Source: a virus
Reading direction: 5' to 3' (one strand)
Virus record (IMG/VR): IMGVR_UViG_3300037193_002459
Location: 1-49,782 of that record
DNA: 49,782 bases
Shown here: positions 1 to 49,782 of the stretch, piece after piece
How the letters are laid out: every line of letters starts with the position of its first letter
How positions within the stretch are numbered: the stretch's first letter is position 1
Program-made: the position numbers and the translations under genes
Notes under the pieces: generated by a model
What the model was told of the DNA's origin: nothing
The model's input: only the letters and a program-made list of their open reading frames with translations
Databases searched by the model: none

Positions 1-141
1 CCGCTGCCCGCATCCGCGCCGCGCAGGCATCCGTCGCCGACGTCGACATCGACGCCGGCCGGTTCCGCGACCTCAACGGCGAACTGGAGCGGCTGTCCAG
101 GACCGTGCGGCAGGTCGCCGACCAGATGCGCCAGTTCGGCA
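1..141. repeat. Terminal direct repeat from circular assembly (left copy)
   Basis: Bases 1-141 are identical to 49642-49782. The repeat lies inside one continuous open reading frame (tape measure) that reads correctly across the join, so it is best explained as the overlap left when a circular molecule, or a circularly permuted set of molecules, was assembled as a linear contig. An exact length of 141 suits a k-mer overlap better than a phage terminal repeat. Confidence 0.9.
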
Positions 142-2105
142 ACAGCGCCCGCAACTCCGGCGGAGGGCTCGACGACCTCGCGGAGGGCGCGCGCCGCGCC
201 GGTGGCGCCCTCGGCGGCGGTGGTGGCGGTGGTGGCGGCGGGGGCCTGCTCGGTGGCCTCGCGCGGGGCCGCGCCGCGATGGCGCTGATGGCCGCCGCGG
301 CCGTGGTCGTGGGGGGCGTCCTTCCCGCCATCGCGGCGGGCGCGCTCGCTCTCGGCGCCGCCCTGCAAGGCATGGGCGTAGCCGGCGCCGTCGTCGCAGC
401 CGGCTGGAAGGGCATCGAGCAGGCCGGTGAGCGGCTGCGCAACACCCTGCGCGGGCTCCAAGCCCAGCTCGAGTCGGTGTTCCGCACGGAGCTGTCCCGG
501 GAGTTCCAGCAGCTCGGTCAGGCGATCTCGCAGCTGGACACCCCGCTGAAGGGCATCGCGCGCTCGGTGTCGGACGTGGTGAAGGAGTTCACCGGCTGGA
601 TCCGCAGCAGCGAGGGCATGCGCGAGATCGAGACGATGCTCGGCGGCGTCGACAACATGGTCAAGTCCCTCGCCCCGGGGGCGAAGGCGCTTGCGCAGGC
701 GTTCACCGGGTTCGGTGCCGCCGCAGCGCCCGCGATGGACGACATCGGCAAGGCGCTCTCGTCGGTGTTCGAGCAGCTCAACAAGGTCATCCAGAAGGGC
801 CGCGAGACGGGGCAGCTGGAGAAGGCGTTCCAGGCCGGCGCGAAGGCGATCGAGGCCTTCGGCTCGATCCTCGCCGGCGTCGTCGACGTCCTGATCGAGG
901 TCGCTGGGTCTGCCGGTGAACCGGCCGCGGAGGCGATGAAGAAGTTCGGCCAGGCGCTGTCGGACGCAGCACCAGCGATCGGGACCTTCTTCCACCTCCT
1001 CGCCGGGTCGCTGAACGTCCTCGCGACTGTGGTCGGATGGCTCGCCAAGCTGGCGAAGGCGACGGAGCCGCTGCAACGGTCGCTGAACCAGGCCTACGAC
1101 GCCGTCGACAAGTTCGTCAACGCCCTGGACCCGAAGAAGATCGACGAGTTCGCCAAGGCTGTGGCCGCGTTCGCGTTGAAGCTCGGCGCCGACATCAAAA
1201 AGGGCGTCGACGACGCGGTCAAGGCCGTCAAGGAGTGGTGGACGAAGACCACGCAGGACGTCAAGGAGGGCGTTCAGAAGGCCCTTCAGGACGTCAAAGA
1301 GTGGTGGAACAAGACCGTTCAGGACGTCAAGCAGGGCGTTCAGAAGGTACTTCAGGCAGTTAAGGATTGGTGGAACAAGACCGTTCAGGATGTCAAGTCT
1401 GGGACGCAGAAGGTCATTCAGGCGGTCAAGGATTGGTGGGACAAGACCGCCCAGGCCGTCGAGGACGGCACCGCTAAGGCGATCAAGGCTGTCCAGGAAT
1501 GGGCCGAGGGTCTCGTCGAGATCATCGAGCAGGGCATTCAAGACTTCCTCGACGCGGTCGAAAGTTGGTGGGACGAGACGGTTCAGGCGATCAACGAAGG
1601 CGTCCAGAAGGCTGTCGACGCGGTGAAGGAGCTGCCGGAGAAGGCGCTGCGTGAGCTGGAGCAGGCGGTCCCGGACTTCAAGGGGGTTGGCACCGACATG
1701 GGTGACGGCCTGGTCGAGGGCCTCAAGGCGGCTGCCGGGAAGCTCGCGCAGGTCGCCGCGACGGCCGCGGCCAACGCCCTCGCCGCGGCGAAGGGTGTGC
1801 TCGGCATCCGGTCGCCTTCGGTTGTCATGCGCGACGAGGTCGGTCGGATGATGGCCGAGGGCTGGGCGCAAGGGATCATCGCGAACGCCGGGCTGGTCAC
1901 TGACGCCATGAACCGCACCGCTCTCGGCGCCCTAGGCGCGGGCCGACCAGGCGGCGGCGCCGGGCTCGCGCGCGGCGGCCAACAGACCCTGGTCCTGCAG
2001 GTCGGCGGGGGCGCCGACAGCGCGGTCGGCGTCATGATTCAACGGCTCGCCCAGCAGGGCAAGCTCAAGATCACCGCGAACGCGGTCGTCGGCGGCCGTC
2101 GATGA
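1..2105 (+). CDS. Tape measure protein, 3' part (joins 49554-49782)
   Basis: This sets siphovirus tail length and is ejected with the DNA. Joined to the GTG at 49554 across the circular junction, the protein is 730 aa; the GTG at 105 is internal. After a coiled N-terminus and a poly-Gly stretch there is a hydrophobic segment (bases about 280-400), typical of tape measures. Six tandem 22-residue repeats starting VK(E/D)WW (66-bp period, bases 1227-1622) follow. The C-terminus has the family-typical motif GIRSPS. From known tape measures, about 0.15 nm per residue would predict a tail near 110 nm. It follows the tail chaperones and a gp10-like gene, and its stop overlaps the next start (ATGA). 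Confidence 0.92.
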   Translation, partial: AARIRAAQASVADVDIDAGRFRDLNGELERLSRTVRQVADQMRQFGNSARNSGGGLDDLAEGARRAGGALGGGGGGGGGGGLLGGLARGRAAMALMAAAAVVVGGVLPAIAAGALALGAALQGMGVAGAVVAAGWKGIEQAGERLRNTLRGLQAQLESVFRTELSREFQQLGQAISQLDTPLKGIARSVSDVVKEFTGWIRSSEGMREIETMLGGVDNMVKSLAPGAKALAQAFTGFGAAAAPAMDDIGKALSSVFEQLNKVIQKGRETGQLEKAFQAGAKAIEAFGSILAGVVDVLIEVAGSAGEPAAEAMKKFGQALSDAAPAIGTFFHLLAGSLNVLATVVGWLAKLAKATEPLQRSLNQAYDAVDKFVNALDPKKIDEFAKAVAAFALKLGADIKKGVDDAVKAVKEWWTKTTQDVKEGVQKALQDVKEWWNKTVQDVKQGVQKVLQAVKDWWNKTVQDVKSGTQKVIQAVKDWWDKTAQAVEDGTAKAIKAVQEWAEGLVEIIEQGIQDFLDAVESWWDETVQAINEGVQKAVDAVKELPEKALRELEQAVPDFKGVGTDMGDGLVEGLKAAAGKLAQVAATAAANALAAAKGVLGIRSPSVVMRDEVGRMMAEGWAQGIIANAGLVTDAMNRTALGALGAGRPGGGAGLARGGQQTLVLQVGGGADSAVGVMIQRLAQQGKLKITANAVVGGRR

Positions 2106-4456
2106 GCGAACCGTTCCTGACCACCACGGTCCCGAACATGCGGATCGCGGTCGAGGTCGCGTGGGGCGCCGACCTCACCGACCTGACCGGCGCGTCCTGG
2201 ACGTGGGACGACATCACCGCCGACGTCATCCTCGAACGAGGGGGCGGCTCGGGCGGCGGGAGCGGTAGGGGCGGCGGCGGAGACTCCGCGGGCGGGAGCA
2301 TCTCCATCACCCTCGGTCGCCCCGACTTTAGCCAGGAAACGCAGACCGCCGAGATGGTGTGCCAGCTCGACAACCGGGACGGTGCCTACTCCGAGGGTGG
2401 CATGAGCCCTCACTGGCCGTACGTGCGCCGGAACACCCCGGTGCGGGTGCGGGTGTCCGATGACGGCGGCGCGTCCTGGTACACGCGCTTTCAGGGCGCC
2501 GCGAACGGGTTCACGCCGGCGTGGGACCCCGAGACGGGCCGGTGGGCGATCGTCACCCTGTCCGCGTCCGGACCGCTTCGACGGCTCAACCAAGGCACCC
2601 TGCCCGCGAAGAGCGTCTACACGACAGAGATCCCGCGCTCGTCGGGCTGGAACGGGATGTTCCTGTACTGGCCCGGGGAGGGCGGGGACGGGCGCAAGAG
2701 CCTGCCGGCCGTTGTACCGGCCACGGGCCATCCTGTCATGCAACTGTTCGACGTGTATCCGCCCAAGGTGGCGAACAATCCGTCGAACGCTGCGTTCCCG
2801 CTTTCCGGGCCGATGCAGTCGTCGTTCGCCATGTTCACCGGTCAGGGCTTGCTCGACCAAGCTGATGGAACGCCAGGGGAGCAGGTCCCGTCGTACACGG
2901 ATACCGGGATCCTACAGTTTCGGTTCATGCTGGCCGTACCCGGAGCATACCCAACGCCCCAAAACCAGAACATTCTGCAAATCCGAACGGGCAATACAAC
3001 AGTCCGTCGATGGAACTTGCAGATCAACGAGGCCGGGCAGCTTAGGATTGTCGGCACGAATGACGCCGGAGACATCATCCGCACCGGTTCCTTTGTCAGC
3101 TTCGGAATGAACGGTCAGGCCAGGCTGGTCAGTGTCACGTTGGACAACAACGGGTCAAGCCTCGATGCAACGATACGTACGCTGGATCAGCTGGGAGACG
3201 GCCTAACCTGGACGGAGACCTTCAGCTCCAGCAACATCGGCACCCTCAACGGGGTCTACCTGAACGGTACCGACTTCTCTGATGACGGAACGGGTACGAG
3301 CAACGGGTTGATCGCCCACGTCTCTGTGCAGAACACCACAACCAGCATCAGTGCGGCAGCTGTCGAAGAGGTGTTCTTGGGCCTGCCCGGCGAGACCGTC
3401 ACCGCCAGGCTGACGCGGCTGTGCGCGAACCACGGCTTCGCGCTCGACGTGCTCGACTCGGCGGCCACCTCGTCGGCATCGATCACCGACACCATGGGCG
3501 CGCAGTACTACGACACCCTCACCAACCTGCTGCGGGAGTGCGAACGCACCGGGCAGGGCGTGCTCTACGACGGGCTCGGCCCCGGTCTGACGTACGTAAC
3601 GAAGAAGCGCCGCGAAGCCAACGCGAGTGGTCCTGCCGCGCTCGTGCTCGATGCGAGCGGGGCGCAGCTCATGGAACCCTTCGCCCCAATCGACGATGAC
3701 CAGCTCACGATCAACCACTGCGACGTGACCCAGCGCAACGGCGCGACCGCAGCTTGGATCGACGAAGACGGGCCAGTCGGCGCGGATGCGATCGGCGACT
3801 ACGCGACCTCGTACGAGGTGTGCGTCGAGGATGACAACGACCTGGTCAGCTACGCGCAGTGGACCGTCGGGATCGGCACCCAGCAGGGCTACCGCTACCC
3901 CAGCGTGTCGTTCGCGCTGGAAACCAACCCCGACCTGATCGCCGGCTGGCTGGCCTGCACCCCGCAGTCCCGGATCGACGTCGAGAACGTCACCGCGATC
4001 CGACGCCAACACCCCGCCGAAACAATTAACCTCCTGCTCGAGGGTTGGCACGAGGAGATCGACGCCTTCACGTGGCGGGTCACCGCGAACACCAGCCCGG
4101 CCGCCCCGTGGAACGTCATCACGCTGGCCGCCGCCACAGGGTCGACCGGTGACGGGGTCTGCCACATGGACACCGACTCCTCGCAGCTCAACGCGAACGC
4201 CGCGCAGGGCGCGACGAGCATCTCGGTGCGCACCAACTCCGGCCCGCGCTGGGTCGCCACCAGCGAGGACGCCGACAGCTTCCCGTTCGACATCGACCTC
4301 GGCGGGATCAAGGCCACCGTGACGGCGATCAGCGGCACCACCAGCCCGCAAACCTTCACACTCGCCGAGGGCCTGCCGCGCGACTTCACCGGCTCGACGA
4401 CCACCGGCGCCGGAACCCCGATCAAGGTGTGGAGGCCACCGGTGCTCGGACTGTGA
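2102..4456 (+). CDS. Minor tail protein with LamG-like insert
   Basis: 784 aa, directly after the tape measure and coupled by ATGA, the usual position of the distal tail/baseplate hub protein in actinophages. The N-terminus carries a Gly/Ser-rich loop (about residues 45-65). The middle (about residues 210-430) is rich in Asn, Ser and Thr, with the feel of a concanavalin/LamG carbohydrate-binding domain. The C-terminal half resembles the structural domain of Streptomyces and Gordonia phage minor tail proteins. Bases about 2930-3340 are clearly lower in GC than their flanks, so the middle domain may be a horizontally acquired receptor-binding insert. Function is inferred from position and composition; no enzymatic motif is seen. 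Confidence 0.75.
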   Translation: MSEPFLTTTVPNMRIAVEVAWGADLTDLTGASWTWDDITADVILERGGGSGGGSGRGGGGDSAGGSISITLGRPDFSQETQTAEMVCQLDNRDGAYSEGGMSPHWPYVRRNTPVRVRVSDDGGASWYTRFQGAANGFTPAWDPETGRWAIVTLSASGPLRRLNQGTLPAKSVYTTEIPRSSGWNGMFLYWPGEGGDGRKSLPAVVPATGHPVMQLFDVYPPKVANNPSNAAFPLSGPMQSSFAMFTGQGLLDQADGTPGEQVPSYTDTGILQFRFMLAVPGAYPTPQNQNILQIRTGNTTVRRWNLQINEAGQLRIVGTNDAGDIIRTGSFVSFGMNGQARLVSVTLDNNGSSLDATIRTLDQLGDGLTWTETFSSSNIGTLNGVYLNGTDFSDDGTGTSNGLIAHVSVQNTTTSISAAAVEEVFLGLPGETVTARLTRLCANHGFALDVLDSAATSSASITDTMGAQYYDTLTNLLRECERTGQGVLYDGLGPGLTYVTKKRREANASGPAALVLDASGAQLMEPFAPIDDDQLTINHCDVTQRNGATAAWIDEDGPVGADAIGDYATSYEVCVEDDNDLVSYAQWTVGIGTQQGYRYPSVSFALETNPDLIAGWLACTPQSRIDVENVTAIRRQHPAETINLLLEGWHEEIDAFTWRVTANTSPAAPWNVITLAAATGSTGDGVCHMDTDSSQLNANAAQGATSISVRTNSGPRWVATSEDADSFPFDIDLGGIKATVTAISGTTSPQTFTLAEGLPRDFTGSTTTGAGTPIKVWRPPVLGL

Positions 4457-4489
4457 ACACCCAGATGATCACCTTCCACGGAGGCGACC

Positions 4490-4621
4490 ATGGCCAAACT
4501 TGCAGGTCAGAAGCTGCGCGCGTCATACGTCGCGGGCACCACGGCGGGGCAGAAGCTGCTTGCCTCGGACATCACCGGCGGCATCGCCGGCCAGCCCGTG
4601 AAGGCCTCCCAGATCCCCTGA
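4490..4621 (+). CDS. 43-aa tail-associated microprotein with AGQ repeats
   Basis: A very small ORF with a good ribosome site (GGAGGCG, 4 bases before ATG). Almost the whole protein is three copies of one motif: AGQKLRAS, AGQKLLAS and AGQPVKAS. Similar AGQ-x-(L/V) segments occur at the N-termini of many phage fibre proteins, so this may be a stand-alone adaptor or fibre-tip peptide. It sits between the minor tail protein and a small beta-rich protein in the late operon. The function is unknown. Confidence 0.6.
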   Translation: MAKLAGQKLRASYVAGTTAGQKLLASDITGGIAGQPVKASQIP

Positions 4622-4641
4622 CCTGCTGAGGAGACCCGCCG

Positions 4642-5007
4642 ATGCCGCCGCTGCTGCTCCGCCCCGCCGCCACCGAAGTCGACTGGGAGATCATCAAGGG
4701 CGAGTCGTTCGACATCCGCCTGCCCGTCCTCGACGCCGACGACGTCCCCGTCGACGTCACCGGCTGGACCGCGAAGGCGCAGGTCCGCCGCTCCGAGCAC
4801 GAGTCGGTGCTGCACGAGTGGTCGGCCACCGCGGGCAACGCCACCGTCGCAGCCACGACCGTCACCCTCCACGTCGACGGCGCCGCCACCACCGAATGGG
4901 GCTGGACGAACGCGCAGGTCTCCGTCGAGATCTACGCCCCGGTCACCAACAAGCCGCACGTCATCGCGCAGGGCGTCATCCGCGCGCTCCCCGAGATCAC
5001 CCGCTGA
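4642..5007 (+). CDS. Small beta-rich minor tail/baseplate protein
   Basis: 121 aa with ATG after GAGGAGACC. The sequence (WEIIKGESFDIRLPVLDADD, then a VDVTGWTAKAQVR-like strand) matches the pattern of small immunoglobulin-like or BppU-N-like proteins found beside minor tail genes in actinophages. There is no signal peptide, membrane segment or catalytic motif. Its position between the hub protein and the fibre supports a structural baseplate role, which is inference. Confidence 0.65.
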   Translation: MPPLLLRPAATEVDWEIIKGESFDIRLPVLDADDVPVDVTGWTAKAQVRRSEHESVLHEWSATAGNATVAATTVTLHVDGAATTEWGWTNAQVSVEIYAPVTNKPHVIAQGVIRALPEITR

Positions 5008-5034
5008 AGCCTCCCCACCTGAAGGACGCCACCC

Positions 5035-5505
5035 ATGGCTCACATCGTGCCCACCGAGGGCCTGGACTACCTGGTCAACCTCGCGCTGAAGAACGCCGAG
5101 TCGCCGGACACGCTCTACCTGTTCCTGTTCTCCGGCGGCACCGCCACGACGGTGCCCGCCGCGGCAGCCACGCTCGCGGTGATGGGCGGCACCTTCGCCG
5201 AGGCCGACTACACCTCGTACGCCCGAGTCGCGGTGCCCACCGCCGACTGGGGCACCATCGGCGACGACACGGTGTGGGGGCAGGCCGTGCGCGCCGCCAC
5301 CGCAGCGCAGAAGAGCTTCCCGGCGGCGGGTGCAGCGGACGCCGCCGCAGACATCAACGGGTTCGGGGTGGCCACCGCGAGCACGGGCGGCGTCGCGCTG
5401 TACTACTCGAACTTCGACGACGTAACCGGGATCCCGTCGCTCGCGCTCGGCGACATCATCCGCGTGACGCCGACCTTCGGCCTCGCCAGCGCCCCCAGCG
5501 CCTGA
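5035..5505 (+). CDS. Minor tail protein, hypothetical
   Basis: 156 aa with ATG after GAAGGACGCC. It is Ala-rich and beta-strand-rich (TLYLFLFSGGT, ALYYSNFDDV), with no membrane or catalytic motif. Proteins of this size and character occur in the tail-tip region of actinobacterial siphoviruses. The position in the late operon, between the beta-rich protein and a small membrane protein, supports a virion role. It was not recognised as a named family. Confidence 0.6.
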   Translation: MAHIVPTEGLDYLVNLALKNAESPDTLYLFLFSGGTATTVPAAAATLAVMGGTFAEADYTSYARVAVPTADWGTIGDDTVWGQAVRAATAAQKSFPAAGAADAAADINGFGVATASTGGVALYYSNFDDVTGIPSLALGDIIRVTPTFGLASAPSA

Positions 5506-5513
5506 CGTTCCCA

Positions 5514-5630
5514 GTGAAGCGACACCGGCTCCTGGAACACCTGTTCGGCTGGGGGTGCCTGGCGCTCGTCGTCGCCGCACTCGTGCTCGGCGCGCTAGAT
5601 CACCTCGGGATGCTGGGTCACACGGGATGA
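5514..5630 (+). CDS. Small single-pass membrane protein
   Basis: 38 aa with a GTG start 8 bases after the previous stop. A basic N-terminus (KRHRLLEH) is followed by one hydrophobic helix (LALVVAALVLGAL). It could be a tiny holin-like or envelope-interacting protein, but the lysis genes lie 5 kb downstream. It is in line with the late genes; no clear Shine-Dalgarno is seen, so translation may depend on coupling to the upstream gene. Confidence 0.5.
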   Translation: MKRHRLLEHLFGWGCLALVVAALVLGALDHLGMLGHTG

Positions 5631-5650
5631 CTCGACGGGTCGGGTGAATC

Positions 5651-7468
5651 GTGGCAACCGAGACCCTGCGCCCGAACGCCAACGGCGACACCGTCGCGTG
5701 GCCGTCCCTGACGGGCACCTCGCACTGGGCCGCGACATCCGACAACAGCGACAGCACCTACATCCGCAACAACACCAGCTCGAACACCGAGGACGACCTC
5801 AACCTCACCGCCCCGGTCACCATCCAGCCGTCCTACACGATCAACTCGATCGACGTCCGGTTCCGTGTCCGGACCGAGAGCTCAGCCACGGGGACCAGCA
5901 TCCAGGTCGGGCTACGGCTCGGCGGGGTCAACTCACTCGCCAGCGCCGAAACCGGAGCCACCGGCAGCGAGACCACCTACACCCGAACCAACGTCGCCCG
6001 CCCCGGCGGCGGCTCGTGGTCATACGCCGACCTGGCCAACCTGCAGGTCGTCGCCATCGGCAACGGCGGCTCCGCAGCCATCCGCTGCCAAGAGCTCTAC
6101 GTCGACGTCCAGTACACGGCATCGACCACCTACACCAAGACCGGCGGGGCGACCGCATCCGGTGCCGGGTCAGGCACGAAGACCGTCTCTCCAGCCGCGG
6201 TCCACACCAAGACCGGTGGCTCGGCAGCGGTCGGGGCCGGGTCCGGGACGAAGGTCGTCACCGAGCCGGCCGTGCACGGCAGGACCGGCGGCGCAGCCGC
6301 CGCTGCCGCAGGTACCGGTGCCCGCGCGTATGTGCGGTCGAAGTACGGCGCCGCAGCTGCGGCGGGTGCGGGCACGGGTGCCCGCGAGTTCGTGCGGTCG
6401 AAGACCGGCGGCGCGGGCGCTGCAGGGGCCGGAGCTGGTGCGCGTTCGCTCGACCTGCCCCGCGCCGGAGGTGCCTCGGCCGCCGCAGCCGGCTCCGGCG
6501 AGCGCACACTCGTCCACGCCCGGACCGGCGGCGGAGCTGGCACCGGTGCAGGCTCCGGCACGTCCGAGCTCGACGCAATCACCATCCACACCAAGACTGG
6601 CGGCTCGGCCGCCACCTGCGCTGGCGCGGGTGCCCGCGAGCACGTGCGCCCCAGGGCGGGTGGCGCCGCAGCCGCCGGGGCCGGCGTGGGCGGCCACACC
6701 GTCTCCCCAGCTGCGATCCACGCCAAGACCGGTGGCGCGGCGGTGGTCGGGGCAGGTTCGGGCGGCGCGGCGGTCGACACCCCCGCCGCCCACGCCAAGG
6801 CGGGTGGCGCAGCCGCGGTCGGTGCCGGGGCTGGCGTCGTCGAAGTCGCAGCGCCCGCAGTCCACGATCGGGCCGGCGGCGCGGCCACCACCGCCGCAGG
6901 GTCGGCTATCCGCGAGCATCTGCGATCCCGCACCGGCGGCGCCAGCGCGGCAGGAGCAGGCTCCGGCGCCGCTCAGCTCGCCCCTGCCGCCGTCCACGAA
7001 CGCACCGGTGGCGCAGCCGCCACCGGCGCCGGGACGGGCGTCCTGGACCTTCTCATCGCCACCCGCCACGACAAGGCAGGCGGCGCCGCGGCGGGCGCCG
7101 CAGGAACAGGTGCCGTCCTCGTCACGCCGCCCGCCGTGCACACGAAGGCCGGCGGGGCAGCGGCCACCGGCGCAGGAATCGCCCTCGTCGAGGTCATCCC
7201 CCCAGCCGTGCACCTGCGCGCCGGGGGCGCAGCAGCCATCGGCACCGGCGCAGGACGCGGCCGAGTCGGCGGCGAACTCCACGCCGGCACCCCCGTCGCG
7301 GTCGGCCAGTACCGCACCGCCGAACCCGTGGCTGTCGGCCAGTACCACACCGGCGCGGCGGTCGCCGCCGGTCAGCTTCACACCGGCGCACCGACCGCGG
7401 TGGGCCTCCACACCGGCCAGCCCGTAGCCGTCGACCAGCTCCACGCCGGCACCGTCACCGCCTCCTGA
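5651..7468 (+). CDS. Repetitive tail fibre protein
   Basis: 605 aa from GTG. The first ~155 residues form a beta-rich domain, probably the virion attachment or capsid-like trimerisation module (TLRPNANGDT start, as in other phage fibres). The rest is repetitive: about 17 units of 20-24 residues with the core (H/R)xK(T/A)GG(A/S)AAxGAG(S/T)G, then six 10-11-residue units of the type HTGxPVAVGQY. The Gly/Ala-rich repeats suggest an extended fibrous shaft. The repeats are imperfect at DNA level and could support length variation by recombination. It is the last clear tail gene before the envelope block. Confidence 0.8.
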   Translation: MATETLRPNANGDTVAWPSLTGTSHWAATSDNSDSTYIRNNTSSNTEDDLNLTAPVTIQPSYTINSIDVRFRVRTESSATGTSIQVGLRLGGVNSLASAETGATGSETTYTRTNVARPGGGSWSYADLANLQVVAIGNGGSAAIRCQELYVDVQYTASTTYTKTGGATASGAGSGTKTVSPAAVHTKTGGSAAVGAGSGTKVVTEPAVHGRTGGAAAAAAGTGARAYVRSKYGAAAAAGAGTGAREFVRSKTGGAGAAGAGAGARSLDLPRAGGASAAAAGSGERTLVHARTGGGAGTGAGSGTSELDAITIHTKTGGSAATCAGAGAREHVRPRAGGAAAAGAGVGGHTVSPAAIHAKTGGAAVVGAGSGGAAVDTPAAHAKAGGAAAVGAGAGVVEVAAPAVHDRAGGAATTAAGSAIREHLRSRTGGASAAGAGSGAAQLAPAAVHERTGGAAATGAGTGVLDLLIATRHDKAGGAAAGAAGTGAVLVTPPAVHTKAGGAAATGAGIALVEVIPPAVHLRAGGAAAIGTGAGRGRVGGELHAGTPVAVGQYRTAEPVAVGQYHTGAAVAAGQLHTGAPTAVGLHTGQPVAVDQLHAGTVTAS

Positions 7469-7490
7469 AGGTGATCGGAGGCCACACCGG

Positions 7491-7790
7491 GTGGACGCGG
7501 TACTCACCACGCTCATCGGGGCCGCGCCACAACTCGGTGGCGCCGGGGTCCTCCTGCTCATCATCGGGTTGCTGCTGCGGCGCGAGGCGCAGGACCGGGC
7601 CGACTACCGGGCCGAACTGGCACGGCTCAACGCCGCGCACGACGACGAGCTCCACGAGCTGCGGGTCGAAATCAAGGGCCTGCGGGAGCAGGTGGCCGAG
7701 CTGCACACGAAGCTGGACGCCGAGCGGGAACGGCGCCGCGCCGCGGAGGACAACCCCATGGGCCGTCACCGCCAGGAGTGGGCGACGTGA
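7491..7790 (+). CDS. Membrane-anchored coiled-coil protein
   Basis: 99 aa with a GTG start. One N-terminal membrane helix (GGAGVLLLIIGLLL, about residues 17-30) is followed by a charged heptad region (about residues 35-90, LHELRVEIKGLREQVAEL). The architecture resembles small actinophage membrane proteins near lysis genes (DUF2746-like), which may act as holin partners or Rz-like envelope connectors. The stop overlaps the next start (GTGA), placing it in the envelope/lysis operon. Confidence 0.65.
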   Translation: MDAVLTTLIGAAPQLGGAGVLLLIIGLLLRREAQDRADYRAELARLNAAHDDELHELRVEIKGLREQVAELHTKLDAERERRRAAEDNPMGRHRQEWAT

Positions 7791-8587
7791 ACCGCCGTCA
7801 CCGCCTCCGGCCCCCACGATCCCGACGACTGATGGTGTGGATCGCCGTCGGTCTGGTCGTGTTCCTGGCCGGGTCGGTGCTGTGGGCGCGGGTCGCGCAG
7901 CAGCAGGCCCAGAACGAGACCGGTGCCGTGGAGCAGCAGCGTGACCAGACCGCCGCGCAGGCTGCCTCGCTGGCCGAGCAGATCACGGCTGCATGCTCGT
8001 CCGGGGAGCTGACCGGCCCGGTGTGCCAGCAGGCCGAGCAGGTCGCCCAGACCCCGGTACCGCCCGCGGCGCCGGTCACCGGTGCGCCTGGCCGCCCCCC
8101 GACGGGGGCGGAGATCCAGGCTGCCGTTGACGCCTATCTGCTCGCGCACCCGCCGCCCGCGGGGCGAGCACCGACGGCTGCTGAGGTGGCCGCCGCTGTG
8201 GCGTCGTACCTGAGCGCGAATCCGCCGACGCCGGGCCGGGCGCCGACCGCGGAGGAGATCTCGGCCGCGGTCGCGCAGTACTTCGCCGCGAACCCGGTGC
8301 GCGACGGTCGGGACGGCCGGGACGCGACCGGTGAGCCGGGTCGACCGCCGACAGCTGAGGAGATCCGGGCGGCCGTCGATGCGTACCTCGCGGAGCACCC
8401 GCCGCCGCAAGGCCCGAAGGGCGACGCGGGGCCGACGTGTCCCGCGGGCACCTCGCTCCAGCCCGTCGAGTTCGCCAGCGGCGAGACGGGGCTCGGCTGC
8501 GTCGATGACGAGCAGCTGCCCGACGACGAGACCGAACAACCAACCGTCACAGCGACGCCAACTTCGGCGCCGACCACCGGCCCGTAG
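7787..8587 (+). CDS. Collagen-like repeat membrane protein
   Basis: About 266 aa from the GTG that overlaps the previous stop; an upstream in-frame GTG at 7778 is possible. An Arg-rich N-terminus and one membrane helix (VWIAVGLVVFLAGSVLW) are followed by a heptad-like stretch, then four tandem units of the form GR(P/A)PT-x2-E(I/V)-x-AAV-x3-Y(L/F), about 24 residues each. The third and fourth units are separated by a collagen-like GRDGRD segment, with GPKGDAG near the end. The tail is Thr/Pro-rich. The topology predicts an outside repeat domain. It lies just upstream of the secreted Excalibur protein and the sortase. Confidence 0.75.
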   Translation: MNRRHRLRPPRSRRLMVWIAVGLVVFLAGSVLWARVAQQQAQNETGAVEQQRDQTAAQAASLAEQITAACSSGELTGPVCQQAEQVAQTPVPPAAPVTGAPGRPPTGAEIQAAVDAYLLAHPPPAGRAPTAAEVAAAVASYLSANPPTPGRAPTAEEISAAVAQYFAANPVRDGRDGRDATGEPGRPPTAEEIRAAVDAYLAEHPPPQGPKGDAGPTCPAGTSLQPVEFASGETGLGCVDDEQLPDDETEQPTVTATPTSAPTTGP

Positions 8588-8612
8588 GCCACCAACCCCC
8601 AAGGGGAGACCC

Positions 8613-9275
8613 GTGAAGAAGACCGTGCTGGCGCTCGGCGCTGCCCTCGTGCTGTCCGTCGTGACAGCCCCGGCCGCGCTGGCGCAGGACACCAGCCCAT
8701 CGTGCGACGAAGCCAAGAAGGTCGTCGTCGACCTCCAGGCCGACATCGACGACACCGCCGCGAAGGAACACGTCAAGGAACTGGCCGACCTCGCGGCAGC
8801 CAAGGACGCCCGCGGGGCGGCCAAGGCCGAGGTCGAACGCCTCGAACGCCTGATCAAGGAGGCGACGGACCCGGTCGAGATCGACCGCCTCAACGGCCTC
8901 CTCGCGCCCGCCAAGGACGCCCTCGTCGCGCGCAGGACCGACGTCGACAAGGCCCAGGAGCGGCTCGACCGCGAGTCGGACAGGCTCGTCGGCCTGCGCA
9001 CCCGACTGACCGCGGCCATCACCGAGCGGGACCGCGTGTGCGGTGGTGTCACGACCACACCCACCACGCCGCCCGCGGACAACGACGTCGACTGCGGCGA
9101 GGTCACCGACACCGAGGCCCAGCGCATCCTCGACGCCGACAAGTCCGACCCCAACCGGCTCGACGTCGACGGCGACGGCATCGCCTGCGAGGACGAGTTC
9201 ACCCTCAACCCGCCCACCAACGACGTCGTGGTGACCCCGAGCGGTGGCGTGGCCACTGGCGGCGGCCCGGCGTGA
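8613..9275 (+). CDS. Secreted coiled-coil protein with Excalibur domain
   Basis: 220 aa; the GTG start after AAGGGGAGACC gives a classic signal peptide (KKTVLALGAALVLSVVTAPA) with likely cleavage after ALA. The mature protein starts with a long Ala/Glu/Lys-rich coiled coil (about residues 35-135). A Thr/Pro linker leads to an Excalibur-type calcium-binding motif: DC near residue 150, then LDVDGDGIACED near residue 190. Excalibur domains are known in bacterial surface proteins. The tail has no LPxTG, hydrophobic segment or basic end, so it is not an obvious sortase substrate. The stop overlaps the sortase start (GTGA). Confidence 0.75.
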   Translation: MKKTVLALGAALVLSVVTAPAALAQDTSPSCDEAKKVVVDLQADIDDTAAKEHVKELADLAAAKDARGAAKAEVERLERLIKEATDPVEIDRLNGLLAPAKDALVARRTDVDKAQERLDRESDRLVGLRTRLTAAITERDRVCGGVTTTPTTPPADNDVDCGEVTDTEAQRILDADKSDPNRLDVDGDGIACEDEFTLNPPTNDVVVTPSGGVATGGGPA

Positions 9276-9889
9276 GACTGCTCGCCCTCGTGCTCGGCGC
9301 CGCACTCCTCGCGGGGTGCGGTACCGAGTTCGTCGCCGACCCGCCGCGCGAGCCACGGCCCACCGTGCTCGAGCCGCAGCGGGCCGTCCCCGTCGCCGAC
9401 CCCACTGGGATCTCCATCCCGGTGATCGGCGTCGACACCGACGAGCTGACAGCGTTGGGCTTGCTCGACGGCGGCGAGCTTGATACTCCGCCACTGGACC
9501 GTCCCGGGCTGGCTGGCTGGTACGCGGGCCGCGACCCCGCGTTCCCCGGTGACGAGTGGCAGCCCGGCGAGGACGGGCCGGCCATCATCGTCGGCCACGT
9601 CGACGGGTACGGCCCCGATGGGCGCAAGGGCTACCCGGGCGTGTTCGCCCGGCTGTCCGAGCTGAAGCCGGGCGCCGAGGTCGTCGTGAAGCGCGACCAG
9701 GGGCAGGCGCCGGTCACGTTCGTGGTGAGCGGCGTCGACCGGTACCCGAAGACGGCGCTGCCGTGGGATCAGATCATGGCGCCGACCTCCGGCCCGACGC
9801 TCCGGCTGATCACGTGCGGCGGCGACTTCGACCGCGGGACCGGGCACTACGTCGACAACTGGGTCGTCTGGGCGGAGCTGGCGCCGTGA
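9272..9889 (+). CDS. Class F-like sortase lipoprotein
   Basis: 205 aa. The N-terminus is a lipoprotein signal (LLALVLGAALLAGC, lipid Cys16), so the enzyme should be tethered outside the membrane. The sortase domain (about residues 45-203) shows the catalytic His109 in IIVGHVDGYG and Cys182 in LRLITCGG. The usual Arg in the following (H)Y(R)DN motif appears to be Val194 (GHYVDN), leaving Arg188 as the nearest candidate. Sortases are Cys transpeptidases that link proteins to the cell wall. Translational coupling to the Excalibur protein and to the lysis genes suggests late-stage or lysogenic envelope modification; the substrate is not evident in this genome. Confidence 0.85.
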   Translation: MRLLALVLGAALLAGCGTEFVADPPREPRPTVLEPQRAVPVADPTGISIPVIGVDTDELTALGLLDGGELDTPPLDRPGLAGWYAGRDPAFPGDEWQPGEDGPAIIVGHVDGYGPDGRKGYPGVFARLSELKPGAEVVVKRDQGQAPVTFVVSGVDRYPKTALPWDQIMAPTSGPTLRLITCGGDFDRGTGHYVDNWVVWAELAP

Positions 9890-10032
9890 CGTGCGCGTCC
9901 TGCGGCCACATGCGATCCGCCCACGAGCACTACCAGTCGACCTCCGCGCCGGGCGCGTGCGCGATCTGCTGGTGCCCGAAGTTCGCCACACCGATCTGGC
10001 AGCTGGTCTGGGACTGGGTCCGAGGGAGGTGA
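9886..10032 (+). CDS. 48-aa Cys-rich zinc-binding protein
   Basis: GTG overlaps the sortase stop (GTGA). The sequence has CASCGHMRSAHEHY followed by CAICWCPKF, giving two Cys pairs and several His residues that suggest a zinc knuckle, then an aromatic C-terminus (IWQLVWDWVRGR) that could lie on the membrane. Similar small C-x2-C-GH proteins are common in actinobacterial accessory DNA. No specific function is assigned. Confidence 0.6.
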   Translation: MTCASCGHMRSAHEHYQSTSAPGACAICWCPKFATPIWQLVWDWVRGR

Positions 10033-10277
10033 GTTCGATCGGCGACTGGTATCTCGACGAGACCGACGAGTGGCAGTACGACCGCGACGCGCCGAGCCCC
10101 GGGGCCAACCCGCCCGTGACGCCCGCGGTCGCGCCGCCGCGCGAACAGGACGACCTGTCCGAGTACGACCGCAACCCCGACCTCGAGATCGTGCCCACCC
10201 AGAAGCTGGGGCCGCTCGACGAGGTGTTGGTGCAGCCGCCGCAGGATCCCACCTGGCGTCCGGACGGTGCGGCGTGA
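10029..10277 (+). CDS. 82-aa acidic protein of lysis operon
   Basis: GTG preceded by an excellent GAGGGAGG, overlapping both the upstream stop and, at its end, the endolysin start (GTGA). The protein is acidic, Pro-rich and probably disordered (DDLSEYDRNPDLEIV), with no membrane segment or motif. Tight coupling on both sides suggests expression in step with the endolysin; a role in lysis control is only inference. Confidence 0.6.
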   Translation: MSSIGDWYLDETDEWQYDRDAPSPGANPPVTPAVAPPREQDDLSEYDRNPDLEIVPTQKLGPLDEVLVQPPQDPTWRPDGAA

Positions 10278-11062
10278 CCGCGGCCCGCGTCCTCGACGTC
10301 GCCCGCCGGGAGCTCGGTGTTGCCGAGTCGCCGGCCGGGTCGAACCGGCAGCCCTACGGCAAGGCGTACGGCTGGGACGGGGTCGCCTGGTGCGCCCAGT
10401 GGGCGTGGTGGGTGCTCACGGAGGCCGGCTGCGCCGCGCTGGTCCCGAAGACCGCCAGCACCGTCGTGATGCGGGATTGGTACCGGCAACGCGGCCAGTG
10501 GCACACCAGCAACCCGAAGCCCGGCGACCTGGTGTTCTTCCGCTTCCCGGGCAACAACAACCCGGTGAATCACGTCGGCCTGGTCGAGGTGGTCGAGCCC
10601 GGCGGCACGCTGATCACGATCGAGGGCAACACCGCCGGGACGAACGCGGGGGACCAGCGCAACGGCGGCATGGTCGCCCGCAAACGCCGCCTCTCGAACA
10701 TCGTCGGGTTCGCCCGGCCCGCCTACACCCCGCCCGAGGAGGACGACGAGTTGAGCCAGCAGCAGGTCGACCAGATCAACCGGAACATCGGCTTCGCCCG
10801 CGACCAGATCCTCACCCGCCTCGGCGTCACCAACCCGCCGAACGCCCCAGCCAAGCTCTCCCCCGAGCAGCTCGCCGGCATCGACCCGGCCCGCCGCGTC
10901 GACGTCGGCTACGCCCGCGACCAGCTCGTCGCCGAGCTCGCATCGCAGCGGGCGCTGCTCGAGGCCATCGCCGAGAAGGTCGGCATCACCGGGCCGCCTG
11001 GCCTGAACCCCAACCCCGAAGGAGACGCCCGTGACCGAGCCGCAGACGCCCGGCTTCCCTGA
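10274..11062 (+). CDS. CHAP-domain endolysin
   Basis: 262 aa. The CHAP amidase/peptidase domain (about residues 1-145) has the catalytic Cys in VAWCAQWAWW, the His in PVNHVGLVE and the acidic/Asn site in TIEGNT, which is the expected Cys-His-Glu/Asn order. After a Pro/Glu linker the C-terminal half (about 155-255) has two related segments around GFARDQIL and GYARDQLV and is probably a wall- or self-association region. There is no signal peptide, so export would depend on the holin encoded directly downstream. It degrades host peptidoglycan at the end of infection. Confidence 0.88.
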   Translation: MTAARVLDVARRELGVAESPAGSNRQPYGKAYGWDGVAWCAQWAWWVLTEAGCAALVPKTASTVVMRDWYRQRGQWHTSNPKPGDLVFFRFPGNNNPVNHVGLVEVVEPGGTLITIEGNTAGTNAGDQRNGGMVARKRRLSNIVGFARPAYTPPEEDDELSQQQVDQINRNIGFARDQILTRLGVTNPPNAPAKLSPEQLAGIDPARRVDVGYARDQLVAELASQRALLEAIAEKVGITGPPGLNPNPEGDARDRAADARLP

Positions 11063-11312
11063 CCACGCCCGGCCGCCGATGAAGACTGTCGGTTGGTCCC
11101 CGAAGGCGCTGTTCGGTGCGCTCGCCGCCGTCCTCGCGCCGATCGCCCTGGTCGCCGTCGCGGCGGTCGTGGAGACCGTGTCGGCGAACCCGGCCTTGTT
11201 CGATGGGCTGCCTGCCCCGGTGACGTTCGCGATCAACGTGGTGGTGTCGGGTGTGGGTGCGTTGCTCGCGGCCCGGCAGGCCAGCCCTGGTGTTGTTGTC
11301 GAGGACTCCTGA
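11031..11312 (+). CDS. Holin (two membrane helices)
   Basis: 93 aa; GTG after GAAGGAGACGCCC, overlapping the endolysin 3' end by 32 bases. Two hydrophobic helices (ALFGALAAVLAPIALVAVAAVV and VTFAINVVVSGVGALLAA) are separated by a short turn, with a polar N-terminus and a short acidic tail. This is the size and topology of class II holins, and the place beside the CHAP endolysin supports the call. It is the last gene before a strong hairpin terminator. Confidence 0.8.
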   Translation: MTEPQTPGFPDHARPPMKTVGWSPKALFGALAAVLAPIALVAVAAVVETVSANPALFDGLPAPVTFAINVVVSGVGALLAARQASPGVVVEDS

Positions 11313-11333
11313 TTCGCCGCTCCCCGCACAGAC

Positions 11334-11375
11334 GAAGCCCCCCCTCTCGGCCGTTTGGCCGAGAGGGGGGCTTTC
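11334..11375. terminator. Hairpin terminator after lysis genes
   Basis: A long GC-rich inverted repeat: a 5' arm of C-run plus TCTCGGCC, loop GTTT, and the complementary GGCCGAGA plus G-run, followed by CTTTCGTCGTTT. There is one unmatched C in the run. It ends the rightward late operon and separates it from the converging leftward operon. Confidence 0.85.
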
Positions 11376-11603
11376 GTCGTTTCGGCTGGTTGGTCGCTTT
11401 CGCCCGACGCGCCGGGCGTTGCCGCTGCGACTGCGGTTCCGGTGTCGCACGGTGAGTCGCATGGATCGCCGTACCGACCGCCGGCCCTCGTCAGGCCCGC
11501 TCGCCCGGCTCCTTGCGTGGCTGGCCCGGCCGCCGCAGGCAGGCACGTGGCCATTCGAACGCCGCGGCCACCAACATTGAGCTGTCGTAAGAGGCGTTAT
11601 CGG
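11376..11603. other. Intergenic segment between converging operons
   Basis: No gene can be supported with confidence. A 39-codon ATG ORF on the + strand (11461-11580, MDRRTDRRPS start) is possible but has no ribosome site and is Arg/Pro-rich, as random frames are at this GC content. Near 11575-11600 the sequence becomes less GC-rich just beyond the end of the leftward operon. Confidence 0.4.
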
Positions 11604-11780
11604 TCAACCGTGCTCGCGCGGCGAGTAGCCGCGGACGTCGCCGACCAGTCGACGGCGCCACGAGCGCCAGGACACGCGGCACTCCGCGCACCGGATCTCG
11701 TGTAGCAGGGCGCGTGCCCACCGCCGAGGCCAGCGGCGGCGGGCCGGGATGAGGCCGAGCAGAGGTCCGGGAGCGTGCAT
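11604..11780 (-). CDS. 58-aa basic Cys-x2-Cys protein
   Basis: ATG overlaps the upstream gene's stop (ATGA), which is the main support. The protein is strongly basic with many Trp and Arg, and a single CAEC motif (HEIRCAECRVSWRSW). It could bind nucleic acid or the membrane. It is the last gene of the leftward operon and ends before the converging lysis terminator. The family was not recognised. Confidence 0.55.
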   Translation of the reverse strand: MHAPGPLLGLIPARRRWPRRWARALLHEIRCAECRVSWRSWRRRLVGDVRGYSPREHG

Positions 11781-11962
11781 CACAGCCGCGCACCGCCCCG
11801 CGACCACGCGCGCTGGATGGCGCCGTGCAGCGTCGCTACCTGGTCGCCGAACTCGCGCAGCTCTCGGCGGCTCATCCCGTCGAGAAGGTCTTGCATGCGT
11901 TCCGGGTTCTCGTTCATGACGGCCAGCAGTGCCTCCGTCTCGACGTAGGGCGTTTCGCTCAC
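11780..11962 (-). CDS. 60-aa hypothetical protein
   Basis: GTG start with a strong GAGGAGGAG upstream. Mostly alpha-helical and acidic (ETEALLAVMNENPERMQDLL). It is coupled by ATGA to the 58-aa basic protein, so the two may form an acidic/basic pair, as in small toxin-antitoxin or transfer-accessory pairs; this is inference only. Confidence 0.6.
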   Translation of the reverse strand: MSETPYVETEALLAVMNENPERMQDLLDGMSRRELREFGDQVATLHGAIQRAWSRGGARL

Positions 11963-12030
11963 GCTCTCCTCCTCGGTTGTCTGATGAGTGCTCCCAACGA
12001 AACTGGCATTTTGGTGGCTGCAGCCGGGGC

Positions 12031-12345
12031 CTACCTGAACAGCCAGGCGAAGAAGCTGTCCTCGCGCCTGTCGTCCGGCCCACCCACCTCGACCTGGTAG
12101 TCGACGTCGATCTTCCGGCCCTGGGCGGCCGCGGCGGCGATGCGGTGGTTGCCCTGCCAGGCGACGAGCTTCCCCCCGTGACCACGCCCGACAGAGGGCC
12201 GGCCGCCGTTGCTGGCCAGGAAGCCGCGGTCGTATGTCCCGTTCGGGTGCCGCTTGTAGTACTCGACGGCGTCGGCGTCGTGGAGCACGGTGTGGACGTC
12301 GCGGGCGTCGATCCGGCGCCGCTCGGTCCGGTACTTCTTCCCCAT
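12031..12345 (-). CDS. ParB/Srx-like domain protein
   Basis: 104 aa. The core LVAWQGNHRIAAAAAQGRKI matches the ParB/sulfiredoxin-fold signature (x-GNHR-x2-AA), known in ParB N-terminal CTPase domains and in small phage or plasmid ParB-like nucleases. The N-terminus is basic (GKKYRTERRR) and there is no HTH domain, so it is not a full ParB partition protein. The gene lies just downstream of the TTCCCTG repeat array and the FtsK-like translocase, so DNA-site recognition or processing linked to transfer is possible. Confidence 0.65.
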   Translation of the reverse strand: MGKKYRTERRRIDARDVHTVLHDADAVEYYKRHPNGTYDRGFLASNGGRPSVGRGHGGKLVAWQGNHRIAAAAAQGRKIDVDYQVEVGGPDDRREDSFFAWLFR

Positions 12346-12365
12346 GGCAGACCTTCCCCCTCCGC

Positions 12366-12461
12366 TTCCCTGTAGGGAACTTTCCCTGGCCGCTTCCCTG
12401 CGTGCTCCCCTGCGATGACCTGCAAAGACAACCTCAGGGAAGATCGCTACCCGTTTCCCTG
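12366..12461. repeat. TTCCCTG repeat array at 3' end of ftsK-like gene
   Basis: Perfect TTCCCTG copies start at 12366, 12382, 12394 and 12455, a variant TCCCCTG starts at 12406, and inverted copies are seen at 12374 (AGGGAA) and 12435 (CAGGGAA). Copies from 12382 to 12406 are spaced exactly 12 bp apart. The array covers the last codons of the FtsK-like gene and the leader of the ParB-like gene. The same heptamer flanks the repressor genes at 25871-25971. It could be a clt/TRS-type recognition site for the translocase or a repressor operator. Confidence 0.7.
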
Positions 12462-14605
12462 AGCCTGCGCTGCAGGGCCTCCTCGACGTCCTTCAGGCGG
12501 ACCACGCTCTGCCCGTCGCTCTTCCCGACGTCCACACCCTCGACGACGAGCGCAGCCTTCAAATCCTGGAAACCCCACGAGGTGTAGGTCTCCTCGTCCA
12601 GCTCGATGAGCCGGCCGAGCATCACCGCCGTCCGCACGTTCCGCTCCTCCCGCAGCGCGGCATGGATGTTCAGCAGGTGGTCCACCTCAGTGGGCTGCGC
12701 GCCGACAACGCTCAGGTGTCGGCGCCGCTTCCGACGCTCCTTCGCCCGCTCCGCAACACGGGTGGCGTCCTCACCGTCGACGAAGTGCGTCCGCACCGTC
12801 ACCGACGCCTGCCCCGGCGCCAGCGGCACACCATCGCCGGTCACGACCAGCGTGCCCTTGTCCAGACCAGCGCGGAGCAGGTGCGGCGCGGCACCCCCGT
12901 CGACGGCCTTGTCACCGAGCGCCATCCGGGACTGCTCCTCCGTGCCGAGGGCGAGGCTGGCGCGGATGTGCGCGCCCTCCCGGACCAGCTTCGGCAGGTT
13001 CTGGTTCGTCGGGTCCTGCGTGCCCTGCCACAGGATCACGTTCACCGCCCGCCCCTGGTTGTGCAGCTTCCGCGCCGCCAGGAAGTACCGGGAGGTGGCC
13101 TTCTGCCCGCCGTACGGGCGCTTGTGCTCGTCGACAGCCGGGCACATGAACGCGACCTGCGCCTCGTCGACGATCAGTTTGATCGGGTGGAACCCGGAAC
13201 CCGGCTTACGCGCGAGCTCGCGGGTCACGCCGTTCGGGTACTTCTTCTTGTCCAGCGCAGCCATGCGCCGCTCCATCTCCCGCACGCCCTCCTCGAGCAT
13301 CTCGGTGGCGGCGATGACGTGCTCGTCGGTCGGGCCCTCGATCAACACGGTGGCGAGGCCCTCGAACATCGACCAGTCACCGATGCCCTTGAGGTCAGCG
13401 ATGCGGAACTCGACGGAGGTGTCGAGCGCAACCCACAGCGCGAGGGCCCGCACCGCGGCCGTCTTGCCCTGGTTGGACAGGCCGGTCACGAGGAGGTGGC
13501 GCTGCTTGAGCGGCAGCGCGACGGCGTCACCGCGCAAATCCTCGCCCCACGGCGCGGCACCTGTGTACAGGTCGGCGGTCACGTCCTGGTCGATGACCAG
13601 CGGCGACGGGCCGATCGGGTCGTCGAGGGCACCGGAGTCGGCGATCCACAGCCGCACGGTGCGCGCCGCGACGACGCTGATGAACAGCTCGTACTCGTGG
13701 CGGTCGAGGTTCTCGGCGAGCTTGCGGCGCCGCTTCTGGATCTCGTCGGTGGACACCCCGGACGGGAGCACGATGTCGACCTCCACGCCGCGGCCCGCGA
13801 TCCGGATGGGGCTGAGCATGGCCGCGCCGGAATCACCCATCTCCTTGATGGCGCTCCGCAGTGTGGAGATGCCGAGGTCACGCAGCGCGGTGACAACCTT
13901 CGACGGGGTGATGGGCTCGTCGGCGGCGCGGGCCCGCTCCAGCGGGGTCAGCAGCCACACCGGCGGGTTCCCGACCCGCTTGCCCTCCCGGAACGCCAGC
14001 AGCAGCACCAGCGGCCCGACACCGGCCACGACCAGCGTGGCGGCCACCTTCGCCGCGGTGAACAGAACATGCAGCGCAACACCGACGCCGAACCACCAAT
14101 CCGTCCAGGTCAGACCGCCAGGGGAAGCCCACACGGTGATCCCTGCGATGAGGATGAGCAGCCACAACGCGGCGACGGCGATACCGGTGGCGGCGAGAAC
14201 GCCGAGCACCATCCGGGGCAGCTCAAGAAGCCGTTGCACGCGGGCGTCCTTGGCCTTCTCCAGCCGTTCTGTCCAGTCGGCGAGGGCTTCACGGTCGCCG
14301 GCGATGCGGGCGAGCCGGATCTGTTCGCGCAGGTGGCCGTGGGTGATGGCGGCGCCGGTTCGTCGTGCCCAGCTGACGCCGCCTTGCCCGGCCACCCATG
14401 CACCCCGCGCTGTGCCGCGGAGCACGGCACCGCCGGTGGTGGCGACCGGCCCGGCGCGGCGGACCACCTCAACCGTGCCGCGGAGGATCCGCCTGTCCAG
14501 GGGCCGCTGCGCGTCGTCGACGAGCTCGGCGTCGAACACCATGCGCTCGGCGGTGGTGTCCGCCCGCACCTCGAGGTCGGTGCTCGGCATGTGCTGCTCG
14601 CTCAT
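12434..14605 (-). CDS. FtsK/SpoIIIE (TraB-like) DNA translocase
   Basis: 723 aa. An N-terminal coiled region is followed by two or three membrane helices (about residues 132-162 and 170-206). The motor domain has Walker A GLSNQGKT (375-382) and Walker B LIVDEAQ (477-483), then the FtsK-type segment QGTQDPTNQNLP. A winged-helix-like C-terminal region (about 640-715) may read DNA sites, as the gamma domain does in FtsK and TraB. In Streptomyces plasmids and AICEs such proteins (TraB, TraSA) are hexameric pumps that move double-stranded DNA between mycelia. The surrounding small membrane genes and DUF2637 fit that setting. A chromosome-segregation or packaging role is less likely, because a terminase is present. 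Confidence 0.85.
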   Translation of the reverse strand: MSEQHMPSTDLEVRADTTAERMVFDAELVDDAQRPLDRRILRGTVEVVRRAGPVATTGGAVLRGTARGAWVAGQGGVSWARRTGAAITHGHLREQIRLARIAGDREALADWTERLEKAKDARVQRLLELPRMVLGVLAATGIAVAALWLLILIAGITVWASPGGLTWTDWWFGVGVALHVLFTAAKVAATLVVAGVGPLVLLLAFREGKRVGNPPVWLLTPLERARAADEPITPSKVVTALRDLGISTLRSAIKEMGDSGAAMLSPIRIAGRGVEVDIVLPSGVSTDEIQKRRRKLAENLDRHEYELFISVVAARTVRLWIADSGALDDPIGPSPLVIDQDVTADLYTGAAPWGEDLRGDAVALPLKQRHLLVTGLSNQGKTAAVRALALWVALDTSVEFRIADLKGIGDWSMFEGLATVLIEGPTDEHVIAATEMLEEGVREMERRMAALDKKKYPNGVTRELARKPGSGFHPIKLIVDEAQVAFMCPAVDEHKRPYGGQKATSRYFLAARKLHNQGRAVNVILWQGTQDPTNQNLPKLVREGAHIRASLALGTEEQSRMALGDKAVDGGAAPHLLRAGLDKGTLVVTGDGVPLAPGQASVTVRTHFVDGEDATRVAERAKERRKRRRHLSVVGAQPTEVDHLLNIHAALREERNVRTAVMLGRLIELDEETYTSWGFQDLKAALVVEGVDVGKSDGQSVVRLKDVEEALQRRLRETGSDLP

Positions 14606-14608
14606 CAG

Positions 14609-14779
14609 CTACCGCCTCCGCTTCTTCTTGCGTCGTGCCGGGGTGAGCACGAGCACCAGCCGGCCCTTCTTGTCCTTGGTCAGCAGGCCGCTGACCAGCG
14701 TCTTCGTTGGTTTCGTCAGTGCGGCGACGACGATGACGGCGATCACGGACGCCAGGGTGAGCGCCGGGACGGTGTCCAT
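14609..14779 (-). CDS. 56-aa membrane protein with basic tail (Spd-like)
   Basis: ATG overlaps the upstream stop (TGATG). One hydrophobic helix (LASVIAVIVVAAL) is followed by a strongly basic C-terminus (ARRKKKRRR). Small membrane proteins of this kind next to tra genes in actinomycete plasmids are known as Spd (plasmid spread) proteins; the assignment here rests on size, topology and position immediately upstream of the translocase gene. Confidence 0.6.
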   Translation of the reverse strand: MDTVPALTLASVIAVIVVAALTKPTKTLVSGLLTKDKKGRLVLVLTPARRKKKRRR

Positions 14780-15063
14780 CACGCCGCCTGCCGTTCCGGT
14801 GCGAGTGCTTCACGTGCCCGCCACGCGGCGAGCGTCGGCACGTCCGCCGGCCGGATCACCGCGACAGCAGCTGGGCGGGGCCGGGTGAGCTGGGCGGTGA
14901 TCGGGCGGATGAGGCGGGCGGTGGCGGGCGGGTCGGCCAGTAGCAGCCCTGCGATGAGGATGGCGAGGGGTAGCTGGGAGAGCAGGAAGGCGGGCGGGAT
15001 GGGGGTGAGCCACACCCATCCCGCCCATGCCGCGATGGCCGCGATGGGCAGCTGGGCGGTCAT
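14779..15063 (-). CDS. 94-aa membrane protein (Spd-like)
   Basis: ATG overlaps the DUF2637 gene stop (ATGA), which fixes the start; a longer in-frame reading has no such support. Two hydrophobic segments (LPIAAIAAWAGWVWL and LPLAILIAGLLLA) are followed by a basic, Pro/Ala-rich cytoplasmic tail. It is in the transfer operon between the DUF2637 protein and a second small membrane protein, and probably works at the membrane with the translocase. Confidence 0.6.
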   Translation of the reverse strand: MTAQLPIAAIAAWAGWVWLTPIPPAFLLSQLPLAILIAGLLLADPPATARLIRPITAQLTRPRPAAVAVIRPADVPTLAAWRAREALAPERQAA

Positions 15064-15866
15064 CGGACAGCTCCTGCCGCCCGCTCGCCGCCCGGCTCCG
15101 CCTGCTCGTCCACCCGCGGCATCCATCCGATCAACGTCAGGAGCCGCGACGCGCGAGGCGAGCCGATGCCGTACATCTCCTTGACCTCGTCGCGGGCGTA
15201 CCGCCGCCCGTGGGCGGCTTCGAGCGCCCGCAGGTCATCGATGACGGCGCCGTCCCGGGCGACATCAACGGCCGCCCGCCGGTTCGGCAGGCCGCCCGCC
15301 GTCACCGGCGCGTCGCCCGCCAGGCGGACACCCGCCGCCCGCTCCGCCTCAGAGGCCGCGTACAGCTCTGCGGCCTCCTCGTCGAGGGTGTCGGTGCGGG
15401 GCCCGTCGGTGGGCTGGGCGGCGCGGTTCCGGCCGTCGGGCGGCGGCGTTCCGCCCGGGCGGCCAGCGAGCACAGCAAGGTGCACGATCACGCCGATCAC
15501 GACCGCCGGGGCAGCCGACACGATCAGCGCGTCGACGCGCCAGGCGCCCACGAGCGCGCCGTGGTAGGCGTTCCCGAGGATCGTCGCGACGATCGCCCCC
15601 CACGCCGCCCGGCGGGCGTAGGTCACCGCCTCGTCGGGTGCCACGCCCCGCAGCCACACCCGCGTCGCGACGAGCGCAAGGACATCGACGGTGATGGGGA
15701 GCCCCCAGGCGACATGGATGTGCTCGCTGGTCCAGGGAATCGGGATGGTTGAGGTGACCCCGACGCGGCGGGCGAGGTCGGACAGGGCGGTGAAGCTCCA
15801 CACGATCGCGGTGGTGCCGACGATCGCGAGCCCTCCCCACGCGACGCGGTCGCGCTGGCCGTTCAT
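15060..15866 (-). CDS. DUF2637 membrane protein
   Basis: 268 aa. Four likely membrane helices fill the first ~135 residues, including the DUF2637-type segment HVAWGLPITVDVLALVATRV with an Asp in the membrane. The C-terminal ~130 residues are soluble and end in a helix-turn-helix-like segment (EVKEMYGIGSPRASRLLTLI). DUF2637 proteins are frequent in AICEs and plasmids of Streptomyces and relatives, next to FtsK/Tra and Rep genes, which is the strongest hint that this block is transfer-derived. Biochemical function is unknown. Confidence 0.8.
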   Translation of the reverse strand: MNGQRDRVAWGGLAIVGTTAIVWSFTALSDLARRVGVTSTIPIPWTSEHIHVAWGLPITVDVLALVATRVWLRGVAPDEAVTYARRAAWGAIVATILGNAYHGALVGAWRVDALIVSAAPAVVIGVIVHLAVLAGRPGGTPPPDGRNRAAQPTDGPRTDTLDEEAAELYAASEAERAAGVRLAGDAPVTAGGLPNRRAAVDVARDGAVIDDLRALEAAHGRRYARDEVKEMYGIGSPRASRLLTLIGWMPRVDEQAEPGGERAAGAVR

Positions 15867-16393
15867 CAGAGCCGTCCCTTCTCGTTGAGCTTGCGGGCGA
15901 CCTGGCGGATCTCCCCGGAGCGGGCCGACACGATCCGGCGGGCTTCCGCCTCGCCTGCGGCCAGCACCCGCGCCCGGTCCTTCGCCGGGATGTGGCGGAG
16001 CTCGGCCTTCACGGCGGCTCGGTCGCCGGAACAGCCGGCCTTCACGCCTGCCGCGTACTCACCGGCCCGCAGGAACGCGATGTTCGCGATCCGCAGCTGC
16101 TCCTCGCCCGGGTGGCTCCGGTGGTGCCACCTGACCAAGCCGCCGCCGTTGCGATGCAGCTCTGCGGACTCGACGACACCGCCGACGGCGCGGGCGGTGA
16201 CCACGTGTGCGGCCTCGTGGATGGTGACCTTGTCGCGCTGGCCGCCGTGGGAATGCCCGACGACAGGTCGAGGCGTGCCCGGCGACTTCGCCAGCAAGTA
16301 CGCGATGACGAGGGCGGCGACCAGGATGGCGCCGTTGTGGCGGGCGAGCAGCAACCCACCCACTAGCACGGCGACCGCGGCGAGGTTCCTCAT
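15866..16393 (-). CDS. Membrane M41-like metalloprotease (HEAAH)
   Basis: 175 aa; ATG is coupled to the upstream stop (ATGA). N-terminal hydrophobic segments (residues 4-34) are followed by a zinc-protease motif HEAAH at 59-63 (KVTIHEAAHVVTARAVGG), the form found in FtsH-type M41 peptidases. The rest is helical and charged, with an Arg-rich end. There is no AAA domain, so this is a stand-alone protease domain. Small HExxH proteins of this kind occur in actinobacterial mobile elements. It may process a transfer or envelope protein of the same operon; the substrate is unknown. Confidence 0.7.
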   Translation of the reverse strand: MRNLAAVAVLVGGLLLARHNGAILVAALVIAYLLAKSPGTPRPVVGHSHGGQRDKVTIHEAAHVVTARAVGGVVESAELHRNGGGLVRWHHRSHPGEEQLRIANIAFLRAGEYAAGVKAGCSGDRAAVKAELRHIPAKDRARVLAAGEAEARRIVSARSGEIRQVARKLNEKGRL

Positions 16394-16602
16394 CGGAGCG
16401 TCCTCGCCACGACGTACCTGACCGCCCTGACCGGGGCGCCGCACCAGCTGAGGCTGAACCTCGTGCGGACGCGCACGAGCTGCTCGCCGTCAGCGCCCAT
16501 CTCGAGGATTTCGCCGAGCCGCTCGTGGAGCTCGCGGATCGTCATGCCGTCGCTGCTGCGAGGCAGCAGCGTGTAGGTGATGGTGGGCGGGTTCGTGTTC
16601 AT
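16390..16602 (-). CDS. 70-aa hypothetical protein of transfer operon
   Basis: Starts with ATG and is linked at both ends by 4-base overlaps, which supports it as real. It is a small alpha/beta protein (ITYTLLPRSSDGMTIRELHE), with no membrane segment or Cys cluster. The N-terminal half may be a small regulatory or adaptor fold. No family was recognised. Confidence 0.6.
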   Translation of the reverse strand: MNTNPPTITYTLLPRSSDGMTIRELHERLGEILEMGADGEQLVRVRTRFSLSWCGAPVRAVRYVVARTLR

Positions 16603-16796
16603 CGGAGGCCTCCGCAGATGACGCAGTTGCGGGCCTTGCCGGCGCCGATGCAGCCGCCGCAGCGGCCCTCGCGGGCGAGCAGACGGGCCCGGTCGTTGTG
16701 CTCCCGCACCGCCCGGTAGAACGCCTCGGCCGGGCTCGTGGGCTTTGCCTCGGTTGCCGTGGGGCTCGCGGGACGGGCCTCGGTGACCTGCGCCAT
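16599..16796 (-). CDS. 65-aa Cys-rich zinc-binding protein
   Basis: ATG at 16796 overlaps the upstream stop (TGATG); a GTG one codon earlier is also possible. A Pro/Thr-rich N-terminus leads to a helix (EAFYRAVREHNDRARLLARE) and a C-terminal cluster CGGCIGAGKARNCVICGG, which should bind zinc. Small zinc proteins of this type are common in actinomycete mobile elements. Function is unknown. Confidence 0.6.
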   Translation of the reverse strand: MAQVTEARPASPTATEAKPTSPAEAFYRAVREHNDRARLLAREGRCGGCIGAGKARNCVICGGLR

Positions 16797-16951
16797 CACC
16801 GGCCGCCGTTCCGCTGCTCGTCGATCCAGGCGTCGAGGTCCTCGACCTTGTTGCCGTTCTGGTCGATCGGGCCCTTCCAGCCGGACTCGCGCAGGTCGTG
16901 GAACTTGCTGTCCTTCTCGGACTCGGGGCTGCTGTCCCAGTTGCGGCTCAT
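16796..16951 (-). CDS. 51-aa acidic protein
   Basis: ATG overlaps the upstream stop (TGATG) and the stop overlaps the next start. Hydrophilic and charged (NWDSSPESEKDSKFHDLRES), ending in DLDAWIDEQRNGGR; it has no membrane or metal motif. The tight coupling on both sides is the evidence that it is translated. No function can be given. Confidence 0.55.
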   Translation of the reverse strand: MSRNWDSSPESEKDSKFHDLRESGWKGPIDQNGNKVEDLDAWIDEQRNGGR

Positions 16952-17235
16952 CACTTGCCTCCTGCGGTGTTGAGGGCCAGCGCTAGCTCCATCTGGAGCC
17001 GCTGAGCGCGGGCCAGGTCGTAGGCGTGGCCGTCCAGCCACACCACCAGCGGCTCCGTCTCCACCACGCCATCCGGCTCGACGACGACCACCTGCTCGAC
17101 CTCCACGTCGCCCACGACGACGCGGTGACGGATGTAGCGGGAGCCGTCGATGTCGTCGGGGTGCGGGTCGTGGCCAGCCGGCTGGGTGCACCAGGCCGGA
17201 CACGTCACGACGGGTGCGGCGAGCGTGGCGGTCAT
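16951..17235 (-). CDS. DUF6907-like protein
   Basis: 94 aa; ATG is coupled to the upstream stop (ATGA). The N-terminal CPAWC followed by a His/Asp segment (HDPHPDDIDGSRYIRH) and the beta-rich middle (VEVEQVVVVEPDGVVETEP) are typical of the DUF6907 proteins of streptomycetes and other actinomycetes, which occur in mobile elements with HTH regulators. The C-terminal helix (YDLARAQRLQMELALALN) also matches the family pattern. The function is unknown; a DNA- or metal-binding role is possible. Confidence 0.65.
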   Translation of the reverse strand: MTATLAAPVVTCPAWCTQPAGHDPHPDDIDGSRYIRHRVVVGDVEVEQVVVVEPDGVVETEPLVVWLDGHAYDLARAQRLQMELALALNTAGGK

Positions 17236-17426
17236 CGGACGGCTCCCGTCCGGCAGGCGCAGCAGTGCTGCCCGAGCGCGCACGACATGCAGTCGCACGA
17301 GCAGAACGTGGCCTGGACGGCGCCGTTCACCAGGGCCAGGCGGAGCCGCGGGCCCGCCGCGAACGGTGACGAGGGCGGGAGAGGACGGCGCGAACCCAGC
17401 GCCACAGCGCGCGCACGGCCCCTCAT
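17232..17426 (-). CDS. 64-aa Cys-cluster protein
   Basis: ATG is coupled by ATGA to the upstream gene, and its stop overlaps the DUF6907-like start. The C-terminal third has seven Cys and one His within about 20 residues (CSCDCMSC, then GQHCCAC), which could bind one or two metal ions. The N-terminus is basic and Pro-rich. It lies inside the transfer operon. Translation is supported only by the overlaps and the striking Cys pattern. Confidence 0.5.
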   Translation of the reverse strand: MRGRARAVALGSRRPLPPSSPFAAGPRLRLALVNGAVQATFCSCDCMSCALGQHCCACRTGAVR

Positions 17427-17806
17427 CGGTCCGCCGCCGCAGAAGCGAGACGGTTGTACAGCCCGCGCAGCGCCTTCCGCTCCCGCGGGTCCCGCAGCTC
17501 CCGGTAGATGTGCGGGATCGCCGCCAGCGCCAGCGCCTGCTCGGCCGGCGTGCCGAGCTGCACCGTCTCGCCGAGGATGGCCTCCCCGTCGCCGAGCTCG
17601 CCGGACACAGCGGACGGCCCGACCTCGCCGAGCAGCCCTCGGGAGCGTGGGTCGATGACGCGCACGTGGACACGCAGGTCCGGGTCGGCCTCGTCGAACT
17701 GGTAGACGACGTTCTGCCCGTCGACCGCGACGGACATGGCGACGCGGCGGTAGTCGGTGATCACGCCTACACGGCCGGATGGTGCGGGGATCTTCGTGAC
17801 TGACAT
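17423..17806 (-). CDS. 127-aa hypothetical protein of transfer operon
   Basis: The ATG at 17806 has a good AGGAGG 10 bases upstream and was chosen; a longer form from GTG 17944 (173 aa) would give a 4-base overlap with the preceding gene but adds a low-complexity N-terminus. The protein is alpha/beta, starting SVTKIPAPSGRVGVITDYRR, with a beta strand VAVDGQNVVYQFDEADP and a helical C-terminus. It has no membrane segment. No family was recognised. Confidence 0.6.
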   Translation of the reverse strand: MSVTKIPAPSGRVGVITDYRRVAMSVAVDGQNVVYQFDEADPDLRVHVRVIDPRSRGLLGEVGPSAVSGELGDGEAILGETVQLGTPAEQALALAAIPHIYRELRDPRERKALRGLYNRLASAAADR

Positions 17807-17940
17807 GAGGATGCGGCCTCCTGCTCGAAGTTGGTCTCTGGTGGCGCCCGCCCACGACTCGAACGTGGGTGCCTGCCAGCCGGGCTGGTGGCTGCCCCCG
17901 GCCGCCGAACCCCACGTCATCTCGGCGGCCGGGGAAGCGG

Positions 17941-18114
17941 TCACAACAGGCCGAAGCGCGGGGCCTCCGTGTTGCCGGTGTGGCGCCGGTAGTCCTCCTG
18001 CGCCCGCTCCCGGCCAGCCACGATCTCGGCCTGGTCGCGCTCGAACTCGGCGCGCTGCTCCGCCTTCGTCATGTCCCGCAGCTCCACGTTCAGCAGCTCC
18101 CTGGCACTACGCAT
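17941..18114 (-). CDS. 57-aa charged helical protein, first gene of leftward operon
   Basis: ATG-initiated, 57 aa, almost entirely helical and charged (MTKAEQRAEFERDQAEIVAG). It is the first gene after the divergent promoter region and so leads the transfer operon. It ends in GTGA, which could couple to an alternative start of the next gene. The function is unknown; small leader proteins here could be transcription factors or antidotes, but no motif shows this. Confidence 0.6.
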   Translation of the reverse strand: MRSARELLNVELRDMTKAEQRAEFERDQAEIVAGRERAQEDYRRHTGNTEAPRFGLL

Positions 18115-18135
18115 CCCGCGTCCTTCCGTCCCTGA

Positions 18136-18177
18136 TGCCTACGCACTTGACCAAAATGTGTAAGCAGACGGTACGAT
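18136..18177. promoter_or_regulatory. Overlapping divergent promoters, transfer operon / GntR-HD gene
   Basis: On the + strand TTGACC (18147-18152) and TACGAT (18172-18177, 19-bp spacer) lie just before ATG 18184. On the - strand TTACAC (18163-18158) and TAGGCA (18141-18136, 16-bp spacer) face the leftward operon. The two -35 boxes are interleaved, so binding at one site would block the other, as in a switch. This is a local AT-rich patch in a GC-rich region. Confidence 0.55.
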
Positions 18178-18183
18178 CTGAGC

Positions 18184-19119
18184 ATGCAAATTGTCAACGG
18201 CGCCGCTCCCCGCCGTGATCTGCTCAGGCAGCTATGGTCTGCGGCTATGCAGCCTGTAGACCGCGACGACCCGCGGCCCCCGTACGTGAAGATCGCCGCG
18301 TCGATCCGGGCCGCGATCCTCTCGGGCGAATTCGAGCCCGGCACGCGGCTGCCCATCGGGGAGGACCTGGCCGAGTTCTTCGGCGTGACACGTTCGACGA
18401 TCGGCTCGGCGATCAGGGTGTTGCAGGAGGAAGGCTTCGTCCGGAGCCGCACCGGCAGTGGCGTCTACGTGAACAGCCGGGCGAAGATCCCTGTCGCTGA
18501 GGGCGAGCCGCACCCACTGCACGGCGTCGCGACGTTCCTGCACGAGGCCGGGCACCTGAAGAACCTGCCGCGCGCCGGGTGGCTACTGCTGGGGATCCGG
18601 CACCCGGAGAGCGTCGCCGAGCACTCGCTGCGGGTCGGCCTCATCGGCATCGTGCTGGCCGCCATCGAGGGCGCCGACCCCGGTCGCACGGCCGCGCTGT
18701 GCCTCATGCACGACGTGCACGAGACCCGGATCGGGGACATCCCGTCGGTCGGCCGCAGCTACGTCACCACAGCGAAGCCGCAGGCCGTGACCTCGCACCA
18801 GACGTCGGTGATGCCCGATGAGGTGGCGAAGGTGCTGCAGGACCTCACCGGCGAGTACGAGGACACCGAGACGATCGAGTCTCGGGTCGCCCACGACGCC
18901 GACAAGATCGAGACGCTGATGCAGGCCCGGGAGTACGCGCTGCAGGGGTTCGCCACCGAGCCGTGGTCGGACACCTCGATCCAGGCGCTGAGGACGGAGT
19001 CGGGGAAGCAGCTCGCGCAGGCGATCGTGGCCGGCGACCCGCACAGCTGGTGGTCGACCTTCGCGTCGAGCTACCACGAGCTGCGCGCCGCGACCCGGGC
19101 ACGTCAGGAGCGGCCATGA
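18184..19119 (+). CDS. GntR-type regulator fused to HD hydrolase domain
   Basis: 311 aa from ATG 18184; ATG 18247 (290 aa) is the alternative start. A GntR winged helix (about residues 32-98: EPGTRLPIGEDLAEFFGVTR) is followed by an HD-family metal hydrolase domain (112-300) with His147, His176-Asp177 and Asp238/240, like YfbR-type nucleotidases. Separate GntR (KorSA-like) and nucleotide-hydrolase genes occur in AICEs; here they are one polypeptide, suggesting that a nucleotide might act as effector. It is divergent from the transfer operon and probably represses it. The -10 box lies 6 bases before the first ATG, so the transcript may be leaderless. Confidence 0.75.
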   Translation: MQIVNGAAPRRDLLRQLWSAAMQPVDRDDPRPPYVKIAASIRAAILSGEFEPGTRLPIGEDLAEFFGVTRSTIGSAIRVLQEEGFVRSRTGSGVYVNSRAKIPVAEGEPHPLHGVATFLHEAGHLKNLPRAGWLLLGIRHPESVAEHSLRVGLIGIVLAAIEGADPGRTAALCLMHDVHETRIGDIPSVGRSYVTTAKPQAVTSHQTSVMPDEVAKVLQDLTGEYEDTETIESRVAHDADKIETLMQAREYALQGFATEPWSDTSIQALRTESGKQLAQAIVAGDPHSWWSTFASSYHELRAATRARQERP

Positions 19120-19295
19120 CCAACGAGCAGCCAGATGTGCCGACAGTGTTCGATCGACTCCTCGCGGCGGGGCTGTCGCCGGAGCGGATCGAGTGGCACC
19201 TTGGCGCGGGCAGGGTTGAGCTGGACGGCGAGACCGTGACCGATCCGTACCGGCCAGCGCCGAAGCCTGCCCGGCTGATCATCGACATGCAGTGA
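19116..19295 (+). CDS. 59-aa S4-like small protein
   Basis: ATG overlaps the regulator stop (ATGA). The pattern DRLLAAGLS-x-ER-x3-HL-x-AG-x-VELDGETVTDP resembles the S4 RNA-binding motif (helix-turn-helix then a short beta hairpin). Similar small proteins occur in actinomycete mobile elements beside regulators. An RNA-binding or regulatory role is inferred. Confidence 0.55.
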   Translation: MTNEQPDVPTVFDRLLAAGLSPERIEWHLGAGRVELDGETVTDPYRPAPKPARLIIDMQ

Positions 19296-19309
19296 AGGAG
19301 GGCGGGGCC

Positions 19310-19573
19310 GTGGCCGAGGGCATGACCGTCGCCGAGCTCGCGCTCGATCTCGGCTTCCTGCAGCCCGACGACGTCGTCGCGACGGTGGTCGAGCACCTCG
19401 GCCTGGACGTGCACGACGACGTCCTGCCGCCGGCGGTGTGTGTCGAGGTGCGCGACATCCTCAACCCGAACGGTGAGCGCACCGCCCCGGCGCCGCTGTA
19501 CTGGCCGGGGCACCCGGTGTCGTGGGCGGGCACATCGCCGACGGCCGGTGAGGACCTCTACGACGACTGGTGA
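19310..19573 (+). CDS. 87-aa hypothetical protein
   Basis: GTG 19310 was chosen because GAAGGAGGG lies 8 bases upstream; the GTG at 19292 would overlap that site. Acidic alpha/beta protein (VAELALDLGFLQPDDVVATV) with a Pro/Trp-rich end. It completes the short regulator operon and is followed within 20 bases by a strong terminator. No family was recognised. Confidence 0.6.
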   Translation: MAEGMTVAELALDLGFLQPDDVVATVVEHLGLDVHDDVLPPAVCVEVRDILNPNGERTAPAPLYWPGHPVSWAGTSPTAGEDLYDDW

Positions 19574-19590
19574 GGTCCCGACGAACAACG

Positions 19591-19622
19591 CGCCCCCGTC
19601 TCCGGTTCTGGAGACGGGGGCG
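19591..19622. terminator. Bidirectional hairpin terminator
   Basis: A perfect 13-bp stem: CGCCCCCGTCTCC (19591-19603), loop GGTTCT, GGAGACGGGGGCG (19610-19622), followed by TTCTCTCGTT. It separates the rightward regulator operon from the converging leftward gene at 19638. Confidence 0.9.
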
Positions 19623-19637
19623 TTCTCTCGTTCGGGG

Positions 19638-19835
19638 TCAGCCGACGCGCTTGCCGTCGACGTAGACCTCGCCGTCGATGATGTCGATGGAGCCGCCGCC
19701 TGACCCGACCTTCTGGCCGTTGACGTACGTGTCGCCTCCGCTCTGCACCACCGTGTTGCCGACCTTGCCGCCCACCTGGCCGACGCCGACGATCGTGAGG
19801 TCGACGTCCTCGTCGTCCTTCCACCACTTGCCCAT
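19638..19835 (-). CDS. 65-aa Gly-rich beta-repeat protein
   Basis: ATG with tandem AGGAG sites upstream. A basic/acidic start (GKWWKDDEDVDLTIVG) leads to repeats of the type G-x-VGGKVGN, DTYVNGQKVGSG and EVYVDGKRVG, which look like short beta-hairpin units. There is no signal peptide. It is the last gene before the shared terminator. Function is unknown. Confidence 0.6.
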   Translation of the reverse strand: MGKWWKDDEDVDLTIVGVGQVGGKVGNTVVQSGGDTYVNGQKVGSGGGSIDIIDGEVYVDGKRVG

Positions 19836-19921
19836 GCCCGTGCTCCTCTCCTCGGATGCTCGCTGTCCGAGCACCTCGCCCAGCCGACCGCGCGCGGCGA
19901 TCGGCTCGACGTGGCGTCCGG

Positions 19922-20380
19922 TCAGCGTGCCCGCCGGGCCAGCCACGCGGCGACAGCGACGGTGGCGATCGTCCCCGCGGGGATCTGCAGCTGCTGGTGC
20001 GCGGCCTGATCGAGCAGCATCCGGCCGTTGACGCCGTGGTCGGCGAGATCGTGGAACCGGCGCTTCCCGGTGGCGTCGGAGAACCGGCGCAGCAGCCGCC
20101 CGTCGTCGATCACGGCGTGCAGGACACCCTCTACGACCGCCCCGGCGAGCTGCGCGAGCAACGGCACCCGGACACCGGCAGCACGGTAGAACGCGGCCTT
20201 CGTGACGGCCTGCGTGGCGGCGTACGTGGCGGCGTGCGCGGCGAGCGCCCGACGGCCGGCGGGGGTGCGCTGCTGCTTGGCCTGCGCCCAGCAATCGGCC
20301 TGCACAAGGTAGTCGCCGCCGTGGTGGCCGGCGAGGGAGCCGAGGGTGGTCAGGACGGTGGTTGCGGCGCGGTCGTGCAT
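19922..20380 (-). CDS. DUF3307-family membrane protein
   Basis: 152 aa from ATG with CAGGAGC upstream. The segment LAGHHGGDYLVQADCWAQAK, the later HAATYAATQAVTKAAF and the His/Asp motif DHGVNGRMLLDQAAHQ match the DUF3307 pattern of membrane-embedded His/Asp-rich proteins, often labelled transcriptional regulators in actinomycete plasmids and phages. A hydrophobic C-terminal helix ends in ARRAR. The role is unknown; its place between two small leftward genes in the lysogeny region suggests expression in the prophage. Confidence 0.7.
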   Translation of the reverse strand: MHDRAATTVLTTLGSLAGHHGGDYLVQADCWAQAKQQRTPAGRRALAAHAATYAATQAVTKAAFYRAAGVRVPLLAQLAGAVVEGVLHAVIDDGRLLRRFSDATGKRRFHDLADHGVNGRMLLDQAAHQQLQIPAGTIATVAVAAWLARRAR

Positions 20381-20462
20381 GATTCGGGTGCTCCTGTTCT
20401 CGTTGCGGGTTCGGGAGTGCCCGGGGCGGCGGGTCTGCCAGGACGTGCGCCGCCCCGGGTCT

Positions 20463-20903
20463 TCAGTCGATGGGCTCGCCTGCGGCAATGGGGTCTTCGT
20501 CGATCGCTGCGGCGGTGTAGCCGCGCTTGTTCGCCGCCTTGATCTTCTTGAGGCGGTACTCGACTGTCGACGGGCTGGACACCTCGAGCGCTGACGCGAG
20601 GGTCCGCAGCGAGACGCCCTTCTCGTGCGCGACTTCGAGGACGCGCTCCTCCTGGCCCTCGAGCACCATGCGGATGCGGTGCAGGTGGTCGAGGAGGAAG
20701 TACAGGTCGTCGGGGTGCTCGGTGAGCAGCGGGTCGGGGGCGTCACCGCGCTTCGGGGTGCGCAGGGCGTCGACGAGGCCCCGGAGCCGGCTCGCCAGCA
20801 TGATGACGGCGGAGCTGTCGGTGCGGGGGTCGACGGTGATGGTGACGTCGGTGGGCTGGTCGTCGCGGAATCCGGTGACGAGGTAGTTGCTCCAGTGGGC
20901 CAC
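20463..20903 (-). CDS. HTH regulator with upstream palindrome
   Basis: 146 aa from GTG with GAGGAGG 5 bases upstream. An N-terminal beta region is followed by long helices (residues about 60-92) and a helix-turn-helix-like segment (GVSLRTLASALEVSSPSTVEYRLKK, about 96-121). The operator palindrome TGTCCAAAAGTTTGGACA lies 44 bases upstream of the start, so autoregulation is likely. It could control int/attP or the neighbouring leftward genes. The sequence family is not recognised beyond the HTH. Confidence 0.65.
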   Translation of the reverse strand: MAHWSNYLVTGFRDDQPTDVTITVDPRTDSSAVIMLASRLRGLVDALRTPKRGDAPDPLLTEHPDDLYFLLDHLHRIRMVLEGQEERVLEVAHEKGVSLRTLASALEVSSPSTVEYRLKKIKAANKRGYTAAAIDEDPIAAGEPID

Positions 20904-20946
20904 GGCCCCTCCTCGATGCTGTCCAACTTTTCGAACACGTCGAGTG

Positions 20947-20964
20947 TGTCCAAAAGTTTGGACA
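20947..20964. promoter_or_regulatory. 18-bp operator palindrome
   Basis: TGTCCAAAAGTTTGGACA: 8-bp arms TGTCCAAA/TTTGGACA around AG. A second half-site TGTCCAAC lies at 20920-20927. It sits in the leader of the HTH gene that starts at 20903, in an AT-rich patch, and is probably bound by that gene's product. Confidence 0.7.
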
Positions 20965-21024
20965 GCGGCAAGGCTGCCGATCGGGTGATGTCTAGCAGGC
21001 GTGAGACCTGAAGTTCAGCCGCTT

Positions 21025-21053
21025 ACGGCCCGTCACCTTCGGTGGCGGGCCGT
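21025..21053. terminator. Strong hairpin flanking attP
   Basis: ACGGCCCGTCAC, loop CTTCG, GTGGCGGGCCGT: a 12-bp stem with one T-G pair. There is no T-tract. It lies between the divergent HTH gene at 20903 and attP, so it may insulate attP from transcription or be part of the att structure. Confidence 0.55.
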
Positions 21054-21151
21054 AGTCGTTGGGGCGGCATTTCGGGGCCTCTGGCCCATTCTCGCCCCAT
21101 TGATCTTCGGGAACGGATCTCACCGACTGTGTTTTGCCTGGTCAGATGGGG

Positions 21152-21193
21152 TGCCCCCGGCAGGACTCGAACCTGCGACCTAGAGATTAGAAG
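21152..21193 (-). other. attP: attP core: 3' half of tRNA-Arg(TCT)
   Basis: Read on the - strand this is the 3' half of a tRNA: anticodon loop CTTCTAA (anticodon TCT), TCTCT, variable region, T-arm GCAGG-TTCGAGT-CCTGC, acceptor strand CGGGGGC and discriminator A. The bases 5' of the loop (TTGAA) cannot pair with TCTCT, so the tRNA is not complete; identity starts at the anticodon loop. This is the classic structure of an integrase attachment site that restores the host tRNA 3' end. The tyrosine integrase lies 0.9 kb away. The surrounding 20965-21349 holds no convincing gene. Confidence 0.85.
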
Positions 21194-21349
21194 TTCAATC
21201 CCGCACGCGTTACCGGATGAGTCCAGATGTCATGTTGGGTCCATTCGTGCAGGTCAGACCCCGTGTCGGCGATCTTGACGCGTCGCGAGTTGTCACCGGG
21301 TGACATGAGGCCGTGGCCCATCGCCCGCCCCATCGCTCTCCGCGTGAGG

Positions 21350-21391
21350 TGTAGACATAGGTCTACAGTCATGTGTAGACTCTAGTCTACA
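21350..21391. promoter_or_regulatory. Twin 18-bp operators
   Basis: TGTAGACATAGGTCTACA (21350-21367) and TGTAGACTCTAGTCTACA (21374-21391) are two palindromes with TGTAGAC/GTCTACA arms, centred 24 bp apart. They end 19 bases before the ATG of the HTH gene at 21411, so that protein or another dimer probably binds both cooperatively. The -10 region of its promoter is likely within or between them. Confidence 0.8.
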
Positions 21392-21410
21392 CCGACTAGG
21401 GAGGCATCGG

Positions 21411-22076
21411 ATGGCCACCACGACCCAGATCACCAACATCGCCAGCAAGTTCGACCTCAACTCCTACGCCGGACAATTCGCCGGGGACTTCGACATGGAG
21501 GCCGTCCACGCCGACTACGTGACACGCCTCAATGAGGCGCTGCCGCGCGGCATCACGCTCGCCCGCAACGGCGACGTGTACGCCGACGTTGATGTCGCCG
21601 ATGAGGCCCGCGACATCGACTGGGACGAGTTCATCGGCGACTACGACCCGGCCGACCTCTTCGAGCGGCACGACCGGACCGCGGAGCTGCTCTCGGCCGT
21701 GACTGACGCCGCGCAGACGGCCATCCTCGCCGAGCGGCAGCGAGTCTCCGCCGTGCGGGCCGCGAAGAACTCCGGCCGGTTCACCGCCGAGGAGATCGCC
21801 GCAGCGGCTGGGGTAACCCGGGACGGCGTGTACAAGATGCTCGCTCGCAGCCGACCGACGGTCGCGCTTCGCGATGCCGAGATGGCTCGGTACCTCGCCG
21901 GCATGCCGCAGATCGACCCGGCGTTCGGCGGCCCCCGGGTCGACGTGGAGGGCGCCACCGTCACTCTGAACACCGAGGCGCTCGATCTACTCGCCGACCT
22001 CGACGAGGACATCGACGGCCACTACGACGGCACCCACATCTGGATCGGGGGCACCGAGTACCGCGTCGAGGGCTGA
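21411..22076 (+). CDS. HTH regulatory protein between attP and integrase
   Basis: 221 aa, ATG after AGGGAGG. The N-terminal ~75 residues are mixed alpha/beta and acidic. A helix-turn-helix (FTAEEIAAAAGVTRDGVYKM, about residues 121-140) is in the middle, and a beta-rich C-terminal part ends ITYRVEG-like (GTEYRVEG). Twin palindromes precede it. It converges on the integrase with only 3 bases between the two stops. It may be the directionality or expression control of integration. No named family was recognised. Confidence 0.7.
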   Translation: MATTTQITNIASKFDLNSYAGQFAGDFDMEAVHADYVTRLNEALPRGITLARNGDVYADVDVADEARDIDWDEFIGDYDPADLFERHDRTAELLSAVTDAAQTAILAERQRVSAVRAAKNSGRFTAEEIAAAAGVTRDGVYKMLARSRPTVALRDAEMARYLAGMPQIDPAFGGPRVDVEGATVTLNTEALDLLADLDEDIDGHYDGTHIWIGGTEYRVEG

Positions 22077-22079
22077 CCT

Positions 22080-23285
22080 CTACACCGCTCGCAGCCCGGG
22101 CCCGCCACCAGCGGCCCGGGCTGCCGTCACTGAGGTGGACAGCGCGGCCCGGACGTCGTCCCAGTCGTCCTCCGGGCGAAGGTGCGCGTAGATCTGCGTC
22201 GTCTCCAGGTCCTTGTGCCCGAGCAGCAGCTGCACCCGCTCCAACGGCACACCCTGCTGCACAAGCCGCGACGCGTACGTGTGCCGCAGATCGTGCGGAT
22301 GCACAGTCGGCACCCGCCGCATGAGCGGCTTCCCGTCCTTGCCCTTCTTCCCCGTCGGCTCCTCCGTGTAGAACCCGGCGAGCTCGATCGCATGCCGCCA
22401 CTGCCGCATGTCGAAGTTGTGCCCGTCGATCGGGGCGCCCTTCTCCCCGCGGATCAGCAGCCCGCCGGGGCAACGGCCAGCGCGGTGCGGCTTCCCGCAC
22501 GACGGCAGCGGCGGGTTCCGGTCCAGCCACTCCTGCAACAGCGCGGCGAGCTCGCCGCCGAGCGGGACGGTGCGCCGACGCTTCGACTTCGGGTACGGGC
22601 TCATCGACCCGGCGGGCGCGTCGTACGTCTCGACGACGTAGATGCGGCCTGCGGCGAGGTCAACGCGGTCGGCGTGCAGCCCGGTCGCCTCAGCCATCCG
22701 CAGCCCGGTCCCGAGCAGCAGCTCGGCCAGCACCCGCCACCTGCCCGACAGGTGGTAGAGGATCTTCCCGGCTTCGGCGTCCTCGAGGAACCGGGGCGGC
22801 TCCACCGGGCGGGTCGGCAGCTTCACCCCGCGGCACGGGTTCGCGGCGAGGATCCCCTCGGCGACCGCCATGTCCAGGCTGTTGGAAAGCCCGTAGAACG
22901 CGCGCCGGGTCACGGATGCGGAGCGGCGGCGGCCGAGCTCGTTCACCCAGCCTTGCACGTCGATGCGGGCGATCCCGATCAGCGGGGTCGTCTCCCAGCG
23001 GGGCCGCAGGTGCACCCGGATCGTCACGGCGTCGGTGCGGGCCGTGGAGGGTTCGACGGCGCGAGCGGCCTGCCAGCGGTCGGCCCACTCACCCCACTTC
23101 ATCCGGGCGGCGGTCGGGTTGGAGCGCTGCCCGCGCTGGACCTTGGCCTCTTCCTCGCCGGCCCACCGCATCGCCGCCGACTTCGTGTCGAACGTCTTCG
23201 CGACCTTCCGGCCGGAGGCGTTGCGGTAGCGGCCCCGCCACCGCAGCTTCCCCTCCGACGTGCGATACGACTCCGCAGACGGCAT
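22080..23285 (-). CDS. int: Tyrosine integrase
   Basis: 401 aa from ATG. An N-terminal arm-binding AP2-like beta region (residues ~12-45, GKLRWRGRYRNASGRKVAKT), a SAM-like core-binding domain (~65-160) and a catalytic domain with Arg196 (GTGLRMAEATGL), His331-x2-Arg334-His335 (HDLRH), His357 (LLGHKD) and the nucleophile Tyr366 (TQIYAHL). The length and motifs are those of actinophage and AICE integrases that use tRNA genes. The attP with a tRNA-Arg half site is on the far side of the converging HTH gene, a less usual arrangement because int normally abuts attP. Confidence 0.95.
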   Translation of the reverse strand: MPSAESYRTSEGKLRWRGRYRNASGRKVAKTFDTKSAAMRWAGEEEAKVQRGQRSNPTAARMKWGEWADRWQAARAVEPSTARTDAVTIRVHLRPRWETTPLIGIARIDVQGWVNELGRRRSASVTRRAFYGLSNSLDMAVAEGILAANPCRGVKLPTRPVEPPRFLEDAEAGKILYHLSGRWRVLAELLLGTGLRMAEATGLHADRVDLAAGRIYVVETYDAPAGSMSPYPKSKRRRTVPLGGELAALLQEWLDRNPPLPSCGKPHRAGRCPGGLLIRGEKGAPIDGHNFDMRQWRHAIELAGFYTEEPTGKKGKDGKPLMRRVPTVHPHDLRHTYASRLVQQGVPLERVQLLLGHKDLETTQIYAHLRPEDDWDDVRAALSTSVTAARAAGGGPGLRAV

Positions 23286-23306
23286 GACGTCCCCCTCGCG
23301 CCTCGG

Positions 23307-23579
23307 TCAGACCGCGTACAAGTGTCGCGCGCGCTTGGCCGTAGCCGCGGCATCCGGGCCGTGTAGCAGCGCGGCGAGGGTTTCGACCAGGACCCGTTCG
23401 CGGTCGATGTCCGACGCGTCGGGGTCGAGGTAGAGCACGCCGCCGACGACGTGATCATCGATCATCCTGAGGTCCAGACGCGCCGCCGCCGGCATCGAAC
23501 GGTGCTCGATGGTGAGCAGCCGGCCGAGACCCTCGATGAGGGGATCTTCTGCTCGACCTTCAGGTAGCGGGGAGCCCAT
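23307..23579 (-). CDS. 90-aa hypothetical protein upstream of integrase
   Basis: ATG 23579 chosen; an upstream in-frame extension has the composition of non-coding sequence. The protein has DPLIEGLGRLLTIEHRSMPA, then LRMIDDHVVGGVLYLDPDAS and a helical end with HGPDAAATAKRARHLYAV. The DDHVVGGVLYLDP segment is reminiscent of the substrate-side of small peptidase-like (ImmA) proteins, but no HExxH is present. It is likely co-transcribed with int. No function is given. Confidence 0.55.
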   Translation of the reverse strand: MGSPLPEGRAEDPLIEGLGRLLTIEHRSMPAAARLDLRMIDDHVVGGVLYLDPDASDIDRERVLVETLAALLHGPDAAATAKRARHLYAV

Positions 23580-23918
23580 GTGCCGTCCATTCGTCCGTCG
23601 AGGGGAGCGCGCGTACGGACCAGGCCAGCCCCCCGACGGCCGACCCGCTGTGTCCGTGGTGAGGCTGCGGCGCACCCTTTCCGTAGAGGCTTCGTTTGTT
23701 GATGCGGGCAAACTAAGACTGACTTTCACGTTAGACCCGTGGTCGGACGTGCGCGCTACGTGCACATGGGTGACTCCGGTGACCGGATCGTCACTTTTCG
23801 GTGAGCGGTCCCCGGCTTCCTGACACTGTGCATCAGCGCAGATAAGGGGTACCTTCCCGAGGAGTTGTCCACTTCCCCTCTCCGGCATGTCCACCTCCAC
23901 CAGCGAGGGACGTATCGA
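23580..23918. promoter_or_regulatory. Divergent control region upstream of int and HTH gene
   Basis: No gene is seen. An AT-rich patch at about 23690-23740 stands out from its GC-rich flanks and is a likely promoter zone for the leftward int operon. GGTGAC occurs at 23769 and 23778, with inverted GTCAC at 23790 and a further GGTGA at 23800; this four-site cluster may be an operator. Exact promoter boxes cannot be fixed by eye. Confidence 0.45.
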
Positions 23919-24296
23919 ATGCCCGACAGTCGAGTCGCCGCACTGCTCCGCCGCCGCGCCGGCGTCGACACTCCTCGCCTTTCGATCAGGGCCGCTGCAG
24001 CCCGCTGCAACGTCTCACCTCAGACGATGTCGAAGATCATGCGGGGCGAGATCACACGACTCCGCGACTCCACCGTGGACAAGATCGTCCGCGGGCTCGG
24101 GATAGACCGTGACCTGCTGGAAGGCGCGATCCTGGTCGATGCTGGCCTGGTGCAGTCCGCGACCGGATCAACCCTCTATGAGACGCTCGAGCGGATCCAA
24201 GGGCTGTCCCCGCGCGACCGTGCCACGGTTCTGGTCGAGCTCGCCCAGATGCAGCAGGCCGACGCCGTCGAGCAGGAGATGCGCGCCAACGACTGA
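23919..24296 (+). CDS. XRE-type HTH regulator
   Basis: 125 aa. ATG 23919 with GAGGGA 9 bases upstream is preferred over an earlier in-frame ATG. An N-terminal Cro/CI-like HTH (LSIRAAAARCNVSPQTMSKI, about residues 24-43) is followed by a helical dimerisation-like region (GLSPRDRATVLVELAQMQQADAVEQEM). It is a candidate prophage-maintenance or immunity regulator and may bind the GGTGAC cluster upstream. The membrane protein gene follows after 50 bases, probably in the same transcript. Confidence 0.75.
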   Translation: MPDSRVAALLRRRAGVDTPRLSIRAAAARCNVSPQTMSKIMRGEITRLRDSTVDKIVRGLGIDRDLLEGAILVDAGLVQSATGSTLYETLERIQGLSPRDRATVLVELAQMQQADAVEQEMRAND

Positions 24297-24346
24297 TCGG
24301 CAGAATAGAGGACCCTGCGCTCCCTAACGCTGCCGAGGTGCCGCGC

Positions 24347-25327
24347 ATGCTGCACGAACGCACCGTCCCACTCGCCGAGCTGGACGCCGTCGCCGTGCGC
24401 GAAGAGGACCACACGACGGTGCTGTACGCGGAGCACCTGACCCCAGCTCAACAGGCCGCACTGCGCCGCTACCTCCTCGAGAAGCTCGCCGCCGAGACCC
24501 ACCCAGCGGTCACCGTCACGGTTGCGGCCGGCGCGACAGAGCAGGTGCTGGCGGGGACGAAGGGCCGCCGGACCGTCGTGGCGCCGTACGGCCTGGCCGG
24601 GGCGTTCCTGTTCACCCTCCTCAGCGCGCTCGTCGCGTCGGTGTTCGTGGCGGCCGTGGTCGTCCTCCTCACCACCCCGCAGCTCGAGGACCAGGCGGCG
24701 GCGGGGACGCTGAGGGCGGCGGACGACCGCCCGTCGGCCGAGCATCCCCCGCCTGACCAGGTCCCGGTGATACCGGAGGCGGCGGCTGAGGCACCGGATG
24801 GCCCGATGCGGCAGGGGCCGGCGGGCGTGCCACCGCCGTCGCCTCTCGAGCTGCCTGTCGACGTGCTCATCGACGCGCCGGGCCCGGCGCGGGAGGCGGC
24901 TCCAACGGTTCCACCCGTCACGGGCCCGGCTGCCACCCCGCCAGGCGCTCCTGCCGTGCCCGGCGCGGCCACGCCTCCCGCTGCGCAGGAACCCGCATCC
25001 TCGGCTCCGGAGGAACAGGCATCGGACCTGCCCGATGTCGACCTGCCCGACATCGGCCTGCCCGGTGTTGAGGTCCCCGACATGGGCGGCCCTATCGATG
25101 TCCCCGACATCGAGCTGCCCGACGTCGAGCTGCCGAACGTTGACCTCCCGGACGTCGACCTCCCCGTTGTGCCGGACCTGCCCGACGTTGAGCTGCCCGA
25201 CGTCGACGTGCCAGACGTCGACCTCGACGACGACGAAGATGCCGAAGACGACTCAGAGCCCGCCGACGACGAAGAGAGCGACGACGAACCGGACGACGAG
25301 GGGGATGAGGAGTCGGACCGCAGCTGA
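24347..25327 (+). CDS. Membrane protein with acidic (D/E)LPDV repeats
   Basis: 326 aa from ATG with GAGG upstream. A ~75-residue soluble N-terminal domain (LYAEHLTPAQQAALRRYL) is followed by one membrane helix (about 83-108), a long Pro/Ala-rich stalk, then about ten 5-6-residue repeats of the form (D/E)-(L/V)-P-(D/N)-V, and a highly acidic tail. The topology suggests a cell-surface, extended repeat domain outside. It is directly downstream of an XRE regulator in the lysogenic region, so expression in the prophage and a role such as superinfection exclusion or host-surface change are plausible but unproved. Confidence 0.65.
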   Translation: MLHERTVPLAELDAVAVREEDHTTVLYAEHLTPAQQAALRRYLLEKLAAETHPAVTVTVAAGATEQVLAGTKGRRTVVAPYGLAGAFLFTLLSALVASVFVAAVVVLLTTPQLEDQAAAGTLRAADDRPSAEHPPPDQVPVIPEAAAEAPDGPMRQGPAGVPPPSPLELPVDVLIDAPGPAREAAPTVPPVTGPAATPPGAPAVPGAATPPAAQEPASSAPEEQASDLPDVDLPDIGLPGVEVPDMGGPIDVPDIELPDVELPNVDLPDVDLPVVPDLPDVELPDVDVPDVDLDDDEDAEDDSEPADDEESDDEPDDEGDEESDRS

Positions 25328-25340
25328 CCCGCGGCCAGGA

Positions 25341-25850
25341 TCAGGCCCCGTTACCGACCGATCGGCCACCCGGATTCTGCCCAGTTGCTGCATCAGTCTT
25401 CGACCACTCGAGCGTCACGTTCGTGGCAACCCCGGCCTGGCCGGGTTCCTCGCCGCCCCTGGCCCACGACTCGGCGACGGCGGCGCGGATCAACGCGAGG
25501 ATCGCGTCACGGAACCGCTCGGACAGCTGGTCGGTGCCGGCGGGGAGGAGCTGCGCGAGCATCGGCCCGCGGCGTGTCACGTCCAGGCCGAGGGACTCAC
25601 CGACGGACAGCAGGATCGTCGTCTCGTCGACCTCCAGCACCCGCGCCAGGACCCGGAGGGTGTCGGGCTCGGGGAAGTTCTTCATCCGGACTTGGGTGCC
25701 GAGTTGCTGCCACCGGCCCTTGGACAACGCTCCCTTGGAGCGGTGCTCGAGCTGGCCGTAGGACCATCCGCGGTCTTCCATGCGGGCACGGATGAGCTCG
25801 TGGAGAGGCAGCACTTTTTCACCGTCGCCCGTCAAGTCGCGTTCCGTCAA
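25341..25850 (-). CDS. XRE-family immunity repressor (CI-like)
   Basis: 169 aa from TTG 25850; no strong ribosome site is seen and a later GTG is possible. An N-terminal XRE domain (residues ~17-82: LIRARMEDRGWSYGQLEHRS and PDTLRVLARVLEVDETTILL) is followed by a helical C-terminal part (FRDAILALIRAAVAESW) that probably dimerises. It is divergent from a small Cro-like gene (26100) across a 250-bp region full of inverted repeats, which is the typical immunity-switch arrangement. It converges on the membrane repeat gene. Confidence 0.75.
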   Translation of the reverse strand: MTERDLTGDGEKVLPLHELIRARMEDRGWSYGQLEHRSKGALSKGRWQQLGTQVRMKNFPEPDTLRVLARVLEVDETTILLSVGESLGLDVTRRGPMLAQLLPAGTDQLSERFRDAILALIRAAVAESWARGGEEPGQAGVATNVTLEWSKTDAATGQNPGGRSVGNGA

Positions 25851-26053
25851 CGGTCAGTCTCTCACTCGTCTTCCCTGGTAGCACGCACCGCACCATCTGC
25901 TGCGCGCTTGACGTTGGCGCGCACTTTAGCGTCACGAGCTGAGTGCAACCTTCCCTGATCTGACCAGGGAAAACCCGTGTTCCTGCCCCTGGCAAGCGCG
26001 TCAACCGTTGGGCAGCGAATCGGCAAGCAGCTGTTGACGGTCGTGGCGTCAAC
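25845..26053. promoter_or_regulatory. Immunity switch operators
   Basis: Two kinds of inverted repeat with 7-N7-7 geometry are present: TTCCCTG at 25951 with CAGGGAA at 25965, and GTTGACG at 26033 with CGTCAAC at 26047. Extra half-sites are CGTCAAC at 25845 and 25999, CTTGACG at 25907 and TTCCCTG at 25871. They lie between the divergent repressor-like (25850) and Cro-like (26100) genes. The region is AT-richer than its flanks. Exact promoters are not assigned. Confidence 0.7.
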
Positions 26054-26099
26054 TGACAAGCTGTGTGTCGTCCAGCAGCAAGCAACCAGAAGGAGCAAC

Positions 26100-26369
26100 A
26101 TGGCCGCGCCGAACGGCTTGATGCGGGCCCGCGATCCGGACGAGGTGAAGGCGGCGATGCGAGCCCGCGGCGACCTCACCTTCCGAGAGCTCGGCCTTCT
26201 TGCTGGCTCCACCTACGGCACGGTCGACAAGATCCTCAGCGGCAAGTCGACTTCGCGTGACACCGCGAAGCGCATCGCGAGGGTTCTCCGTCGCCGCGTC
26301 GATGAGCTTTTCGAGCTCGCGCCGTCAAGTAACAAGCAGGCAGATGACGAGCGACAGGCAGTGGCATGA
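26100..26369 (+). CDS. Cro-like XRE regulator
   Basis: 89 aa; ATG with AGAAGGAG 5 bases upstream. The HTH covers about residues 26-67 (LTFRELGLLAGSTYGTVDKI then AKRIARVLRRRVDELFEL). It is the first gene of the rightward early operon and divergent from the CI-like gene, so it is likely the lytic-side regulator. Its stop overlaps the next start (ATGA). Confidence 0.8.
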   Translation: MAAPNGLMRARDPDEVKAAMRARGDLTFRELGLLAGSTYGTVDKILSGKSTSRDTAKRIARVLRRRVDELFELAPSSNKQADDERQAVA

Positions 26370-26581
26370 GTGCCGCCATCTCGCTCGCCGACGACTGCTG
26401 GCTCGACACCGCGGAGGCCGCCGCGTACACGCGCCGCCACCCCGGCACCGTCCGCGCGGCTGCTGCCGCCGGCGTCCTGGAGTCGACGTCGGCCGGCCGT
26501 GGCCGTGGCCGCCGCTACCGCAAGGAGTGGCTCGACGCCTGGACCGAGCAGCCGGGCCCGCTCCGCGGCCGCACCGCCTGA
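26366..26581 (+). CDS. Excisionase-like small HTH protein
   Basis: 71 aa, coupled to the Cro-like gene by ATGA. WLDTAEAAAYTRRHPGTVRA is a MerR/HTH_17-type helix-turn-helix, and GRGRGRRYRKEWLDAW forms the wing and closing helix, as in recombination directionality factors. The position at the start of the early operon is right for an excisionase; a simple transcription regulator is the alternative. Confidence 0.65.
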   Translation: MSAAISLADDCWLDTAEAAAYTRRHPGTVRAAAAAGVLESTSAGRGRGRRYRKEWLDAWTEQPGPLRGRTA

Positions 26582-26618
26582 CCCCAACCCCTGATACCCC
26601 CGAGGAGATCTGCCCAAC

Positions 26619-27026
26619 ATGACCACCGCCCGTACCGCGCCCCGCAAGCCCGCCTCCCCGCGCGCGGCCGCCGCGAAGTCGGCGCCCGCGAAGCCGTCGC
26701 CCGTGAAGACCGAGCTGACGGCGGGGGAGCGGTTGGCCGCTGACCTGCGCGCCCTCGCCGACCTCGTCGAGAAGACCACGGCTCCCGCCGACAGCGGCTA
26801 CGCCGATGTGCTCGTCGTCCTGCAGATCATGGACAGCGACGGTCAGCGCCAGCTCGCCGACGTGCTCGCCGACCGTGGCGCGGTCGAGCAGCCCGCCCGC
26901 GACTCTGCCAGCCCGCTCTACTCGCAGCAGTTCACGGAGCGCACCTTCCTGCTGTCGGGTGGATCGGTCCGGGTGTCGACGTCGTCGTACACGCCCGCCG
27001 ACGACATCGAGGCGGCCGGCCGATGA
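26619..27026 (+). CDS. 135-aa early protein, hypothetical
   Basis: ATG after CGAGGAG. A basic Ala/Pro/Lys-rich tail (~30 residues) is followed by a helical domain (LTAGERLAADLRALADLVEK) and a beta-rich C-terminus (TFLLSGGSVRVSTSSY). The N-terminus resembles DNA-binding histone-like tails. Coupled to the next gene by a 4-base overlap. No family was recognised. Confidence 0.6.
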   Translation: MTTARTAPRKPASPRAAAAKSAPAKPSPVKTELTAGERLAADLRALADLVEKTTAPADSGYADVLVVLQIMDSDGQRQLADVLADRGAVEQPARDSASPLYSQQFTERTFLLSGGSVRVSTSSYTPADDIEAAGR

Positions 27027-27223
27027 CCAACCAGCCCGAGGTGCGCACCGAGTGGGGCGTGCAGTGGCCCGACGACGCAACCATCGAGCAGGCCGAGCCG
27101 CACCAGCTCGCGCAGGACGGCGGCGAGGCCTACGCCCGCCGCGTCGCCAAGCAGTACCACGCGGACGGCGCGCAGCTGGTCCAGCGCGAGGTGCGCGCCG
27201 GTGCCTGGCAGGCGAGCTCGTGA
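27023..27223 (+). CDS. 66-aa early protein, hypothetical
   Basis: ATG coupled to the previous stop. The pattern EWGVQWPDDATIEQAEPHQL and YARRVAKQYHADGAQLVQREVR resembles small phage-early proteins of actinophages that have a G-V-x-x-P start and a helical end. It has no metal or membrane motif. Function is unknown. Confidence 0.6.
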   Translation: MTNQPEVRTEWGVQWPDDATIEQAEPHQLAQDGGEAYARRVAKQYHADGAQLVQREVRAGAWQASS

Positions 27224-27501
27224 ACGCCTGGCTGCTCCTTGCACTCGTCGCCGCCGCCGCCGCGGCCTACCAGTTGGGCCTCGTCTACCTCGGCAGCCCC
27301 GGCCGCCACCGCCGCGTCACCGCCGCCCAGGCCGCCCGCCGCCGCGCCGCCGCACGGGTCCGGGTCCGCGTCCACCAGGTCATCCCGCCCCGGCTGCTGG
27401 CCGACGACGACGCCGTCATCGAAGCCGCCGCCCAACCGGCCCGGCGTGACGCCGCCGCCCTCTACGCCGGCCTCGCCCAGATCGGCCACACCGCCCGCTG
27501 A
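27220..27501 (+). CDS. 93-aa membrane-anchored early protein
   Basis: GTG overlaps the upstream stop (GTGA). An N-terminal membrane helix (LLLALVAAAAAAYQLGLVYL) is followed by a strongly Arg/Ala-rich cytoplasmic region. Small membrane proteins early in infection can affect host envelope or exclusion, but nothing specific is visible. The gene ends 10 bases before a weak inverted repeat. Confidence 0.55.
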   Translation: MNAWLLLALVAAAAAAYQLGLVYLGSPGRHRRVTAAQAARRRAAARVRVRVHQVIPPRLLADDDAVIEAAAQPARRDAAALYAGLAQIGHTAR

Positions 27502-27511
27502 ACAGCAGAAA

Positions 27512-27540
27512 GGGCCCCCGCCGCGCATCGACGAGGGCCC
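27512..27540. terminator. Weak GC inverted repeat in early operon
   Basis: GGGCCC at 27512-27517 and again at 27535-27540, with possible pairing across a 17-base loop. It lies in the 79-base gap between two early genes. It could attenuate transcription, but the pairing is short and there is no T-tract. Confidence 0.3.
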
Positions 27541-27580
27541 AATCCGACAACCAACACCCGAGCCCTTGGGGGAACCCGTA

Positions 27581-28027
27581 ATGGAAACGATACCCGCAGA
27601 CCGCCCGATCACCGAGGATCTGACACCCAACCAGATCGCCGATCTCATCGACGCCGCAGCCCAGCTCATCGAGACCGACGGCCTCGAGGTCGGGGACCTG
27701 TGGTCGGCCGCCACCGACCGCTGGGACTACGAGCCGGGCGACTCGTGCTGCACCGCCGGGGCGCTCGCCGTGGTGTGTGGCTACCGCCGCGCCGACCAGG
27801 TCGAGGAGGCCTTCACGGCAACCAGCTGTGTCGACGCCTGCGACGAGGACGGCCAGGAGCTTCCGTGGGAGCCGCACCCCGTCTTCGCCGCCGTCCTCGA
27901 CAAGCTGGGGTTCGACACGCCGGAGGACCTCTACAACTGGTCCGACAGCGCTGGTGACAGCCGTGTCGTGGCGGCGCTGCGCGAGGCCGCCACGAAGATC
28001 CGCGCCCAGGCCGGGGGGGCGGCATGA
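27581..28027 (+). CDS. DUF6197-like protein
   Basis: 148 aa from ATG 27581. The pattern AAQLIETDGLEVGD...GDSCCTAGALAVVCGYRRADQV followed by DLYNWSDSAGDSRVVAALREA matches the layout of the actinobacterial DUF6197 proteins (Cys-Ala-Gly-Ala core, and a C-terminal Asn-Asp/Ser segment before a helix). Such proteins are common in phages and mobile elements of this phylum. Function is unknown. The stop is coupled to the next gene. Confidence 0.6.
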   Translation: METIPADRPITEDLTPNQIADLIDAAAQLIETDGLEVGDLWSAATDRWDYEPGDSCCTAGALAVVCGYRRADQVEEAFTATSCVDACDEDGQELPWEPHPVFAAVLDKLGFDTPEDLYNWSDSAGDSRVVAALREAATKIRAQAGGAA

Positions 28028-28365
28028 GCCCGACGCGGCGGCAGGCCGCATTCCTGCGCGCTCTCGCCGACCACCTCGACAACCACCCGGACCTCGCGCC
28101 GGTGAACCTCACCAACTCGTGGGACCCGAACCCGAGCCTGCAGATCGCGCTGCACGGTCGGCCCATCACCGAAGCGGACGTCAACGCCTGGGCAGCCTCG
28201 GTTGGCGCCCAGCTCATCCGCGTCAAGCTCGTCGCCTCCGGCGAGGGCTACCTGCACGCGACGGGGGTCATCGGCGGAACTGAGGTCGATGTGTGGAGCG
28301 CCGTCGGGGGCGAGTACTTCGCCGGCGACGTGCTCGCGGTCGAGGGCGGTGCCTCCGATGCCTGA
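28024..28365 (+). CDS. 113-aa early protein, hypothetical
   Basis: ATG overlaps the previous stop. An N-terminal helix (RRQAAFLRALADHLDNHPD) is followed by a beta-rich body (LQIALHGRPITEADVNAWAA and VWSAVGGEYFAGDVLAVEG). This pattern is common in actinophage early regions. No catalytic motif is seen. It overlaps the next gene by 8 bases. Confidence 0.6.
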   Translation: MSPTRRQAAFLRALADHLDNHPDLAPVNLTNSWDPNPSLQIALHGRPITEADVNAWAASVGAQLIRVKLVASGEGYLHATGVIGGTEVDVWSAVGGEYFAGDVLAVEGGASDA

Positions 28366-28555
28366 GCTGCGCAATCCGATGCCGAAGCGGACGAAGCCGA
28401 TGGGCGGTGCCCGCAGCACGGTGCCGTTGGAGCCGCCTCCAACCCCACCCCGCGTCGTCAACGGCCTGTGGCGGCCCGCCTCGCCCGGCTGGGGCGACCG
28501 GCCGGGGGAGCCCGACACCCGCCCCCGCCCGAAGCCCACCCGGAGGACCCGATGA
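28358..28555 (+). CDS. 65-aa Pro/Arg-rich protein
   Basis: ATG 28358, overlapping the upstream gene by 8 bases and the next by 4. The sequence is disordered and basic (PKRTKPMGGARSTVPLEP), with no domain. It may be a short linker or simply translated in coupling. The reading frame is supported only by overlap geometry. Confidence 0.45.
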   Translation: MPELRNPMPKRTKPMGGARSTVPLEPPPTPPRVVNGLWRPASPGWGDRPGEPDTRPRPKPTRRTR

Positions 28556-28908
28556 GCGACGCGCGCATCTACGACTCCCGCAAGGTCGAGATCACCGACC
28601 TGCCCGAGGGGTGCACGTCGTACACGCCGGCTGGTCGGGTTGCGATCCGCTGCATCTCCGCCGAGATCCACTACGACATCACGACGGGCCACCTCCGTGC
28701 CGTGTACGTGCGTGGCGAGCTCATCCACGACCGCGACATCCAGCGCCGGGCGGCCACCCTGCGCTCCGGCTCCCAGGAGGCCCGCCTGGGCCGGGCGCGC
28801 GGCACGATCGAGCGCAGCTACCGCCTCGACTGGCGGACGCATACCGCCGACGTCCCGCCGTGGCTCGCCCGGTTGATCGAGGAGTTCCGCCCGGCGGTGA
28901 CGTCGTGA
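28552..28908 (+). CDS. 118-aa early protein, hypothetical
   Basis: ATG after GGAGGACCCG and a 4-base overlap. The protein is beta-rich at the start (YDSRKVEITDLPEGCTSYTP and AIRCISAEIHYDITTGHL) and ends in helices (EARLGRARGTIERSYRLDW). No motif or family was recognised. It belongs to the early operon and ends coupled to the next gene. Confidence 0.6.
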   Translation: MSDARIYDSRKVEITDLPEGCTSYTPAGRVAIRCISAEIHYDITTGHLRAVYVRGELIHDRDIQRRAATLRSGSQEARLGRARGTIERSYRLDWRTHTADVPPWLARLIEEFRPAVTS

Positions 28909-29495
28909 CCGACCTGCCCCCCGAGCTGGAGCCGATCGTCCTCGCCGTCCTCGAAGCACGCGTGAAGGAGGCCAAGGCCGCCGCCCGCGCCACCATCGAG
29001 CACCGCTACGCCGAGGGCACCCGCACCACCATCCGGTCGCCGCTCGACGACTCGAAGCTCGGCACCGTCTACCGCACCGACCCCGACCCCAGCTGGCAGA
29101 TCACCGACCGCGACGCGCTCGCCCGCTGGCTCGGCGAGGACCCGCGCAACGTCGAGTACGTCGACGACATCGCCGGAACCGACGAGCAGGTCATCGAGGT
29201 GCTCCGCGAGCACGCACCCGAGCTGCTCGCCCGCATCGAACGCGTGAAGGCGGAGGCGGTCAACGCCGCCGTCGCCGCAGCCGCCCGCGGCGAACAGCCG
29301 ATGCCCGGCATCGAGCGGGTCAAGCCCCGCGGATCCCTCGTCGTCCGCCCCGACAAGAACGCCGGCCCCGCCATCGAACGCATGGTCGCCGCCGGGCTCC
29401 TGACCTGGGACGGGCGACTCCTTGAACTCCCGGCTGGGACGAGCCCTGAGCCGTCCCAGCCGGTGCCGAACGAAGACACGGAGGCAGCGTCGTGA
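28905..29495 (+). CDS. 196-aa protein upstream of recT
   Basis: GTG coupled on both sides by GTGA. Helical, charged sequence with a long coiled region (EARVKEAKAAARATIEHRYA), an acidic middle and a Pro-rich end. A RecE-like or YqaJ exonuclease would be expected at this position next to RecT, but no exonuclease motif can be seen and the length is short. It may be a structural or regulatory partner of the annealing protein. Confidence 0.6.
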   Translation: MTDLPPELEPIVLAVLEARVKEAKAAARATIEHRYAEGTRTTIRSPLDDSKLGTVYRTDPDPSWQITDRDALARWLGEDPRNVEYVDDIAGTDEQVIEVLREHAPELLARIERVKAEAVNAAVAAAARGEQPMPGIERVKPRGSLVVRPDKNAGPAIERMVAAGLLTWDGRLLELPAGTSPEPSQPVPNEDTEAAS

Positions 29496-30712
29496 CGACG
29501 ACGGAGATCGAACGGCACCCCGGCAGCGCCCTGGAGCTGTCGCCCGGCCAGCAGGAGTGGACCCCGCGGCAGCGCGCCGCGCTCGTCCAGCTCGGCCTCG
29601 AAGAGGCCACCGACGCCGACCTCGCCGTGTTCCTGCACCAGTCCCAGCGCACCGGGCTCGACCCGTTCGCCAAGCAGATCTACATGATCGGCCGCTGGGA
29701 CAAGAAGGCGCAGTGCACGAAGTACACGATCCAGACCGGCATCGACGGATTCCGGGTCGTCGCTGACCGCCGCCCGCAGTACGACGGGCAGGACGACCCC
29801 GAGTGGTGCGGCCCCGACGGGGTGTGGCGTGACGTGTGGACGTCCGACAAGCCCCCCACCGCCGCCCGCGTCCGCGTGTACCGCAAGGACTGGCAGAGGC
29901 CTGCCGTCGGGGTCGCCCTGTTCCGGGAGTACGCCGTCACCAACTACGACGGCTCCCTCTCCCCGATGTGGAAGAGCAAGGGCGCCCTCATGATCGCGAA
30001 GTGCGCTGAGGCGCTGGCGATGCGGAAGGCATTCCCGCAGGACCTCTCAGGGATCTACACGCCTGAGGAGATGGCGCAGGCCGACCAGACGGAGCAGGCC
30101 CCGCGAGTCATCGGCCAGCGGCCCGCCGACCCGAACTGGGCGTCGAAGCCGGCCACGCAGCACGAGCGCGCCACCGGCCAGCCGGAGCCCATGGGCATGA
30201 GCGACGACGAGTGGGCAGCCTGGATCGACGCAGCTGCGAAGCGCGGCGACGTCGCGGAACTGCAGAACCTGTGGCGGAAGGCGAAGACCGAACGCCCCGC
30301 CGACCTTGAGCTGCGCGAGCACATCACCCAGGTCGCCGACGAGGTGAAGGCCCGCCAGGTCCACCCCGCAGGCGATGAGCCGCCCGTCGACGAGGCCCCG
30401 GCCGCCGACGAGCCGATCGACGCCGACGTCGTCGCCGACCAGAAGCAGCACCGGCACATGCACGCCCTTTGGCGGAAGGCGGGCGTCGAGGCCCGCGACG
30501 AGCGCCTCGCCGTGCTCTCCCACCTCGTCGGCCGGGCCGTCGAGTCGTCGAAGGACCTCACGTACGCCGAGGCCGACCAGGTGATCCAGCGCCTGCAGGC
30601 GTTCGACGTGGCCGGCAAGGACGCGCTGAAGGAGGCCGTGGACCGGTGGCTCGGCGAGTACCACGCCGCCCGCCCCGCCACCGGCGACGAGCCCGACGAG
30701 GCGACGTCGTGA
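29492..30712 (+). CDS. recT: RecT single-strand annealing protein
   Basis: 406 aa. The N-terminal ~200 residues match RecT/Bet proteins: LVQLGLEEATDADLAVFLHQ, TGLDPFAKQIYMIGRWDKKA, TIQTGIDGFRVVADRR, a metal-free core and the C-terminal core helix ALMIAKCAEALAMRKAFPQD. RecT promotes annealing of complementary single strands in phage recombination and replication. The last ~200 residues are an acidic extension with two helical segments (MSDDEWAAWIDAAAKRGDVA and HLVGRAVESSKDLTYAEADQ) that may recruit partners. No paired exonuclease gene is evident. Confidence 0.92.
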   Translation: MTTTEIERHPGSALELSPGQQEWTPRQRAALVQLGLEEATDADLAVFLHQSQRTGLDPFAKQIYMIGRWDKKAQCTKYTIQTGIDGFRVVADRRPQYDGQDDPEWCGPDGVWRDVWTSDKPPTAARVRVYRKDWQRPAVGVALFREYAVTNYDGSLSPMWKSKGALMIAKCAEALAMRKAFPQDLSGIYTPEEMAQADQTEQAPRVIGQRPADPNWASKPATQHERATGQPEPMGMSDDEWAAWIDAAAKRGDVAELQNLWRKAKTERPADLELREHITQVADEVKARQVHPAGDEPPVDEAPAADEPIDADVVADQKQHRHMHALWRKAGVEARDERLAVLSHLVGRAVESSKDLTYAEADQVIQRLQAFDVAGKDALKEAVDRWLGEYHAARPATGDEPDEATS

Positions 30713-31095
30713 GCGCCGACCTGCTGCGCCGCGCAGCCGACCTCATCGAAGACTTCGCCAAGGACACCACCCCCGGCAGCTGGAACGGGTTCCTCAGCAC
30801 GGACGGGCCCGGCTTCGGGGCCGTGTATGGCGGGCCCTTCGAGAACGGCTACCGCATGGGCAACGTCATGGGCTGGCCCGAGGAGGTGGCCGAGGAGTAC
30901 GGCGGCGAGCCGAGCTCAGCTGACATGCGCTGGCTGTGCCTCATGGCGCCGCACCTCGCCGAGCCCCTCGCCGCGTGGCTCCGCGCCGAAGCCGATGCCG
31001 GCGAGATGCGCATCGCTATGCGGGTCGCCAGTTTCGGAACCGCGAAGGCGGCCGTCGCCTTCGCCAAGGCGATCCTCGACGAGGCGACGTCGTGA
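30709..31095 (+). CDS. 128-aa early protein, hypothetical
   Basis: GTG overlaps the recT stop (GTGA). Pattern LLRRAADLIEDFAKDTTPGSW then MRWLCLMAPHLAEPLAAWLR is typical of a family of small actinophage and actinobacterial proteins that start with L-R-x-A-A-x-L-I-E and carry a W-L-x2-E/A-A helix. No catalytic residues are evident. Function is unknown. Confidence 0.6.
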   Translation: MSADLLRRAADLIEDFAKDTTPGSWNGFLSTDGPGFGAVYGGPFENGYRMGNVMGWPEEVAEEYGGEPSSADMRWLCLMAPHLAEPLAAWLRAEADAGEMRIAMRVASFGTAKAAVAFAKAILDEATS

Positions 31096-31268
31096 GCGCC
31101 TCCGGCATCAACCCCGCCTGGCAGGTCGACTACTTCATCCGCGCCGGCATCTGCCCCTGCGATCCGGTTTCCGGCGACTCCTGCCGCCTCTGCGACGGCA
31201 CCGCCGCCGACGAAGCCGAGCTCCGCGGCTACACGCCCCGCCCACGCGAACGGAGCGCAGCCGCATGA
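31092..31268 (+). CDS. 58-aa Cys-rich protein
   Basis: GTG overlaps the upstream stop. IRAGICPCDPVSGDSCRLCD contains CPC and C-x2-C, enough for one zinc site. It is a short, likely zinc-knuckle protein in the early operon. No function is assigned. Confidence 0.55.
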   Translation: MSASGINPAWQVDYFIRAGICPCDPVSGDSCRLCDGTAADEAELRGYTPRPRERSAAA

Positions 31269-31583
31269 CCCTCTACGAGCCCGAACAGCGCGTCCAGGTG
31301 TTCATGCCCGACGTGCAGCGGTCGATTCCCGGTGACGTCCTCACCGCGACTCCCGGCTGTGTCCGGGTGTCGCTCGACGACCGCATGGTCCCGGTCGCCG
31401 TCGACCCCGCCGACCGGTTCCGCATGGGTACGCGAACCCGCGGTGGATCGAGTGGCTCATGGGATTCCCCGCTCGGTGGTGCGAGACCCCCTCCACGCCC
31501 TCGGGAACGCCGTAGTCCCGCAGGTCGCCGAGCACATCGGCCGGCTCATCGTCGCCGCCGACGCCGCGGAGCGTGCGGCATGA
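31265..31583 (+). pseudogene. Early gene 5' end fused to frameshifted DNA methyltransferase remnant
   Basis: ATG 31265 is coupled to the previous stop and encodes about 55 credible residues (MTLYEPEQRVQVFMPDVQRS, then RVSLDDRMVPVAVDPADRF). After about 31430 the same frame turns Arg/Pro-rich. In a second frame bases from 31435 read NPRWIEWLMGFPARWCETPS, and in a third frame bases up to 31583 read LHALGNAVVPQVAEHIGRLI. These are conserved C-terminal blocks of DNA cytosine methyltransferases. At least two indels separate them. The third frame ends in a TGA that overlaps ATG 31580, as an intact ancestor would. It looks like a deletion-fused, decayed methyltransferase. Confidence 0.65.
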
Positions 31584-32083
31584 CCGCCCCGAAGCTGTGC
31601 GAGTGCGGCTGCGGGCAGCGAACCGACGTCGCGACGAGGACGGACCGCAGGTGGGGGCAAGTCAAGGGCCAGCCACTGCGGTTCATCGCCGGCCACAACC
31701 TGCGCTGCATCGCCCGGGAACCCGCCGACCCGGCACCTGCCGAGGCCGGCCCGGATGTGCGGCGCTGCCGCCGATGCCCCTACCCGCTCGTCCCCGTACG
31801 CACGGCAGGTCAGGCCGGATGGCGCCGACACGCCGGCCGCGGCCTCTGTGACTCCTGCCGCAGCCGGGCGCGGGCCAACGGTGAGCTGATCGACTTCGAA
31901 CGGTTCACCCGCTCCCGGGACGAGCTGCTCGACGAGTGGGTGCTGCTGCGGGCTGAGGGCTACACGATGCGGCAGGCAGCCGAACGGCTCGGCATGGCCT
32001 ACACGGCGTTCGAGCGCGCCTACTACCGGGCCCGCCGCGACGGCGACCCGCGCGCCCTCCCCGCCCTGGCGGTGGCGTCGTGA
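31580..32083 (+). CDS. Zinc-knuckle and HTH protein (CGCG family)
   Basis: 167 aa from ATG. N-terminal CECGCGQRTDVATRTDRRWG then QVKGQPLRFIAGHN is one unit of a treble-clef-like motif (C-x-C-G-C-G ... G-H-N) repeated in the next gene. A middle CRRCPYPL ... CDSCRSR pair can bind another zinc. The C-terminal EGYTMRQAAERLGMAYTAFE is a helix-turn-helix. It may be a DNA-binding regulator or nuclease-associated protein. Coupled to the next gene by GTGA. Confidence 0.7.
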   Translation: MTAPKLCECGCGQRTDVATRTDRRWGQVKGQPLRFIAGHNLRCIAREPADPAPAEAGPDVRRCRRCPYPLVPVRTAGQAGWRRHAGRGLCDSCRSRARANGELIDFERFTRSRDELLDEWVLLRAEGYTMRQAAERLGMAYTAFERAYYRARRDGDPRALPALAVAS

Positions 32084-32847
32084 CAGCCCCGAGGCTGTGC
32101 GGCTGCGGGTGCGGCCAGCCCACCCCGATCGCGCGGAAGACGTCCGCGCGGTCCGGCGCGGTGCAAGGCCAGCCGACACGGTTCATCCGCGGCCACAACC
32201 GCAAGACGGTCGGTACCCGAGCGCGGACGAAGGTCGCGGCGCAGTTCTGCGACTGCGGCTGCGGCCAGCCCACGAAGATCGCAACCAAGACCGACGCCCG
32301 CTGGCGCTCGGTCAAGGGCCAGCCACGCCGATACATCAACGGGCACAACCCGCTCGAGGTGAAGCTCTGCGAGTGCGGGTGCGGTCAGACCACCCCGATC
32401 GCGAAGGAGACCGACCGCCGCCGAGGCGCGGTGAAGGGTGAGCCGTACCGGTTCGTCCGCGGGCATGGCGGCCTGGTGCACGCCCGGGCGGCACGCGGCC
32501 TGCCTGCCCTGGCCCCGCCCGCAGTGCCGGCCGCTGCGGGCAGGGCCCGGGCGCTGTACGCCGAGGACCTGCTGCACCTCACCGAGCAGATCGTCGGCGC
32601 GATCCACTTCGACGGCCCGGACGAGATCCGGGCGCACGTCGCCGCCGCCCTGCGCCTCGCCCCGCCGCCCGGCGTGAACCCGGTCGAGGCGCTCGTGACG
32701 GTGCTGGCCGCGCAGATCGACCCGGACACCACCGCGGAGCAGCGCCTCGGCTGGGTGCGGGCCTTCGACCGGGGAGCCGCGCAGGCTCCCACACCGCCCC
32801 GACAGCTCCCCGTCCGGGCATCCCCACGCAAGGAGACAGCCGCCTGA
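32080..32847 (+). CDS. Protein with three CGCG zinc-knuckle repeats
   Basis: 255 aa from GTG. Three tandem units of about 45 residues start LCGCGCGQPTPIARKTSARS, FCDCGCGQPTKIATKTDARW and LCECGCGQTTPIAKETDRRR, each ending (K/Q)G(Q/E)P-x-R(F/Y)(I/V)-x-GH. With the copy in the preceding gene this makes four related modules, evidence of local duplication. The C-terminal ~120 residues are helical (ALYAEDLLHLTEQIVGAIHF). Such modules may bind DNA or RNA, possibly beside HNH enzymes; function is unknown. Confidence 0.7.
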   Translation: MTAPRLCGCGCGQPTPIARKTSARSGAVQGQPTRFIRGHNRKTVGTRARTKVAAQFCDCGCGQPTKIATKTDARWRSVKGQPRRYINGHNPLEVKLCECGCGQTTPIAKETDRRRGAVKGEPYRFVRGHGGLVHARAARGLPALAPPAVPAAAGRARALYAEDLLHLTEQIVGAIHFDGPDEIRAHVAAALRLAPPPGVNPVEALVTVLAAQIDPDTTAEQRLGWVRAFDRGAAQAPTPPRQLPVRASPRKETAA

Positions 32848-33842
32848 TGACCTGGTTCAAGGTCGACGACGGCCTGGCTGACCACCGCAAGGTGCGTCAG
32901 CTGGGCCGCGACCGCCTTCCCGCGATGGGCCTCTGGGCCTTGTCCGGCTCCTGGGCCGCCCGCGAGCTCACCGACGGGTTCGTGCCCGAGGAGATCGTGC
33001 AGCGGCACGACCCGAAGCACCGGTACGCCCGCCGGCTCGTCGACGTCGGCCTGTGGGAGCACGCCAAGCAGGACGGAGAGGACGGCTACCAGTTCCACGA
33101 CTGGGTCGACATGCAGCCGACAAAGGTCGAGGTACTGGCGGTCCGCGCAGGCAACGCGCGGCGTGCGGCGCTGCACCGTGACCCAGAACTGACGGCTGCG
33201 GTGCGCGACCGGGACGCCAATCGGTGTCGTTACTGCGCGGTACTGGTCAACTGGAAGGACCGTCGCTCGGGCCAGGGTGGCACGTATGACCATGTCGACC
33301 CGGCCGGTGACAACAGCTTCGGGAACGTTGTCGTGGCGTGCCGGGCGTGCAACTCGGCGAAGGGTTCGCGGACGCCTGACCAGGCAGGAATGACGCTGCT
33401 GCCCCCCGGGACCGGTCCTGCTGGGCCTGGTCCGGGCAAGTCCTCAAGATCTACCCCGGATCTACCCGCGTTCCAGAACGGATCTGGTTCGGTTTCCGAA
33501 CGGATCACGACCCCGTCCCGACCCGACCCGACCCGTCCTTATTCCAATGGAGATTTGGGAGGGGGGGCTGCGGTGCCGAACGCGCACGAGCGCCCCCGCC
33601 CCCACGACCCTCCATGCGAGAAGCCCTGCCACGTCTGCCGCGACGCACGCCTCGCCGCCGAACGCGCCGCAGAGGCCGCCGCCAACCGCAAGACCGATGA
33701 GCAGGCCGAACGCGCACGCCGCCGCAAGGAGTGCGGCAGCTGCGACGACTTCGGCTGGGTCCTCGGACCCGAGGGCCGGCCCGCCGAGCCCGCACGACGC
33801 TGCAAGCACATCCGCCTCGTCAGCCAAGGAGCGACCGCATGA
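32847..33842 (+). CDS. Replication-initiator-like protein with nested HNH domain
   Basis: 331 aa; ATG overlaps the upstream stop (TGATG). The N-terminal ~95 residues (WFKVDDGLADHRKVRQLGRD and ARELTDGFVPEEIVQRH) match the winged-helix start of actinophage replication initiator/DnaD-like proteins. An HNH nuclease domain follows: Cys127-x2-Cys130, His149 (TYDHVDP), Asn160 and Cys165-x2-Cys168 (CRACNSAKGSR). A Pro-rich linker then leads to a C-terminal zinc region (CHVCRDARL; CGSCDDFGWVL). It either starts replication with an embedded nicking domain or is an initiator invaded by an HNH module. Confidence 0.75.
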   Translation: MTWFKVDDGLADHRKVRQLGRDRLPAMGLWALSGSWAARELTDGFVPEEIVQRHDPKHRYARRLVDVGLWEHAKQDGEDGYQFHDWVDMQPTKVEVLAVRAGNARRAALHRDPELTAAVRDRDANRCRYCAVLVNWKDRRSGQGGTYDHVDPAGDNSFGNVVVACRACNSAKGSRTPDQAGMTLLPPGTGPAGPGPGKSSRSTPDLPAFQNGSGSVSERITTPSRPDPTRPYSNGDLGGGAAVPNAHERPRPHDPPCEKPCHVCRDARLAAERAAEAAANRKTDEQAERARRRKECGSCDDFGWVLGPEGRPAEPARRCKHIRLVSQGATA

Positions 33843-34234
33843 CCACCGCCCGCCGCAACCCGCCCATGCCCGCCCAGCAGATGCGCCAGCCCGCCGTTCC
33901 GCCGCTGGCGATGGTCGATGCGCTGATCGAGGCCCAGCACGACCGACCCGCCCTGGCCGAGGCTGAGCGCTACCTCCGGCGTATGTCCGCCGCCGCTGGC
34001 CGGAGCGACCTCGCCGTGCTCCTGGCCGAGTACGACCGTCGAGGAGCCGAGATCGACCAGTTCCGCGACGCAGGACAGGTTGCCTGCGAGGCCGCAGCGC
34101 GGATCGACGCCGCGTTCTCCCACGGCGTGCCATCCGGCTCCGAAGACCCGGTCACTTCCGAGGACTGGCACCGGCTCCTGCGCTACGCCCGCACCCGAGG
34201 GACGGAGCGCGTGGACGGGGTTGGTCACCCGTGA
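33839..34234 (+). CDS. 131-aa early protein, hypothetical
   Basis: ATG with CAAGGAGCG upstream and a 4-base overlap. Helical, with segments AMVDALIEAQHDRPALAEAE and DLAVLLAEYDRRGAEIDQFR. It may be a coiled or dimerising adaptor of the replication protein. No family was recognised. The stop is coupled to the next gene. Confidence 0.6.
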   Translation: MTTARRNPPMPAQQMRQPAVPPLAMVDALIEAQHDRPALAEAERYLRRMSAAAGRSDLAVLLAEYDRRGAEIDQFRDAGQVACEAAARIDAAFSHGVPSGSEDPVTSEDWHRLLRYARTRGTERVDGVGHP

Positions 34235-34431
34235 GGCGTGATCGGACGGGGGAACCCGTCGACGACACCCCTGACCAGCACGAATGCCGTCGGGGGTGGT
34301 TGTCGGCGGTGGGGGCGGATCGGCCGGTGCCGTGTCCGTCGTGCAAGCCGTGGGCGGTGGCGCACCCGCCGCGGCCGCCGACGAAGGCCGAGTTGGACGC
34401 GTTCGTAGCCCGCCACCCAGAAACCGCCTGA
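34231..34431 (+). CDS. 66-aa Cys-containing protein
   Basis: GTG overlaps the previous stop. A HECRRGW and a later CPSCKPW suggest one zinc site built from C/H residues, as in many small actinophage proteins. A short helical end (TKAELDAFVARHPET) follows. Function is unknown. Confidence 0.55.
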   Translation: MRRDRTGEPVDDTPDQHECRRGWLSAVGADRPVPCPSCKPWAVAHPPRPPTKAELDAFVARHPETA

Positions 34432-34450
34432 GATGCCCTAGGAGCCCCTG

Positions 34451-34771
34451 ATGTCTGTTCCCGGCCCCGACACACGCACCCAACGTCAAGCGTCAAGCAG
34501 GAAGGCGTCTAGCGGGCAGCAATCGGCATCCCTGCCGACGCCACCCGACGGCGGGTCGGTGCGCGGCCCGTTCCTCGACCGCTGCCGCTGCAGCCGCAGA
34601 CCCGCCACCCCCATCACGCCCCGCAGCGCGGAGGAGATCCAGGCCCGCCACGACGCGGCCGTCGCCCGGGCCCGCCGATCCGGATGGGGAGCGTGGATCG
34701 CCCCGAAGCAGCCGCTGCGGCAGGCCCTGCGGATCGTCACCGACCCGACCGGGCGTGGGTGGGCAGCGTGA
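34451..34771 (+). CDS. 106-aa early protein, hypothetical
   Basis: ATG after TAGGAGCCCC. An unstructured Ser/Thr/Pro-rich N-terminus with CRCSRRP near residue 45 is followed by a helix (SAEEIQARHDAAVARARRSG) and WGAWIAPKQPLRQALRIV. It is coupled to the next gene by GTGA. No family was recognised. Confidence 0.55.
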   Translation: MSVPGPDTRTQRQASSRKASSGQQSASLPTPPDGGSVRGPFLDRCRCSRRPATPITPRSAEEIQARHDAAVARARRSGWGAWIAPKQPLRQALRIVTDPTGRGWAA

Positions 34772-35556
34772 AGTGCGCTCTCGGCTGCCGGTGGGACGCC
34801 GGCATCGGCTTGATCTGCTGGCGCCACCACGACCGCCTCGCCGACCTCCTCAACCCCCGCCAACACGGCACCCGCTTCAACCACGAGCGCCCCGAGGATC
34901 CGCACGTCCACCCGTCCATCCCCGTCCTGTACGCCCAGCTCTCGGCGCAGCGCGGCAGGCACGGGATCGCCGCGATCGGCCCGTCCGGGTTCGCCTCCAC
35001 GTCCCCGGCCGACGACGGCGTCCTCGTCCTCCGCGACCCGAGGTCGAGGCCGGACATCGCCGGCCCCGACGACGTCGACCGCGCCCCCCGCCCGCCGCTC
35101 GTCGTGCTCCGCCAGCTGGCCGCCCGCGTCGACAGGCGCGCCCTCGACGGCCAGTCACAGGCAGGACCACGACAACCAGCAAGCGTGGAACACGTCTCCG
35201 CGTGGCTGTACGGGGCCGTCGGCTGGATCGCAGCCCAAGACTGGGTGTGGGAGGCCTGGACCGACCTACGGGGCGTCTCCGGGGCTCTGAGGGCCGCTCT
35301 CGGCGACCCGCCCCCAGCGTCGGTGGGCACCTGCCGAGCCATCGTCGACGACGACGGCCACGAGGTCGGCGGGCAGGACCCACGCGGCCGGTGGACGTGC
35401 GCCGTGCCGCTCTTCATGCCCGAGCTGCCGCCTCGCCCACCCGACGAGCCGATCCGGGAAATCCCGGCACTGCGGTGCGGCTCGTGCGGGCACCGCTACA
35501 CCGGCAACGAACTCGTCAAGCTCGGCCGTGACCAGCACCAACCCATCGCCTCATGA
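34768..35556 (+). CDS. 262-aa zinc-binding protein, hypothetical
   Basis: GTG coupled to the upstream gene. The N-terminal CALGCRWDAGIGLICWRHHD has three Cys and two His likely to bind zinc, and a C-terminal CGSCGHRYTGNELVKLGRDQ has another pair. The middle has a helical Trp-rich part (WLYGAVGWIAAQDWVWEAWT). Proteins with C/H at both ends occur in actinobacterial phages, AICEs and plasmids, but the role is unknown. Confidence 0.6.
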   Translation: MKCALGCRWDAGIGLICWRHHDRLADLLNPRQHGTRFNHERPEDPHVHPSIPVLYAQLSAQRGRHGIAAIGPSGFASTSPADDGVLVLRDPRSRPDIAGPDDVDRAPRPPLVVLRQLAARVDRRALDGQSQAGPRQPASVEHVSAWLYGAVGWIAAQDWVWEAWTDLRGVSGALRAALGDPPPASVGTCRAIVDDDGHEVGGQDPRGRWTCAVPLFMPELPPRPPDEPIREIPALRCGSCGHRYTGNELVKLGRDQHQPIAS

Positions 35557-35567
35557 GGAGCACCGCC

Positions 35568-35837
35568 ATGGCCCGACCACCCGGCCCCATCCTCAAAATC
35601 GGCGCCCCGATCGCCGGCCTCACCTGCGCCGCCGTCATCGTCGGCGTGTTCTGGGGGCTCGACTGGCGGTGGATCCCCACCACCCTCGTCGCCGCCGTCG
35701 CCCTCCTCCTCGTCGGCGCGTTCGTCGAGATCGAGCTCGACCGCCGCGCTGAGGACCGCGAAGCCGCCGAGGCGCGCCGGACGTTCCTGGCCGCGCAGGA
35801 AGAGGACTGGCTCACTGGTCGGCAGGAGCAGCCGTGA
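35568..35837 (+). CDS. 89-aa two-helix membrane protein
   Basis: ATG 35568 with GAGGAG 7 bases upstream was chosen; ATG 35553 would overlap the previous stop. Two hydrophobic helices (APIAGLTCAAVIVGVFWGL and TTLVAAVALLLVGAFVEI) are followed by a charged helical tail (DRRAEDREAAEARRTFLAAQ). An early small membrane protein of unknown function; membrane stress or exclusion is possible. Confidence 0.6.
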   Translation: MARPPGPILKIGAPIAGLTCAAVIVGVFWGLDWRWIPTTLVAAVALLLVGAFVEIELDRRAEDREAAEARRTFLAAQEEDWLTGRQEQP

Positions 35838-36040
35838 GCGGCCCGCGGATCTCGTCGTTCTGCTCCGGCGCCGACTGCGTCCAAGTCGAACGCATCGGCG
35901 ACGTCATCGCCGTCCGCCACACCGCCGACACTCGCCGCCAGCTGCTGTTCAGCCTCCGTGAGTGGACCGCCTTTCTCGACGGAGTCAACGCAGGCGACTT
36001 CGACGACCTCGTCGAGGACTACGTGAACGGAGGCCGCTGA
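35834..36040 (+). CDS. DUF397-family protein
   Basis: 68 aa from GTG, overlapping the previous stop. ISSFCSGADCVQVERIGDVI then AVRHTADTRRQLLFSLREWT and AFLDGVNAGDFD follow the DUF397 pattern (S-x-C-V-E-V ... VAVRD ... FS-x2-EW-x-AFL-x-G-x3-GEFD). In Streptomyces and relatives, DUF397 proteins pair with XRE regulators of the WhiJ/BldB type. No matching XRE gene is adjacent here, so it may act on a host regulator. Confidence 0.75.
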   Translation: MSGPRISSFCSGADCVQVERIGDVIAVRHTADTRRQLLFSLREWTAFLDGVNAGDFDDLVEDYVNGGR

Positions 36041-36259
36041 ATGCCGCACTTCCCCTGCCCGCATGGAATAACGCTCTCCGCGGAGAAGCAGGCCATCATT
36101 GATGCCGCATTTGCGAACGGCCAGATTGCCGCCGTCTGCCCCGACTGCCGCGAGGTGATCGTCTTCCCTCCAGAGATCATCGGCTCGCCGCCCCTCTACG
36201 AGAACGACTTCGACCTGATGAATCGAGTCATCGCCGAGCACAGGAGCGGACATGCCTGA
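36041..36259 (+). CDS. 72-aa lower-GC protein
   Basis: ATG directly follows the DUF397 stop, with GGAGGC upstream. It has CPHGITLSAEKQAIIDAAFA then VCPDCREVIVFPP, giving a zinc site with CPH/CPDC. The base composition here and in the next gene is clearly less GC-rich than the rest of the early operon, suggesting recent acquisition. Function is unknown. Confidence 0.55.
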   Translation: MPHFPCPHGITLSAEKQAIIDAAFANGQIAAVCPDCREVIVFPPEIIGSPPLYENDFDLMNRVIAEHRSGHA

Positions 36260-36824
36260 AGCCACCGTGGAAGTCCTCACCGCCGCCGTGAGGGTGCTAA
36301 TGGTGGGAAACCGCCAGGTGACTCTCTCCGTGTACCGGCAGCTGGACGAGGTCACCCCTGCTGAGATCGAGCCGTTCGGCCGCGTCCGCGACAGACAGGA
36401 CGGGGCGGGACAGGGTGTCAACGTCGTCGGCGTGCATCGGGAAACCGGTGCCCTGGTTCGTTCGGTCGCGAGCAAGACTCCACGGCCGGTGATTGTCACG
36501 AACTGGAATTTCCTGAACTTGTATGTGGAGAAGTATTTCGGTCAGGCGGACGCCGATGGGCTCACGCTCAAGAGCGAGTGGAGATATTCCACCCGTCGAT
36601 GGATATTGTACGGGGATGAATCCGATGCGGCTCAGATGATCGCATTCGAGTACAAGCCGCGCGACGGCTGGGGAGCAGACCCCTTCTTCAAATGGAAGAG
36701 TTCGGAGTCTCGCGAGGCAGCGCAGCCTTCATTCGTGCGGTGGCTCGCTGAGGCTGAAGCCAACGACGAGCGGGCCGCCCAGTGGAAGGCGCTGCCACTG
36801 ATCGTGCTCGCAGGGCTGCGTTGA
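36252..36824 (+). CDS. 190-aa lower-GC protein (moron candidate)
   Basis: ATG overlaps the upstream gene by 8 bases. Alpha/beta protein with RVLMVGNRQVTLSVYRQLDE, VIVTNWNFLNLYVEKYFGQA and a helical end. Codon use is much less GC-biased than in neighbours (for example bases 36480-36640), which supports horizontal acquisition. Such inserts often carry accessory functions, but none is recognisable here. Confidence 0.6.
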   Translation: MPEATVEVLTAAVRVLMVGNRQVTLSVYRQLDEVTPAEIEPFGRVRDRQDGAGQGVNVVGVHRETGALVRSVASKTPRPVIVTNWNFLNLYVEKYFGQADADGLTLKSEWRYSTRRWILYGDESDAAQMIAFEYKPRDGWGADPFFKWKSSESREAAQPSFVRWLAEAEANDERAAQWKALPLIVLAGLR

Positions 36825-37153
36825 AGCTCCAGCACCTCCCGGACGGGCGCAGCATCGGCGACACCCAAGTCCTCGTCGCCCTCACCGCCCGCCCCGCCGG
36901 CACCATCCGCCGCCACTGCCAACGCCTCGACGACGGCTACGACATCCAGGCCTGCACCGAGCTGCTCGCGACCGCGCCCGACGTGCTGCTGCTGACGGCG
37001 AGGCAGGCGCAGCAGTACCTCGGCATCCCCTCCGGCACCGTGTACTCCTGGGCGTCCCGGCGGCGGCTGCACTCGCTGGACTACGACGGCAACGGACGAC
37101 CCCTGTACGACGTGGCTGACCTGCTGCAACTACGCGAAGGAGAGACCCCATGA
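36821..37153 (+). CDS. Double HTH / excisionase-like protein
   Basis: TTG 36821 overlaps the previous stop (TTGA), giving 110 aa; this frame has no ATG nearby. There are two helix-turn-helix-like parts: DTQVLVALTARPAGTIRRHC and LLTARQAQQYLGIPSGTVYS followed by WASRRRLHSLDYDGNGRPLY, a MerR/HTH_17 wing. It may control late genes, because it lies 180 bases before the late promoter, or be a second directionality factor. Confidence 0.65.
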   Translation: MKLQHLPDGRSIGDTQVLVALTARPAGTIRRHCQRLDDGYDIQACTELLATAPDVLLLTARQAQQYLGIPSGTVYSWASRRRLHSLDYDGNGRPLYDVADLLQLREGETP

Positions 37154-37338
37154 CCGAGGAGCAGGCCGCGCAGATCGGCGACGCGCTCGCCCGCATCGCC
37201 ACCGCCGTGGAGAACATCGGCAGGCACATCGAGGCGCAGAGGAGCCCCGCGCCGACCGCGACTGCGAGCCGCCCCGTCGAGGCCGCCAGAGTGGAGGCGC
37301 GGGCCGTCCCGCCGCGCCGTCGCCCGACCTCTGCTTGA
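37150..37338 (+). CDS. 62-aa early protein, hypothetical
   Basis: ATG coupled to the previous stop, with GAAGGAGAG upstream. A helix (EEQAAQIGDALARIATAVEN) is followed by a Pro/Arg-rich tail. Its last codons overlap the -35 box of the late promoter. No function is assigned. Confidence 0.55.
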   Translation: MTEEQAAQIGDALARIATAVENIGRHIEAQRSPAPTATASRPVEAARVEARAVPPRRRPTSA

Positions 37339-37364
37339 CACCTCCCACGAAGATCGGCAAGGAT
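37335..37364 (+). promoter_or_regulatory. Late-operon promoter
   Basis: TTGACA (37335-37340), an 18-bp spacer, then AAGGAT (37359-37364). This is close to the vegetative sigma-factor consensus of actinomycetes (TTGAC with a TAG-GAT/GTT-like -10). It stands just before the terminase genes and is the best-matching promoter in the window. Confidence 0.75.
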
Positions 37365-37369
37365 GCGCC

Positions 37370-37402
37370 CGGCCCCGTCTGCCCAGAGGCAGCACGGGGC
37401 CG
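37370..37402. terminator. Leader hairpin before terminase
   Basis: CGGCCCCGT and CTGCC pair with GGCAG and ACGGGGCCG, giving a 14-bp stem with one bulged C and loop CAGA. It starts 6 bases after the promoter -10 box and ends 21 bases before the terminase start, so it would lie at the 5' end of the late transcript. It could be an attenuator, an mRNA-stabilising hairpin or a packaging-site structure. Confidence 0.65.
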
Positions 37403-37422
37403 ACGCACGTCAGGGGGTGACC

Positions 37423-37986
37423 GTGCCCAAGGACCGGCGCCCCGACAAGAAACGCTGCACCGCCCACTCCAGCCGCACCGGCGACCCGTGCAAGCTGTGG
37501 GCCATCCGCGGCGGCACCGTCTGCAACAAGCACGGCGGCCGAGCCCCCCGCGTGAAGGCCGCAGCCGCCGCCCGCGTCGTCGAGCAGGAGATCACCGCCA
37601 CCCTCGGCCGGCTCGACATCAAACCCATCCACGACCCCCTCACCGCGCTGGCTGACCTGGCGGGGGAGATCACGGCGTGGAAGGAGCTGGCGGCCGAGCG
37701 GGTCTCCGCCCTCAAGGACCTCGCGGCCAGGAACTACACCAGCGGCAGCGACGAGGTCAGGGCTGAGATCCAGGTGTACGAGCGCGCCCTCGACCGCTGC
37801 GTCCACGTCCTCGCGACGATCGCCCGCCTGAACATCGACGAACGCCTCGTGAAGATCTCCCAGCAGCAGGCCGACCTCGTCAAGCAGGCGCTGCTCGGCG
37901 CCCTCGACGACGCCGGCCTACCCCGGGAGCAGCAGCGGGAGGCGGCGACCCACCTTGCTCGACGTCTTCGCCTCGTCGCTAGCTGA
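37423..37986 (+). CDS. Terminase small subunit
   Basis: 187 aa from GTG 37423 with AGGGGG upstream; GTG 37417 is an alternative. An N-terminal zinc-like motif CTAHSSRTGDPCKLWAIRGG then TVCNKHGG is typical of actinophage small terminases (C-x-A ... G-x-P-C ... C-x2-HGG). Helical segments follow (LTALADLAGEITAWKELAAE). It recognises the packaging site and hands DNA to the large subunit, whose gene overlaps its 3' end by 32 bases. Confidence 0.82.
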   Translation: MPKDRRPDKKRCTAHSSRTGDPCKLWAIRGGTVCNKHGGRAPRVKAAAAARVVEQEITATLGRLDIKPIHDPLTALADLAGEITAWKELAAERVSALKDLAARNYTSGSDEVRAEIQVYERALDRCVHVLATIARLNIDERLVKISQQQADLVKQALLGALDDAGLPREQQREAATHLARRLRLVAS

Positions 37987-39406
37987 CAGCCTCGACACCC
38001 TCGCCCGCGTCGACGCCTGGCGTGACAACGGCACCGCCTGGGTCGAGCAGCGCCTCGGCGAACACGTGTGGTCCAAGCAGGACGAGGTCCTGTCCGCGAT
38101 CCGCGACCACCGCCGCACCGCGGTCCGCTCCTGCCACGGCGTCGGCAAGTCCCACATCGCGTCCCGCGCGGTCGCGTGGTGGCTCGACGTGCACGACCCC
38201 GGCGAGGCGTTCGTCGTCACGACGGCGCCGACGTTCGCGCAGGTGCGGGCGATCCTGTGGCGGTACATCCGGCAGGCCCACCGCAAGGGCAACCTCAGCG
38301 GGCGGGTGAACCAGACGGAGTGGATCGACGACCTCGGGGAGCTCGTCGCGTTCGGGCGGAAGCCGGCCGACCACGACGAAGGCGCCTTCCAGGGCATCCA
38401 CGCCCGCCGCGTCCTCGTCATCCTCGACGAGGCGTGCGGGATCCCTGAGGACCTGTGGATCGCCGCCGACGCGCTCACCACGAACCCGGGCTGCCGGATG
38501 CTGGCCATCGGCAACCCCGACAACTCCTCGAGCTACTTCGCGCGGGTGTGCAAGCCCACCTCGATGTGGCACCAGATCGGCATCAGCGCGTTCGACTCCC
38601 CGAACTTCACCGGCGAGCAGGTCCCGGCCGAGCTCGGCGAGCTGCTCATCCACCCGGACTGGGCGGAGGAGAAGCGCCTCGAGTGGGGCGAGGACAACCC
38701 CATCTACCGGGCCAAGGTCCTCGGCGAGTTCTCCGACGACGACCCCGGCAAGGTGGTGCGGTCCAGCGATGTCGCAGCCTGCCGCCTCGGAGTCGAAACC
38801 CCGCGGTCTGACGATGAGCTTCTACCGGTTGAGCTCGGCGTCGATGTGGGCGGCGGAGGAGATGAGACCGTCATTCGCGAGCGGCGTGGTCCGGTCGCTG
38901 GTCGTGAATGGCGCGAGCGTTCTGACCAGCCCAACACCATCGCCCCCCTGGTTCTTCGGGCTATCCGGGAGACCGGCGCCACCCGCGTAAAGATCGACTC
39001 CACGGGCATCGGCTGGGGTCTCGTCGGCGAGCTCGTCAACCTCGGCTCCGGCGGCGCGCACACCGCGACCATCGTCGGCGTCAACGCCGCCGAAGCCTCG
39101 CGGGAGCCCGAGGTGTACAAGAACGCCCGCGCCGAGATGTGGTGGATGGCCCGCCTGCACGCCCAGGAACGCACCTGGGACCTCAGCTCGATGGACAACG
39201 CCGACCAGACCATCGCCCAGCTCCTCGAACCCGGCTGGCTCCTGGATCCGCAGGGCCGCATTCAGGTTGAGAAGAAGGAAGACATCATCGAGCGGCTCGG
39301 CCGCTCCCCGGACAACGCCGACGCGCTGTTGCTGGCGTTCTACAACCCGCCCGGTGACGCCCTGTCGGCGCTGGAGTGGCTCAAGCAGGCGAAACGCGCC
39401 GCGTGA
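37955..39406 (+). CDS. Terminase large subunit
   Basis: 483 aa from TTG 37955. The ATPase has Walker A RSCHGVGKSHIA and Walker B RVLVILDEACGIP. The nuclease domain shows the expected acidic residues: Asp in GVDVGGGGDETVI, Asp in VKIDSTGIGWG and Asp in DNADALLLAF. Packages DNA into the prohead. A Walker A beginning with SCHGVGKS is the form seen in many actinobacterial siphoviruses. It is followed by the portal gene after a few bases. Confidence 0.93.
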   Translation: MLDVFASSLADSLDTLARVDAWRDNGTAWVEQRLGEHVWSKQDEVLSAIRDHRRTAVRSCHGVGKSHIASRAVAWWLDVHDPGEAFVVTTAPTFAQVRAILWRYIRQAHRKGNLSGRVNQTEWIDDLGELVAFGRKPADHDEGAFQGIHARRVLVILDEACGIPEDLWIAADALTTNPGCRMLAIGNPDNSSSYFARVCKPTSMWHQIGISAFDSPNFTGEQVPAELGELLIHPDWAEEKRLEWGEDNPIYRAKVLGEFSDDDPGKVVRSSDVAACRLGVETPRSDDELLPVELGVDVGGGGDETVIRERRGPVAGREWRERSDQPNTIAPLVLRAIRETGATRVKIDSTGIGWGLVGELVNLGSGGAHTATIVGVNAAEASREPEVYKNARAEMWWMARLHAQERTWDLSSMDNADQTIAQLLEPGWLLDPQGRIQVEKKEDIIERLGRSPDNADALLLAFYNPPGDALSALEWLKQAKRAA

Positions 39407-39416
39407 AGGGGTGAGC

Positions 39417-42215
39417 ATGGCCCGCCGCCGACGCAACCGACGCCCCATCGAGAAGGCCATCCCCGCCCAGCTCGGCTCGGCCACCAGCGGGCAGGTCTAC
39501 ACCGCCGAGCAGGTCGCCGGCCTCCTCGCGCAGCAGGCCCGCCAAGGCGACACCGCGTCCCTCGCCCGGCCCCTCCCACGCGACACCTACCCCTACGCCT
39601 TCGGCCCCGGCATCCCCCTCACCCCGGCCCCGCTCGACCCCACACGGGCATCCGGCCGCGCCGAACCCCGCCTGTGGGAATACCCCGTCAGCTGGAACAT
39701 GCCGGGGCAGTCGTCCCGGCTGGTCCCATGGAAGACGCTGCGCGACGCCGCCAACCTCCCGCTGATCCGGGACTGCCTCCGCGTCCGCAAGGAAGAAGTC
39801 CGCGGCCTCGAATGGGACTTCGTCCTGTCCCGCCGCGCCGTCGACAAGGCCCGCCGGGAAAAGCCCGACGCCGGCGCCCTCGACGTCGAACGCGAGCTGC
39901 GGGACCGCTTCGTCGGCGACATCGACGCCGCCATCGAGTTCTGGCAGGTGCCCGACCGCGGCAACGGCTACACCTTCACCGAGTGGCTGTGCGCGGCACT
40001 CGAAGAGATGCTCGTCCTCGACGCGCTGCCCATCTACCCGCGTTACACGCTGGGCGGCGACCTGTACTCGCTCGAGGTCCTGGACGGCTCGACCATCAAG
40101 CCGCTGCTCAACCACCGCGGCGGCCGACCCGCCCCGCCCGAACCCGCGTATCAACAGATCATCCATGGCTTCCCCCGCGGCGAGTTCATGGCCGACGTCA
40201 GCGACATGGACGGCGCCGAGCAGATCCCGGGCGCCTACACCTCCGACCAGCTCATCTACATCCGGCGTGAGGTGCGCACCCACACCCCGTACGGCCTGTC
40301 GCCGGTCGAGCAGGCCCTGATGGACATCGACCTGTGGATGAAGCGGGTCGCGTGGGTGCGCGCCGAGTACACCGACGGCGTCATGCCCTCCGGGTGGATC
40401 ATCAACGAGCAGACCGGGTCGACGATGTGGACGCCCGCGCAGGTCGCCGAGTACGAGACCGCGCTCAACGACCACCTGTCCGGGAACACCGCTGCCCGGC
40501 ACCGGTACCGCGTCCTCCCGCCCGGGCTGCGGCCCGACGACAGCGCCTCGGCCGACCGCCAGTCCGAGAAGTACAAGCCCGAGTTCGACCTGTTCCTCAT
40601 CAAGTTGGTGGCCGGTCACTTCGACCTGACCGCGCACGAGCTGGGGTTCGTCGAGGCCCAGGGTCTCGGCGGTGAGGGTCACGCCGAAGGGCAGGACAGG
40701 CTCGGTGAGCGGAAGGGCCGCAAGCCCGCGCTGCGCTGGATCGCGAACCTCATCACCGACATCTCCCGCGCCCACCTCGGCCTCCCCCGCGAGCTGGAGT
40801 TCCAATGGCTCGGCATCGAGGACGAGTCCGACTCCGACCAGGACGAAGACAGGACCGTCGAGGACGTGGCCGCTGGCCTGATGACGTTGAATGAGGGCCG
40901 GGACCGGCGCGGCCTCCCGCGCTACAGCATCCCGGAGGCGGACAAGCCGGCCATCATCAGCTCCAGCGGGACGATCACGTTCGTTGAGGGCGCCGAAGAA
41001 CGCGCGGAGGCCGCCGCCGAGCTTGAGGAGCGGGCGGTCGACGCGAAGGAACGTGACCCTGGCGCGGGCAGCACGGGGTCACAGGCGGGGGGGAGCCGGG
41101 CTGGGCAGCCGTCGGCTTCCTCCCGCTCTGACTCGAACGCTGGGGGTTCGTCGGCGAAGCACGCCGAGGCCGCCGCGTACCGGCGGTGGGCGGCGAAGGG
41201 AAGGACCGGGCGGCGGTTCCAGCTGCAGCACATCGTCGAACCGGCCGACCTGCTCAAGTTCGACATCGACCCCGCCCTCGTTACATTCGGCGGTGACCTG
41301 GGAAAAGCTGACGCCCCCGACCCGGGGGCGGACCTGGACCGGATCGCCGCCGACACCGCGGATCGGCTCCGTGACGCAGCCGTCGCCGCGGTCGACGTCG
41401 ACGCCCTCCTCGCCGCCTGGAACGGCCGCAACGCCACCAAGGGCGCCCTCGGCTCCGCCGCCCGCTGGGTCCGCGACAAAGCCCAGCGGCTGATCGAAGC
41501 CATCGGCCAGGTCATCCGCGAAGCCCTCGAAGAAGGCTGGACAGCCGGCACTCAGACCGCGGTGGAGCAGCTGCAGGAACAGCTCGAGCAGGTGGAGGCC
41601 GACAGCGGGGCGGGGGAGCGGTTGCGCGCGCTCCTCGACGCCGCCGAGGTTGTCATCCGCTCCGTCGCCGACTCCCGCTTCAACGAGATGGCCGAGGTCC
41701 TCGAGCAGCACCGCGACGACCCAGGCCGGGCGGCGCGGGAGCTCCGCGCGGTGCTGCAGGCGCCGCAGTGGGCCGAGACCGTCGCCATCACCGAAACCGC
41801 CCGCGCCATGTCCGCCGCGACGCAGGCCACCTACCAGGCCAACCGCGTCCAGCGGAAGTCCTGGTTGTTGGCGCCGGACCAGCGGGTGTGCCCCACCTGC
41901 TCGGCGAACGCGGCACAGGGCGCGATCGACACCACCGACCGGTTCGCGTCCGGCGACATGTACCCGCCAGCCCACCCGAACTGCAGGTGCGCGCTCATGC
42001 CGGTCATCGTCCTGCCGACGCGCAAGGCCGCCGACCGCTACCAGCTGCGCGACTACTGGCTCCACGGCGAAGGCGCCGCCCGGTGGAAGACGTGGACCGA
42101 CCTCTACAACCACCTGAAGGACCACGTCGGCGACGAGCGCGCCAAGCGCATGGCCGCCCAGTGGTACCACGACCGATACGGCCGCTGGCCAGGGGAGAAG
42201 GGCCACGATGACTGA
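39417..42215 (+). CDS. Portal protein fused to MuF domain
   Basis: 932 aa from ATG with GGGGTG upstream; GTG 39411 is an alternative. Residues about 90-520 are a portal (LRVRKEEVRGLEWDFVLSRR and LVAGHFDLTAHELGFVEAQG). A Ser/Gly-rich linker (about 545-585) is followed by a helical part and a C-terminal MuF domain at about 785-860: ITETARAMSAATQATYQANR, CPTCSANAA (residue 825) and HPNCRC (852). Portal and MuF are usually separate genes, but portal-MuF fusions are known in some actinophages. The MuF part may be carried into the head as an internal protein. Confidence 0.9.
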   Translation: MARRRRNRRPIEKAIPAQLGSATSGQVYTAEQVAGLLAQQARQGDTASLARPLPRDTYPYAFGPGIPLTPAPLDPTRASGRAEPRLWEYPVSWNMPGQSSRLVPWKTLRDAANLPLIRDCLRVRKEEVRGLEWDFVLSRRAVDKARREKPDAGALDVERELRDRFVGDIDAAIEFWQVPDRGNGYTFTEWLCAALEEMLVLDALPIYPRYTLGGDLYSLEVLDGSTIKPLLNHRGGRPAPPEPAYQQIIHGFPRGEFMADVSDMDGAEQIPGAYTSDQLIYIRREVRTHTPYGLSPVEQALMDIDLWMKRVAWVRAEYTDGVMPSGWIINEQTGSTMWTPAQVAEYETALNDHLSGNTAARHRYRVLPPGLRPDDSASADRQSEKYKPEFDLFLIKLVAGHFDLTAHELGFVEAQGLGGEGHAEGQDRLGERKGRKPALRWIANLITDISRAHLGLPRELEFQWLGIEDESDSDQDEDRTVEDVAAGLMTLNEGRDRRGLPRYSIPEADKPAIISSSGTITFVEGAEERAEAAAELEERAVDAKERDPGAGSTGSQAGGSRAGQPSASSRSDSNAGGSSAKHAEAAAYRRWAAKGRTGRRFQLQHIVEPADLLKFDIDPALVTFGGDLGKADAPDPGADLDRIAADTADRLRDAAVAAVDVDALLAAWNGRNATKGALGSAARWVRDKAQRLIEAIGQVIREALEEGWTAGTQTAVEQLQEQLEQVEADSGAGERLRALLDAAEVVIRSVADSRFNEMAEVLEQHRDDPGRAARELRAVLQAPQWAETVAITETARAMSAATQATYQANRVQRKSWLLAPDQRVCPTCSANAAQGAIDTTDRFASGDMYPPAHPNCRCALMPVIVLPTRKAADRYQLRDYWLHGEGAARWKTWTDLYNHLKDHVGDERAKRMAAQWYHDRYGRWPGEKGHDD

Positions 42216-43404
42216 CACCACGGCCGTCTACGCCGAGATCGTCAAGCACGAGCGCGACGCCAACGGCGACCTCGTCGTCTACGGCCGCGCCACCGGCCCC
42301 GACCTCGACCTCGACAAGCAGATCTGCGACCCCGCCTGGCTCAAGCAGGCCATGCCGGCCTGGTTCCAGACCGGCGCGAACGTCCGCGAACAGCACTCCT
42401 CCATCGCGGCGGGCGTCGGGACGGAGATCTCCGAGAAGCCCGACGGTGGCTGGGACCTCAAGGCCCTCGTCGTCGACCCGGTGTCCGCCCGCAAGGTTGA
42501 GCGGGGTGTGCTCAAGGGCTACAGCGTCGGGATCCGCTCACCCCGTGTGGTCAAGGACGCTTCGGCGCCGGGCGGCCGGATCGTCGACGGGCAGATCGTC
42601 GAGGTCAGCCTGGTCGACCGCCCGGCGAACCCCACCTGTCAGCTCACCCTGGCGAAGGCGCTGAAGCCTGGCCCGCAGACCGCCGCCGCCGTCGACGCCG
42701 AACGCCACCTCGTCAAGGTCGAGGAGCTGCACGACCGCGCCGACGAGGTCACCGCAGCGCTGAAGGCGCTCGACCTCGTCGCCGTCGTGAAGGGCGACCA
42801 GGCCCGCGACATCGCCGACGCCGACCAGGCCATCGCCATCATCGCTGGCCTCATTCAGGCCGAGGCCGCCTGCCTGGCCGACGGGATGGCGTCGGAGGCC
42901 TGTGACATCGACCTGCTGCTCTCCGCCGTGAAGGCCCTGGAGTGGTTCAAGTGCCGTGAGAAGAAGGAGGAGCCGATGGCTCACGTCGAGATGGCCGCTG
43001 CGCCGGCCGCCGAGAAGAGCGCCGCGCCGGCCTCCACCGCCGCGGCCACGCCCACCCCGCCCGCCGAAGCGGCGCCGGGCACCGAGACCCCGCCCCCAGC
43101 CGCCGAGAAGGCCGCCGAGGGCGAGAGCACGACCGAGCAGAACGAAGACCTCACCGAGCTGGTGAAGGCGCTCCAGGCACAGGTCACCGAGCTGAACACG
43201 CAGGTGACGAAGGCCATGAGCGCACCGGCCCCGGGTGGACCCGTGCTCACCCGCACGACCGACGTCACCGCCAAGGCCGAGGCCCGGGAGGACCACCTCG
43301 CGAAGGCCGCCCACTACCGGCGGCTCGCGTACGAGGTGACCGACCCGCAGGCCCGCGCCGGCTACCTGCAGCTCGCGGCCCAAGCCGACGCTGCCACCAG
43401 CTGA
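42208..43404 (+). CDS. Prohead protease with scaffold-like C-terminus
   Basis: 398 aa from ATG, overlapping the portal end by 8 bases. The N-terminal HK97-type serine protease has His63 (REQHSSIAAG) and Ser106 (GVLKGYSVGIRSP), followed by VEVSLVDRPANP. The C-terminal ~220 residues are helical and Ala/Glu/Pro-rich, with a coiled coil (LVKALQAQVTELNTQVTKAM), suitable for a cleavable scaffold. It is directly upstream of the major capsid gene, and is thus the maturation protease-scaffold fusion. Confidence 0.88.
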   Translation: MTDTTAVYAEIVKHERDANGDLVVYGRATGPDLDLDKQICDPAWLKQAMPAWFQTGANVREQHSSIAAGVGTEISEKPDGGWDLKALVVDPVSARKVERGVLKGYSVGIRSPRVVKDASAPGGRIVDGQIVEVSLVDRPANPTCQLTLAKALKPGPQTAAAVDAERHLVKVEELHDRADEVTAALKALDLVAVVKGDQARDIADADQAIAIIAGLIQAEAACLADGMASEACDIDLLLSAVKALEWFKCREKKEEPMAHVEMAAAPAAEKSAAPASTAAATPTPPAEAAPGTETPPPAAEKAAEGESTTEQNEDLTELVKALQAQVTELNTQVTKAMSAPAPGGPVLTRTTDVTAKAEAREDHLAKAAHYRRLAYEVTDPQARAGYLQLAAQADAATS

Positions 43405-43418
43405 AAGAGGAGATCATC

Positions 43419-45083
43419 ATGGGGCATGCAGTCCCGCAGCCGTCCGACATGTTCTCGGACACCACGGACCCTGTGCAGGTCGCGCAGCGGTTCGAGCAGT
43501 ACAAGGGCGCCCTGAGCGCCGAACACGCCAAGGCCGCGAACGGTGGGCGGGCGTTCATCCCCGGCACCGGCATCGTCGAGGACCCGCACGCCAAGTCGAA
43601 GGCCGTCGCCGAGCGGGTCGCGAACATCACCAAGTCCATCGGCCCGGACGTCCTCGCGTCCGTGCAGGGCGAGCTCGACGCGCTGCAGAGCACCCTCGGT
43701 GGCGACATCACCAAGGACTGGTCGCTGCCGGGCGCCGCGCCCAACAGCGCCACCCTCACCCCCTACGACCTCGAGGCCCCCGCGAAGTTGCTGGTGCCCA
43801 GGCTGACGCCGCTGCGGAACCAGCTGCCGCGCGGCAAGGGGCAGGGCACCGCGCGCCAGTTCCGCGTGATCGACGGCTGGTCGAACTCCGGGTTCGGCGG
43901 CGTCGCGGACATGTCGCCGTTCATGGACTCCCAGACGAACATCGAGACGTTCGGCAACCTCGAGCTCCGCCGCGGCAACAAGATCGAGTACGCGTCGCAT
44001 GACGAGTCCGTCGCCTACGTCGAGATGTCGCTGTCCGACCAGGTCAACTGGGCCGCCCAGTTCGCGGGCCAGGGCTACCAGGACATCAGGAGCCTGTCGC
44101 AGACGGCGCTGCTGTGGTCGCACCTGGGCGGCGAAGAGCGCGCCATGCTCTACGGCCGCGGCCCCGACACCAACGGCTATGCGGGCGAGGTCGCCGCGCC
44201 GACCGTGAGCGCCACCGCCGGCGGCACCGGCGGGACGATCCCGACCGGCAACTACTGGGTGTCGGTCACAGCCGACACCGGGTTCGGCCAGAGCGCCGTC
44301 GGCACCACCAGCGGCGTCGTCGCCGTGACCCTCGGCGAGAAGCTGACGATCACCGTTGGCGACGAGCCGGCCGGGTCGCTCGGCATCTACAACGTGTACG
44401 TGACCGCGGCGGGCGGCGCGGCGAACACGGCCACCCTGCAGACCCAGATCGTCGGCACCAGCGCCGAACTGTCCTCGGTCAGCACCACCGGCGCGACCGT
44501 CCCATCGGCCAACACGAGCGTGCAGGCCCGCGGCTACGACGGGTTCCTCACCGTGCAGTCCGACCCGGCCCGCTCCGGCTACTACAAGAACCTCAACGCC
44601 GAGCTGACGGACACCACGCCGGGCGCCGAGTTCCAGGACGCGTTCCTGTCGCTGTACCAGTCGGTGAAGGCCGACCCGGACCACATCTGGGTCGACGGCG
44701 CCACCGCCCGGAACCTAGGCAACCTCCTGCAGACCGCGCAGGGCTCCTCCTCGTACCGGCTGCAGCTCAACGGGGACGGCCACGGCCACTTCCTCGGCTC
44801 CGTCGTCACCGGCATCGAGAACCAGGTCACCCGCAAGATGGTGCCGTTCAACGTGCACCCCTGGATGCCCGCGGGTTGCGCCCTGATCCGCTCGGCGACC
44901 CTCCCGATCCCGGACTCCCACGTGTCCGCGACCGCCGAGGTCATCTCCGTGCAGGAGTACATGTCCGTCGACTGGCCGGTCGTGCAGTTCACCTACGACG
45001 CGTCGACGTACTGGATGGGCACGCTCGTGCACTACGCCCCGAAGTGGTCCGGTCTGATCACCGGCATCAAGCCGACCGTCTGA
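43419..45083 (+). CDS. Major capsid protein with inserted beta domain
   Basis: 554 aa from ATG with AGAGGAG upstream. The N-terminal helical part (scaffold-like, 1-110) and two flanking regions have HK97-fold character (NLELRRGNKIEYASHDESVA; IENQVTRKMVPFNVHPWMPA). Between about residues 258 and 370 lies a Gly/Thr-rich stretch with beta-sandwich pattern (NYWVSVTADTGFGQSAVGTT and GIYNVYVTAAGGAANTATL) that breaks the capsid fold and looks like an inserted Ig/FN3-like surface domain. The gene is followed by a small membrane protein and a hairpin. Confidence 0.88.
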   Translation: MGHAVPQPSDMFSDTTDPVQVAQRFEQYKGALSAEHAKAANGGRAFIPGTGIVEDPHAKSKAVAERVANITKSIGPDVLASVQGELDALQSTLGGDITKDWSLPGAAPNSATLTPYDLEAPAKLLVPRLTPLRNQLPRGKGQGTARQFRVIDGWSNSGFGGVADMSPFMDSQTNIETFGNLELRRGNKIEYASHDESVAYVEMSLSDQVNWAAQFAGQGYQDIRSLSQTALLWSHLGGEERAMLYGRGPDTNGYAGEVAAPTVSATAGGTGGTIPTGNYWVSVTADTGFGQSAVGTTSGVVAVTLGEKLTITVGDEPAGSLGIYNVYVTAAGGAANTATLQTQIVGTSAELSSVSTTGATVPSANTSVQARGYDGFLTVQSDPARSGYYKNLNAELTDTTPGAEFQDAFLSLYQSVKADPDHIWVDGATARNLGNLLQTAQGSSSYRLQLNGDGHGHFLGSVVTGIENQVTRKMVPFNVHPWMPAGCALIRSATLPIPDSHVSATAEVISVQEYMSVDWPVVQFTYDASTYWMGTLVHYAPKWSGLITGIKPTV

Positions 45084-45229
45084 TGGTCACCGTGATTCTG
45101 CTGGTCCTGGCCCTGGTGTGCTTCATCATCGGGGCGTCGGGCTACGCAGTGGGCCGCGTCAACATGATCAGTCTCGGGTTGGCGTTCTGGGTGTCGACGC
45201 TGCTGCTCGGCGCCCTGCAAGGCGCCTGA
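45083..45229 (+). CDS. 48-aa two-helix membrane protein
   Basis: ATG overlaps the capsid stop (TGATG). Two hydrophobic segments (VTVILLVLALVCFIIGASGY and MISLGLAFWVSTLLLGAL) with almost no loops. A tiny membrane protein embedded in head genes is unusual; it could be a holin-like or exclusion peptide. The reading frame is supported by coupling only. Confidence 0.55.
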   Translation: MVTVILLVLALVCFIIGASGYAVGRVNMISLGLAFWVSTLLLGALQGA

Positions 45230-45243
45230 CCCGATCACCCCGG

Positions 45244-45278
45244 GACGGGCCCCGGCACCCCCTCAGCCGGGGCCCGTC
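45244..45278. terminator. Hairpin after capsid genes
   Basis: GACGGGCCCCGG (45244-45255), loop CACCCCCTCAG, then CCGGGGCCCGTC (45267-45278), a perfect 12-bp stem followed by TCCCTT. It probably reduces transcription beyond the capsid gene, so that capsid protein is made in excess, or stabilises the capsid mRNA 3' end. Confidence 0.8.
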
Positions 45279-45297
45279 TCCCTTGTGGAGGTCCGCC

Positions 45298-45540
45298 ATG
45301 TCCGACCTGGTCAGCGTTGCCGCGCCGGATGGTGCGGTGCACGCCGTCACCGGCATGTCCGGGCGCGAGTACCGCTCCCGCGACGGCATGTACCGCATGA
45401 CCCCGGCGGACGCGCGCGCGCTCGTCGCCGCGGGCGGCTTCCGGCCGACGCTCGGCACGCCCCGCGCCGGCGGCCACCCGTGCCCGTGCGGGTTCCAGTC
45501 CCTGTTCCGCCTGTGCTCGCGCTGCGGCGCGACGAACTGA
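45298..45540 (+). CDS. 80-aa zinc-binding structural-region protein
   Basis: ATG after GGAGGTCCGCC. The N-terminal half is beta-rich (LVSVAAPDGAVHAVTGMSGR), then MTPADARALVAAGGF and a C-terminal zinc knuckle CPCGFQSLFRLCSRCGATN. Similar small proteins are found between capsid and connector genes in actinophages. Role unknown; the neighbourhood suggests head completion. Confidence 0.6.
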   Translation: MSDLVSVAAPDGAVHAVTGMSGREYRSRDGMYRMTPADARALVAAGGFRPTLGTPRAGGHPCPCGFQSLFRLCSRCGATN

Positions 45541-45552
45541 GGAGGCCCCCGG

Positions 45553-45711
45553 ATGCCCCCGAGCGCACGCAAGCCGGCCGCGAAGAAGCCGGACGACGAC
45601 GACGCACAGCACGCCAACGCTGACAGCGAGATCTGCCGGCAGCACTGGCCGGACGGCTGGCCCGACGGCGCTAAGCGCGCGGTCTGCGACCACGGCAGCT
45701 ACAAGCGGTAG
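45553..45711 (+). CDS. 52-aa charged protein
   Basis: ATG after GGAGGCCCCCGG. Basic then acidic start (RKPAAKKPDDDD) with two Cys and two His (CRQHWPDGWPD; CDHGSYKR) that could hold one zinc. It is short but has a good ribosome site and fits the spacing of the head genes. Function is unknown. Confidence 0.55.
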   Translation: MPPSARKPAAKKPDDDDAQHANADSEICRQHWPDGWPDGAKRAVCDHGSYKR

Positions 45712-45723
45712 GGGGGTGACCCG

Positions 45724-46587
45724 GTGCTCGACTACCCGTACGTGTCGGCGGCCGAGTTCCGGGCCCACCCCACGTTCCTCGACTCGAACAACCTGCGCAC
45801 CGGCGGGACGCAGGACGAGCAGGACGCCGCCCTCACCAACGTGCTGTTGGAGGCCTCGCAGTGGGCCGACGACAAGGTCAACATGCCGTTGGGTGCGCAC
45901 ATCCGGTCGGAGAATGTGCGGCTCGCCGCGGACCGCACTGGCCGCCTGCGGTACCACCCCGAGCACGCCCCGGTCATCGCCGTGACCGGCATGTCCGTTG
46001 GTGCCAGTCCCGACGCCCTCGACGACATCGCAGATCCGCAGGTGTGGCTCGAGCGGGACGGCCGGATCATCGTCGCGTTCTCACCGTCCGGCGGTCCCGG
46101 CCTCGGCAGCCTCCAGTTCGGTGCGACGGCCGCAGGCGTCGAACAGCTCGTGTCCTGGACGTACGTCGCCGGCTATCCGTCCACGCAGCTCGCCGAACCC
46201 GCCGACGCCGCCGCCACCACCCTGACCGTGCGCGACACGACCGGCATCACCGCCGGGACCGTGCTCCGCCTCTGGACACCAGGGCTCGAGGAGGCCGTCA
46301 CCGTCACCGCCGTGGCCGGGGACCAGGTCACCCTCTCCGTCGGCCTGCGCGCCGCCCACCCGGCTGGCGGGACGTGCTCGTCCCTGCCGACCACGATCCG
46401 GCAGGCCGTCATCTACTACGCCACGTACCTGCTCATGCGGCCCGCGTCCACCGGTGAGAGCTGGTCCCCGAAGAGCAGCGGGGTGGCGACCACATCCACC
46501 GCCGGCGACTCCCGCCGGACCGGGCGCAGCACATTCCTCTACGACGAGGCCGTCAAGCTCCTCAAGCCGTACAAGAGGATCCGATGA
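45724..46587 (+). CDS. Head-tail connector (adaptor)
   Basis: 287 aa from GTG. The N-terminal helical pattern (VSAAEFRAHPTFLDSNNLRT and LTNVLLEASQWADDKVNMPL) matches the gp6-like adaptor of HK97-type siphoviruses. The middle (about 150-215) is a beta-rich insertion with Thr/Val repeats (TLTVRDTTGITAGTVLRLWT) and the C-terminal helix bundle resumes at IRQAVIYYATYLLMRP. It links the portal to the tail. Confidence 0.75.
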   Translation: MLDYPYVSAAEFRAHPTFLDSNNLRTGGTQDEQDAALTNVLLEASQWADDKVNMPLGAHIRSENVRLAADRTGRLRYHPEHAPVIAVTGMSVGASPDALDDIADPQVWLERDGRIIVAFSPSGGPGLGSLQFGATAAGVEQLVSWTYVAGYPSTQLAEPADAAATTLTVRDTTGITAGTVLRLWTPGLEEAVTVTAVAGDQVTLSVGLRAAHPAGGTCSSLPTTIRQAVIYYATYLLMRPASTGESWSPKSSGVATTSTAGDSRRTGRSTFLYDEAVKLLKPYKRIR

Positions 46588-47144
46588 CCGACGCGCTGGC
46601 GCGGGCCACCACCACGCTCGGTGTCCGGGACGCGGTGTGCCGCTGGTTCGGCGGCCCCTACGACCCGAACAGCCGTTCGTACCGCAGCCCGCAGGTCCCG
46701 AACCTCGGCGTCGTCCGCCGGGCCCGGCCGAAGTCCGAAGACGCCGCCGACTACTACCTCGGCTCCACGAGCGCCGGGGCGGTCATGGGGTCGACGATGC
46801 TCGTGCACGTCGACTCCGGCACCGAGTCCCGCGCCGCGACGGCCGGCGCGTTCGGCGGCCTCAAGTACGTGCAGTCCGCAGTCATGCTGCACGTGTTCCT
46901 GCGTTCGAACGCCGAGTGGGCCGAGGACGCGCAGGACGCGTTCTACCAGCTCAAGGACGACCTGATCGCCCGGATCCGGGTGGATCGGTGCATGGGTACC
47001 GGCGGGTGGGAGCAGGGCGGGTTCGACGTCGCCGAGGAGGCGCCGTGGCTGCGCTGGGCGATGGCCCCCGCCGAGACGTCCGCGGAGATGACCTCCGGCT
47101 ACCTGTTCCTGGAGTTCACCGCCCGCTACTACGAAGAAGGTTAG
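46584..47144 (+). CDS. Tail terminator / head-tail joining protein
   Basis: 186 aa from ATG, overlapping the adaptor stop. Beta-rich with central MLVHVDSGTESRAATAGAFG and a helical part (DAQDAFYQLKDDLIARIRVD), then YLFLEFTARYYEEG at the end. This pattern (a beta-sandwich with one long helix) suits a tail terminator or stopper. The order after the adaptor supports it; the exact subfamily is uncertain. Confidence 0.65.
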   Translation: MTDALARATTTLGVRDAVCRWFGGPYDPNSRSYRSPQVPNLGVVRRARPKSEDAADYYLGSTSAGAVMGSTMLVHVDSGTESRAATAGAFGGLKYVQSAVMLHVFLRSNAEWAEDAQDAFYQLKDDLIARIRVDRCMGTGGWEQGGFDVAEEAPWLRWAMAPAETSAEMTSGYLFLEFTARYYEEG

Positions 47145-47149
47145 CGATC

Positions 47150-47359
47150 ATGCCGAGCTTCGAGTTCAGGGGCGGGGACCCGATCGACCACTTCGTCCTC
47201 GGCCGCATCTCGCCGGGGGACATCGTCGAGGCCGACGAGCAGCCCCCCGGGCCGTGGAAGGCCACGAAGAAGCGCCCCAGGCGCGCGCAGACCGCCGAGA
47301 AGGCCCCAGCAAGCACCGAGCACGGCTCGGACGATCCCGACCCCGCAGAGGAGGGCTGA
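47150..47359 (+). CDS. 69-aa small protein before major tail protein
   Basis: ATG follows the upstream stop by 5 bases, with GAAGAAGG upstream. N-terminal FEFRGGDPIDHFVLGRISPG is folded-looking and beta-rich, then a basic and acidic tail (KATKKRPRRAQTAEKA). Small proteins of this kind often occur next to tail genes; perhaps a chaperone or minor head component. Function is unknown. Confidence 0.55.
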   Translation: MPSFEFRGGDPIDHFVLGRISPGDIVEADEQPPGPWKATKKRPRRAQTAEKAPASTEHGSDDPDPAEEG

Positions 47360-47362
47360 GCC

Positions 47363-48490
47363 GTGGCTGGACCCACGACCTACACCCCGAACAAGGAGTT
47401 CCTCGGTATCGCGCCCGAGGAGACCCCCGGCACCGCCGTGCCCATGGTCGCCACCATCCCGTTCACGAAGGTCGACTTCGAGGACCAGATCAAGTGGCTC
47501 GACGACCCCAGCCTGCGCGGGTCGATGGCCGGCCTGTACGGCCGCTACCAGGGCGTGCGGGAAGTCGACTGGTCCCTGGAAGGCCCCGCCTATGTCGACA
47601 CGTTCCCCCACCTGCTCGAGAGCATGCTCGGCGACCGCACCTCCACCGGTGCCGCCGACCCGTACACCCACACGTTCAGCCTCAACAACTCCTTCTCCGG
47701 CCAGCCGATCACGCACACCCTGACCTGGTTCACCGGCATCACCGCCGTGACCGGTGCCCGCACCTACCCCGGCGCCGCCCTGTCCGAGCTGACCATCGAG
47801 TTCGACATCGAAGGCGGCGGCGGTGGGGGTGGCGGCGGCGGCAAGGGCGGCGGCGGTGGCGGCGGAGGCGGAGGGGGAGGGGGTGGTGGCGGCAAGGGCG
47901 GCGGCAAGGGCGGCGGCGGCGCCAAGGGCCTCGTCCAGTACAAGGCCAAGGGCCAGGCCTGGGGCAGCTCGGTCGCCGAGTCCACCCCCGTCGCCGCGCC
48001 GAGCTCCGTGCCCCCGTTCGCCGCGTGGCGAGCCCTGCTCGGGATCGGCGGCCCCGCCTCGGGCGGCACGCTGGTCACGAACGTGTCCACCGCCTCCTTC
48101 ACGATGAAGCGCAAGCTCGACGTGATCTACACGTTCTCCAACCAGCAGCAGCCCTACGTCATCCAGCGCGGCTCGATGACCATGGAAGGCAAGGCCACCT
48201 TCATCGCCACCGACGAGACCCCGCTGCTCACGATGCTCGCCGGCACGGTGCAACCGCTGCAGCTCGTGCTGGACAACGGCACCGTCGGCGCAGGCAACCG
48301 GTCGATCACCATCGACATGGATCAGTGCATCTACGAGAAGGTCAAGACCGAGGACGGCAAGGAAGCCACCATGTTCAACGTCGAGTTCGACGGCATCGCC
48401 AACTCGACGAACGCCGGGTCGACCGGTGGGCTGTCCCCGGTCGAGTTCACGATCGTCAACGGCACCCCGGGGACGGTGTACGGATCATGA
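47363..48490 (+). CDS. Major tail protein with poly-Gly/Lys insert
   Basis: 375 aa from GTG. N-terminal half (TTYTPNKEFLGIAPEETPGT, then VREVDWSLEGPAYVDTFPHL) and C-terminal half (KATFIATDETPLLTMLAGTV, PVEFTIVNGTPG) are typical of actinophage major tail (tube) proteins. Between about residues 150 and 187 is a stretch of mostly Gly with a few Lys, breaking a beta domain. Such a run is unusual for a self-assembling tube protein and may form flexible loops on the outer face of the tail. Followed by the tail chaperone genes. Confidence 0.85.
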   Translation: MAGPTTYTPNKEFLGIAPEETPGTAVPMVATIPFTKVDFEDQIKWLDDPSLRGSMAGLYGRYQGVREVDWSLEGPAYVDTFPHLLESMLGDRTSTGAADPYTHTFSLNNSFSGQPITHTLTWFTGITAVTGARTYPGAALSELTIEFDIEGGGGGGGGGGKGGGGGGGGGGGGGGGGKGGGKGGGGAKGLVQYKAKGQAWGSSVAESTPVAAPSSVPPFAAWRALLGIGGPASGGTLVTNVSTASFTMKRKLDVIYTFSNQQQPYVIQRGSMTMEGKATFIATDETPLLTMLAGTVQPLQLVLDNGTVGAGNRSITIDMDQCIYEKVKTEDGKEATMFNVEFDGIANSTNAGSTGGLSPVEFTIVNGTPGTVYGS

Positions 48491-48894
48491 CGCGGCACAC
48501 GCTCAAGAGCGACGGCGCCTGGGTCGAACTGCGCGACGTCGAAGACCTCCGCGCGAAGGACCGCAAGGCGGTCGAGGCGGCCGTCATGTCGGCGATCGAG
48601 GTCGACCTCGACACCGGCCGGATCGCCGCCGGGAAGGGCGCAATCCAGCAGATCATGAACGGGGCACCGGACGCGATCGCCGCCCGGCTCATCGTCGGCT
48701 GGGAGCTCCCCTACCTTCCCGACGCGCCCCTGCCCAGCCAGGACCCCGAGCAGCTCGGCGAGCTCCGGCTCGACGACTACCGCCGGCTGATGGAGCTGAT
48801 CGACCCGGCCGTCGCGCTGCTCATGCCGGGCCGCTCGAACAACCCGGACGACTACGACAACCCGGCGTCCCCTTCCGGGCCCGCCAGCGACTGA
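48487..48894 (+). CDS. Tail assembly chaperone G
   Basis: 135 aa from ATG overlapping the previous stop. Starts as a small beta domain (HTLKSDGAWVELRDVEDLRA) and continues in helices (AVEAAVMSAIEVDLDTGRI), ending in a Pro/Ser-rich tail. It lies between major tail and tape-measure genes, the usual site of the G/GT chaperone pair. The second chaperone frame overlaps this one and continues to 49106. Confidence 0.75.
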   Translation: MTRHTLKSDGAWVELRDVEDLRAKDRKAVEAAVMSAIEVDLDTGRIAAGKGAIQQIMNGAPDAIAARLIVGWELPYLPDAPLPSQDPEQLGELRLDDYRRLMELIDPAVALLMPGRSNNPDDYDNPASPSGPASD

Positions 48895-48899
48895 GATCG

Positions 48900-49106
48900 T
48901 TGCTGGCGGGCCACAACCCGCCCCGCGCGCATCCGGGCGAACCGGCCCTGTGGGAGCGCGTCTTCACCGACTACTGGTTCTGGGCCGACCGTTTCGGGTG
49001 GCCACCGGACGTGGTCGACCGGCAGTCGGCGGTCGTCCTGCACCGGCTCTACGAGGTCACACTCACGGTCGAGGACTGGCGAGCCGAACAGGCCGGCGAT
49101 GGCTGA
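48900..49106 (+). CDS. Tail assembly chaperone T region (-1 frame)
   Basis: The -1 frame stays open through the 3' end of the G gene and on to 49106, coding LLAGHNPPRAHPGEPALWERVFTDYWFW in short pieces of helix-rich, acidic sequence that fits a T extension. A G-T fusion by -1 frameshift is the usual mechanism. No canonical X-XXY-YYZ slippery site is seen; CCCCTTCC near 48870 is the best candidate. A TTG at 48900 could instead start it independently, and that start is given here. Confidence 0.6.
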   Translation: MLAGHNPPRAHPGEPALWERVFTDYWFWADRFGWPPDVVDRQSAVVLHRLYEVTLTVEDWRAEQAGDG

Positions 49107-49530
49107 GCTCGACGGGTTCGAGGCCATGATGACCGAGCTCGAGGCCATCGTCGGGAAGGTCGTGGGGGCCACCCCGCAAGGGCTGGCCAACGCTGCGCAC
49201 CACCTCGAAGCCTCGATCAAGCTGGAGCTGTCCCGGACGTCGCACCCTCCCGGGACGCCGACACCGTCTCCGCCCGGATCGCCCCCGTCGCTCATCACCG
49301 GGACTCTGCGCCGATCGATCCAGGTCGAGGGCCCAACGCAGACCGGGCCCGGGCGCTGGACGGCAAACGTCGGGACGGGGCTCGTCTACTCCCGGATCCA
49401 GGAGTACGGCGGCACCGCGGGCCGCGGCTCGCGCCTGCCGGCCCGCCCGTACATGGCCCCCGGTCTGGCGACCGCACTGCCCGGCATGGGCGCCCTCATC
49501 GAACAAGCGTGGGCTGACGCCCTGAGCTGA
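49099..49530 (+). CDS. HK97 gp10-like tail-completion protein
   Basis: 143 aa from ATG, overlapping the previous frame by 8 bases. ANAAHHLEASIKLELSRTSH, the later SLITGTLRRSIQVEG and VYSRIQEYGGTAGR, plus the end PARPYMAPGLATAL, match the HK97 gp10 family, which joins the tail to the head. In most siphoviruses this gene lies before the major tail gene; here it lies after the chaperones. Confidence 0.75.
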   Translation: MAELDGFEAMMTELEAIVGKVVGATPQGLANAAHHLEASIKLELSRTSHPPGTPTPSPPGSPPSLITGTLRRSIQVEGPTQTGPGRWTANVGTGLVYSRIQEYGGTAGRGSRLPARPYMAPGLATALPGMGALIEQAWADALS

Positions 49531-49553
49531 CCGCAGAGCGGGGGTGATCCTCC

Positions 49554-49782
49554 GTGCTGCCCGAGGTCACCGCCAAGCTCGACGCCGACGTCAGTGGTTT
49601 CATCGCGGCCTGGGATCGGGCCGCAGCCGCCGCCGAGCGGGCCGCTGCCCGCATCCGCGCCGCGCAGGCATCCGTCGCCGACGTCGACATCGACGCCGGC
49701 CGGTTCCGCGACCTCAACGGCGAACTGGAGCGGCTGTCCAGGACCGTGCGGCAGGTCGCCGACCAGATGCGCCAGTTCGGCA
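49554..49782 (+). CDS. Tape measure protein, 5' part (continues at base 1)
   Basis: The GTG at 49554 follows a GGGGGTGATCC-type site and opens the frame that is continuous with the ORF ending at 2105. The encoded start (LPEVTAKLDADVSGFIAAWD, then many Ala/Arg) is the usual N-terminus of actinophage tape measures. Bases 49642-49782 are the duplicate of 1-141, so the gene is 730 codons on the circle. Confidence 0.9.
   Translation, partial: MLPEVTAKLDADVSGFIAAWDRAAAAAERAAARIRAAQASVADVDIDAGRFRDLNGELERLSRTVRQVADQMRQFG
49642..49782. repeat. Terminal direct repeat from circular assembly (right copy)
   Basis: Identical to bases 1-141, as described for the left copy. The unique circular sequence is therefore 49,641 bp. 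Confidence 0.9.

Follow-up and report, generated by a model that had tools for sequence, protein, structure and literature searches.

A sortase gene and the gene directly upstream of it in a phage genome probably form an enzyme-substrate cassette, in which, late in infection, a class F-like lipoprotein sortase would couple a secreted coiled-coil/Excalibur protein to the precursor of the host peptidoglycan. Sortases are enzymes with which bacteria fasten proteins to their cell wall. The window, that is, the whole stretch of DNA analysed (49,782 nt), corresponds to IMG/VR record IMGVR_UViG_3300037193_002459, in which terminase, portal, head protease, (minor) tail, integrase and repressor families were found; its identity as a phage is sound. 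The GC content of the genome is 71%, and the phage is one of high-GC bacteria. An identical 141-bp direct repeat is present at both termini (1-141 and 49642-49782), as expected of a complete, circularly assembled genome, so it probably represents an entire genome of about 49.6 kb, opened within a tape-measure-like gene. The features of the region are as follows:

7778-8587 (+), protein with an N-terminal transmembrane segment and collagen-like/repeat sequence, probably exported (weak phrog_1806 collagen-like match, E = 0.0079)
8613-9275 (+), secreted coiled-coil/Excalibur protein of 220 aa, the proposed sortase substrate
8613-8687 (+), its signal peptide MKKTVLALGAALVLSVVTAPAALAQ, read from the sequence
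9093-9191 (+), its Excalibur calcium-binding motif (residues 161-193, DVDGDGIACE), sub-threshold for PF05901 and conserved in homologues
9237-9272 (+), its C-terminal sorting-type tail PSGGVATGGGPA (residues 209-220), conserved across phage pairs
9272-9889 (+), class F-like lipoprotein sortase of 205 aa with a GTG start
9308-9319 (+), its lipobox LAGC (LLAGC16), read from the sequence, with the predicted lipidated Cys16
9596-9598 (+), codon of the catalytic His109
9815-9817 (+), codon of the catalytic Cys182
9886-10032 (+), small Cys-rich protein whose start overlaps the sortase stop (weak phrog_1311 match)
10029-10277 (+), small ORF joining the sortase to the endolysin by overlaps
10274-11062 (+), CHAP endolysin of the same overlapping chain (PF05257, E = 1.1e-12; PHROG endolysin, E = 3e-27)
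11031-11312 (+), small membrane protein, a holin candidate from its hydrophobic segments and position

The start codon of the sortase gene (9272) overlaps the stop codon of the Excalibur protein (9273-9275) by 4 nt, which makes the translational coupling claimed in the first-pass annotation plausible; the same overlap was present in homologous pairs from four further IMG/VR contigs (L002, L004, L017 and L019). The pair belongs to a chain of overlapping genes with starts at 8613, 9272, 9886, 10029, 10274 (the CHAP endolysin) and 11031, in agreement with the placement among lysis genes noted earlier; since these genes overlap serially through the endolysin, the pair most likely shares a late lysis transcript. 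The product of 11031-11312 matched no Pfam or PHROG family. Endolysin genes were also located shortly downstream of the cassette in L056, L060, L063, L065, L066, L078, L079 and L084, whereas other cassettes adjoin a portal (L062), terminase (L069) or head protease (L076) gene. L002 and L004 also encode, ahead of the pair, a protein similar to the 7778-8587 product, and all three proteins share a strongly conserved end, CPxGxxLQxVxFASGExGLGCV.

The assignment of the downstream gene to the class F-like sortases, also made in the first-pass annotation, was borne out by profile searches and by structure prediction. The product exceeded the cut-off of the Pfam Sortase family PF04203 (E = 5.1e-16, 59 bits against 26.6) and scored 140.7 bits (E = 2.8e-41) with the NCBIfam class_F_sortase model NF033748, clearly related yet below the curated cut-off of 166, for which reason it is named class F-like. 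An AlphaFold2 model built on a 32-sequence alignment of viral relatives was used instead of an earlier, weak one from five sequences (pLDDT 65.6), and the suggested AlphaFold check of 9272-9889 returned a sortase barrel (pLDDT 90.9, pTM 0.79; Z up to 15.4 over 130 residues). The PDB chains shown among the matches to the model were all sortases, aligned over about 120-140 residues, including the bacterial C. diphtheriae SrtF (5UUS; Z = 14.0, 2.4 A, 127 residues), which has the same sortase fold and differs in sequence (20% identity over the aligned part); the protein is predicted with high confidence to take the sortase beta-barrel fold. A profile search of the PDB with the sortase family returned sortases only, and a single-sequence phmmer search of the PDB with the window sortase gave no match.

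The lipobox, His109 and Cys182 are present as first described, and the two catalytic residues are invariant in the viral relatives (n = 32/32); a lipobox-like site was found in 24 of the 32 viral class F sortases. Thr181, Lys160, Gly184 and Tyr193 were also invariant in this set (n = 32/32), and Arg178, four residues before Cys182, was kept in 31 of the 32 sequences. No conserved Arg follows Cys182; the position that the motif assigns to the canonical Arg is occupied by Asn196 in 27 of the 32 viral sortases, and its equivalent is invariant in the aligned bacterial class F set too, suggesting that catalysis may differ. Asn196, Arg178 and Lys160 are candidates for the role of the catalytic Arg.

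The upstream protein agrees with the earlier description of a secreted coiled-coil/Excalibur partner: the hydrophobic N-terminus and AxA-type end of its signal peptide are kept across five homologues, and its body is coiled-coil-like. The Pfam Excalibur model (PF05901) scored 18.6 bits, under the gathering score of 22, with the DxDxDGxxCE motif present, and the corresponding gene in the relative L064 exceeds the cut-off (24.1 bits). The statement that no LPxTG-type substrate is visible in this genome had to be abandoned, since the coupled Excalibur protein itself ends in a class F-type motif, PSGGVATGGGPA. By direct reading and by regular expression, PSGGVATG at residues 209-216 fits both PxGGxx[T/A]G and PxGGVxTG; four residues follow the TG before the protein ends, with no hydrophobic segment, membrane helix or basic tail. 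By analogy with the cut between T and G made by known sortases, cleavage is predicted between T215 and G216. No likely gene of the window other than that of the Excalibur protein has an end of this type. The suggested search of the window ORFs for LPxTG, LAxTG and NPQTN located these canonical motifs near ORF ends only in frames that look non-coding, and it was the class F-type tail that gave a positive result. Other matches of the class F-type expression in the window appear to lie in non-coding frames.

The same motif is frequent among the partners of bacterial class F sortases, which were surveyed on plasmids and large replicons of actinobacteria (Arthrobacter, Cryobacterium, Streptomyces, Rhodococcus, Nonomuraea and Embleya). 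Secreted proteins encoded directly upstream of these sortases carry PSGGADTG, PNGGVETG, PHGGIHTG, PKGHPETG, PDGGVGAG, PSGAPDTG and similar motifs; P.G...[TA]G was found in 18 of the 24 bacterial class F neighbours and a membrane helix in all of them (n = 24/24), with an Arg-rich tail after the helix. Because the motif equals that of the bacterial partners, the tail of the phage protein is read as a sorting motif of the bacterial class F type that has no anchor behind it. Among these bacterial partners, the NCBIfam (June 2026) model NF058571, "GVDTG sorting domain", exceeded its cut-off for L011 and L027, whereas L009, L029, L035 and L040 scored lower than the cut-off. Neither the window protein nor any of the tested phage substrates that lack an anchor matched the model. 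The actinobacterial pairs of class F sortase and GVDTG-domain protein (NF033748 and NF058571) resemble the phage pair in the sortase family, in the substrate directly upstream and in the PxGGxx[T/A]G motif, whereas they differ in the membrane helix and basic tail that follow the motif; the phage sortases are mostly lipoproteins, unlike the actinobacterial class F enzymes. Bacterial class F sortases in L009, L011, L014, L015, L016, L026 and L038 adjoin CHRD, ice-binding and DUF4331 surface proteins, which from their PxGGxxTG-type tails are candidate class F substrates.

Comparable arrangements have been described in bacteria. In Actinoplanes missouriensis, SrtF1 and SrtF4 are encoded beside secreted proposed substrates (AMIS_11010 and AMIS_36440), as in the phage, although these pairs are chromosomal and have TM anchors; the 2026 study set the class F gene neighbours aside, with no recognised pentapeptide motif in them, and its quadruple srtF mutant was without phenotype (PMC13251363). 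Soil actinobacteria commonly carry class F sortases, five of them in S. coelicolor, and the sorting signals listed in the same work are those of classes A to E only (PMC5148588). Class E SrtE enzymes (LAXTG; PDB 5CUW and 9M6N; Z of 14-15) are actinobacterial sortases with a non-canonical signal, as is proposed for the phage enzyme, but the signal is a different one and their substrates are bacterial surface proteins. Neither the sorting signal nor the role of the actinobacterial class F sortases is settled in the open-licence literature, and in the phage cassettes the system is pared down to one enzyme and a short tag, which opens the signal to direct tests with a peptide.

A scan of IMG/VR with a diverse class F alignment recovered 34 viral class F sortase loci. 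The earlier remark that sortases are rare in phages holds for isolates, with none in 50,697 records, but not for uncultured viruses, of which about 30 contigs carry them, mostly with a matching tail protein. The suggested search for the gene pair elsewhere was also productive, yielding the homologous pairs mentioned above and cassettes in dozens of uncultured phages. The substrates of the homologous pairs end in PSGGVNTGGGPA (L002), PNGGVNTGGWKK (L004), PSGGVATGGGPA (L017) and PQGGVQTDGGVE (L019); in the last of these (L019:7321-7953), TD replaces TG beside an otherwise intact sortase, which counts against the cassette reading and offers a naturally occurring probe of cut-site specificity.

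The association between tail and sortase was counted in 30 non-redundant loci, in which the upstream gene was picked blind to its tail, as the most convincingly coding ORF on the same strand with its end close to the sortase start, and the motif was sought within the last 25 residues, using as control 426 other genes of the same loci. An end of the form P.G...[TA]G was present in 19 of the 30 upstream genes and 2 of the 426 others (Fisher p = 5.9e-24), P.{3,5}TG in 24 and 8, respectively (p = 9.9e-28), and P.GG..TG in 11 and 0, with averages of 0.38, 2.78 and 0.03 in shuffled tails; because the expressions were shaped after the first few tails seen and the pairs are related by descent, these p-values overstate independence. 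In nearly all phage pairs the substrate ends 1-9 residues after the TG, without a C-terminal hydrophobic stretch. Three loci (L073-L075) look host-like, with TM and basic tail, group with Nonomuraea and were excluded from the anchorless count. About 6 of the 30 viral loci showed no clear tail directly upstream; L071 and L072 have a motif-like stretch in a gene further off.

A motif-first search was also performed with the DNA pattern GGVxTGGGPA-stop, which carries no sortase information. Eight matches were obtained in 2.9 million IMG/VR contigs, and a sortase was encoded directly downstream in all of them (n = 8/8), strong evidence for a relation between enzyme and tag. Seven of these contigs were already known pairs; the eighth, L090, had escaped the sortase scan, and its lipoprotein sortase (PF04203, E = 1e-17) begins at the substrate stop codon. 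The bodies of the tagged proteins differ while the tails persist: Excalibur/coiled-coil bodies were found in the window, L056, L058, L064 and L066, whereas L090 has a coiled-coil-like body without Excalibur and L062 a different, possibly beta-type one, and all of them carry a tail of the same kind. The more alike two sortases are, the more alike are their tails (Mantel r = 0.60, p <= 0.0002, 26 pairs), and the L059/L061/L067 clade has its own tail, P[AT]R[VI]DTGLGG.

When 32 viral and 26 bacterial sortases, all of them class F sequences, were placed in a maximum-likelihood tree, the viral rows fell mostly in a few phage-only groups, the viral label changing 4 times compared with 19.3 when shuffled. 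In L073, the one viral row found beside a bacterial row, the partner retains the TM and basic tail. This distribution suits old phage lineages that lost the anchor, rather than repeated recent capture, with several deep branches of low support.

In the proposed mechanism, the Excalibur protein would be exported through Sec and the sortase as a lipoprotein, held at the outer face of the membrane. There the sortase would recognise the tail, Thr215 would acylate Cys182 with release of GGGPA, and the protein would be handed to an amine nucleophile, most likely the lipid II stem peptide, and become covalently bound to host peptidoglycan. Late timing is expected from the overlapping chain shared with the endolysin, and the host envelope may thereby be altered shortly ahead of lysis. 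The phage could benefit through masking of receptors on cells and debris, through interference with wall synthesis before lysis, or through display on lysogens. Lacking a membrane anchor, the substrate could be lost by diffusion, a point against the cassette; co-translation with a membrane-tethered enzyme may stand in for the absent anchor. Late envelope modification by a phage, as proposed here, is known from the receptor-blocking lipoproteins of the T5 Llp type, which, unlike the present cassette, involve no covalent wall attachment and belong to the Gram-negative outer membrane.

The integrase and repressor encoded by the phage, together with the fact that surface proteins are common cargo of lysogenic conversion, favour a different use of the pair, in which the Excalibur protein would be displayed by the prophage on the surface of the lysogen and serve as an adhesin or a superinfection barrier; this is unlikely, given that the pair overlaps the endolysin chain on the same strand, which argues for late expression. 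A role as a lysis aid, in which the sortase would load lipid II with a bulky protein so that cross-linking fails and the endolysin finishes the wall, is consistent with the overlap chain in the window and with the endolysins shortly downstream in eight further loci, but seems quite improbable with other cassettes lying near head genes instead (portal, terminase and head protease in L062, L069 and L076).

Action on host proteins, or attachment of a phage protein through a non-standard signal, had been offered as alternatives in the first-pass annotation; the non-standard signal is supported, whereas the pair can be explained without any action on proteins of the host. In its full form the host-protein reading holds that the sortase acts mainly on host PxGGxxTG class F substrates, remodelling or stripping the surface, and that the Excalibur tail is vestigial or a competitor. 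Actinobacteria do carry class F substrates with the same motif, so that cross-reaction is chemically likely; even so, we give this reading slightly less weight than the lysis aid, since a vestigial tail would decay, and this one has persisted through deep divergence, varies with the sortase and always precedes one in the motif-first scan. A chance resemblance of the tail, with the sortase a stray host gene, was rejected as highly improbable, for although Gly-rich tails are frequent in GC-rich genomes such as this Gly/Ala-rich one of 71% GC and the expression was fitted after examples had been seen, the comparison with same-locus genes (p = 6e-24), the shuffled tails (0.4), the motif-first result (8/8) and the mostly phage-only sortase clades all speak against it.

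With the enzyme-substrate cassette as the preferred reading, it may be asked how much of it was already known. Searches by tblastn of 50,697 INPHARED isolate-phage records with the window sortase, a hand-made consensus and the L061 sortase gave no match, nor did the window substrate against isolate phages; no PHROG family matched the sortase, and a BFVD fold search with the shallow and the deep sortase models returned nothing at E <= 0.001. Phage sortase-substrate cassettes or anchorless sorting tags were not found in the literature, an absence that is weak evidence because open-licence papers only were covered. Sortases and the bacterial class F partners are already known, whereas phage cassettes with anchorless tags seem to be undescribed. 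The cassettes suggest that phages attach proteins covalently to the walls of their hosts, a function annotated in no phage collection searched. We put forward tentatively, as a proposal that is more doubtful than the cassette itself, that phages have evolved their own covalent wall-attachment system, a lipoprotein sortase acting on soluble anchorless substrates and used around lysis to coat or disable the wall, for example by capping lipid II; if true, no counterpart of such a phage function has been described. A sortase that accepts soluble end tags could also be useful as a ligation tool.

Three further observations were made. In the viral record IMGVR_UViG_3300031454_000005 (L048:5845-6516), a secreted Excalibur protein ends in a canonical LPSTG followed by a TM segment and RGRR; no sortase was found in this record, and the protein may rely on the enzyme of the host. 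In the window, a 723-aa FtsK/SpoIIIE-like protein (12434-14605, minus strand; phrog_1358, E = 3e-25) adjoins the lysis genes. A 41-bp stretch (21153-21193), about 0.9 kb from the integrase, has 97.6% identity to the human-gut phage record MT837334.1; it is the only near match to isolate phage records within the first 24 kb, and could be a common attachment-site core or an artefact.

Follow-up and report, generated by a model that had tools for sequence, protein, structure and literature searches.

A conserved repeat array beside an FtsK/TraB-type translocase gene of a temperate actinophage as a putative clt-like site

What does a dense cluster of short repeats at the 3′ end of a DNA translocase gene do in a virus genome? 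The 49,782-bp virus record analysed here over its whole length (the window) encodes an FtsK/TraB-type translocase, and an earlier sequence-only reading proposed that the TTCCCTG copies at the end of this gene form a clt/TRS-like site beside a TraB-like translocase, by analogy with Streptomyces plasmids. Our analysis leads us to consider it very probable that the array is a clt-like recognition or loading site, built of TRS-like repeats, for the FtsK encoded beside it; binding is inferred from sequence comparison, and there are no binding data.

The two ends of the window are identical over an exact 141-bp terminal repeat (1-141 / 49642-49782), so the record is probably a complete circular genome. 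Its virion genes include terminase, portal, head protease and tape measure, and it also encodes a phage replication initiator with RecT. With an integrase and a repressor beside its terminase, portal and other head and tail genes, the window qualifies as a tailed temperate phage. Its virion genes and phage-type replication initiator set it apart from AICEs, which are defined by an integrase, Tra and a RepSA, RepAM or Prim-pol replication module and lack virion genes. Judged by these predicted genes, the record represents a temperate siphovirus with a circular genome, and the plasmid-type setting implied by the Streptomyces analogy does not hold. FtsK lies in a minus-strand cluster together with a DUF2637 membrane protein of the SpdB family, a family name (for intramycelial spread) that comes from Streptomyces plasmids; NZ_CP108827.1, a 13.5-kb circular Streptomyces plasmid, has spdB in the corresponding cluster and also carries an FtsK relative, an integrase, GntR and a primase-polymerase. 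Elsewhere in the window, a GntR-type HTH is fused to an HD-domain nucleotidase-like part (18184-19119), and a protein encoded just before the repressor region (24338-25327) has a hydrophobic stretch and a long PDVELPDV-type repeat with an acidic tail after it. A tRNA-like 3′ part (GGCAGGACTCGAACCTGCGACC...) at 21150-21215, about 0.9 kb from the integrase gene, is the probable attP; ARAGORN found no full tRNA in the window, and no Rfam family matched in it.

Table 1. Coordinates of the array, its proposed reader and other features of the window
Feature	Position	Strand	Basis
Small ORF adjoining array	12031-12345		
TTCCCTG copy 1, overlapping left arm of dyad	12366..12372	+	
Inverted copy TAGGGAA, whose hexamer AGGGAA (12374-12379) forms the left arm of the central dyad, 2-bp spacer	12373..12379	-	
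TTCCCTG copy 2, dyad right arm, first of three 12-bp-spaced direct copies	12382..12388	+	
TTCCCTG copy 3	12394..12400	+	
Variant copy TCCCCTG, third in 12-bp-spaced run	12406..12412	+	
Core motif TGACCTGC between repeats	12416..12423	+	
Exact inverted copy (CAGGGAA on +), overlapping ftsK stop codon	12435..12441	-	
TTCCCTG copy within final ftsK codons	12455..12461	+	
FtsK/TraB-type DNA translocase, 723 aa	12434..14605	-	FtsK_SpoIIIE match
C-terminal winged-helix domain (about residues 641-723), proposed array reader	12437..12685	-	AlphaFold2, winged-helix matches
Wing hairpin, residues 693-703 (VGKSDGQSVVR); K695, D697 and S700 covary with repeat	12497..12529	-	
DUF2637 membrane protein, SpdB family	15060..15866	-	Pfam PF10935, E 3e-8
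Tyrosine integrase of phage	22080..23285	-	
XRE repressor	25341-25850		
Three TTCCCTG (25871+, 25951+, 25965-) between repressor gene and rightward HTH ORF	25871..25971	.	

The array covers the final 28 bp of ftsK together with the interval that separates this gene from the next ORF (Table 1). TTCCCTG occurs ten times in the window against 3.45 copies expected from shuffles, and five of the ten lie inside the 96 bp of the array. Among 100 first-order Markov simulations of the window, none placed more than two TTCCCTG copies within 96 bp or clustered any heptamer beyond four copies; the array has five. The array noticed in the earlier reading is confirmed as real. The original description gave four perfect copies, a variant and two inverted copies, with 12-bp spacing over three units. 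The four direct copies, the variant, the inverted copy at 12435 and the spacing (12382/12394/12406) all stand. The other inverted copy, TAGGGAA at 12373, departs from the heptamer at one position and keeps the hexamer AGGGAA intact. Two further elements had been missed, a dyad AGGGAA-ct-TTCCCT at 12374-12387 and the core motif TGACCTGC.

Exact TTCCCTG is rarely clustered beside other ftsK genes. Because each element has its own repeat, the exact heptamer is a poor guide, and we turned to k-mers scanned without bias. We collected FtsK relatives from viral contigs (L003-L009), GTDB genomes (L010-L089) and Pseudonocardiaceae (L211-L240), giving 114 distinct loci after removal of four duplicates, and assigned an array where a repeat had at least four copies. 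The unbiased heptamer scan showed an array where ftsK ends in most of the loci, and 106 of the 114 have an assigned repeat there (mean 7.7 copies), nearly all of them in other actinobacterial elements. The earlier reading had asked for the same array beside homologous FtsK genes, and arrays of matching geometry are what these loci show. Both the window and these 106 relatives thus have what characterizes clt/TRS sites, several short direct or inverted repeats overlapping or beside the translocase gene. Eight loci were set aside (L005, L006, L026, L211 and L237-L240), several of which have repeats of a different kind (CCTAAC in L005 and GGAGCA in L211, for example). A scan of viral contigs for TTCCCTGN5TTCCCTG returned at least 120 stretches, mostly chance occurrences, and none of those fetched had an FtsK relative.

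The arrays share a common plan, in which direct copies 8 and 12 bp apart and a dyad with a 2-bp spacer are followed by a core, TGANCWGC, and then by outward-facing copies. Direct spacing of 12 bp is found in 92 of the 106 loci, 8-bp spacing in 83 and the 2-bp dyad (start offset 8) in 89; the window has the dyad, the 12-bp run and the core, without the 8-bp pair. The repeat itself varies while the geometry is kept, with the forms AGGGAG, GGGGAG, AGGGAA (window), GGGGAA, AGGGAC, CGGGAC, AGTGAG and GGTGAG. The proposal of a new specificity needs correcting in that many specificities exist across elements, AGGGAA among the rarer ones. The core occurs in 89 of 106 array regions; of 1633 random stretches taken from these loci, 301 contain it. 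It is kept across repeat classes, many Streptomyces elements have an inverted copy about 40 bp further on, and FtsK does not explain it. Ranked by best heptamer count alone, the stretch at the ftsK 3′ end came first in only 19 of 75 loci, and other stretches also reach high counts, perhaps as GC-rich coding repeats; the tests of geometry and covariation are stronger than this ranking.

The array of the window faces the other way with respect to ftsK than the arrays of the relatives do, since its plus strand reads like their ftsK-sense strand. This indicates a role as a site, as opposed to coding or leader sequence. The orientation bears on a reading in which FtsK does bind the array, but for purposes other than transfer, these being only feedback on ftsK or on the small ORF downstream, or else phage genome partition. 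The array does lie between ftsK and that small ORF, and a second cluster of copies sits at a promoter region. Against feedback or partition, other elements have the opposite orientation and different downstream genes, and known clt sites share the position and make-up of the array (PMC3583192), so we regard this reading as unlikely, though it survives better than the other alternatives.

We return to the clt-like reading and its proposed reader. The translocase has two N-terminal membrane segments, Walker A at residues 375-382, Walker B at about 477-481 and a predicted C-terminal winged helix. This layout is that of Streptomyces TraB, and it fits the architecture of a TraB/FtsK-type conjugal translocase, in which N-terminal membrane segments precede a RecA-like motor (Walker A and B) that is followed by a winged helix. 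The PDB match of the motor is E. coli-type FtsK (2iuu, E 0.005). An AlphaFold2 model of the C-terminal domain has a mean pLDDT of about 90-93 over fragment residues 31-100, and its structural matches are winged helices with Z 6-7. PDB searches with this domain matched only generic winged helices, and FtsK gamma itself is absent among the structural matches listed.

On 66 thinned loci and with motor distance controlled, repeat distance correlates with C-terminal domain distance (partial r 0.21, a value reached in only 1 of 2000 permutations). Of all 65-residue blocks scanned, the last, residues 646-710, scores highest (0.205, next non-overlapping block 0.137). When every FtsK column is scanned, two wing residues come out on top, 697 at the wing tip for repeat base 1 and 695 for base 3. 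For the last base, residue 700 comes fourth; clade effects are strong at this base, and columns outside the wing do about as well because repeat class follows clades. All 70 loci with Asp or Glu at residue 697 have A as repeat base 1, and all 21 loci with G at base 1 have a residue other than Asp or Glu at 697; ten A-repeat loci lack Asp, Glu and Asn there. Base 1 changes 11 times on the motor tree, and independent pairs on that tree agree 5.9 versus 0.0 (median p 0.03 for the Asp/Glu trait, 0.06 if Asn is added). Locus L054 differs from its motor-tree neighbours L025 and L034 in both partners, with His versus Asn in the wing and GGGGAG versus AGGGAG as the repeat. Near-identical motors with a different wing and array give this trio the appearance of a natural domain-plus-site swap. 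The array and the winged-helix codons are only about 100 bp apart and can be inherited together, and such joint inheritance is favoured; as inferred from the tree, repeated independent changes reduce this objection and do not remove it. The wing covariation and the predicted winged helix support, in the absence of binding data, a reading of the repeats by the FtsK C-terminal domain.

The distribution of the window's other proteins points the same way. FtsK is present in 118 loci, the GntR-HD protein in 41, the integrase in 39 and the SpdB-like protein in 4, while the XRE repressor and the small ORF have no counterpart in any. FtsK alone is common to all array loci and is therefore the sole candidate reader present throughout; within the sequence covered around these loci, neither the XRE repressor nor the replication protein is a shared reader of the arrays.

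These data weigh on the view that the phage repressor or a neighbouring regulator uses the repeats as operators, like the repressor sites dispersed over some actinophage genomes. The three additional TTCCCTG copies, which precede the repressor gene in its upstream gap, could be cited for this view. The XRE protein, the downstream HTH stretch and the small array-side ORF have no relatives in the other array loci, all of which have FtsK, within a search in which 30 of the loci reach only about 1.5 kb beyond ftsK. The repeat, moreover, covaries with FtsK, and the switch region offers a better operator candidate of its own, four CGTCAAC/GTTGACG copies at 25846-26053 (GTCAAC hexamers at 25846, 26000, 26033 and 26048), which are likelier repressor/Cro operators than the TTCCCTG cluster. 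We consider operator function very unlikely, and binding by the XRE repressor alone, the outcome that would have refuted the original proposal, finds no support. The upstream cluster, also missed at first, reads TTCCCTG-N7-CAGGGAA at 25951-25971 and may be a second FtsK site or chance.

Slightly less plausible again is a replication origin, with the array as an iteron set for a replication initiator. Iterons are likewise short repeats in direct and inverted orientation, and the array precedes replication genes in integrated elements. Those genes differ, however, between elements: the circular plasmid has primase-polymerase/DUF3631, and the window has an unrelated initiator of phage type that lies about 20 kb from the array. 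The covariation, moreover, is with FtsK. E. coli KOPS (GGGNAGGG) are similarly G-rich and are read by a C-terminal winged helix, and the repeats could by this likeness be KOPS/SRS-like guides that orient the motor along the whole genome, but the copies lie in one or two clusters with mixed orientation and are not spread with one polarity, which makes this the least tenable reading.

For the preferred reading, a clt-like site of the adjacent FtsK, we propose a mechanism that goes beyond the observed array, its conservation, its geometry, its covariation with the wing and its occurrence in tailed phages. The C-terminal winged helix of each FtsK subunit would read one repeat, [A/G]GGGA[G/A] in most elements and AGGGAA in the window, mainly through wing residues K695, D697 and S700. 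Several subunits would be brought together by the constant arrangement of direct and inverted copies, which would so place the hexameric motor on the element's own DNA, and the loaded motor could then pump this DNA across a membrane, a septum or cell contacts, with the SpdB-like protein helping conjugal or intramycelial spread of phage or prophage DNA. Physical binding, hexamer loading and use in transfer with SpdB-like help are inferences only, and for transfer of double-stranded DNA by FtsK, which rests on analogy, we see about an even chance.

The module is not confined to the window. Four further FtsK contigs have virion genes, and all four match integrase families: G300/L003 (major head protein, head-tail adaptor) and G306/L009 (terminase, head decoration) with AGGGAG arrays, G302/L005 (portal, terminase, head) with CCTAAC repeats, and G303/L006 (portal, head, protease) with weaker CTAAC copies. 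The IMG/VR contigs L004, L007 and L008 were left out as phages, their terminase match being weak or absent, and INPHARED phage genomes held no detectable relative of the window FtsK. Since the module is present in at least five integrase-bearing tailed phages, spread by virions and spread by conjugation may go together in some actinophages; that these phages transfer by conjugation is an inference, and no experiment shows it. It remains a tentative idea, somewhat short of an even chance, that a class of integrating tailed actinophages carries a working double-stranded DNA conjugation module and that wing-repeat pairs form a readable recognition code. If this is true, a translocase, a spread protein and a docking array would let a phage genome move between cells or through mycelium without virions. 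On the point made by Choufa et al., these arrays, and the way in which they covary with the FtsK wing, suggest what the deciding factor is and open it to testing from sequence in more than 100 elements.

Among known systems, the clt of pWTY27 spans the last 16 bp of traA and 159 bp beyond and has 7-bp repeats bound by TraA (PMC3583192). Like the array described here, it overlaps the last tra codons and adjacent non-coding DNA and has several 7-bp direct and inverted repeats; TraA, which binds clt, is likewise FtsK-like, with two membrane segments. The systems differ in repeat sequence (TGACACC/CCCGCCC versus AGGGAA) and in setting, pWTY27 being a plasmid for which binding and transfer have been shown. 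For pSVH1, as far as Vogelmann 2011 is relayed in PMC3583192 and PMC4170104, TraB recognizes 8-bp repeats, using helix alpha-3 within the winged helix at its C-terminus. Short repeats beside the translocase gene are common ground, and reading by the C-terminal winged helix, inferred for the array described here, would be so too; the 8-bp repeats have another sequence and helix alpha-3 is credited, whereas covariation here falls on the wing and the window is a phage. AICEs (PMC3218068, PMC9513070) have the closest FtsK relatives, GntR and SpdB-type genes and an integrase, and host most of the arrays found, in contrast to the window with its virion genes and phage replication module; for the type AICE, pSAM2, no clt is described (PMC9513070). 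The Streptomyces plasmid-phage pZL12, to the extent that Zhong 2010 is summarized in PMC3583192, is reported to have both transfer genes and a lytic phage cycle; it is a linear plasmid-phage with tra and adjacent genes, unlike the integrase-bearing temperate phage of the window with its AICE-type FtsK and array. New in relation to these systems is a family-wide recognition array for AICE-type FtsK, its binding inferred, that is found in at least five tailed phages.
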